Positions 1-32,742 of a DNA stretch of 32,742 bases are shown piece after piece (positions within the stretch are counted from its first letter, which is position 1; each line of letters starts with the position of its first letter). This DNA comes from a virus. A model generated the notes under the pieces. The model saw only the letters and a program-made list of their open reading frames with translations, ran no database searches and was not told the DNA's origin. Position numbers and translations under genes: made by a program. The stretch is taken from IMG/VR virus record IMGVR_UViG_3300030060_002676, positions 1-32,742 of that record; one strand, written 5' to 3'.

Positions 1-2
1 AC

Positions 3-704
3 GAAGGCTCATCGACTTTGCCCATCCTTGCTTTGGGCGGTAGAGGCCGACGCTACAACCTTGAAGGTGCTTTTGACGAAGTAATCGTTACTCGCAATAG
101 TGGTCATCTTGACATCAAAGGCACAACAATGGGTTCGTTCACCATCGTTGGCCCGCACGCAAAAGGCATCGTCACGATTAAGAATGGATCTACCTTCTCG
201 ACCGGCAATCAAAGTATTCGGCAACTAATGGTGGACGGCGTGACAACCTATATCGAATCTGGCGTGACTGGAATCAAGCCAGTTCGTGTAGACGGCGGGT
301 ACATGGAAACACGGTCTGGGTTTGGGAATGCGAACGCAGATGCTTTTGATCTTATTCGCGGCACAGTTTGCTTCAAGGGCAGTGCTGATGTCAAAACCGT
401 CAACGTCAACGGTGGTCTTATGAGGTGGGAAAGCGACCAAAACATTGGATCTAGCGCAAACACACCTTTGACCATTTACGGTGGCGAGGTTGATGTCAAA
501 CGCAACACCAAGGTTGGCACGTTGACAGTCAACAAGCCGACCGTCTTTAACGGCGTGCTGGACATTTCTTCCGAACAGTCGAATGTCACCTTGTCATCTC
601 CAGATAGCCAGCAGGCAACCGTGTACTACGGCGTGGTCAAGTATCCAACTGTTGCTGGTCAGACTTCTGGTACTGCTAAGAACAACAATAGAACCATCAC
701 CTAA
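3..704 (+). CDS. Beta-helix-like virion protein, C-terminal part (5' truncated)
   Basis: The frame is open from the first bases of the window, so the true start lies upstream; the TTG at 18 is not preceded by a convincing ribosome binding site. The roughly 230 visible residues are a succession of short beta-strand-like segments rich in V, T, G and N with regularly spaced glycines (for example GGYMETR, NGGLMRWES, YGGEVDVK, VNKPTVFNG). Such rung-like repetition suits a right-handed beta-helix or fibre-type virion protein. It ends 8 bases before the next structural gene on the same strand, which supports a role in the virion. The family and exact part of the particle cannot be told from this fragment; tail fibre, tail spike or head fibre are all possible. 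Confidence 0.5.
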   Translation, partial: EGSSTLPILALGGRGRRYNLEGAFDEVIVTRNSGHLDIKGTTMGSFTIVGPHAKGIVTIKNGSTFSTGNQSIRQLMVDGVTTYIESGVTGIKPVRVDGGYMETRSGFGNANADAFDLIRGTVCFKGSADVKTVNVNGGLMRWESDQNIGSSANTPLTIYGGEVDVKRNTKVGTLTVNKPTVFNGVLDISSEQSNVTLSSPDSQQATVYYGVVKYPTVAGQTSGTAKNNNRTIT

Positions 705-712
705 GAGGCATC

Positions 713-2872
713 ATGGCGAACGGACCTAAACGACGAGATCGACGGCTTGATGATCGTCGGATTTCCGGCGGCAAAGCATTCCAGAACATGGGGCGTAGGC
801 GTGGTGCTAAGCCTGACCCAAACACCCGATTTAACCCTATGACGGGTCGGCGTGAGCCTATTCCGCAACGCCCGTTGGGCAAAAACCCGCTGGATGTCAA
901 ACAGTTTCCTGATGCACTTCCTTCTGAAATGGATCGAAAGATTCCGGGTTTGCCGCCATTTGAGTTGCCGTCCGATTTCCCAGAACCCGGCAAAAACATT
1001 CCTGAAGGTTTTGATCCCGAAGGTGATATACAGCGACAAAGGCAGCAAATAGACAAGACCATGCAGGAGCGCGGTCTGCGAGACGCACTTGAAGGCAAGC
1101 AAAAAAAGAAAAGAAAAGAAGCGGCCTTGGAACAGGCCATGCAACGTCGTGGTAGGCGCAACTCACGAAGGGTTTTTCGTGACCCGCAGAATCTAAACCG
1201 ATTTGTTCAAGATTCCCAGAATCGACGAGAAGATGATGCTATTGCTCAAATGAGAGCAAATCAAGAAATCGACATGGATGACACCATTGTTGATGGCCCA
1301 GACGGTCAACAGTTTAGATACGACTCCGAGGTGGATGCGTTTACTCCAGTGAACTTTGATCCAAGGACCAATCGTTATGAGTCTGCGTTGCCGGAGGAGG
1401 AAAAAGGCAGTGGCGGCAGCGGTCGTGGTAGTGGAAGCGGTAGCAGCAAAAGCGCGCCACAAACCGAAGCCTTCAAAATTGCCAAGTCCTCCTTTGACAA
1501 GCAGATGACTGAACTGAAAAATCTTGCGGACAAAGACCAACAGTTTGGCGATATGTACCAAGAGTTGCAGGGCGAGTACCTCGAAATTCTGCGTGACCCG
1601 AACCTTCGTGAAGAAGAGCGTCAAAGTGCATTAGAGGACTTGTTTGACCGTGGTGCATCAACCTTCAATGCGACTAGCGGGTTTGCCAGACAATCGGCAG
1701 AGCAGAAGACTCAGCAAGAGGCTGCTGAGGCTAAGAAAAAGGTTAATGACGATATTGCATACCGCAACCGTCGCGCATCCGAAGCAAAACAGAAGATTCG
1801 GGACAAGCAAGAAGATAAACGTATTGACGATGCCAAGACCCGTGAAAAATTCAGCGAAACCACCCAAAAAGCAACTGCTGATTACAACTCCTACTTAGAG
1901 CAGCAAAAAGCGGTAAATCAATACAAACAAGACAACGACCAGTTCGAGATTGATGATGAGGGCAACCCAGTCATCCCGCCGCCGTTGAGTCGTGAAGATT
2001 TCCTCATGGAGCGGTACAAGCAAGAACACACTGATCGGGTTGTCCAAGATACTGTTCGTGAGATTGATGTAGATATCTCGCTTCTTGAAACAGAGATTGG
2101 TCAAATTGAAGAAACAGATCCGATGGAATATCGGATGCAACTAACGACAATTTATGGTCAGGGTAAGCAAGAGTACGCTGATGCTGCCTTTGAAGCACAC
2201 CTTCGGGAGCGTGACGCACGGATTGTCAACAACCGCAAGAAGATTGCGGAACTAAAACTGCGTCGAGCGGAAACACTTGAGCGTCCTATGGTCACTCAAG
2301 AAGCCGAGTTTGCTGCAAGGAAGAAGGCCGAAAAAGAAACTGGTCGTGACCTTGGCAAAGTTGCTGAATCTCAGAAAGAGGAAAGACAACTACGCGGGGT
2401 CGCCGATGTTGGTGGGTTCGTATCACCGTTCAACTTCCCGTCAGAGACTTACCGTGCCGCTGCTGATGACAAAGCCAAAGAACAAAAGATTATGGCCCGT
2501 GATGCAGCAGTAGAACGGGACATGAACCGTACTTTGGAAGACGGATCACCCAACCCCAACTTTGGCAAAGTCACATCAATGGACACACCTAACTTTGTCG
2601 CACAGGAGTTGGGTGAAAGAACCACGCTTGGCGATTTGCGTCGTTTGGCCCACCCTGATTCATCCAAGAAGTATTTCCAAGGAGACGAAAGCGCTCGCAG
2701 GAAAAAAGAACTCGAAGTCATACAAAGGCTCAACCCAATCATTCAGAAGATAAATCCTGATTTAGAGCCTGACAGTGCTGAGTTCAACACTGCTCGGCGT
2801 GACTATTACGACCGTGTGATTGCGTTTGAACAATCTTTCGACAAAGAGCAATTAGGTAGCAGAGGATCATAA
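713..2872 (+). CDS. Highly charged coiled-coil protein, probable internal virion protein
   Basis: This is a 719-aa protein dominated by K, R, E, D and Q with long predicted helices, especially residues 250-560. A glycine/serine linker lies near residues 225-242 and many QQ, EE and RR pairs occur throughout. No catalytic motif was recognised. The start follows AGAGG with 4 bases of spacing, and the gene ends directly before the 2641-aa giant protein. In many podoviruses one or two long helical proteins of this composition precede a giant protein and are packaged and ejected with the DNA. That role is inferred from position and composition. A scaffold-like or tail-assembly role cannot be excluded, and I do not recognise the family. 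Confidence 0.55.
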   Translation: MANGPKRRDRRLDDRRISGGKAFQNMGRRRGAKPDPNTRFNPMTGRREPIPQRPLGKNPLDVKQFPDALPSEMDRKIPGLPPFELPSDFPEPGKNIPEGFDPEGDIQRQRQQIDKTMQERGLRDALEGKQKKKRKEAALEQAMQRRGRRNSRRVFRDPQNLNRFVQDSQNRREDDAIAQMRANQEIDMDDTIVDGPDGQQFRYDSEVDAFTPVNFDPRTNRYESALPEEEKGSGGSGRGSGSGSSKSAPQTEAFKIAKSSFDKQMTELKNLADKDQQFGDMYQELQGEYLEILRDPNLREEERQSALEDLFDRGASTFNATSGFARQSAEQKTQQEAAEAKKKVNDDIAYRNRRASEAKQKIRDKQEDKRIDDAKTREKFSETTQKATADYNSYLEQQKAVNQYKQDNDQFEIDDEGNPVIPPPLSREDFLMERYKQEHTDRVVQDTVREIDVDISLLETEIGQIEETDPMEYRMQLTTIYGQGKQEYADAAFEAHLRERDARIVNNRKKIAELKLRRAETLERPMVTQEAEFAARKKAEKETGRDLGKVAESQKEERQLRGVADVGGFVSPFNFPSETYRAAADDKAKEQKIMARDAAVERDMNRTLEDGSPNPNFGKVTSMDTPNFVAQELGERTTLGDLRRLAHPDSSKKYFQGDESARRKKELEVIQRLNPIIQKINPDLEPDSAEFNTARRDYYDRVIAFEQSFDKEQLGSRGS

Positions 2873-2873
2873 G

Positions 2874-5800
2874 TTGTCTCAGGTAAATCCTTCGCAGCCG
2901 GTTGAACCTTCGTTTGAAGACAAGGTTTCACAGTTTGAGCAGCAGCAGCAAGACCGTCGCTTCTTTAATGAACGCCCCGGTCAAGTTGAAGAAGTCACGG
3001 TACGGCAAGACACTGCACAAGACGTTCTTCCAGCCATGCAGGAGATCGAAGCATCTCTTGTCAAACCCAACTTTAAGGAGTTCACACCGGAAGAAGTTGA
3101 CTTCATACAGGAGGGGAGACTACAAGACCAGCAGCGTCGCCTTCAACTCCAAAAACGGAATGAGGACCGCCGTGCCTTAAAACGCAAAGAGCAGGCACGC
3201 GCTCAACACATGAACGGTTTTGCCGCCGAGGTGAAACGGCTAAACAAAATGATGGACATGGGCCAGATCAATGCTTCCGAGTGGACAAGGGGCAGAGGTC
3301 TTTTAGATAGACAGTTTGATGATGAATTCAATCGAAAATACAAAGAGCCAGACTTTGTAAACGAAGGTCGCGTCTACAACCCTGCTGAATTTAGGCACGT
3401 TCCCTTATACAACAATCCCGAAGAAAACGTACAAATTGGCGAGATGCGTGTCAATACAAGGCACTACATCGACAATGACATGATGTTGCCAGAGCGCATG
3501 TATCAAAGCGAGATGGGCGACAAGAAGTTTGAGGTGCAGAACGGAGAAGTTCTTTACTTTGACGGTCGTGAAACGCCAACCCAAGTTTTTGAATACTTGA
3601 ACGCCAACGGTGACGGCACAAGAATGGCACAACTTGCTAAGAGCCTCAGTGAACTTGAGTTGTTGCATACCAGAGATATGACCACCAGTGATCGCGTTAT
3701 GGCAACACTGGCTTATAGCGGCGAGCGTTTTGGCAAAGCATTCATGGATATGTTTCCAAGTGTTGCAAGCACCATTGAAGATTGGTTGTTTGTGCCTATA
3801 CAAGAGCGTGTACTCGAAGGAACGGACATCGAGGCTCCGGGTCTTGCGGGCATTTGGGGTGGAGATGAGCGTGTCAACTGGTTGAGTTATCTGCAAAAGC
3901 AGCGTCCTGTTTTCTTTGATGACATAACAACTGAGTCAAGCGTTGCTATCGCTGAGGCTATCCCCGGATTCATGGCAACTATTGCTACTGCCTTTGCTAC
4001 ACGAAACCCCCGCGCTGTTGCCGGAACTGCTGAGGCAACAGGTCTTGCACGTTTGGGTTCAACGGTTGCAAGCACGACCAGAAATATGTATTCAGGAGTC
4101 AGGGGGACTATTTCTCAATCTATGCCATATCTGGTCAATAAGTTGAGGAATGAGCAACGATACCTTGACATGGGCTTGACTCCAGAACAGGCCAAGCAAA
4201 ACGCTGCCGCTGATATTGCCGCTGGTCTGGTTGCCGTTTATGGGTCTAACAAACTTTTGGGCGGCTTGAATTCATTTGCCATGAAGAACCCTGCATTCAA
4301 GCAGGCTTTTCTTTCAAGTGCAAAATACAAGTTCCCGCACATTGTTGCCAAAGGCTTCACTCGTGAAGCAATTCAGGAGGCTTTTGACGAGTCATTCCAC
4401 ACCGCTTTGACCGCCACACTTGACCGTGCTGATTTCTTTGGCGAACGAGAAGATGGCGATTTTCTTATTGGTGCAAGAGAACTTCTGATTGCTGCCATTG
4501 CTGGCGGTGTTCTTGGTGCAGCAGGTGGAGGAACGATTGACTCTATCCATGTCATCAATGCACTCGACGCAGAATTTTTGAAGGACACCGTTCCAAAAGT
4601 TGGCGACAGAGCGACGTTCCATGACGGCACGCCGATGACACTGGTTGACGAGGACAAGACTTTTATCCGTGACACTCCCAGAGACACGGATGTTGAAATC
4701 CAACTTACCGAGATTGACCCCAAAAGCCCAGATGGCTTGACCTACGAACAAACTGGTAGATATCGAAACGGTCGGGTTCCCAAAGTCACTGAGTCAAACA
4801 AAGATAAGTTTGAACGTGCATGGAAGAACCACTACTACCAGCACATGGTCAAGGAAGAGGTTGAGCATCGGCCCGTTAACGAACGCAGAAACATCTTGTT
4901 GCGTTCTTTTGACAGTCTGCGAACCTTCTCTGAGGGCAAAGGTGTTGACCCAGAGATGTTTGGTGATCCAAACTCTGAGATTTACGAGGGTGCTGGCAGG
5001 GCAAATGGTCAAAGAAAGATTGACCTTGCAAGTGCAGACGCGGAACTGGCATACGCACTTGCTGGTAAATCGCTGCCTGACATTCGGCTAGGGGAGTCTC
5101 CGGCCCGGACAGGGGAGCGAAAGTTCAAGCCCTTGAAGGGGACATCTCGCGCAGACTTCAAGAAGGCTGGCTTGAGCCGGTTTGTCAAGGGGATGAACCA
5201 AGAGCAGCGTGAAACCTTTGTCCGCAAGGCGAAGGAGAGCGTTGAGCGATTGAACGTGCGGACCTCATTGCAAGATGCACTGGCAGAGCAGGCTCTCACA
5301 GCGGCGGAGGATAGGCCAACCGCCACATACGACCGAGACATTGCAAAGATTCAGAAAGATGCCAAGGTCACAGCAAAGAACTTTATTCGCTCCACTGACA
5401 GCGCACGCTTCTGGCTTGGTATGCGTAGCAAGTCTAAGCAGGCGATCATGGGACCAAGCACACCGTTTGAGGGTATGGCGGTTCCAGAAATTGTTGCCCT
5501 TGCCGCAGATCAAATGGTTGCACAGCAGGTGTCTGATGCGGTATCTGCTGACGAACAAGTTGGTCAACCGACACACCTTGACAAAGACAGTAGATTTTTT
5601 GGAACCAAGCCAAGCCCAGAGGCAGTTTCAATCCTTGAAAATGTTCTAACAAACTATCGAGGTATGGGCCTTGTCACTGGTGAAGTCGCTGCTCCTCCCT
5701 CTGAAGCGGCTGCTGAACTTGTGGAGAGTATGCGCATTGCCGGTACGAGCGTGGTGTTCGTTGAGTCAATGGCGACTGAGGCTGTGCGTGACCGATCTAC

Positions 5801-8800
5801 CGGCATCATCATTGTCAATGCTGCTGAGTTCGAGAATGATCCCAACTCAGTGATTAGTGCTGTGTTGTCACATGAGTTTGTCCATAACCTTCAGTTCTAT
5901 CACCCCAAGAAATACAAGGCACTTGTCAAGGGTTTGAAGTCCATCAACCCAGACATGCTCACTGACGGTGCGAAAGAATATATGTTCCGATTAGCCCAAT
6001 CAGAGGCTATGAGACAAGGTGTTGAACTGCAAAGACAATCTTTCACAGACGCGGAGGTTGTTCAGTTTCTGCAAGAAAATCCACAAGTAGCGATGGAGAT
6101 TGTTCCTTATGCAGTCACTCAACTGGTCGAGGCGGCTGACGGTGACATGAATAGGGCTTTGGCCCGTGCGTTTAGCGGTATGGGCAGGGGCAAACTGGGC
6201 CGCTTTGTAGGCAAGATGCGACGATTCATTTCAGCCATACGCGGTGGTCAAAATGTATCTCAGGCTTGGTCATCTGCATCTGCTTGGGATCAAGTCTTGT
6301 TGGCGTTTGAGTCTGCTGCGTTTGAGTACCGAACTGAAGGCCCAGCAGCAGCAGAACTAACACCAGAACAGATTGCCAAGCAGCCACGCAGAGCAAGGCC
6401 CAAGCAGGGATCTGGCCCGCCTCTGCCTGTTGATAGCGAACCGCAGGTTGATGTTGAGGAAGTTAGCCTCGGTGAGTCCAACACGGTTGACGAAGCAATC
6501 TTTGCTGCCGCAGAACTTGCTGATACAAATGACTCTCTTGAATCTGTTAGTCGTGCGATGAGCCAAGCGGCTGGCGACAACTTTGTAAGTCGTGATCCAA
6601 GAGTGGAAGAGGGAACATCTGCCTCAGTCTTTGCTCAAGGTGGTGCTGCCGCTTTGCAGAGACAGCAACGTGCGGACATCTTTGACCGTATGACTGCACG
6701 GACTGGTTCAATCAGTCAACGGATGCTTGCTGCAAACCTCAAGGCTAAAGGCGAGTCGGCCTTGAGTCGGGCGAAGGCTGCTGTTGAGACCCGCAAGCCT
6801 CAAGAGTCCATCAAAGGTATTGTGCAAGAACATGCTCTTGCTGCTGAGGCTGCGGTCCACTTGCAGGGCAAAGAGCCGACCAAAATTGAGATCATCAAAC
6901 AGATGGTTGCTGACATGATGGTTGAAGATCCTGAAGGCTACGCAGGCATCATGCCAGCGATGATTCGACGGTATGCAGCGTTGGGTCTGACTCAGCCAGA
7001 GGCCGAACGTATTGCAAACGAAGCACGCCAGAAGAGATTTATCTCCGAAGAAGAGGGCGTTTTTGGAGATCAAACGAGCATTGACGCTCAGATTGAAGAT
7101 GCAATCGGTGAGTCCTACCAGCCATCTGAATCTGCTGAGGCTTACAACCAAATTGACGAGGATATTGAGGCTCGGTTTGACCGGCTGTTTGACGCATCTC
7201 TCAGCACCAGTCCACGCCCGTATGTCACTGAAAATGAATACAAGCAGTTGCGAAGAGAGTTTGACATTGGTGCGGCTGTGACCGGAACCTTTGAAATAGA
7301 CTTTGATGCAGATTACGAAAGGGTTGCACTGGTCGAAAGTTCTGCGAAACCTTTGACCATGTATTCAAGTTTTCAAGAACTGCTAGATGAATCCGAACAT
7401 CCAGTGTTTGATGATGTGCCGGGTGTCGTGGTTGAGGTCTTGATTGATAACAAGCCTCTTCGTATTTCTGTCAAAGAAGACGGGGATATGCAGTTTACCT
7501 ATGGTGACAACGAGAGTCTTGAAATGCAAAGCCATAAGGATTTGAGAAAAGTCAAAGCCATTATGGGTACGGTCGAACGGGTCGCGGGCAGACTCGCTGA
7601 ACTTGGTGCATTTAAAACTGGAGCAAGTTTGCAGATCGCAGACGGTTCTACTGGTCGCGCCAAGCGGTACGCTCAGTTTATGGTGGCGTTGGGGTCAAGA
7701 ATTAATCAAGAGTTGCCTTTGGGCGAACATCTTGGTTTTGTGCAAAAAGGCAACAAGTTGTTCCTTGATCCAGTCTTTATGACCAGAAGCGATGTCATGG
7801 GAGATGGTGCAACAAACAGCATCTATATGAGAGCCTTGGATATGGAGATTGAGGAACGGTTTGCACTTGATCTTGCAGAGGACTTGGCGGACGCACACAA
7901 GAGAATCTTCGCAGCGTTTGAATCAGCAGAAATTACATTCCTTGACGCAATCAACCAACTCAACGAAGAAGTGGCTGCTACCCAACAGGCTCAACTTAGC
8001 CGTTTAGAGAACCGCGATGACATTGATGTTCAGCAGAAAGTTCTTAGCCCCCTAAACATTTTGTACCGTGCGACTCCCCCGATCCCAACGGACTTCGCAG
8101 CCAGACAATATGCCGATGTAGATTTTGACGCTTCAATGCTGACCGGCAAAAAGATGCTTAACGCATTCCGTTCGCGTGGCGACCTACCTGCTGCTGTCTT
8201 TGAACGCAAGTTCTTCAAAGATTCAAAGGTAAGAGCGGCTGCTGACGATATTACCTTCCGTTCCAACCAACTTAAGAAGGCAATCAAAAAGGCTAAGGTA
8301 GAAGATGAGGCTGGTCTTTTGGCAACCGTTGATCTTGCGTTGAAGGACAAGAACGGTGCTGCCATGAAGAAACTGAAAACCGACTTCCCAGAGGTTGGCA
8401 TTCAGGTTATGACCATGCGGCAGAAGATTGATGACATGACTGGGCAGTTGAAGCGTGACGGAGCGTTCGTTGGCTTAAATGTCGATGTGGATTCCAGATT
8501 GGGAACATACGTTCACAGGTCATACCGAATCTTTGACGATCCAGACTACGCACGCAATGTTCCCAAAGACGTTCGCAACGCGATGAAAATGCACCTCACG
8601 GATGTTGATGGCATGACCCCCCTTGAGGCTGAGGTTGCAATCCAAGGGTTCTTGGAAGTTGGTGACGCTGCTGGTCCGTTGCAGATGATGTCCAGCGGAA
8701 AAACTTTGCCGCGTGACATTCTCAAGAAACGCAACGAAGGTCTTCCTGAGCCTTTGCGAATGTTGTGGGGCGAATACAAAGATCCGTATGTCAACTATGC

Positions 8801-10799
8801 GAAGTCGATGCAAAAGATGGCTGCTCTCTCGACCAGCATCCAGTTTGCCAAAGAAATTGCTCAGGCTGGACAGGTAGAGGGCGACGGTCAGTTCTTGTCT
8901 GCAACAGCAAAAGAAGGATTTGAACACAAGTTCCCAGATGACAAGTTGCGGTACGGCGCGTTAGCAGGCATGTACGCCAAGCCTGAGTTTGCTGAGGCTT
9001 ACGAAGCACAGTACAAGCCAGAGGTTTTCACCAGTGAGTTTGGTGCAATTTACGCTTATGGGGTGTCTACTGCAAAATGGGGCAAGACCGTTGGCAACCC
9101 GCAAACGCACGTTAGAAACACCATTGGCAACATTCTGTTTGCTGTAGCAAATGGTCACTTCAACCCGACAGCCCTCGCCATGCCACTGAAGAGCGTGTTG
9201 GATTCTTCACCAATCATTGTTGCGATGAGGGGTGGAGATGTTGAGGCTGCTCAACGCGAGTACAACAAACTTGCTCAACTTGGGGTTGTTCAAGCCGGAA
9301 GCGTTAGAGATGTTTACGCTTTGATTGAAGAATCAAAAGAGTTGACCGTACCTCAATTCATTAAGAAGTTGATGGACAACAAAGCCGCGAGGTTTATGAA
9401 GAAGGGTGTCGAAGGAACAATCGACGCTGCGAACAGAGCGTACACATTTGAAGATGACGCTTGGAAGATTTTTGCATTCAACTACGAAAAGGCACGGTAC
9501 GAGAAAGCCTACGGCGGCACGCTGCCAGACACCTTCCCGAACGACGCAAGAAACCTTGACGAATACATAGCGACGATCATTCGTGACACATACCCGAACT
9601 ACACGATGCCTCCGAAAATCATTCGTATTTTAAGAAGAACGCCGTTTGTCGGGACGTTTGTGTCTTTCCCGGCTGAGGTAGTGAGAACCGGCATTCAGCG
9701 GGCCAAGATTACTGCTCAAGAGATTAAGAGTGACAACCCAGAAATTCGTCGCATTGGATATGCAAGAGCAGTAAGTCAGGTCATTGCACACTCATTCTCA
9801 GTGTTCATGGTAAAGGCAGCACACGCTTTGCTCGGAACATCTCCAGAAGAAGTGGAGGCAATGCGTGAGTTGGTAGCCCCGTGGTCGCAAAACTCGCCTC
9901 TGATCGTTTGGCGTGGCGAAGACGGCAAGTACAACTACATCGACTTGGGCTACACAGACCCGTTCAGCATGTTTACTAAAGCCTTCTACGGCTTCATGCG
10001 TGGCGAAACCTTTGAGGAAGGTTTGTTTGGAAGCAACGACGGTTTCCAGCGTGGATTGGTCAACGAAATACTTGAGCCGTTCATTGGAGAAGATATGGTG
10101 TTCGGTTCACTGCTGGACATCTATCGCGGGCGGACTGATACCGGCAGACCGATCTACAGTCGTGGCGATGCCCGTCTGACCAAGTTGCGTAAAGTTGCTG
10201 AACACTTCTTTGGCGACTTGCAGCCGGGATTTGTGAAGAACATGATTACTGTCCCCTACAAATCGTTGGCAGGAATCACTGATGACTACGGCAAAGTGTT
10301 TGATCTTCCGACACACTTGGTATCGCAGGCGACTGGTTTCAACTTGAAGTCGATTGACCCTCGACAGGCTTTGATTTTTAAGGCCAAGTTGTACGCTCGG
10401 ATGGAGCAGGAACTTAGGTACGAAGTGACCAAGGTTGCTGGTCGTGCTGGTACGGTCAGTGAAGGCGAGTTGTTCAACACCTATGAAGAAGTCAACGCAG
10501 CCAGAGAACAACTGCTGATGGGCTTCCGTGGTGTGTTGCTTGCAGGTGAATCTGTGGGGATCAAGCGGGGTGAGATGTTCAAGATTCTGAAAGACGCTGG
10601 CGTTGCTCAGAAGCGTATCCCTGCCTTGCTCAACCACGTTCATGTCCCAATGGCAATCGACACGGACATGCTGTCCCGCTACTACAAGAAGGCTGGGCCA
10701 GACGCTCCACTGCGAACCGTTGGTGAGATGCGTAAGAGGATGATCGCTCTCAGGACAGCAGAGCGACAGGCCCGCAAGAAAGCGAAAGAGTCCCGGTAA
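2874..10799 (+). CDS. Giant (2641 aa) polyvalent-type internal virion protein with zincin motif
   Basis: The TTG start at 2874 is chosen because AGAGGA at 2861-2866 sits 7 bases upstream and the previous gene stops at 2872. Residues 1-130 are charged and helical. Residues about 355-400 and 535-560 contain small-residue hydrophobic stretches, possibly membrane-penetrating. A metallopeptidase motif HEFVH lies at residues 1000-1004. Near residues 2080-2100 is NPQTHVRNTIGN, and near 2260 is FVSFPAEVVRT. The latter resembles the C-terminal region of phage 'large polyvalent proteins' (LPD38-like); that resemblance is from memory. Such proteins are thought to be injected with DNA, to act on host targets or defences, and to help ejection. 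The zincin would be a protease if its third zinc ligand is present. No RNA polymerase, methyltransferase or helicase motif was seen, which argues against N4 vRNAP or DarB. Confidence 0.65.
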   Translation: MSQVNPSQPVEPSFEDKVSQFEQQQQDRRFFNERPGQVEEVTVRQDTAQDVLPAMQEIEASLVKPNFKEFTPEEVDFIQEGRLQDQQRRLQLQKRNEDRRALKRKEQARAQHMNGFAAEVKRLNKMMDMGQINASEWTRGRGLLDRQFDDEFNRKYKEPDFVNEGRVYNPAEFRHVPLYNNPEENVQIGEMRVNTRHYIDNDMMLPERMYQSEMGDKKFEVQNGEVLYFDGRETPTQVFEYLNANGDGTRMAQLAKSLSELELLHTRDMTTSDRVMATLAYSGERFGKAFMDMFPSVASTIEDWLFVPIQERVLEGTDIEAPGLAGIWGGDERVNWLSYLQKQRPVFFDDITTESSVAIAEAIPGFMATIATAFATRNPRAVAGTAEATGLARLGSTVASTTRNMYSGVRGTISQSMPYLVNKLRNEQRYLDMGLTPEQAKQNAAADIAAGLVAVYGSNKLLGGLNSFAMKNPAFKQAFLSSAKYKFPHIVAKGFTREAIQEAFDESFHTALTATLDRADFFGEREDGDFLIGARELLIAAIAGGVLGAAGGGTIDSIHVINALDAEFLKDTVPKVGDRATFHDGTPMTLVDEDKTFIRDTPRDTDVEIQLTEIDPKSPDGLTYEQTGRYRNGRVPKVTESNKDKFERAWKNHYYQHMVKEEVEHRPVNERRNILLRSFDSLRTFSEGKGVDPEMFGDPNSEIYEGAGRANGQRKIDLASADAELAYALAGKSLPDIRLGESPARTGERKFKPLKGTSRADFKKAGLSRFVKGMNQEQRETFVRKAKESVERLNVRTSLQDALAEQALTAAEDRPTATYDRDIAKIQKDAKVTAKNFIRSTDSARFWLGMRSKSKQAIMGPSTPFEGMAVPEIVALAADQMVAQQVSDAVSADEQVGQPTHLDKDSRFFGTKPSPEAVSILENVLTNYRGMGLVTGEVAAPPSEAAAELVESMRIAGTSVVFVESMATEAVRDRSTGIIIVNAAEFENDPNSVISAVLSHEFVHNLQFYHPKKYKALVKGLKSINPDMLTDGAKEYMFRLAQSEAMRQGVELQRQSFTDAEVVQFLQENPQVAMEIVPYAVTQLVEAADGDMNRALARAFSGMGRGKLGRFVGKMRRFISAIRGGQNVSQAWSSASAWDQVLLAFESAAFEYRTEGPAAAELTPEQIAKQPRRARPKQGSGPPLPVDSEPQVDVEEVSLGESNTVDEAIFAAAELADTNDSLESVSRAMSQAAGDNFVSRDPRVEEGTSASVFAQGGAAALQRQQRADIFDRMTARTGSISQRMLAANLKAKGESALSRAKAAVETRKPQESIKGIVQEHALAAEAAVHLQGKEPTKIEIIKQMVADMMVEDPEGYAGIMPAMIRRYAALGLTQPEAERIANEARQKRFISEEEGVFGDQTSIDAQIEDAIGESYQPSESAEAYNQIDEDIEARFDRLFDASLSTSPRPYVTENEYKQLRREFDIGAAVTGTFEIDFDADYERVALVESSAKPLTMYSSFQELLDESEHPVFDDVPGVVVEVLIDNKPLRISVKEDGDMQFTYGDNESLEMQSHKDLRKVKAIMGTVERVAGRLAELGAFKTGASLQIADGSTGRAKRYAQFMVALGSRINQELPLGEHLGFVQKGNKLFLDPVFMTRSDVMGDGATNSIYMRALDMEIEERFALDLAEDLADAHKRIFAAFESAEITFLDAINQLNEEVAATQQAQLSRLENRDDIDVQQKVLSPLNILYRATPPIPTDFAARQYADVDFDASMLTGKKMLNAFRSRGDLPAAVFERKFFKDSKVRAAADDITFRSNQLKKAIKKAKVEDEAGLLATVDLALKDKNGAAMKKLKTDFPEVGIQVMTMRQKIDDMTGQLKRDGAFVGLNVDVDSRLGTYVHRSYRIFDDPDYARNVPKDVRNAMKMHLTDVDGMTPLEAEVAIQGFLEVGDAAGPLQMMSSGKTLPRDILKKRNEGLPEPLRMLWGEYKDPYVNYAKSMQKMAALSTSIQFAKEIAQAGQVEGDGQFLSATAKEGFEHKFPDDKLRYGALAGMYAKPEFAEAYEAQYKPEVFTSEFGAIYAYGVSTAKWGKTVGNPQTHVRNTIGNILFAVANGHFNPTALAMPLKSVLDSSPIIVAMRGGDVEAAQREYNKLAQLGVVQAGSVRDVYALIEESKELTVPQFIKKLMDNKAARFMKKGVEGTIDAANRAYTFEDDAWKIFAFNYEKARYEKAYGGTLPDTFPNDARNLDEYIATIIRDTYPNYTMPPKIIRILRRTPFVGTFVSFPAEVVRTGIQRAKITAQEIKSDNPEIRRIGYARAVSQVIAHSFSVFMVKAAHALLGTSPEEVEAMRELVAPWSQNSPLIVWRGEDGKYNYIDLGYTDPFSMFTKAFYGFMRGETFEEGLFGSNDGFQRGLVNEILEPFIGEDMVFGSLLDIYRGRTDTGRPIYSRGDARLTKLRKVAEHFFGDLQPGFVKNMITVPYKSLAGITDDYGKVFDLPTHLVSQATGFNLKSIDPRQALIFKAKLYARMEQELRYEVTKVAGRAGTVSEGELFNTYEEVNAAREQLLMGFRGVLLAGESVGIKRGEMFKILKDAGVAQKRIPALLNHVHVPMAIDTDMLSRYYKKAGPDAPLRTVGEMRKRMIALRTAERQARKKAKESR

Positions 10800-10804
10800 A
10801 CACA

Positions 10805-10833
10805 ACAGCCGCCAATGCGAACAGGGCGGCTGT
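10805..10833. terminator. Perfect 9-bp GC-rich hairpin after the giant gene
   Basis: ACAGCCGCC at 10805-10813 pairs perfectly with GGCGGCTGT at 10825-10833 across an 11-base loop. It lies 6 bases after the giant gene's stop codon and between convergent genes. There is no T-tract on the plus strand; on the minus strand the following bases are only moderately T-rich. It could end transcription in either direction, stabilise the 3' end of the late message, or belong to a larger structured RNA with the hairpin at 10868-10899. Confidence 0.45.
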
Positions 10834-10867
10834 CGGTTCCGGGGGAAGATGTCACCCGAAGGCTAAT

Positions 10868-10899
10868 GGTTGAAGGATCGGGTGGATGATCCCTCAACC
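10868..10899. other. Second strong inverted repeat in the non-coding gap
   Basis: GGTTGAAGGATC at 10868-10879 pairs with GATCCCTCAACC at 10888-10899 with one mismatch and an 8-base loop. A weaker CGGG/CCCG pairing lies between this hairpin and the one at 10805. The whole gap 10800-10952 carries no convincing gene and holds only these structures. No T-tract follows. It may be a terminator for the minus-strand pair of genes, a transcript-end structure, or part of a small RNA. Confidence 0.4.
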
Positions 10900-10952
10900 G
10901 GGAGAGTTTGCAACAAGAGTTTAGTCAAAGTTGCAAAGGGTGTCAAGCAAAA

Positions 10953-11309
10953 TCAAAAAGGAACATCGCTCTGCTGTGGAGGTGCAGCACTTGTGGGAGC
11001 AGTTGCCGTCGCGGGGATGCGGCAGCGGACACATGGCATCGACCGTCCTTGAAAGGCCGCAGTGTCCTGATACAGTTCGATTTGCTTGCCAGTCCAAGCC
11101 TCAGTTTGTGAGCCGAGAGTGGCAGACAATGTATTGGCATTGGTCTTGTTGAGTACGAAGAGTTGTTGAGATTCGTTGAAAGAGATTGCAGGTTTCTGGG
11201 TTCCATCCTGCATTTGTTCGATCGCTACATTTGCAATCGTCAAAATGCGTGGCTGTGCCACATCCGCCGCCTTGAAGTATTTACCGGGAAAAGCATCGTT
11301 GATGTTCAT
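10953..11309 (-). CDS. Conserved phage protein beside Exo VIII-like nuclease (possible DNA-binding partner)
   Basis: The protein is 118 aa. Its start at 11309 is preceded by AGGAAA with good spacing. The body carries LVLNKTNANT-like and GKQIELY segments that I associate with a widespread small phage protein found next to recombination nucleases; here they read LFVLNKTNAN and GKQIELYQD. The last 20 residues are a loose A/P/Q tail ending in DVPF, reminiscent of the disordered acidic tails of single-strand DNA-binding proteins but much less acidic. It lies 9 bases downstream of the PD-(D/E)XK nuclease in the same operon. A role in homologous recombination, for example ssDNA binding or regulating the nuclease, is inferred from that. 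No fold can be assigned securely. Confidence 0.7.
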   Translation of the reverse strand: MNINDAFPGKYFKAADVAQPRILTIANVAIEQMQDGTQKPAISFNESQQLFVLNKTNANTLSATLGSQTEAWTGKQIELYQDTAAFQGRSMPCVRCRIPATATAPTSAAPPQQSDVPF

Positions 11310-11318
11310 GTTGGTTTC

Positions 11319-12143
11319 CTAAACAGTTAGAGGTTCGTGTTCGATTGCCCAATCAGGCAGAGAAAGAGTTTCCGGTGCAACTGAGTACCCCGGATAGTTT
11401 CCAGACTGTACCGACTTTGCCCAACGTGTCAATACTCTTTTGTAATTTTTTCTCCCTTGTTCCACGGCTTCTCCATCCATCACATATACCCCAACCGCAT
11501 ACGGCGGGGTTTTTTCGACGGCGATGATGGTGAATCCGCAGTTCTTCTTCTCTCCGTACGCCATGCCGTCCTTGTAGAAAGCGGCTTGTGTGTGGTAGCC
11601 AAACTTGGCAACGCTTTGGGCAAACTTGGGGCCAGCGTCCTGAGTCGTTTTGAGATCAACGATCATTGGCTTTTGTCTGCCACGGCCCGGAAGCAGCAGG
11701 TCGATGCGACCCTTACAGTCCACTCCAGAGTCTTTGTCGGTCCAAGTAAGGGACTGCTCCACTTTGCCCTTTCTCTTGAGCAGAGCGGCAGCAGCAGGGT
11801 GGGAGCGGACTGAATCACGCATCAACATGGCTGTGTCCCAATCTTCCTGCTTGCAGACCACACGATCTGAGTTGATTGCAAGAAACTCTTCGTAGTCAGC
11901 CTTGCCCTTCTTTGTACGTCGGTCAAACTTTGGCATGACCGCATACATGTCTTTGATGTAGTCCTCTTCAAGAACCACCGCATGTACAAGAGATCCAAGA
12001 TTCAGGGCATCTGATGTGTATTGAATCTCACCGTCAAGGTAAGCCTTCATGTGAGCCATGCTTTTCATGCCCCACTTAATTGCGCTTTGGTTCATCAAAG
12101 GCAATGCTCTGTATTGTTCTTCATCAATGTTTACTAAACCCAT
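11319..12143 (-). CDS. RecE/exonuclease VIII-like PD-(D/E)XK nuclease
   Basis: The protein is 274 aa, with a start at 12143 behind GGAGGA and 8 bases of spacing. The motifs are in the order known for the phage Exo VIII-like (DUF3799/Cas4-RecB-like) nuclease fold: GSLVHAVVLE with H54, CKGRIDLLL with D138, IVDLKTT with D153-x-K155, and YHTQAAFY around residues 174-181. These form the metal-binding catalytic site that would resect double-stranded DNA 5' to 3' to give 3' single strands for recombination or annealing. The gene is first in a two-gene minus-strand operon under the promoter at 12177-12206. The downstream 118-aa protein is its likely partner. No recognisable annealase such as RecT, Beta or ERF is in the window. 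Confidence 0.85.
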   Translation of the reverse strand: MGLVNIDEEQYRALPLMNQSAIKWGMKSMAHMKAYLDGEIQYTSDALNLGSLVHAVVLEEDYIKDMYAVMPKFDRRTKKGKADYEEFLAINSDRVVCKQEDWDTAMLMRDSVRSHPAAAALLKRKGKVEQSLTWTDKDSGVDCKGRIDLLLPGRGRQKPMIVDLKTTQDAGPKFAQSVAKFGYHTQAAFYKDGMAYGEKKNCGFTIIAVEKTPPYAVGVYVMDGEAVEQGRKNYKRVLTRWAKSVQSGNYPGYSVAPETLSLPDWAIEHEPLTV

Positions 12144-12176
12144 AGTTTTTTATCCTCCAAACTGGGGTTGATGGGG

Positions 12177-12206
12177 GTTGTACCAAATTGCCAATATCCG
12201 TGTCAA
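12177..12206 (-). promoter_or_regulatory. Sigma70-like promoter for the recombination operon
   Basis: Read on the minus strand, TTGACA (12206-12201) is followed after 18 bases by TACAAC (12182-12177), which matches the -10 consensus at four of six positions. It lies 34 bases upstream of the nuclease start codon, so transcription would give a short leader containing the GGAGGA site. The -35 matches consensus perfectly, which suggests use by unmodified host RNA polymerase. The rest of the gap up to 12262 must also serve the divergent plus-strand operon, but I see no good promoter in that direction. Confidence 0.6.
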
Positions 12207-12262
12207 GGGGAAAAATCGAAAAATTATTGGACATAGTTGTTCAGGGATGGTAGGGTATCTGT

Positions 12263-12532
12263 ATGGATGCTGAGAAGCAAGCGAAACAAATCAACGAAAT
12301 CCGTGCGATTATTGCCCGTTGTGCCTTGTTGGCGACCAAACTTGATAACCCACTGCTGGACAAGAAAGCGGTGATGCTCAACATTGACGCGGTGGATCAA
12401 GTCCTGCAAATGGGAACACCCGAAGTGCGTTGCGGCTACTGCTCCGAAGATGGATGCCGAGCCTGCAAGGGTACTGGTTGGGTATCAAAGATTATTGCTT
12501 CAATGCAGCCCGGAGAGTTTGATGCTTCGTGA
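12263..12532 (+). CDS. Small zinc-finger protein upstream of helicase
   Basis: The protein is 89 aa. Residues 1-50 are mostly helical (Q/I/A/L rich). Residues 57-72 contain CGYCSEDGCRACKGTG, a C-x2-C-x4-C-x2-C knuckle whose second half has the CxxCxGxG pattern of DnaJ-type zinc fingers. It is the first gene of the plus-strand replication operon and its stop overlaps the helicase start by 11 bases, so the two are probably translationally coupled. A role in nucleic-acid or protein binding for the replication machinery is inferred. There is no clear ribosome binding site before the ATG at 12263 and no strong promoter upstream, so the start is less certain than the frame. Confidence 0.65.
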   Translation: MDAEKQAKQINEIRAIIARCALLATKLDNPLLDKKAVMLNIDAVDQVLQMGTPEVRCGYCSEDGCRACKGTGWVSKIIASMQPGEFDAS

Positions 12533-14234
12533 TTACCAAATACAAGCGATTGATTCTGCCGCAGCATCGCTGTCCCAGAACCAATCTTGCCTGCTGGTCG
12601 CCGCTACTGGTGTTGGTAAAACCACTATTTTTTGCGAGATTATTCGGCGTGCGTTGGCAAAAAATAAGCGTGTTTGCGTGATGGCCCACCGTGATGAACT
12701 CATCAAGCAGGCACACGCACGGATCGAGTCGATGACTGGCGTGACTCCCCAGATTGAAAAGGCTGATTTGTGGGCTGAGGATGACGCTGATGTGTTCGTC
12801 ACCTCGGTTCAATCCATGAACGCAAAGTGGTTCGGCGGGAAGCGGTACGAGCGGTTCAAGCCTGAGAACTACGACATCTTGATTATTGATGAGGCACACC
12901 ACGCCTGCTCAAGTACATACCTGAACGTGATCCAGCACTTCGCCAAGAACCCAGCCAGTAAACTGATCGGCGTGACCGCCACCCCAGATCGGGGTGATGA
13001 GATTGGATTGGGGAATGTGTTTGATGACAGCCCATTCATCTACGAGATTGGTGACGCTGTTCGTGATGGCTGGCTCGTTCCTGTTCGCCAAAAGTATGTC
13101 ACCGTGGGTAGCCTCGACTACTCGCAAATCCGAACTCGGATGGGTGACTTGTGCGGCGGGGATCTCGCAGAGGTACTTGAGGAAGAGCAGAACCTACACG
13201 GAATGGTATACCCGACCATTGAACTGCTCAAAGGCAAGAGTGCGATTGTTTTTTGTGCCACGGTGAGGCAGGCAGAACTTGCTGCCGACATATTCAATCG
13301 GCATGAGCCGGGGAGTGCAGCATGTATTCATGGAAAGACGGACCCAGACACACGGAAAGCAACGCTTGCCCAGTTTGCAACGGGCGAGATTCGCTTTGTG
13401 ACGAATGTTGGCGTGCTAACCGAGGGCTTCGACGCTCCTCGCTGCGATGCGGTCGTGATGATGACTGCCACCAAAGTCCGAGCGAAGTACGTTCAGTGCG
13501 TGGGGAGGGCTACCCGACCACTAGCCCCACCTTCGCCGACGATGACCCCAAAGGAGCGTCGGGAAGTTATCGAGTCGAGTGACAAGCCGTTTTGCACAGT
13601 CATCGACTTTAAAGGCAACAGTGGCAGGCACAAACTGGTAGGTATGACTGACGTTCTTGGTGGTGATTCACTGCCTGAAATTGTTGAACGGGCGAAGGAA
13701 ATCATTGATGACTCACCTGATCCAATGGACCCTGAAGAGGCTTTGCGCATTGCTGAGATTCAAGAGCAAGAAGCAAAAATGCGGGAGGCAGCAAAAGCCA
13801 GAGAAAAGTTGCAGCGTGCGAGAGTGCGTTTGCGGTCGAATTTCACGACGCGGGAAGTAGATCCATTTAGCAGATTTGACATGACCCCTACCCATCCGTC
13901 CGATCCCAAGGAAAAGGCGAGCGAGAAGCAGCAGGCCATGTTGATGAATAATGGTGTAGATCCGACCGGATTGACCCGCAAGCAGGCCGGAAGACTGGTT
14001 GCAGACATTATGATGCGGAGGAAACTTGGAAGGCCAAGTCTCAAGCAAGAGGCATTGCTTACCCGATATGGACTACATGCTAAGACAGCCAAGCAAGCAA
14101 AGAGCCTGATCGACGAGATTGCTGAGGCTGGATGGAAAGACCCCCGTGCATCTGTTAGACGAGAACCTGAAACTGGTCTTCTTTCTAGCGAGAGCGCAGA
14201 AGGTGAAGGGCCACTTTCGGAGGTGGACGGTTGA
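12522..14234 (+). CDS. DEAH-box superfamily 2 helicase
   Basis: I choose the ATG at 12522 (570 aa) because GGAGAG lies 4 bases upstream of it and the protein then starts MLRDYQIQAI, the usual Q-like beginning of these helicases. Visible motifs are I/Walker A with GVGKTT at residues 30-35, II with DEAH at 123-126, III-like TATPDRG, and VI with QCVGRATRP (Q325, R329, R332). This is the Res/SSL2/UvsW-like group of SF2 enzymes, which unwind or remodel DNA using ATP. Beyond residue about 430 is a charged helical C-terminal extension. The neighbouring primase and nucleases indicate DNA replication or recombination rather than a restriction system; no methyltransferase or specificity subunit is present. 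The last 89 bases overlap the sigma-like gene in another frame. Confidence 0.9.
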   Translation: MLRDYQIQAIDSAAASLSQNQSCLLVAATGVGKTTIFCEIIRRALAKNKRVCVMAHRDELIKQAHARIESMTGVTPQIEKADLWAEDDADVFVTSVQSMNAKWFGGKRYERFKPENYDILIIDEAHHACSSTYLNVIQHFAKNPASKLIGVTATPDRGDEIGLGNVFDDSPFIYEIGDAVRDGWLVPVRQKYVTVGSLDYSQIRTRMGDLCGGDLAEVLEEEQNLHGMVYPTIELLKGKSAIVFCATVRQAELAADIFNRHEPGSAACIHGKTDPDTRKATLAQFATGEIRFVTNVGVLTEGFDAPRCDAVVMMTATKVRAKYVQCVGRATRPLAPPSPTMTPKERREVIESSDKPFCTVIDFKGNSGRHKLVGMTDVLGGDSLPEIVERAKEIIDDSPDPMDPEEALRIAEIQEQEAKMREAAKAREKLQRARVRLRSNFTTREVDPFSRFDMTPTHPSDPKEKASEKQQAMLMNNGVDPTGLTRKQAGRLVADIMMRRKLGRPSLKQEALLTRYGLHAKTAKQAKSLIDEIAEAGWKDPRASVRREPETGLLSSESAEGEGPLSEVDG

Positions 14235-14445
14235 TGAATTGGTATCTGAAACTTACCTTATCGCCAAGCCCGCAATCGACAAACGGTTTGATCCAAGCAA
14301 GGGGTCGTTGTCACGGTTCCTCACTCGGATCATTATTCAAGATGTCAACTACAAATACCGCAGGCTGCATGGTGCAGTGCGTCGGAGAATAGATGGAAAG
14401 AACGTATGGGTACAACTGGAAAGACCGAACGAGCAAGACTTTTGA
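14146..14445 (+). CDS. Sigma-factor region-2-like protein
   Basis: The protein is about 99 aa from a GTG at 14146; an upstream TTG at 14119 is also possible. Residues about 5-75 follow the pattern of sigma70 region 2: a helix with ENLKLVFFLARAQK, then WTVDELVSETYLIAKPA, then KRFDPSKGSLSRFLTRII and a basic YKYRRL end. Compare the family pattern DDLVQE...RFDP..G.F.TYA. There is no region 4, so it is not a complete sigma factor. It may bind core RNA polymerase or act as a helix-based DNA-binding regulator. The gene overlaps the helicase end by 89 bases and the next HTH gene by 40 bases, an unusually compressed arrangement. A role in switching transcription is inferred. A coincidental resemblance of a small helical protein is the main alternative. 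Confidence 0.6.
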   Translation: MHLLDENLKLVFFLARAQKVKGHFRRWTVDELVSETYLIAKPAIDKRFDPSKGSLSRFLTRIIIQDVNYKYRRLHGAVRRRIDGKNVWVQLERPNEQDF

Positions 14446-14681
14446 CAACTGGAGAAATCGCCGAAATGTGCGGTATCTCGCAGCAAACAGTCATTCGGCA
14501 GATTGACCGTGGCTTTTTGAAAGGGTTTACAATCCCCGGAAGCACTCACCGACGAGTGAGTGTTCAATCCTTGCGTGAGTGGATGCACCAAGCCGGTATG
14601 GATATGGAGAGTTTTGATGGGATCTTCGGATTGGATAAGAGTGAGCCGGACGAACAAGTGTCCGGTGTGCGGGAAGCCTGA
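14406..14681 (+). CDS. Excisionase/MerR-type helix-turn-helix DNA-binding protein
   Basis: The protein is 91 aa, with a start at 14406 behind GGAAAG and 5 bases of spacing. Residues about 12-60 form a classic HTH_17-like domain: LLTTGEIAEMCGISQQTV (recognition helix region), RQIDRGFLKGF, then a strand pair IPGSTHRRVS and the ending helix LREWM. Proteins with this domain act as excisionases or small transcription regulators. The gene sits between the sigma-like gene (40-base overlap) and the primase (65-base overlap). A serine recombinase is encoded 2 kb away on the other strand, so a recombination directionality role is possible. A transcription switch is equally possible, and the sequence does not decide. 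Confidence 0.75.
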   Translation: MGTTGKTERARLLTTGEIAEMCGISQQTVIRQIDRGFLKGFTIPGSTHRRVSVQSLREWMHQAGMDMESFDGIFGLDKSEPDEQVSGVREA

Positions 14682-15435
14682 CTGGTGTTTGATATCGCAA
14701 GACGGTTCGGCAACGATATGCCAGCGAGTGCCATCCGAAAAGCGGGTGGGGGACGCGGGTTGGCTGCACCGTCACGGCGAACTGTTCATAGCACCAACGC
14801 CTCCGCCAGTGGAGTTAGACATACCCGACACCGCCCCGCCCGGATGGAGCGAAGCGGTGGTGGATTGCCACAACTGCATGGAGGAGTACCAATGGAGGTT
14901 CCTGTCCCAACAGACTGGATGCGGTATCAAGTCGCTGAAATCTATTCAGGCCGGATGGTCAGCGGTTCGGCAGGCGTACACATTCCCAATGAGGAATGGA
15001 AGGCGTGAAGTCTGCGGAGTCCGACTGCGGTTCCCGAACGGGCGGAAGTCGTCTGTCAAAGGGTCAAAAAATGGGATCTTTATGGAGGAAACCAGTGACT
15101 TCAAATGCAAGAGAATATACATCTGTGAAGGCCCGACCGACACTGCGGCTCTTATATCTATCGGTGTGGTCGCGGTCGGCAGGCCGTCGTGCAACGCGGG
15201 TACGAAATATCTTGCCGAACTGCTGCCTTTTGGTCCGGAACTTGTGGTCGTGGCTGACAAAGACAAGCCGGGCAGAGAAGGGGCAAAGTTGATAGCGACA
15301 AACCTTGCCAAGACCAAAGCCACCGTCAAAGTTATCGAGCCGATCAAAGGCGGGGATGCCAACGAGTGGGTACAGTTGGGATGCAACCGGCAAGTGATTG
15401 ATGTAGTGGCTGACCAAGCCAAGGTGATCCGATGA
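14617..15435 (+). CDS. Zinc-finger/TOPRIM DNA primase
   Basis: The ATG at 14617 is chosen because GGAG at 14606-14609 lies 7 bases upstream, giving 272 aa that start just before the zinc finger. C15, C18, C24 and C35 (CPVCGKPDWC...CQR) form the N-terminal zinc-binding site typical of phage DnaG-like primases. The TOPRIM domain shows the acidic E171 in IYICEGPTD and D214-K-D216 in VVVADKDKPG, the metal-binding residues of RNA-primer synthesis. There is no DnaB-type helicase domain after TOPRIM, so this is a primase-only protein, shorter than T7 gp4. The DEAH helicase upstream is not a replicative ring helicase, so one may be encoded outside the window or supplied by the host. Confidence 0.85.
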   Translation: MGSSDWIRVSRTNKCPVCGKPDWCLISQDGSATICQRVPSEKRVGDAGWLHRHGELFIAPTPPPVELDIPDTAPPGWSEAVVDCHNCMEEYQWRFLSQQTGCGIKSLKSIQAGWSAVRQAYTFPMRNGRREVCGVRLRFPNGRKSSVKGSKNGIFMEETSDFKCKRIYICEGPTDTAALISIGVVAVGRPSCNAGTKYLAELLPFGPELVVVADKDKPGREGAKLIATNLAKTKATVKVIEPIKGGDANEWVQLGCNRQVIDVVADQAKVIR

Positions 15436-15611
15436 AAAGCCCCGCTCAAAAATTACACGAAACCATCAAGGCCAAGGTGTCACACTACGCGGTCGAGTTT
15501 GACATGACCGTGTATGAAGTGCTTGGTGTTCTATTCTTGGTGCTGCAAGAGATGTGGTACGAACACGACCAGCCGGACGATGATTTTGATATGGACGATG
15601 ACGATGAGTAG
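15432..15611 (+). CDS. Small acidic-tailed protein coupled to primase
   Basis: The protein is 59 aa. Its ATG overlaps the primase stop in an ATGA arrangement, strong support for a real coupled gene. Residues 1-20 are basic to neutral, residues 28-40 are hydrophobic (VYEVLGVLFLVLQ) and could be an amphipathic or short membrane helix. Residues 44-59 are almost all D/E (DQPDDDFDMDDDDE). An acidic tail of this type suggests DNA mimicry, binding to a basic protein surface, or contact with a replication protein. No known family was recognised. Confidence 0.7.
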   Translation: MKSPAQKLHETIKAKVSHYAVEFDMTVYEVLGVLFLVLQEMWYEHDQPDDDFDMDDDDE

Positions 15612-16044
15612 GCCGATGTACGAACAAGCGATTGACCTTGCCCGTGAACATGACATGATGCAGCAGGTGACTGCACAGTGGGGGGTGCAGTATTACAAGT
15701 TGCCAATGTCATACCGGCTCGACTTCATCCTGATGAGTGCGGAAAAGCCCAAGGCTTTTGCTGAATGCAAGCACCGCAACTTCAACTGGGGCGACTATCC
15801 TGATGTGATGATTAGCCTGAGCAAAGTCCAGCAGGCTGAATCACTGAAGCAGGTCACGCACCTCAATACGATATTTATAGTGCGAGCAAACGACCGGATC
15901 TTCCACACCGGATTGAACCACTGCGTCAACGAACCGAACTGGTTGCGGTTCGGCGGTCGAACAGTCAACACTCGGGACGATGGCGACGTTGAACCCGTCT
16001 ACCACATACCCATCAACCAGTTTGTTGAGATTTCAGTTGGGTAA
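15604..16044 (+). CDS. Probable PD-(D/E)XK-type nuclease
   Basis: The ATG at 15604 overlaps the stop of the upstream 59-aa gene; ATGs at 15598 and 15616 are alternatives in the same frame. The protein is 146 aa. The sequence YRLDFILMS (D40) followed 14 residues later by FAECKHRN (E54-x-K56) and a downstream Q-rich helix (KVQQAESL) matches the D...ExK active-site layout of the PD-(D/E)XK fold. The likely activity is a DNA endonuclease or repair-type nuclease acting with the replication genes. It shares an 8-base overlap with a second nuclease-like gene. I cannot place it in a named subfamily. Confidence 0.6.
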   Translation: MSRPMYEQAIDLAREHDMMQQVTAQWGVQYYKLPMSYRLDFILMSAEKPKAFAECKHRNFNWGDYPDVMISLSKVQQAESLKQVTHLNTIFIVRANDRIFHTGLNHCVNEPNWLRFGGRTVNTRDDGDVEPVYHIPINQFVEISVG

Positions 16045-16423
16045 GTCCCAGCGTGATAAAGGCAAGCGGGGCGAGCGTGAAGTCGTACAAATCATGCGTG
16101 ATCTTGGATGGCCTGACGCTCGGCGTGCAAGACAATCTGACGGAGCAGTAGATCCTGATGTCGCTGGCTGTCCTCCATTTTGGCTGGAAGTCAAACGCAG
16201 AAAAAGCATCGCCGCCGCAAGGTTCATGGATCAAGCGGTCGGCGATGCCGAGGAAAAAGGCATGCCCATTGTATTCCTTCGGGAAGACAATGGAGAGTGG
16301 CTAGTTATGCTTCGGTCGGCTGATGTTCAGTCGTTCGCTGCTGAAATCGTTGCAAGATCCGACGAACAGAAGAAGCATCCCACGACTTGCCGCGAGGCTT
16401 GTGACCTGCCGCGTCGAGATTAG
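16037..16423 (+). CDS. Holliday-junction-resolvase-like PD-(D/E)XK nuclease
   Basis: A TTG at 16037, overlapping the previous stop, gives 128 aa. Residues 8-20 read KGKRGEREVVQIM (E13), then DVAGCPPFWLEVKRRK carries D41 and E51-x-K53. This E...D...ExK order is that of the archaeal Hjc/phage Holliday-junction resolvase branch of the PD-(D/E)XK fold. Such enzymes resolve branched DNA during replication and before packaging. The start is weakly supported by ribosome binding sequence. The final 119 bases run convergently through the end of the serine recombinase gene on the other strand, and the last 25 residues look non-conserved, so the core function ends near residue 95. Confidence 0.7.
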   Translation: MGKSQRDKGKRGEREVVQIMRDLGWPDARRARQSDGAVDPDVAGCPPFWLEVKRRKSIAAARFMDQAVGDAEEKGMPIVFLREDNGEWLVMLRSADVQSFAAEIVARSDEQKKHPTTCREACDLPRRD

Positions 16424-17003
16424 TGCAGATCGAACGCCAGCCGTAGCCTTCGCCCCTGAGCCGGTGCATGTATTCCAGTGCCTGCTGTTCTGCTTGGTCT
16501 GGAATGATGCGGGCTGGATCGTCTGGGTCAACTGTCCAACCATACGGGGCATGGCGTGACATCCTTCGACCCTGACTCTGATACCTCTTCATGGCAACGG
16601 ATGTCCTGACCTGAACCAGCCGACGCTCGTACTCTGCTGCCGCTGCAAGAACCTGACGAATCAACCTGCCTTCGGCAGTGTCATCGGCAACTCCTTCGCG
16701 GACTGCTTGAACCCTGAACCCACGCTTTTCGGCGTGCCGGTGCAGTGCTTCAGCAAGGTATAGATCGCGGGCCAAGCGGTCCATCTTCCATACCAACAGA
16801 ATGCCGCCACGGGGTACTGCATCCATCGCATCCCAAAGACCTTCACGCTCTGGGTCTGCCCCGCTGGCGTGGCTGTCTGAGTGAACAGACAACACACGCC
16901 AACCGTTTGCCCATGCGTGCTTCTGGCACTCATCAACTTGGGTGTCGATGGAGTTAGATTCGCCGGGCCTCGGTGAGAATCTGGCATAGATCACGCATTC
17001 CAT
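16305..17003 (-). CDS. Small serine site-specific recombinase
   Basis: The protein is 232 aa. The catalytic domain begins MECVIYARFS with the nucleophile S10, and VWKMDRLARD at residues 71-80 supplies the conserved D-R-L-x-R. Residues about 125-215 (YERRLVQVRT, APYGWTVD, WDASSVRRIL) resemble the start of the 'Recombinase' domain that follows the catalytic domain in serine integrases. At 232 aa it is longer than resolvase/invertases (about 180-200) but far shorter than large serine integrases (450 or more). It would cut and rejoin DNA at short sites for integration, inversion or resolution; no att or inverted crossover sites were identified. It is last in the minus-strand operon and its start overlaps the sirtuin gene by 13 bases. 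Confidence 0.85.
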   Translation of the reverse strand: MECVIYARFSPRPGESNSIDTQVDECQKHAWANGWRVLSVHSDSHASGADPEREGLWDAMDAVPRGGILLVWKMDRLARDLYLAEALHRHAEKRGFRVQAVREGVADDTAEGRLIRQVLAAAAEYERRLVQVRTSVAMKRYQSQGRRMSRHAPYGWTVDPDDPARIIPDQAEQQALEYMHRLRGEGYGWRSICTNLDAAGHKPRGKSWDASSVRRILQRFQQRTTEHQPTEA

Positions 17004-17653
17004 TCTTCACCTCCCAACAGTCTCGGCAACATCTCGCAAGCCGTACCCTGAATCCACACGCCGCCGGTCTGTCTTTTTCTCGGTTCGGGGTCGATGTGAA
17101 CCCTGAACTTGGTTCCTCCAACTCCGCTGACAAGTGTGCATGCTGGCTGAACCTCAAGTGATGTGCCGACCGAAATCAGCATGTCACAATTCTGGATGGC
17201 AACGCAGGCTTCATGCCATGCGTCCGCAGGTAGCGGCTCACCAAACAGAACAACTGATGGGCGTACCAAGTCCTCCATCTCATAGTCGTATCTGTCCTCC
17301 ATCAACTCGCCGTGTAGGTGAATGGCTTTCTTGCCTGCACGTTCTGAAAGATCATCTACGTTCTGGGTGATGTGAGTCACCTTCGGATTGTTGGCGATGG
17401 CGAAGTGTGCAGCGTTCGGCTCGATGTCCTCCAACTGCTCCCGCCAAGTGTGATACTGGTTGACCACCATTTCGGTGTTTTCCAACAGGCCGGTCCTGCT
17501 GGCGTACACCTCTGGATCGTAGGTTTGCCAAAGCGGATCTTCGGAGTCACGGTATGTGGGAATGCCGCTCTCGGCACTGAGTCCAGCACCAGAAAAGACA
17601 ACAATACTTTCTGCTGATTTACATTCATCTCGGATCATTTCAAAGCAATTCAT
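16991..17653 (-). CDS. SIR2-family (sirtuin) NAD-dependent protein deacylase, zinc-less
   Basis: The protein is 220 aa. GAGLSAESGIPTYR (residues 22-35) binds NAD; TQNVDDL (96-102), IHLHGE with the catalytic base H114, RPSVVLFGE (131-139) and SVGTSLEVQPA complete the sirtuin signature. Related enzymes (CobB, SIRT5) have four cysteines in a zinc site between HGE and RP; here only 15 residues lie between them and none is cysteine. Y67 in QYHTWRE aligns with the acyl-lysine tyrosine of CobB/SIRT5, while the partner arginine position is W70, followed by R71. The enzyme may remove acyl groups from host or phage proteins, or act on NAD/ADP-ribose-based defence. It follows the DUF3846-like gene by 2 bases, with AAGGAGGG as ribosome binding site. 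Confidence 0.88.
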   Translation of the reverse strand: MNCFEMIRDECKSAESIVVFSGAGLSAESGIPTYRDSEDPLWQTYDPEVYASRTGLLENTEMVVNQYHTWREQLEDIEPNAAHFAIANNPKVTHITQNVDDLSERAGKKAIHLHGELMEDRYDYEMEDLVRPSVVLFGEPLPADAWHEACVAIQNCDMLISVGTSLEVQPACTLVSGVGGTKFRVHIDPEPRKRQTGGVWIQGTACEMLPRLLGGEEWNA

Positions 17654-17655
17654 AC

Positions 17656-18075
17656 TTAGCCCTCCTTGCTAAAAAAGTGAAATTCCATATCTGGGGTAGG
17701 CCGCAGGGTTGCGGGGATGTCCTCCCGTACTTGGTCGGGAACATCAGTCGAGTAGCCATCCAAGTCTGGTGGCCCAAAGATCAAAGCCGAGCCAACGCAG
17801 GGCTGGCTGTAGCCGATGTATCCGCACAACCAAATCGACCAAATGTTTACTGGCGTGTTGGCCTTGAGCAAGGCTTCGTCATCCGCGTAAACCGTTAGGC
17901 CATGCTTGCCACCCAATGAATCTGGGTGGCAAGGAATGGAAGTGAATACATCGCAGCCGAGATACGATTGAATCTCATCAATCGAATCCTTCGGGACACT
18001 GATCGGCAAGCATTCGCCGTTGGTGTGGAGCAAAAGCCCCTTGACTTCATCGCGTGGTGTTGCTTCGTCGCTCAT
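17656..18075 (-). CDS. DUF3846-like protein
   Basis: The protein is 139 aa. The pattern is a short strand GLLLHTNGECLPISVP, a helix with DEIQSYLGC, a central YADDEALLKANTPVN and then GSALIFGPP. This is the order I recall for DUF3846 proteins, which are common in phages and conjugative plasmids and have no known function. The start overlaps the upstream 54-aa gene by 4 bases (ATGA) and the stop is 2 bases before the sirtuin start, so it is coupled into the accessory operon. A functional link to the sirtuin is only suggested by adjacency. Confidence 0.55.
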   Translation of the reverse strand: MSDEATPRDEVKGLLLHTNGECLPISVPKDSIDEIQSYLGCDVFTSIPCHPDSLGGKHGLTVYADDEALLKANTPVNIWSIWLCGYIGYSQPCVGSALIFGPPDLDGYSTDVPDQVREDIPATLRPTPDMEFHFFSKEG

Positions 18076-18236
18076 TTCATCTCCTCCATAATCAATCTGA
18101 GTTGCACGATGATTGCATCCAAGTCATTCGCGCACTCTGCGCCTTCGTCCCCCCACCTCACGTGCAGCAGGTGGTGAATCTGCTGATCCAAGTGGTCGAT
18201 GATTTGTTGCTTCGATAACTTTTTCTTTGCGCTCAC
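18072..18236 (-). CDS. Small helical protein, 54 aa
   Basis: A GTG start at 18236 overlaps the stop of the lysozyme-like gene (GTGA), and its own stop overlaps the next ATG (ATGA). These two 4-base couplings make this short frame convincing. The sequence is basic at the N terminus (SAKKKLSKQQ), then histidine-rich (HLDQQIHHLLH) and ends in a hydrophobic/acidic helix (IIVQLRLIMEEMK). It looks like a small two-helix protein. Function unknown; no family recognised. Confidence 0.7.
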   Translation of the reverse strand: MSAKKKLSKQQIIDHLDQQIHHLLHVRWGDEGAECANDLDAIIVQLRLIMEEMK

Positions 18237-18655
18237 TTGAGTTCCTCCAATGTTTTATTCCAATAAGGCTTGGTGGCTGCACGCTTGTACCCGTTGGGGC
18301 CACCGTTCCAGATACGGGCTTCGTCTTCTAGCGTTGGCTTGCGCCCGAGCCTGCGCTCGGTTGCGTACCTAGCCATGTACTTGCGGAACGTCCGCAGGCT
18401 GTACTCTAGATCATCGACATCTTCGTACTTGCCGGGCATGTCGGCATCAATCCACGCCGCCCTGCTAATTTGCAGCGGCCCCCGCGAAAGGAATTCCCCA
18501 CGGTGCGGACACCAATCACCAAGGATCGGCTTGTCGCCCGTCAATCTGCCGCTGGATTCGACCATGTGAATGGCACGCTCCAACGCTGTTTCGTATGGAT
18601 GATCCACGACTGCAAAGTTTGCAGCCAACGATGTAATAAGTGTTGCGATGTTCAT
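18233..18655 (-). CDS. Lysozyme/transglycosylase-like peptidoglycan hydrolase
   Basis: The ATG at 18655 overlaps the upstream stop (ATGA) and is preferred over a TTG nine bases earlier; the protein is 140 aa. A catalytic glutamate E33 in HMVESSGR, then GDWCPHRGEFLSRGPLQIS, and ARIWNGGPNGYKR near the C terminus give the E...GPLQI...WNGG arrangement of lysozyme-superfamily (GH23/i-type-like) transglycosylases. The first 18 residues are moderately hydrophobic (TLITSLAANFAVV) but lack a basic N-region, so a signal-arrest-release role is uncertain. It would cleave glycan strands of the cell wall. Its place in the accessory operon, 14 kb from the spanin candidates, is odd for a lysis gene. Confidence 0.7.
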   Translation of the reverse strand: MNIATLITSLAANFAVVDHPYETALERAIHMVESSGRLTGDKPILGDWCPHRGEFLSRGPLQISRAAWIDADMPGKYEDVDDLEYSLRTFRKYMARYATERRLGRKPTLEDEARIWNGGPNGYKRAATKPYWNKTLEELK

Positions 18656-18906
18656 ACTTGCCAATTTCCTTCCGTGTAAACTTCAACTTCCCAATTCATG
18701 CCCTCGCCCGATGACCACCCTTCTCCTTCAAAGGTGTTGTAGGGTCCGTCGATATCTGCCGCTGACACTTTGCCAGCGATCACCTCAAACTCATCGGCTT
18801 TTTTCAGCATACGCCTGAGTTTGTTTAGTGCAGATTCCCAGTCTCTTGCGTTGACCGTAAACTCGGACATACATTCGATTCTTGCTCGGACTGTAAACTC
18901 TTTCAT
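18652..18906 (-). CDS. Unknown small protein, 84 aa
   Basis: The ATG at 18906 has an ideal AGGAGG 7 bases upstream and sits just after the previous stop, whereas longer versions of the frame run back through the upstream gene. The sequence begins MKEFTVRARIECMSEFTVNA, a duplicated strand-like EFTV pattern, then a helix (WESALNKLRRMLKKA) and a W/E-rich end (GMNWEVEVYTEGNW). An alpha/beta fold is likely. No family was recognised. It is coupled to the lysozyme-like gene by a 4-base overlap. Confidence 0.75.
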   Translation of the reverse strand: MKEFTVRARIECMSEFTVNARDWESALNKLRRMLKKADEFEVIAGKVSAADIDGPYNTFEGEGWSSGEGMNWEVEVYTEGNWQV

Positions 18907-18908
18907 GG

Positions 18909-19259
18909 TCAATCCTCCTTGGTTGCGTGGGCTGTTTGGCGTTCGGGTCGAATCCATATCTTGTCCTCCCATTCGAGCCGCCCCAACTTGTTGACGAAGA
19001 GTGTGCATCGGTCGCACCACCACCTGTTCCGCATGCACCGCTCAACAAATGGTTTCCGCTTGAACGTCGGACATTTCCGGTTCAACTGGTCAGCCATGCC
19101 GTTCACGGTAATTACCCATGCCGTGATTCGCCCCCTGCTGAAATCATCCAGCGGGTCGTTGGGATAATGCTGGGCAGACCACCCTGTTCCGTCAATGATT
19201 GGGGTGGATTCAGACAGTGCGAAAGCGATAAAATCAAACTCGTTGCTGTTCATGTTCAT
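18909..19259 (-). CDS. Unknown protein with cysteine cluster, 116 aa
   Basis: The ATG at 19259 is preferred (AAGGGA with 7 bases of spacing). The N-terminal half is D/P/S rich and includes AQHYPNDPLDDFSRGR. The C-terminal half contains C-rich, W-rich sequence (KCPTFKRKPF, then CMRNRWWCDRC), so C-x(n)-C-x6-C-x2-C may bind zinc. The gene lies 2 bases downstream of the 86-aa gene and 2 bases upstream of the 84-aa gene, clearly part of the operon. No family was recognised. Confidence 0.7.
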   Translation of the reverse strand: MNMNSNEFDFIAFALSESTPIIDGTGWSAQHYPNDPLDDFSRGRITAWVITVNGMADQLNRKCPTFKRKPFVERCMRNRWWCDRCTLFVNKLGRLEWEDKIWIRPERQTAHATKED

Positions 19260-19261
19260 GG

Positions 19262-19522
19262 TCAATCCCTTTCTGCGTCGTGACGCATGTTCTCGGTGTG
19301 TTCTTCTTCGACCTCTTCCTGCCAGCCGATTGCCTTCTCCACTTGAGACTTGATCGTGTAAAGGTCTTTGGCCTGCAAGAGCATTACTGGTATGGCCTGC
19401 TCGCCTTCAACATTTTCGGCGGTTCTTTTGGCATGCTCTTCGCTGCATCCACCGATGCGATTGAAGCCATACTCCGGCGTGTATATCCACCAATCGGTGG
19501 GTCGTGTGATTGTGTAAGACAT
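19262..19522 (-). CDS. Unknown acidic protein, 86 aa
   Basis: The start at 19522 follows AAAGGAGAG, part of the repeated leader described separately. Residues 1-30 are aromatic (PTDWWIYTPEYGFNRIGG), followed by a helical segment (EEHAKRTAENV) and a glutamate-rich end (WQEEVEEEHTEN). It is the last gene in the accessory operon to have its own structured leader; those after it are coupled. Function unknown. Confidence 0.75.
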   Translation of the reverse strand: MSYTITRPTDWWIYTPEYGFNRIGGCSEEHAKRTAENVEGEQAIPVMLLQAKDLYTIKSQVEKAIGWQEEVEEEHTENMRHDAERD

Positions 19523-19578
19523 AACAAACTCTCCTTTTGTTAGAGTGAATCCCCACCATCACCTCTCGATGATGGTGG
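19523..19578 (-). promoter_or_regulatory. Structured leader copy 1: TCGAGAGG-loop hairpin plus SD box
   Basis: On the minus strand a 9-bp hairpin (arms 19578-19570 and 19561-19553, loop TCGAGAGG) begins 9 bases after the upstream stop. It is followed by CACTCTAACAAAAGGAGAG then TTTG, which contains the Shine-Dalgarno sequence of the 86-aa gene. The hairpin has no following T-tract, so it is not a standard terminator. The same architecture is found at 20743-20800 and 21311-21380. Confidence 0.75.
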
Positions 19579-19587
19579 AGTGTTGGG

Positions 19588-19956
19588 TTAGCCCACCACG
19601 GGCTGGTCGAGATCAGTATCGGCATACGCCTTCTTGATTTGATCCGACAGGTCACGCGCCCTTGATCCTCGCCCATTCATGGACGAATAAATCTTGAGAA
19701 CGTATGCGATCGAATCGACAACATCCAAGGCATAGACTCCACGCATTTCTGTGACTGGGGTTCCATCCTCGCCATACACCACCGATTTGTGATCGGCAAA
19801 ATCTGACTTGTGAATATGTACCCAGCGTTCCAGTTTCGATTCGGGTACGCCGGTTGCCTCCGCAACTTTGTCCACGTGGTAGATCCCGTGTCCGTCGTTT
19901 CCGAAGTAGTCAATGAGGCTCAAAGCCTCCCGTTTGGTGAGTGTCATTTTTGACAT
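19588..19956 (-). CDS. Unknown protein with possible winged-helix segment, 122 aa
   Basis: The ATG at 19956 lies 5 bases after GGAGAG; the in-frame extension upstream overlaps the leader hairpin and is rejected. Residues about 22-48 (IYHVDKVAEATGVPESKLERW) look like a helix-turn-helix, and VTEMRGVYALDVVDSIAYVL follows. The C-terminal part (RARDLSDQIKKAY) is charged and helical. DNA binding is possible but the resemblance is only to the general HTH pattern. The gene has its own promoter candidate (20056-20084) and leader. Confidence 0.7.
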   Translation of the reverse strand: MSKMTLTKREALSLIDYFGNDGHGIYHVDKVAEATGVPESKLERWVHIHKSDFADHKSVVYGEDGTPVTEMRGVYALDVVDSIAYVLKIYSSMNGRGSRARDLSDQIKKAYADTDLDQPVVG

Positions 19957-20002
19957 ACAAACTCTCCATTGTTGATAGTGAATTGTCGCCGGACCATCCG
20001 GC
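19957..20002 (-). promoter_or_regulatory. Structured leader copy 2 (variant hairpin)
   Basis: It contains CACTATCAACAATGGAGAG then TTTG, the same SD box as the other leaders. Upstream is a shorter 6-bp hairpin (GCCGGA/TCCGGC, 3-base loop, 19988-20002), unlike the 9-bp hairpin with an 8-base loop found in copies 1, 3 and 4. The box is conserved while the hairpin has been replaced, so the two parts may be separable. Confidence 0.6.
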
Positions 20003-20055
20003 AAACCCCGACGCATGGCAGAACCACACGCCGGAGAAAAAGAGGCAGGTTGTCC

Positions 20056-20084
20056 ATCTTACCATGTGGATCAACCCCTGTCAA
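20056..20084 (-). promoter_or_regulatory. Sigma70-like promoter inside the accessory operon
   Basis: Read on the minus strand: TTGACA (20084-20079), 17 bases, TAAGAT (20061-20056), matching the -10 consensus at four of six positions with a perfect -35 and ideal spacing. It lies in the only sizeable gap of the operon, 93 bp after the 105-aa gene, and would start a transcript with about a 90-base leader that includes the hairpin and SD box of the 122-aa gene. It implies separate control of the distal genes, including lysozyme-like protein, sirtuin and recombinase. Confidence 0.65.
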
Positions 20085-20095
20085 GCGGCTTGGTC

Positions 20096-20413
20096 TTACT
20101 CGTCAATGCCCACCAAATCCCAAGACCAAAACATGTCGCCGTCAAAGACGTAGCCATCCGGCTTCAGCACGGGCTTGCACTTGTCAAACTGCGGAGCGAC
20201 GTATTCATCAAGCCATGCCTGTGCAGCCTCGGCGTGGTTGTCGGTATCCCGCATTTTGTTCCGATCCCACGGCAGGACAAGGCGACGCGGGGGGGTGTCG
20301 ATGTCATGCCGTGAATCGGTGACGGCAATCCGAGCGGGTCGGTGGCTGGTGGCTGGTAAAACACGGGTTCGGATACCGCTCCATGTCATTTTTTTCTTTT
20401 CGATTGTTGTCAT
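20096..20413 (-). CDS. Unknown protein, 105 aa
   Basis: The ATG at 20413 overlaps the upstream stop (ATGA) and has GGGAGCG upstream. The N-terminal half is basic (MTTIEKKKMTWSGIRTR and PRRLVLPWDRNKMRD) and the C-terminal half is acidic and aromatic (WLDEYVAPQFDKCKP, then DGYVFDGDMFWSWDLVGIDE). No motif or family was recognised. It ends just before the internal promoter. Confidence 0.65.
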   Translation of the reverse strand: MTTIEKKKMTWSGIRTRVLPATSHRPARIAVTDSRHDIDTPPRRLVLPWDRNKMRDTDNHAEAAQAWLDEYVAPQFDKCKPVLKPDGYVFDGDMFWSWDLVGIDE

Positions 20414-20742
20414 TTGATTCGCTCCCATTTGTTAGCGGTGATGATTGATATAACTCGATCCCATTCGTTGCCCCATTTGCCGCCGATGTGCCAAAAACTA
20501 ATGTCCTCGACTTTTCGGTTCTCGCCATAGTTTGGGCCGTTCTTCCAATTGTAAATGGTGCAGACCACACCATCCTCAAACTCGATTACCCATCGGGCAT
20601 CGACCTTGTAGCCGTCGCCTTCGGCTGGCTCTCCGAATAGGTCAACCAATTCGGAATACTTGGCGAATGTAGCCTTGAGCAAACTACTCCCTTCGGTCTT
20701 GTCGAATACGTCTTGGTCGTGTTGGATTGCTTTGTATTTCAT
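20410..20742 (-). CDS. Conserved small phage protein (WHIGG-type), 110 aa
   Basis: The real start is the ATG at 20742, 8 bases after GGAGAG in the repeated leader; the longer frame upstream only shadows the neighbouring gene. The core reads FGEPAEGDGYKVDARWVIEF, then EDGVVCTIYNWKNGPNYG and FWHIGGKWGNEWDRVISII. I recognise this pattern from small proteins of many unrelated phages and conjugative elements, without a known function. It probably forms a compact alpha/beta fold. Translation is coupled to the 105-aa gene by a 4-base overlap. Confidence 0.75.
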   Translation of the reverse strand: MKYKAIQHDQDVFDKTEGSSLLKATFAKYSELVDLFGEPAEGDGYKVDARWVIEFEDGVVCTIYNWKNGPNYGENRKVEDISFWHIGGKWGNEWDRVISIITANKWERIK

Positions 20743-20800
20743 AATGCAAACTCTCCTTTTTTTAGAGTGAAACCGCACCACCACCTTCCGATGGTGGTGC
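20743..20800 (-). promoter_or_regulatory. Structured leader copy 3: TCGGAAGG-loop hairpin plus SD box
   Basis: A 9-bp hairpin with arms at 20800-20792 and 20783-20775 and an 8-base loop TCGGAAGG starts 15 bases after the upstream stop. The following CACTCTAAAAAAAGGAGAG then TTTG carries the SD of the 110-aa gene. Relative to copy 1, arm positions 1 and 7 are changed on both sides, so pairing is kept. Confidence 0.75.
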
Positions 20801-20815
20801 AGTGGGTGGGCCGGA

Positions 20816-21310
20816 TCAGCCATAGATAACGTCGCCATAGTCGATGTATTGGAACAGGCAGTCCCAGCAAACCGAATCGCCGTTGTCAGCCATGATCTCT
20901 TTGAACACCCACCAATCAGGATTTTCTGCCATCTTGTTGAACGCCTCAGTGACCGTTTGCTTGTTGATCTTGGTGGCTTGGCAATACTTCTCGATGAAGT
21001 AATCGTCCCAGTGGAAATCGTCGTGGCACTTGGTGGTGTGGTCGATGCAGAAGGTGTAGACATCCCCGCCTTTTCGATACAACTCTTCGGCTTTTTCCCA
21101 GCGAATAGCCATATAAATCAAGCCGTCTTTGATGACCCGATCTTCTTCGTCCAAAAATTGCAGCAAGGGGTGGTCTTGGGTTGGGAGAATGTAGAAGCCA
21201 CCGCCCCGCCATGTTCCGAAAGTGCAGGCAATTTCGTGATTGCCAGCAAGATCAAAATTGTCGTGGTCGATCTCAATAGATACGCTTTTCACAGTCTTGG
21301 ATTCATTCAT
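20816..21310 (-). CDS. Unknown protein, 164 aa
   Basis: Start at 21310 behind AAAAGAG in the leader. The protein is rich in W, Y, D and C: YILPTQDHPLLQFL, CIDHTTKCHDDFHWDDYF, and WWVFKEIMADNGDSVCWDC near the C terminus. A helical segment (CQATKINKQTVTEAFNKM) lies in the middle and resembles an HTH only weakly. Cysteine pairs may bind metal. It has the look of small phage proteins of unknown function that depend on an 'aspartate/tryptophan-rich' surface. No family was recognised. Confidence 0.7.
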   Translation of the reverse strand: MNESKTVKSVSIEIDHDNFDLAGNHEIACTFGTWRGGGFYILPTQDHPLLQFLDEEDRVIKDGLIYMAIRWEKAEELYRKGGDVYTFCIDHTTKCHDDFHWDDYFIEKYCQATKINKQTVTEAFNKMAENPDWWVFKEIMADNGDSVCWDCLFQYIDYGDVIYG

Positions 21311-21380
21311 GGTGCAAACTCTTTTCTGCCCTTGTTGGGCTGTTTAGTGAAGCCCCCCCACCGCCTCTCGACGATGGGGG
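21311..21380 (-). promoter_or_regulatory. Structured leader copy 4: TCGAGAGG-loop hairpin, mini-hairpin and SD box
   Basis: The 9-bp hairpin uses arms 21380-21372 and 21363-21355 with loop TCGAGAGG. One pair is U-G when read as minus-strand RNA but would be A-C on the opposite strand. The SD box is interrupted by a short GCCC/GGGC hairpin (21328-21340) directly upstream of AAAAGAG. The element separates the ArdC-like gene from the 164-aa gene. Confidence 0.75.
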
Positions 21381-21401
21381 AGTGTTGGGGTGGTCTATCG
21401 G

Positions 21402-22364
21402 TCAAGCCATCGCTGGCTCTTCGATGTCTTCGGTGACTTCGGCATAGCCCATGACCAGCCCCGCCGCCTTGCCAGCCCGACCAGCGGCCCAAGGCAACAC
21501 GCCGTAGTCCGGATCGCCTTTGTCATCCTTCAACGCTCCGAGCCAATTCTTGAGGTACGCCACACACTGCTCCTCGTTGAATTGCTCGCCGTGGGCCGAC
21601 ATCAGCATGGCTGATCCCATCTCCGCGATCAACTCTTCCCGAGCGTATTTCTTTGACCCGAATTTGTTCCCCAATTCTCGGGACAATCGAGTGTCATGCC
21701 CCGTAGCGTGGCAAGCCTCATGGGCAAGGGTTCGAGCGTACTCGGCTCGATCCTTGAACTGCCCGACCAGCGGCATGCGGATTTCGTCGATCAACTTGGA
21801 ATAGCAGGCCCGATCGCCGCCCTCGACCAGTTTGATTCCCTCGGAATCCAGCCAATCCTTGACCGTGGATTCGGTCGCCAATGCTGGATCTTTGTGATCG
21901 GTCGGGATGCCATTCAACTCGGCATTTTTGGCCGCGAGTCGGTCCAATCGGGCTTGGAGTTTGTCGCGGTCGATGCCTTCGACCTGATCGGCGTTGAATA
22001 CCTTGTAGGTCTTGACCATGAAGATTTCTTTCTCCTCCGGAGTACCTTCCTTGATCTTGACTTTTGCCCACCAATAGACCCAAGCAGGGGAGCCATTGAA
22101 CTTGGTGGCTCCGAGTTTGGTCCAATGCTTGCGAGTACCCCACCAAGGCATCGAATACCCTTTTTGGTAGGTCAAGAAGCACAACCAAAGGTCGTTCATG
22201 CCTAGATACTGTTTCCCGTTCGACAGTTTCCGGGGTGCTGATGGGCTGAATGGCTGAATTTGTGACTCGATCCAAGGACGCATCCAAGGGGCGATATCCC
22301 GTCCATCTTTGATGGCGGATTCGAGTGTCGTAGCGATATGCTCAAAGTGTTTGACTTGTTTCAT
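21402..22364 (-). CDS. ArdC-like antirestriction protein with zincin domain
   Basis: The ATG at 22364 (320 aa) is preceded by AGGAG in the leader; frame upstream of it is non-coding leader. The N-terminal 130 residues (PWMRPW, LSNGKQYLGMNDLWL, PWWGTRKHW) follow the ArdC_N single-strand-DNA-binding pattern, with YWWAKVKI next. The C-terminal part is a zincin metallopeptidase domain with HEACHATGH (H215, E216, H219) followed by EELIAEMGSAML, the usual downstream helix with the third ligand. ArdC proteins protect incoming DNA against restriction and are encoded by plasmids and phages. As first gene of the minus-strand operon under the promoter at 22722-22750, it is expected to be expressed early. 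Confidence 0.85.
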   Translation of the reverse strand: MKQVKHFEHIATTLESAIKDGRDIAPWMRPWIESQIQPFSPSAPRKLSNGKQYLGMNDLWLCFLTYQKGYSMPWWGTRKHWTKLGATKFNGSPAWVYWWAKVKIKEGTPEEKEIFMVKTYKVFNADQVEGIDRDKLQARLDRLAAKNAELNGIPTDHKDPALATESTVKDWLDSEGIKLVEGGDRACYSKLIDEIRMPLVGQFKDRAEYARTLAHEACHATGHDTRLSRELGNKFGSKKYAREELIAEMGSAMLMSAHGEQFNEEQCVAYLKNWLGALKDDKGDPDYGVLPWAAGRAGKAAGLVMGYAEVTEDIEEPAMA

Positions 22365-22432
22365 AGTGCAAAATCTCCTGCCCCATCGGGGGCTGTTAGT
22401 GTTGAAAACCCGCCATGGCATTGAAGCCATGG
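22365..22432 (-). promoter_or_regulatory. Structured leader of the ArdC-like gene (variant)
   Basis: A 7-bp hairpin CCATGGC/GCCATGG (22413-22432, 6-base loop) is followed by a CACTAAC segment. A GCCCC/GGGGC mini-hairpin with 4-base loop (22380-22393) then lies directly against AGGAG, TTTTGCA and the ATG. The order hairpin - CACT box - mini-hairpin - SD matches copy 4, although the main hairpin sequence differs. Confidence 0.6.
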
Positions 22433-22687
22433 GCCGTTGCTATCGGCAAACCTATCGGGTTGCTTTCGTCAATTTTTGCCCGTTGCCTCACTCATGCCGC
22501 GACCGAATCGCGTGGATGTTTCTCACTGGCAAGGCCAGTAGAGGCGGATGGGACTCGCGTTCAGTGGGTGGTTGCGTTCATGGCTCGGAGCCTGTTACGT
22601 CCGTTGCTGGATGGGGACACGTTTAAGGTGTGCTGCCTCCCACTTGGCGGATGCCCTGCCCACTGTTGGCAAGATTGATCGGGTTGT

Positions 22688-22716
22688 CGCCGCTGCTTTA
22701 CTGAACCAAAGCGGCG
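22688..22716 (-). other. Hairpin just downstream of the accessory promoter
   Basis: CGCCGCT (22688-22694) and AGCGGCG (22710-22716) form a perfect 7-bp stem with a 15-base loop; an alternative pairing of GCTTT with AAAGC inside gives a 9-bp stem with a bulge. It would be the very 5' end of the transcript from the promoter at 22722-22750. It may protect the RNA 5' end or attenuate transcription; no T-tract follows. Confidence 0.45.
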
Positions 22717-22721
22717 GGACC

Positions 22722-22750
22722 AATGTAGGGCAAGGTTTGGGGGCAGTCAA
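22722..22750 (-). promoter_or_regulatory. Sigma70-like promoter of the accessory operon
   Basis: Read on the minus strand: TTGACT (22750-22745), 17 bases, TACATT (22727-22722). The -35 matches at five of six and the -10 at four of six positions with ideal spacing. Transcription would start near 22715 and give an unusually long leader of about 350 bases before the ArdC-like start codon. That leader has two hairpins and no gene of its own. Confidence 0.6.
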
Positions 22751-22856
22751 CCCTACTTACCAATTTTATCTAATCGGCGGACGGTCCAACAGCACCAAAA
22801 CCCCTTGTTTTGTAGGCTTTTTGGCCCCAAAAGTTTTTTTTATTTTCTTTCCAAAG

Positions 22857-22865
22857 TTATCCACA
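22857..22865 (+). promoter_or_regulatory. Perfect DnaA-box sequence
   Basis: TTATCCACA is the classical high-affinity box for the host initiator DnaA. It lies immediately after an AT-rich tract (T8-A-TTTT-C-TTT) that could unwind easily. Only one copy was noticed, so use as a true DnaA site is not established. Confidence 0.4.
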
Positions 22866-22959
22866 ATGCCACCTTCCCGCATCTTTTCGGCGGTGTTGGG
22901 CAAGGTATGGCGGCGATACCTTTTGCTCTTCCGACACTGTAAATGTGACGACGCTACCC

Positions 22960-23002
22960 GATGCGATACGGGTACGGGATGGGGTTGGGGATGCGGTACG
23001 GG
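22960..23002 (+). repeat. G-quadruplex motif flanked by a 13-bp repeat
   Basis: GATGCG(A/G)TACGGG occurs at 22960-22972 and 22990-23002, 30 bases apart. Between and overlapping them, G-tracts at 22970-22972, 22976-22978, 22981-22984 and 22987-22990 are separated by loops of only 3, 2 and 2 bases. This is a strong canonical G-quadruplex motif on the plus strand. Iteron-like repeats and G-quadruplexes both occur at some replication origins; a regulatory role at the divergent transcription region is another possibility. Confidence 0.6.
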
Positions 23003-23271
23003 TTGCGATGGTGCTGTGGTTACGGTCAGAACACAAACCACCTACGCACGTGCGCGCGGGCAGATCAATAATGCACACACGGACCATCCGAACGCTTGAC
23101 CCACGGCTAAACATGGCTTTTTTGAGGCTGTACAGGCGATTTTTTGCAGGCATGCACCCACGATGCCGCAAACCAGATCCACACCCCTACCCCATGTTAT
23201 ATATTACATATCCCCAAAAAATACACGACGCATTTTGGGTGTTAAGTTAGGTAAGACCCGATGCTGGTGGT

Positions 23272-23691
23272 GTGGAATGTCCTGTATGTGAGAAGCGAAT
23301 CAAACAAGGCTTTGTTGACTGCGAGCAGCAGAAAAGTCAACTAGAAGCCAAGAACAAGCGTTTGACTTTGGCATTGACTATTGGTTTGACGCTTGCAGGT
23401 CGTGAAGCAGCAGCGGTGCTGTACGAAATGTTGGATACGGTTGAGCGTGTTGTTCGTGTTGACCCAGAACCCAGCCGTGTGGTTGCTTACTCTCCGCAAC
23501 CTCCGGTTGACCGATCTCTCCTCCGGTTCAGGCCAGCCAAAACATTGTTCCCGTACGTTCCACCGCTGCTGCCTTCCATCAGAGAGAACCCTTTCCCTGA
23601 GATAGACTTTGCGGTAGTCCCAGACCCAAATCCGATGATTCTGTATGGAGCGGCATGGTGGACTTGTACTCCATCCCGCAAGAGGTCTTAA
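23272..23691 (+). CDS. Unknown protein with N-terminal CPVC knuckle, 139 aa
   Basis: A GTG at 23272 is the first possible start after an in-frame stop at 23248-23250; there is no clear ribosome binding site, so the start is uncertain. The protein begins with a zinc-knuckle-like CPVCEKRIKQGFVDC, then a helical basic segment and a moderately hydrophobic helix (LALTIGLTLAG). A proline-rich C-terminal half follows (EPSRVVAYSPQPPVDR, FPYVPPLLPS). It is the first gene of the plus-strand structural block and couples to the next gene by TAATG. Function unknown. Confidence 0.6.
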   Translation: MECPVCEKRIKQGFVDCEQQKSQLEAKNKRLTLALTIGLTLAGREAAAVLYEMLDTVERVVRVDPEPSRVVAYSPQPPVDRSLLRFRPAKTLFPYVPPLLPSIRENPFPEIDFAVVPDPNPMILYGAAWWTCTPSRKRS

Positions 23692-23969
23692 TGAAACATG
23701 CCCGCAAGCGAATGAAGAAAGCAGTCAGCCTGTCGATCAGCAGGGGGGAAAAGTTGCCTGTTTCCAAGGGTGCGGGTCTGACTGCCAAGGGCAGGGCCAA
23801 ATACAACCGTGCGACTGGCAGCAAACTCAAGGCTCCCCAGCCCGGCGGAGGCAAGCGTCGTACGTCATACTGTGCAAGGTCAAAGGGCCAAATGAAGATG
23901 CACGGCATCAACTGTTCCAAGACTCCCAAGAAAAGGATCTGTGCCGCTAGACGGCGTTGGAAGTGCTAA
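23691..23969 (+). CDS. Conserved basic phage protein (CARSKGQM family)
   Basis: The ATG at 23691 overlaps the upstream stop and follows AAGAGG, giving 92 aa. The core LTAKGRAKYNRATGSKLKAP, then GGGKRRTSYCARSKGQM and ICAARRRWKC, is strikingly conserved in my recollection of marine and freshwater podovirus and siphovirus proteins (DUF6321-type), usually near head genes. It is very basic with a few conserved cysteines. Its function is unknown; DNA or RNA binding, or a small virion protein, are the natural guesses. Confidence 0.75.
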   Translation: MKHARKRMKKAVSLSISRGEKLPVSKGAGLTAKGRAKYNRATGSKLKAPQPGGGKRRTSYCARSKGQMKMHGINCSKTPKKRICAARRRWKC

Positions 23970-24112
23970 TGAAAGACATGAAGAAGCGTATGGGCAAAGC
24001 CATGAAGGCTCACATGATGTACAAGAACGGTAAGTCTGTGAGAGTGACCACGATGGAGAAGCATCTGGAACTCAAGAAGAAGGGCTACGGGCATACCAAG
24101 CCCAAGAAGTGA
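23969..24112 (+). CDS. Tiny basic protein, 47 aa
   Basis: The ATG overlaps the upstream stop (TAATG). The sequence is lysine- and methionine-rich (MKDMKKRMGKAMKAHMM, then YKNGKSVRVTTMEKHLELKKKGYGHTKPKK). A Y-x-x-G-K-S-V-R-V strand followed by a helix and basic tail suggests a small nucleic-acid-binding protein. No family recognised. Tight coupling to genes on both sides argues that it is real. Confidence 0.7.
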   Translation: MKDMKKRMGKAMKAHMMYKNGKSVRVTTMEKHLELKKKGYGHTKPKK

Positions 24113-24113
24113 C

Positions 24114-24269
24114 ATGGCAAACGTCCCAACCAATCCATCGTTATGGAGCCGAGCAAAGTCTCTGGCTAAATCTAAGTTCAAGGTCTACCCCTCCGCATAC
24201 GCCAACGGATGGGCTGCAAAGTGGTACAAGTCCAAAGGTGGCAGTTGGAAGAAAGGTAAAAAGAAATGA
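24114..24269 (+). CDS. Tiny basic protein with PSAYANGW motif, 51 aa
   Basis: One base separates it from the upstream stop, and its stop overlaps the next ATG. The segment KSKFKVYPSAYANGWAAKWY followed by KSKGGSWKKGKKK matches a pattern I recall from small phage proteins (PSAYAN-W-A...K-Y-K-GG). It is aromatic in the centre and basic at the end. A role in DNA binding or in the virion is inferred only from composition and position. Confidence 0.75.
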   Translation: MANVPTNPSLWSRAKSLAKSKFKVYPSAYANGWAAKWYKSKGGSWKKGKKK

Positions 24270-24442
24270 AACACGGAATGGGCGGTAAAGACATCACCGG
24301 GATGGAAGGCATGAAGAGAAAGAAGAAAGGCATGCGTGGTCGCATGAAGATGGGACTGGCTGCTTTGGCAGAGCCACGGGACAAGATCACCCGTGCTGAT
24401 GTCATTGCTGGTGCGCAGAAAAACAAGCGTAGAGGCATGTAA
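24266..24442 (+). CDS. Tiny basic protein with DKITRADVI motif, 58 aa
   Basis: The ATG overlaps the upstream stop (ATGA) and the stop overlaps the next ATG (TAATG). The N-terminal half is Gly/Met/Lys-rich (MKHGMGGKDITGMEGMKRKK); the C-terminal half has ALAEPRDKITRADVIAGAQK, a helix that seems the conserved part. Function unknown. It continues the chain of coupled microproteins. Confidence 0.72.
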   Translation: MKHGMGGKDITGMEGMKRKKKGMRGRMKMGLAALAEPRDKITRADVIAGAQKNKRRGM

Positions 24443-24687
24443 TGGCACGGATGGCAAACACAGGCGGTGGACTCCGCCAATGGTTTGCCCAGAACAAGGG
24501 TAAGGGCTGGGTCGATTGCAAGACCGGCAAACCTTGTGGGCGAAAATCGGCGAAGGGTGGGTCAAAGCGACCCTACCCCGCCTGTCGCCCCACCATGGCC
24601 CAGTGCAATGCTGCGAAGAAGAAGAAGACTGGGCCAGCCCGAATCAGTTGGAAGCAGGGTGTGAAGAAGGCCAGCAAGCGTGCGTGA
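24442..24687 (+). CDS. Basic conserved phage protein with PCGRKSAKG motif, 81 aa
   Basis: The ATG overlaps the upstream stop. The sequence GGGLRQWFAQNKGKGWVDCK, TGKPCGRKSAKGGSKRPYPAC and RPTMAQCNAAKKKKTGPARI contains paired cysteines in a basic background. I recall the WVD..-CGR-SAKG-YP-C pattern from small proteins of many environmental phages and jumbo phages, of unknown function. It may bind zinc and nucleic acid. Coupled to the HNH-like gene by an 8-base overlap. Confidence 0.75.
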   Translation: MARMANTGGGLRQWFAQNKGKGWVDCKTGKPCGRKSAKGGSKRPYPACRPTMAQCNAAKKKKTGPARISWKQGVKKASKRA

Positions 24688-24901
24688 TTACAAACGCGAG
24701 TACGGCAAGTTTCACAGCACCCCGACCGCCCGAAAGGCTCGGTCGATGCGTGTAATGGCCCGTCGCAAGAAGAAACTCAAGGTTGGAGATCCTCGTGAGG
24801 TGGATCACAAGACACCACTGAGCAAGGGTGGTGGCAACGGCAGAGGCAACCTTCGGGTAGTCTCACGCAAGACCAACCGAACAAAGGGTAATCGTGCATG
24901 A
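24680..24901 (+). CDS. Small HNH-type nuclease-like protein, 73 aa
   Basis: GTG start at 24680 inside the end of the upstream gene. The C-terminal half reads PREVDHKTPLSKGGGNGRGN, then LRVVSRKTNRTKG, the beta-beta-alpha HNH layout with D42-H43, N57 and N66. The final catalytic position is asparagine, as in HNN variants. Such small proteins beside terminase genes often assist DNA packaging by cutting with the terminase. The N-terminal 30 residues are strongly basic. Activity is uncertain because the protein is half the usual length. Confidence 0.72.
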   Translation: MRDYKREYGKFHSTPTARKARSMRVMARRKKKLKVGDPREVDHKTPLSKGGGNGRGNLRVVSRKTNRTKGNRA

Positions 24902-25440
24902 ACAAAGCGGACACCAAAGCCGAGTTGCAGGAACTAGGAGTCTGGGACAAGTATTTAGAACTGAGGGAAAAATTAAGGCAGGAAGGGTTGTCTCCAAAAG
25001 ATGCAGCAGCAACGGCGTATGAACAGGTCAGACAAGTACAGCCCGAACCCAAACCCCGAGTTCCTAAAAAACCGGCAACGTGTCCGTATGCTGAATTATC
25101 CCTACTTGCCCCGCAAGGTAGTTGCTCAGAGCGAGAGGCCGCGTCTTTCGTTTTTGAATATGCCGCAGTTCCCATTTCAAATATCCCGCAAGCCGCAGTT
25201 CCGAGCAAAGGTGCTGTTGGTCTACTCAAATGGGTCCACTCTTCGCCATCTAATGCTGCGAGTTTCTATTCACAAATCTGGGCGAAGTTGATGCCCACCA
25301 AGTCGCAACTCGATGCTGAAGCACGCTTTTCCGATGATGGCAATGAGGAACTAGAAATCCTCGCCAGTCTGGAGAGGTCTATTGAGCCAGAAGAAACACA
25401 AGTGCAAGTGCCGAGTGTGTCTGAAGGTTCTGCCGAGTAG
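24898..25440 (+). CDS. Possible small terminase subunit
   Basis: The ATG overlaps the upstream stop (ATGA); 180 aa. Residues 1-45 are helical (AELQELGVWDKYLELREKL, then SPKDAAATAYEQV), suggesting a DNA-binding helical domain. The second half has VPSKGAVGLLKWVHSSPSNA, FYSQIWAKLMPTKS and an acidic end (EELEILASLERSIEPEE). I recall similar AVxLLxW...F...W.K.MPTK patterns in proteins next to TerL in environmental phages. The gene order (before the large terminase with only an HNH gene between) makes the small terminase the best inference, but the fold is not proved. Confidence 0.5.
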   Translation: MNKADTKAELQELGVWDKYLELREKLRQEGLSPKDAAATAYEQVRQVQPEPKPRVPKKPATCPYAELSLLAPQGSCSEREAASFVFEYAAVPISNIPQAAVPSKGAVGLLKWVHSSPSNAASFYSQIWAKLMPTKSQLDAEARFSDDGNEELEILASLERSIEPEETQVQVPSVSEGSAE

Positions 25441-25852
25441 CGAGTTTTCTTGGCACAAAAAGCCAAACGGAAAGATTTACCCAAATCGGATTTGCAAGGA
25501 ATGTCAAAGATGGGAGAAAATGCAAAAAAGGTTTGGGCTGACGAAGGAGATGTGGTGGAACCTTTGGGACCAGCAAAACGGCAAAGACCCAGTGACACTC
25601 CAGAACCTAAATGCAAAGACTTGCCATGTGGATCACTGTCACCGGACTGGACAGATTCGTGGCTTGCTGAACGGCTCTACCAACAGAGGCTTGGGATTTC
25701 TGGGAGACTCCGTAGAGAACTTAACGAGGGCGATTGATTACCTTGCCAGAACACCCGTACTCCCATTTGATTCCAAAGGCCATGGCCCTGAACCTAGCGT
25801 ACCGTCGAGACATCCTGACGAAAGCGAAGGGCAACCCCCAAACTCAGGCTGA
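25382..25852 (+). CDS. Endonuclease-VII-like HNH protein with degenerate zinc site
   Basis: TTG start at 25382 behind AGAGG, inside the end of the previous gene (59-base overlap). N-terminal CRVC (C10, C13) and CKEC (C38, C41) form one zinc knuckle. The nuclease core HVDHCHRTGQIRGLL (D84, H85, H87) followed by NRGLG and a helical AIDYL matches T4 gp49-type recombination endonuclease VII. The usual second set of zinc cysteines is absent (LNGSTN where LCxxCN is expected, and GKDPVT before it). It would resolve branched DNA before packaging. Its last 119 bases overlap the terminase start; the final 40 residues are proline-rich and probably non-essential. Confidence 0.75.
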   Translation: MSQKKHKCKCRVCLKVLPSSEFSWHKKPNGKIYPNRICKECQRWEKMQKRFGLTKEMWWNLWDQQNGKDPVTLQNLNAKTCHVDHCHRTGQIRGLLNGSTNRGLGFLGDSVENLTRAIDYLARTPVLPFDSKGHGPEPSVPSRHPDESEGQPPNSG

Positions 25853-27467
25853 GTTGTGGAAGATGTGCAACCGCGACATTTTCTTCTACATCAATACCTT
25901 CGGCTACACCCTCGACCCACGACTTGATCCAGCCGCAAGGCCATTTATTTTGTACCCGTTTCAGGAAGAAGCCATCAACGCGATGTGCGATTCGATTGAC
26001 ACGGGCCATGATTTGGCTATGGTCAAGTCTCGGGACATGGGTGCGTCGTGGTTGACCACCACTGTCTTTGCGTGGTATTGGCATTTCAAGCCACTAAAGT
26101 CTCTTCTTCTGGTCAGCCGTAAGGAGGGTTTGGTAGATTCGCCCGGCAACAGTGCCAGCCTTTTTGCCAAGATTGACTTCTTCCTCGATCACCTCCCCGG
26201 CTGGCTAGTACCAAATCTCACAAGAACCAAACTGCGATTGACAAACGATGACAATGGATCAGCAATCACTGGAGAGTCAACCACGGGTGATGTGGCTCGG
26301 GGTGATCGTAAGACCTGCATCGCACTTGATGAGTTTGCGAGCGTGGAAAATGGTGGTCAGGTGCTTGCAGCAACCGCAGATGCCTCGAACAGCAGATGGT
26401 TTATTAGCACCCCGAAAGGTTCCGGCAATGTCTTCTATGACATTGTTCACTCAGGCAGGACAAAAACACTCAAATTTCACTGGACTCAAGATCCACGAAA
26501 AAATGTTGACTTACGACATGGCAGCGATGGTAAGCCTACATCGCCTTGGTATGAGAACGAACTCAAAAGGCGCACGCACCCAGTCGAAGTCGCACAAGAA
26601 CTCGACCTCGACTTCGCAGGGTCGGAGTACCTCTTTTTCCCAGAGGAAGTGGTCACGCGGGCGGAAGAGAAAGTAAAGCCGCCTCTTCGTCAGGTGGTTC
26701 TGGAACACGACCCAGCGGGTCGTTTGTCAGGTGTATCGTCTTTTCCAAACGCTCCAGTTTCTCTTTGGGTCGAACTTGATGACTTCAATAAGCCTCCCCA
26801 AGACTGTGACTACGTTATTGGTGCGGATATTGCCACTGGGACTGGTAGCAGCAACAGTGTTGCCTCGGTGGTCAGGCGCAGGGATGGTGAGAAGGTTGCT
26901 GAGTTTGTCACACCTGACATGAGGCCAGACCAGTTTGCAAGGGCTGTGGTTGCTTTGTGCAATATGTTCAAAGGCAAATCTGAGGTTGGAGCGCATTTGA
27001 TTTGGGAGGCCAACGGTCCCGGTCGCATTTTTGGTGACGTAATTATGGAGTTGGGATACGGGAACATCTACTTCCGTAGGAATGACAAATCTGTGTCCTC
27101 CAAGACCAGCAGCATCCCGGGCTGGTACAGCACCAAAGAGGAAAAAATTGCGCTACTCGGCAACTATCGACGAATGCTGTCCAACGGAGACATCACAAAC
27201 AGAAGCAGAGCAGCCCTCAAGGAGTGCCGTGAATATGTGTTTAGTCAAACTGGGGGAGTTGTGCATAGTCGTTCTCGACACGGCACTGACCCGTCCGGTG
27301 CAAAAGACAATCATGGCGATAGGGTAATTGCAGACTCTCTAGCGGCTAAATTAACCAACGTGACTCCCGATCCGATGATAAAAGAGGACAAAGGTTCCGT
27401 GTACGGTACTCTGGCGTATCGGCAAAAAAGCCGTAAACAGAAGAAGGTTGAAAAAGCAAAATGGTAA
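25734..27467 (+). CDS. terL: Terminase large subunit
   Basis: TTG start at 25734 with GAGG upstream (577 aa); the ATG at 25782 is the alternative. An ATPase domain carries a phage-type Walker A, MVKSRDMGASW (residues 97-106), and Walker B CIALDEFAS with D199-E200. The C-terminal RNase H-like nuclease has D365 in GADIATG and D529 in HGDRVIADSLA. The enzyme cuts concatemeric DNA and pumps it into proheads by ATP hydrolysis, bound to the portal. The preceding HNH protein and the following portal complete the packaging block. The portal start overlaps its stop by 7 bases. Confidence 0.92.
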   Translation: MITLPEHPYSHLIPKAMALNLAYRRDILTKAKGNPQTQAELWKMCNRDIFFYINTFGYTLDPRLDPAARPFILYPFQEEAINAMCDSIDTGHDLAMVKSRDMGASWLTTTVFAWYWHFKPLKSLLLVSRKEGLVDSPGNSASLFAKIDFFLDHLPGWLVPNLTRTKLRLTNDDNGSAITGESTTGDVARGDRKTCIALDEFASVENGGQVLAATADASNSRWFISTPKGSGNVFYDIVHSGRTKTLKFHWTQDPRKNVDLRHGSDGKPTSPWYENELKRRTHPVEVAQELDLDFAGSEYLFFPEEVVTRAEEKVKPPLRQVVLEHDPAGRLSGVSSFPNAPVSLWVELDDFNKPPQDCDYVIGADIATGTGSSNSVASVVRRRDGEKVAEFVTPDMRPDQFARAVVALCNMFKGKSEVGAHLIWEANGPGRIFGDVIMELGYGNIYFRRNDKSVSSKTSSIPGWYSTKEEKIALLGNYRRMLSNGDITNRSRAALKECREYVFSQTGGVVHSRSRHGTDPSGAKDNHGDRVIADSLAAKLTNVTPDPMIKEDKGSVYGTLAYRQKSRKQKKVEKAKW

Positions 27468-29233
27468 AAGTCGGCAACGTAGACATCTCCCGACTCAAGG
27501 CTGCGGTCAGCCACAGCAGAAGGCGGCTTGAGCCTTACAGAGTCCGCCGTTTGGCTGCTCTCCGTGAGTATGTCGGTCGCAACTACTCCGATCAGGGTGC
27601 TGCTGATCGTGTGCCGGTCAACTTTATTGAGTTGGCAATCAACATTTATTCAAGACAACTGGCATCTCGCCGACCTGCAATCACCATTGGAACACGCCAG
27701 CGTGAACTGCGTATTTTTTCCAAAGAGTTTGAACTTGCAACAAACCACTTGCTTGGTGAAATGAACTTTGAGCAAACTTTGCGTCAAGCGACAGTCGATG
27801 CTTTGTTCTCGATGGGTATTGTTAAAGTTGGGGTCAGTGAGCCGAGCCAACCTATCCGTGGCTTCTTGACTCGTTCAGGACAGCCCTATGCCGAGTGTGT
27901 TGGTCTTGATGACTGGGTTCACGACATGAATGCGCAAGAAATGACGGAATGTGCTTTCATGGGCAACCGGTTCCGATTGCCGCTTCATGCAGTCAAAGAG
28001 TCAGACCTGTACGAAGACACTGACAAAATCCAAGCAGTACGGAGAAGCAGAAGCAATGAAACGGGCGATCCGAAGTCGTTTAGCCTCGGAAATGAAACGT
28101 CTTTCGACAAAGACGAAGCGTATGAGTACGCGGAACTCTGGGAAATGTGGTTGCCGCAAGAAGGGAAGATCCTGACATTTGCAGCCGATGACACGGGCGC
28201 ACCGCACCATTTGATTCGTCAGGTTGAGTACAACGGCCCGATTGAAGGGCCATACCACTTCTTGCAGTTTTCGGATGTGCCGGGCAACACCATGCCACTG
28301 GCTCCTGTTGCCACACTCATAGACATGCACGAACTGTCTAACACCTTGTTCCGCAAACTGGGGCGGCAGGCAGAACGACAAAAAGACATTGTTGGTTTCC
28401 GTGGGTCTGCGGAAGGTGATGCCAAAAACTTGCAAAACGCTGCTGATGGCGAAATGATTCGCCTTGACGATCCTGACGCGATCAAGACATACAAGTTTGG
28501 TGGCATCGACCAACAGACCCTTGGTTTCATGTTGCAAACCAAGTCACTTTTCACCTACTTGGGCGGCAATCTCGACGCTCTGGGTGGTCTTGGTACGCAG
28601 TCTGACACGGTGGGGCAAGACAAACTTATCTCGCAGTCAGCGTCCAACCGTGTTGCTGACATGCAGAGCCAAGTCATTTCATTCGTCAAAGAAACTGTTA
28701 CTGCGATTGCTCAACATCTGTTTGAAGACCGTTTTGTCAAAATGGAACTTGAAAAGTCGGTTGGCAAAAACGGATCAATCAAAGTTCCATTTGTTTACGA
28801 AGGCTCTAAGTCTGAGGGTGAGTTTGTAAACTTCAGCATTGATGTCCAGCCGCATAGCCTCCAGCAATCGACCCCCGGTATGAAGTTGCAGGCTCTCACT
28901 CAAGTCATGGGTCAGTTCATCAACCCACTTATGCCGATGATGCAGCAGCAAGGTCTTGCACTGGATGTGCGAAAACTCATTAGTATGCTCGGCGAATACA
29001 CCCAGTTGCCTGATCTTGGGCAAATGGTTGTTGACTCTAAGCAGGGTGTACCTATTGGAACTGAAAAAGATGAGGCTGCAAACAAGTCAGTACATAAGAG
29101 AACTGAATCAGTACGGGTCAACAAGCCGGGTGGTACAAGGCAGGGGCAGGATGAAATGATGAGCCGCCTGCTGCTCACTGGACGCGGTGTTCAGGACAGC
29201 GAGGCCGCTTCAATTATGAGGCCAGCGGAATAA
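27461..29233 (+). CDS. Portal protein
   Basis: 590 aa, starting inside the terminase stop. The N-terminal third (VNFIELAINIYSRQLASRRP), the central loops (DWVHDMNAQEMTECAFMGNR) and a helix-rich C-terminal region (MKLQALTQVMGQFINPLMPM) suit the clip/wing/stem/crown layout of podovirus-type portals. Size and position directly after the large terminase and before scaffold and capsid agree. The dodecameric portal forms the DNA channel and the terminase docking site. The assignment rests mainly on order and length, as portals have little recognisable sequence motif. Confidence 0.8.
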   Translation: MVKVGNVDISRLKAAVSHSRRRLEPYRVRRLAALREYVGRNYSDQGAADRVPVNFIELAINIYSRQLASRRPAITIGTRQRELRIFSKEFELATNHLLGEMNFEQTLRQATVDALFSMGIVKVGVSEPSQPIRGFLTRSGQPYAECVGLDDWVHDMNAQEMTECAFMGNRFRLPLHAVKESDLYEDTDKIQAVRRSRSNETGDPKSFSLGNETSFDKDEAYEYAELWEMWLPQEGKILTFAADDTGAPHHLIRQVEYNGPIEGPYHFLQFSDVPGNTMPLAPVATLIDMHELSNTLFRKLGRQAERQKDIVGFRGSAEGDAKNLQNAADGEMIRLDDPDAIKTYKFGGIDQQTLGFMLQTKSLFTYLGGNLDALGGLGTQSDTVGQDKLISQSASNRVADMQSQVISFVKETVTAIAQHLFEDRFVKMELEKSVGKNGSIKVPFVYEGSKSEGEFVNFSIDVQPHSLQQSTPGMKLQALTQVMGQFINPLMPMMQQQGLALDVRKLISMLGEYTQLPDLGQMVVDSKQGVPIGTEKDEAANKSVHKRTESVRVNKPGGTRQGQDEMMSRLLLTGRGVQDSEAASIMRPAE

Positions 29234-29592
29234 TGCCAACGTATTGCTACGAAAAGCCAAACGGCGAGATCATTGAAAAAATTATGACCATCTCCGAGAT
29301 GACTGAGTTTGATAAAAACCCAGTCCTCGACGGTGAACAACTAAAAAGACGGGTAGATGTTGAGATGCGTGGGCATAGCGATGTCAACGATGTTTGGCGA
29401 CAGCCAATCATGTCTGAAGGGGCTGGTTGCCATCCGTCACAGGTCAATGAAATGAAACAACATGCTGCCAAACATGGTGTCAATACTGAATACACCAAGG
29501 ATGGGCGAGCAATCTTTACGAGCCGGGCGCACCGTGCAGCGCACCTCAAGGCTTTCAACCTGCACGATAGAAACGGTGGCTACGGTGACTGA
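29233..29592 (+). CDS. Small protein between portal and scaffold, 119 aa
   Basis: The ATG overlaps the portal stop (TAATG). It begins MPTYCYEKPNGEIIEK, which resembles the start of FmdB-type zinc-ribbon proteins but without the CxxC pair. The centre has FDKNPVLDGEQLKRRVDVEM and PIMSEGAGCHPSQVNEM, and the C-terminal part (TEYTKDGRAIFTSRAHRAAH) is histidine/arginine-rich. Such proteins are regularly found between portal and scaffold genes of environmental phages, with unknown role. Function not assigned. Confidence 0.7.
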   Translation: MPTYCYEKPNGEIIEKIMTISEMTEFDKNPVLDGEQLKRRVDVEMRGHSDVNDVWRQPIMSEGAGCHPSQVNEMKQHAAKHGVNTEYTKDGRAIFTSRAHRAAHLKAFNLHDRNGGYGD

Positions 29593-30508
29593 AGAACAAA
29601 ATATAGAAGCCAGTGAGGGCGAAGAGGTTGTCGAAGAACAGGCAATGACCCCAGAAGAGCAGTTGGAAGACCAACTGGATTTTGACGATCCAGATGATGA
29701 CTTGCAACAGGAAGCCCTTGAAGACTACATCGAGGACAAAAACTCGGATGGTGGTGAAGAAGAATCCTACGAGGAGGACGTAGAAGTAGATGATCTGCTT
29801 GAAGCAGCCTTAGATGTTGGCCTAGAACCAGACGATATCGACCGTTTGGGTTCTATTGAGAACATTCAGAACTACATCGAAATCGCACAACGCCAGATGG
29901 AAGAGGTCGAGGCTGACGAGGAAGAAGAACAGCCAGATTTCTCGTTGGACTACGAACTGCCAGAAGGCACACCCGAAGAAGTCAAAAACGCTGTCGAAGG
30001 CTTGGTTGGCAAACTTGAAGAGAAGTTGGCTAACTTTGAGCGTGTATTTGGTGATTTTGAAAATATGCAAGAATCTGCACAAATTGAGCAAACTGAGGCT
30101 CAGTTCGATCAGATGATTGAAGAGGTGGGGTCTGGTTATTCAGGGCTGTTCGGCTCTGGCCCCACCGAGGAACTGTCTGATGACAGTCAGTTCTTGGAGA
30201 ATCGAGTCCTCTTGATCGAGGAAATGAACACCCTTGCAGCCGGATATGAGGCCCAAGGGCGAGAAGTACCTTCTGAAGACGTTCTCATGCAGAAGGCTCT
30301 TGCCAGTGCGTTCACCCAAGATCGGGACGAGATTCAAGCAGCACAAATGCGGGCTGCTATAAACAGTCGCCGCGATGCGTTCACAGCATCTCCGACTCAA
30401 CGACGCGGAAGAGCCATGTCCCCAGAGGCGGCTGCGAAGCAATCGGTGAGGTCGTATATGGAGCAGTCTGGATTGCTGAACGGGATTGACGATCCGCAAG
30501 ATTTCTAA
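29585..30508 (+). CDS. Acidic scaffold protein
   Basis: GTG start at 29585 overlapping the previous stop; 307 aa, since longer forms of this frame only run back through the upstream gene. The first 130 residues are extraordinarily acidic (EEVVEEQAM, DFDDPDDDLQQEALEDYIED) and a helical middle follows (GLVGKLEEKLANFERVFGDF). The C-terminal end is basic (RDAFTASPTQRRGRAM), the capsid-binding region expected in P22/T7-type scaffolds. The scaffold directs capsid shell assembly and is then released. Position directly before the capsid gene fits. Confidence 0.8.
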   Translation: MTEEQNIEASEGEEVVEEQAMTPEEQLEDQLDFDDPDDDLQQEALEDYIEDKNSDGGEEESYEEDVEVDDLLEAALDVGLEPDDIDRLGSIENIQNYIEIAQRQMEEVEADEEEEQPDFSLDYELPEGTPEEVKNAVEGLVGKLEEKLANFERVFGDFENMQESAQIEQTEAQFDQMIEEVGSGYSGLFGSGPTEELSDDSQFLENRVLLIEEMNTLAAGYEAQGREVPSEDVLMQKALASAFTQDRDEIQAAQMRAAINSRRDAFTASPTQRRGRAMSPEAAAKQSVRSYMEQSGLLNGIDDPQDF

Positions 30509-30530
30509 CCCCTAAGTATGAGGTAATAGC

Positions 30531-31574
30531 ATGGCACTGCAAGCCGCACAAATTGCTGATCTGATTACTGTGACCCTTCGGGATCTCGGGCGACTGAAGT
30601 TTACGGAGATTGCGTCAACCCTCACGGATTATGTCGCACTCCCCAACATTCTTCAGAAGTACAAGGTCCAGTACCAATCCGGTCATGGCATTCAGTGGAA
30701 CGTCATGTTCGCGCAATCCGACGCTGCTAAGAACGTCGGCCTGTACGAATCTGACAATGTGAACATCGCAGACGTTATGACCACGGCAAACATTCCGTGG
30801 CGACACTGCACCACCAACTACGCTTTCGAGCGTCGTGAAATCCAGATGAACGCCAACCCGGCACGCATCGTGGAACTGGTGAAAACCCGTCGAGCCGACG
30901 CGATGTTGTCACTCGCTGAACTGATGGAAACCAACCTTTGGTCTACTCCAACTGCTTCAAGCGACAGTCTCAAACCACTTGGTATTCCACACTGGATCGT
31001 GCCACCATCAACCAGCAGCGACGAGGGCTTCCTCGGCAAGAACCCAACTGGTTTCTCTGATGGTGCTGGTGGCATCAACTCTGATCTTGAGAAGTTCTCT
31101 GGATGGCGAAACTACGTCGCTGCCTACGCGAACATCAACAAGACTGACTTGATCCGCAAGTGGCGTAAGGCTGCTGTCTTCACCAACTTCAAGTCTCCTG
31201 TACCACACGCTTCCTACAACACCGGCAACAACTACGGCTACTACACCAACTACGCCGTGATTGGTCGATTGGAAGAGGTGCTTGAGGCCCAGAACGACAA
31301 CCTCGGAAACGACATTGCTTCCAAGGACGGTCTTCTCACTTTCCGTCAAAACCCTGTTATCTACGTTCCTAAACTGGATGCAGAAACCACTAACCCGATC
31401 TACGGCATCAACTGGGGCGTTCTCAAGCCTGTCTTCCTGTCCGGCGAATGGATGAAGGAAGAGGGTCCGAACACCGTTCCCGGTCAACACACCACGTTCC
31501 AAGTCTTCGTTGACTGCACTTTGAACTACATGTGTACCGATCGCCGTCGTCTCTTCCGTCTGGAAACGGTATAA
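30531..31574 (+). CDS. Major capsid protein
   Basis: 347 aa with a strong AUGAGG-type ribosome binding site. Sequence IADLITVTLRDLGRLKFTEI starts the protein; VMTTANIPWRHCTTNYAFER and LMETNLWSTPTASSD form the middle; FKSPVPHASYNTGNNYGYY and NPVIYVPKLDAETTNPIYG lead to a C-terminal GQHTTFQVFVDCTLNY. These features suit an HK97-fold shell protein of podovirus-like phages, immediately after the scaffold. The protein would form the icosahedral shell. Fold is assumed from order and length rather than from a diagnostic motif. Confidence 0.85.
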   Translation: MALQAAQIADLITVTLRDLGRLKFTEIASTLTDYVALPNILQKYKVQYQSGHGIQWNVMFAQSDAAKNVGLYESDNVNIADVMTTANIPWRHCTTNYAFERREIQMNANPARIVELVKTRRADAMLSLAELMETNLWSTPTASSDSLKPLGIPHWIVPPSTSSDEGFLGKNPTGFSDGAGGINSDLEKFSGWRNYVAAYANINKTDLIRKWRKAAVFTNFKSPVPHASYNTGNNYGYYTNYAVIGRLEEVLEAQNDNLGNDIASKDGLLTFRQNPVIYVPKLDAETTNPIYGINWGVLKPVFLSGEWMKEEGPNTVPGQHTTFQVFVDCTLNYMCTDRRRLFRLETV

Positions 31575-31588
31575 GGAAGGAATGAATA

Positions 31589-32338
31589 ATGGCTGTAAAT
31601 TATGATGGCGGTTCGATTGGCTCTTTCGGCTTCTTGGCTGGAATCCAACGACCCAACTTCTCTTTTTCTTACGTCGATGACTTTTTTCATGCAAACGATG
31701 AAGACTGGACTCTGAACACCATTGCGGGTGCGCCCACCTTTGGTCGTATTGACGGTCACGGTGGCGTTGCTCTGATTGATTCCGGCGCTGCCACCGATTT
31801 CCACGGTGGACAGTTGGGCATGAAGGGAATGATTGACTTGTCCAAAGGCGATGCTGCTTTTGAAGCATCTGTCCGGGTGTCAAGTGATGGTTCTACCACC
31901 ACTCTTTCGACTCACGATGACGGCAGTGAACTGATCGTCGGGCTTGGGGTCGATTCGGATGACGTTGATGCGTTCAATGCCAGTACCGCTGCGTTTGAAC
32001 TTGATGATTTTGTCGGCTTCCGACACGGTGATGACGGTAAGTTGGATGCGGTTTGCCGCGTCAACGACACCGAAACCACTGTTGCGGATGTTGTCACAAT
32101 CAGCGGAACTACTGGCGTGACCGGGTTTGTCCGGCTGGGCTTCATGCTTCGCGGTGGTCAAGTGTCCTTCTTCGTCGATGGCGAATTGGTGGCACGCATC
32201 TCAACCAACATTCCTAACGCTGCTGTTGGTGCTACCAACAACGCCGTGCTTGGTCCGATTTTTGCAATCTCCAATCACGACGGCGACCTTCAGACTAAGT
32301 TGGCGATTGACTACGTTGCAATCGCTGGCGCACGTTGA
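31589..32338 (+). CDS. Probable head-decoration or fibre protein with lectin-like fold
   Basis: 249 aa, AAGGA upstream. It is nearly all beta-strand: DFFHANDEDWTLNTI, FGRIDGHGGVALIDSGAATD, LDAVCRVNDTETTVADVV and LGFMLRGGQVSFFVDGELVA. The VSFFVDGELVARI strand is typical of concanavalin A/LamG-like beta-sandwiches used in phage head or tail adhesins. Its place directly after the capsid gene and abundance of alternating strands suggest a capsid decoration or head-fibre protein. Other virion adhesin roles are possible. Confidence 0.6.
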   Translation: MAVNYDGGSIGSFGFLAGIQRPNFSFSYVDDFFHANDEDWTLNTIAGAPTFGRIDGHGGVALIDSGAATDFHGGQLGMKGMIDLSKGDAAFEASVRVSSDGSTTTLSTHDDGSELIVGLGVDSDDVDAFNASTAAFELDDFVGFRHGDDGKLDAVCRVNDTETTVADVVTISGTTGVTGFVRLGFMLRGGQVSFFVDGELVARISTNIPNAAVGATNNAVLGPIFAISNHDGDLQTKLAIDYVAIAGAR

Positions 32339-32352
32339 TTTAGGAGATCCCC

Positions 32353-32472
32353 ATGTATCACGGTGGCGGTATGAAACCTAAAGGCAAGGGCAAAGGCAAA
32401 ATGATGTCGAAGAAATCAGAAATGATGAAGCGGCTCAAGATGCTGAAGGACAAGCAGAAGAAGAAGATGTGA
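32353..32472 (+). CDS. Tiny lysine/methionine-rich protein, 39 aa
   Basis: The ATG follows AGGAGA with ideal spacing. Sequence MYHGGGMKPKGKGKGKMMSK, then KSEMMKRLKMLKDKQKKKM, is almost only K, M, G and a few helix-forming residues. It resembles the other basic microproteins of the phage (23969-24442). The stop overlaps the start of the candidate i-spanin. It may be a DNA-binding packaged protein; unknown. Confidence 0.65.
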   Translation: MYHGGGMKPKGKGKGKMMSKKSEMMKRLKMLKDKQKKKM

Positions 32473-32693
32473 TGGATTGGCAGATCCCACTTGCGATTGG
32501 CAACATCGTTGTCGTAGTAGGTGGGGTGGTCTGGGCATTTGCGAGGCTTTCTGCAAGTATGGCAACTTTGACAAGGAGCATTGAGCGTCTTGACAGAACA
32601 GTTGAAAATCTTGCGAAGCACAATGTGGAACATCACATTCGCATCTCTGCTCTTGAGTCTCGCGTCCTGCAAGACCAACCCGCTGATTCCTGA
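32472..32693 (+). CDS. Candidate inner-membrane spanin (Rz-like), 73 aa
   Basis: The ATG at 32472 overlaps the previous stop (TGATG); a GTG one codon earlier is possible. Residues 4-22 (QIPLAIGNIVVVVGGVVWAF) form one transmembrane helix with N-in orientation suggested by the charges after it. Residues 28-65 are a charged coiled coil (MATLTRSIERLDRTVENLAK, then HIRISALESRV). This is the layout of i-spanins, and the overlapping lipoprotein frame supports it. It is shorter than the classical Rz (about 150 aa), so a holin-like or tail-anchoring role is a real alternative. Confidence 0.6.
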   Translation: MDWQIPLAIGNIVVVVGGVVWAFARLSASMATLTRSIERLDRTVENLAKHNVEHHIRISALESRVLQDQPADS

Positions 32694-32742
32694 TCTCTCG
32701 ATCTCGGAGGTGGCAACGCCTCCCCCTTTACAAACCCCCCTC
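32623..32742 (+). CDS. Candidate o-spanin (Rz1-like lipoprotein), 3' end outside window
   Basis: An ATG at 32623 opens in a different frame inside the candidate i-spanin gene and remains open to the window end (40 residues visible). The sequence MWNITFASLLLSLASC has a hydrophobic signal and lipobox LASC, with the cysteine at 16 as lipidated residue. Mature residues begin KTNPLIPDLS and include the proline-rich ATPPPLQTP. Overlapping reading frame, lipobox and proline-rich end are the hallmarks of Rz1-type outer-membrane spanins, which join the i-spanin to disrupt the outer membrane in Gram-negative hosts. Confidence 0.6.
   Translation, partial: MWNITFASLLLSLASCKTNPLIPDLSISEVATPPPLQTPL

Follow-up and report, generated by a model that had tools for sequence, protein, structure and literature searches.

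Leaders in a minus-strand accessory gene cluster

The window, that is, the whole stretch of DNA analyzed here, is a 32,742-base IMG/VR virus record. DNA searches retrieved no near relative of this phage among isolate phages (one 36-base match, E 0.2), and a terminase search gave only isolate-phage matches of less than 60% identity; a host could therefore not be deduced. On the minus strand, from 22.4 to 16.3 kb, lies a cluster of 13 small genes, the products of which include an ArdC-like anti-restriction protein, a lysozyme-like protein (a weak Destabilase match), a Sir2-family protein, a serine recombinase, and several unknowns. The Sir2-family gene (16991-17653, minus strand) has a counterpart, 56% identical, in the relative G002. 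Elsewhere in the window, a 2641-aa predicted protein (2874-10799, plus strand) gave only a PHROG virion-structural match; zero matches were obtained in Pfam or among solved structures, and the record may be incomplete.

Eight of the 12 junctions between cluster genes abut or overlap, and the remaining four are gaps of more than 2 nt. All four gaps contain a hairpin-bearing leader, indicating that the leaders mark the borders of seemingly translationally coupled blocks. Three of these leaders (termed e21380, e20800, and e19578) carry related minus-strand hairpins, present where the initial annotation had placed them. The first (21353..21382, 13 bp, GAGA tetraloop) stands between the ArdC gene and gene 20816-21310, the second (20772..20803, a 14-bp stem with GGAA as tetraloop) separates gene 20816-21310 from gene 20410-20742, and the third (19551..19580, a 13-bp stem with GAGA as tetraloop) separates gene 19588-19956 from gene 19262-19522. 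As had also been reported, they follow closely on a stop codon (by 19, 12, and 7 nt) and shortly precede the next ATG (by 42, 29, and 28 nt).

The anatomy of the hairpins differs from the 9-bp stem and 8-base TCGRRAGG loop originally described. Minimum-energy folds have 13, 14, and 13 pairs, and the supposed loop is a GNRA tetraloop (GAGA, GGAA, and GAGA) closed by a C-G pair that stacks on a U-G pair. Conservation also runs on downstream of the hairpin, through TTCACT...GGAGAGTTTG. The larger leader, read as RNA, has the order hairpin, UUCACU, weak second hairpin, GGAGAGUUUG, AUG; at the DNA level, TTCACT follows each main hairpin, and after it come a small, weak hairpin (ACU...AGU; in e21380, GCCC/GGGC), AGAGTTTG, and the start codon, with GGAG preceding AGAGTTTG in two of the three elements. 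The downstream part of e21380 (21311..21352, minus strand) thus reads CTTCACT, the small GCCC/GGGC hairpin, and AGAGTTTGCACC ahead of ATG. That of e20800 (20743..20771, minus strand) has TTCACT, a weak ACUCU/AGAGU hairpin overlapping the Shine-Dalgarno GGAG, and GTTTGCATT, and that of e19578 (19523..19550, minus strand) has TTCACT, a weak ACUCU/AGAGU hairpin, and GGAGAGTTTGTT. Two of the copies are 85% identical across about 65 nt, and a blastn search using one copy as the query recovered the other two at E 1.5e-15 and 2e-10.

The fourth leader (19957..20010, minus strand), in front of gene 19588-19956, combines another hairpin, GCCGGA/TCCGGC, with the TTCACT...GGAGAGTTTG block. A looser fifth leader (22365..22450, minus strand), consisting of a CCATGGC/GCCATGG hairpin, TTTTCAAC, a GCCCC/GGGGC hairpin, and AGGAGATTTTGCAC, precedes the likely true ArdC start at 22364; its fold is by itself not unusual (z -1.35). 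The GGAGAGTTTG block alone is ordinary, given that it is also found, without such a hairpin, ahead of the plus-strand helicase start near 12.52 kb. Likewise, most AAGGAGTTTGCACCATG leaders elsewhere have no hairpin of the three-element kind, and a ribosome-binding block by itself is thus not diagnostic.

Pairing, covariation, and strand preference of the hairpins

Three hairpins in the window, far more than expected by chance, combine a tetraloop with a perfect stem of 13 or more pairs; all have GNRA loops and all are the three elements. In 60 dinucleotide shuffles, any perfect tetraloop hairpin of at least 13 pairs arose 0.28 times per window, and GNRA hairpins of at least 10 pairs averaged 0.08 per window. 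Folding z-scores of the whole elements were about -3.0 to -3.6. The arms differ among copies, yet pairing is maintained, in agreement with the initial annotation: in a 13-pair model of the three copies, 39 of 39 cells are paired, with two-sided changes at 4 pairs. As a control, sliding the partners by 1-3 columns reduced pairing to 44-72%. The covariation is good rather than overwhelming, as only three rows are available and 8 of 500 column shuffles matched the observed score.

Folded as minus-strand RNA, the hairpins reach -21.8 to -25.5 kcal/mol, compared to -13.6 to -16.8 for plus-strand RNA, an advantage of 7-11 kcal/mol. This difference upholds the earlier argument that the U-G pair works only in minus-strand RNA, and such strand-specific stability, arising from G-U pairs, speaks for coding-strand RNA rather than for a DNA dyad. 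The proposal that selection acts on the structure of the coding-strand RNA is therefore supported by the compensatory changes, the strand-asymmetric stability, and the conserved C(GNRA)G apex.

Hairpins in related and other phages

Relatives of the window phage were taken from IMG/VR on the basis of terminase identity (65-96%). Searches for relatives with ArdC yielded none, and those with the lysozyme-like protein yielded G005 only. Exact-pattern scans of IMG/VR for the leader gave zero matches, and Rfam contained no family matching at the gathering score. When a covariance model built from the three copies was run against about 1 Mb of DNA from other phages (partly redundant), no convincing additional copy emerged, so this exact hairpin family appears to be private to the window phage among the sequences searched. 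Matches to the model at E 0.001-0.2 (L036/L007/L034, L045, L043, L054, and L087) were coding sequence or different hairpins and were not counted.

The initial annotation had proposed that a lack of copies in related phages, or identical hairpins, would point to recent duplication only. The outcome was mixed: the relatives yielded no convincing further copy, but the three copies are not identical, and hairpins of different sequence are similarly placed in G002, G004, and L027. The order hairpin-TTTCACT-small hairpin-AGTTTGCA, with other stems, occurs once in G004 (L043:5750) and once in L027 (1239, minus strand). Reading the sequences, we noted a compensatory change between their small hairpins, ACTGACA/TGTCAGT in G004 versus ACTGTCA/TGACAGT in L027. 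By eye, the gene junctions of G003 are short, with AAGAAAGG and no such hairpins, indicating that the function is not obligatory.

In G002, whose terminase is 81% identical to that of the window phage, hairpins with the apex GGGAGTCTTACGACCCC or close variants lie between accessory genes, and one of them runs straight into AAGGAGTTTGCACCATG. A scan for the apex pattern identified 7 other contigs, 5 of them with long stems (two of these 5 being nearly identical). Stems of this second family have 15-19 pairs. Hairpins with the apex GGGGAGTCTTACGACCCC or close variants are found between genes at positions 391, ~956, 2240, and 3658 of L037, 1871 of L053, and 9366 of L054 on the plus strand, and at 8361 and 7628 of L049, 7376 and 6106 of L050, and 1304 and 571 of L051 on the minus strand. 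In the other apex-bearing records, some of which are fragments, a terminase relative was undetected or only about 26% identical. Among 10 second-family hairpins (4 from G002), two-sided changes affect 14 of 19 pairs and none of 500 shuffles reached the covariation score. Judging from its sequence, the apex might form tandem G-A mismatches that surround a small loop. A cellular genome collection gave 3 matches to the GGGGAGTCTTACGACCCC apex, none of them long-stemmed and no more than the estimated chance number.

Two minor observations concern the contigs of this family. ARAGORN found no tRNA in a tRNA-like stretch of L037, and L054 contains, at 8911-9400, several different near-perfect palindromic hairpins within about 500 apparently noncoding bases.

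Possible roles and further noncoding features

Among known systems, the stem-loops resemble the PeSL (promoter-early stem-loop) cassettes of T4-type phages, which Arbiol et al. reportedly described in 2010 as including an early promoter, in that repeated stem-loops lie between small accessory genes; the three window hairpins differ in having no promoter between hairpin and gene. With intrinsic terminators they share a stable G+C-rich hairpin behind a stop codon and a GNRA loop, but not the U-tract. The nearest phage analogue by position is the SAS/ESAS of cluster K mycobacteriophages, in which a 13-bp block, GGGATAGGAGCCC, precedes the start (SAS) (PMC3203893). There too, a ribosome-binding leader is repeated in front of non-structural genes, in about half of the cases directly downstream of an inverted repeat, but the authors report that the ESAS arms are not compatible with RNA pairing and favor DNA-binding proteins (PMC3203893). 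The block in the window is GGAGAGTTTG, not GGGATAGGAGCCC, and the hairpin arms covary, unlike the SAS/ESAS inverted repeats, which lack compensatory change, indicating that the leaders are not members of the SAS/ESAS family.

We tentatively favor, at close to an even chance, the reading that the hairpins act as RNA elements between the cistrons of a polycistronic minus-strand message, insulating or stabilizing its segments. Stable hairpins that lack a U-tract and stand at every block border fit a known role, in which intercistronic structures guard segments against exonucleases or shape the 5' ends left by cleavage, protecting the malE segment on its 3' side and the papA segment on its 5' side (PMC5927463). 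As in malE-malF, papBA, and others, stable structures stand at borders of message segments within a polycistronic transcript, which in the window is presumed; the known structures are single and gene-specific, many inside coding regions (PMC5927463), whereas here a single structural type, its apex fixed, recurs at several borders within one cluster. The genes lie on the same strand with tight spacing and three of the four gaps have no room for a promoter, and the blocks are presumably co-transcribed. Each hairpin, which directly follows the stop codon of one translational block and directly precedes the next block's Shine-Dalgarno leader, could shield the upstream segment's 3' end against 3'-5' exonucleases and, once an endonuclease has cut, the 5' end of the downstream segment. 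It might also stop just-terminated ribosomes from running on, and each block would be translated from its own Shine-Dalgarno sequence, possibly modulated by the weak second hairpin. Some related and some unrelated phages have similarly placed hairpins of different sequence, probably serving to separate or protect messages.

A possible but clearly less probable reading is that the hairpins are attenuators, i.e. weak or factor-assisted terminators with partial read-through, leading to stepwise falling expression along the cluster. The stable hairpins directly behind stop codons, with 3-4 T in the next 8 bases, would suit this role, and hairpins behind the structural operon, near its 3' end (10.80-10.90 kb), are likewise U-poor. 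In addition, G004 and L027 have a hairpin with CTTTCACT ahead of a promoter-like sequence (read by eye), which also suits a terminator and counts against protective elements; together with the structural-operon hairpins, this arrangement makes partial termination conceivable. Nevertheless, the inner hairpins have no real U-tract and none was flagged by a terminator scan, whereas a hairpin with a normal-looking U-tract (16206..16248, minus strand; tail TTTTTCTG) ends the same cluster, 57 nt past its last gene, the recombinase gene. This internal control supports the initial view that the elements are not ordinary terminators and indicates that they are probably not full ones. The sequence following the covarying G002 hairpins is U-free, and none of the downstream genes has its own promoter in the 28-42 nt from hairpin to ATG, a stretch too short to hold one. 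A promoter-like TTGACA-17-TAAGAT (20056..20084, minus strand) upstream of the fourth leader is a consensus match only, and the cluster scan yielded only this site plus a weak one at 22750-22722; such consensus matches numbered 13, versus 10.4 expected from region shuffles.

We consider it unlikely that the hairpins serve to bind a phage-encoded or host RNA-binding protein (as a translational operator, or for antitermination or processing) that reads the conserved apex. The constant apex and variable stems of both hairpin families would be expected of such sites, and the apex of the second family turns up again in phages whose terminases are unrelated or were not detected. However, C(GNRA)G could be kept just because it closes a stem very stably, and we identified no candidate binder, although several cluster proteins are of unknown function. 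At 13-14 bp, the stems would be short for cleavage by RNase III. Least probable, and in our view improbable, is a mobile or duplicated leader cassette (hairpin plus ribosome-binding site) that travels with accessory genes and itself does little, or a DNA dyad resembling the extruded hairpin promoter of N4. Two copies are indeed 85% alike, as noted above, and for most genes flanking the hairpins the examined relatives gave no homologue, a pattern that exchangeable cassettes would produce. The compensatory changes and the G-U pairs, functional on the coding strand only, argue against both a cassette and a dyad. An N4-type promoter was judged unlikely because N4 hairpins are short with a 3-base loop (PMC4496689), compared to stems of 13-14 bp and 4-nt loops here, and the 2641-aa protein does not match the solved N4 polymerase chains.

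Noncoding RNA is little annotated in uncultivated phages. In this cluster, a repeated covarying hairpin marks the apparent message borders, and a second family is similarly placed in other phages. The recurrence of that family across several phages is the most surprising part. It is a rather doubtful idea that lineage-specific sets of hairpins with a fixed apex and variable stems form message borders in several lineages, and that phages of unrelated or undetected terminase have the GGGGAGTCTTACGACCCC apex in common through a shared host or phage factor that reads it. If the protective reading is true, the hairpins would represent one way for phages to set the stability or translation level of each block within a crowded operon, and could supply compact RNA parts for gene insulation.

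Two other noncoding features were observed among these phages. A stretch containing ..CTTAACACCCCAAAAT..GTATTTTTTGGGG..TATGTAATAT.., perhaps a control or origin region, lies between divergent gene blocks and is common to the window (about 23,300-23,190, minus strand) and its relatives (L037 1-70; L043 4290-4360; L041 2330-2260, minus strand; L027 2680-2620, minus strand; L045 2950-2990). Finally, an intergenic region of G005 (L045 3224-3370, plus strand) contains repeated TGCGCATAATGCGCAGG palindromes.
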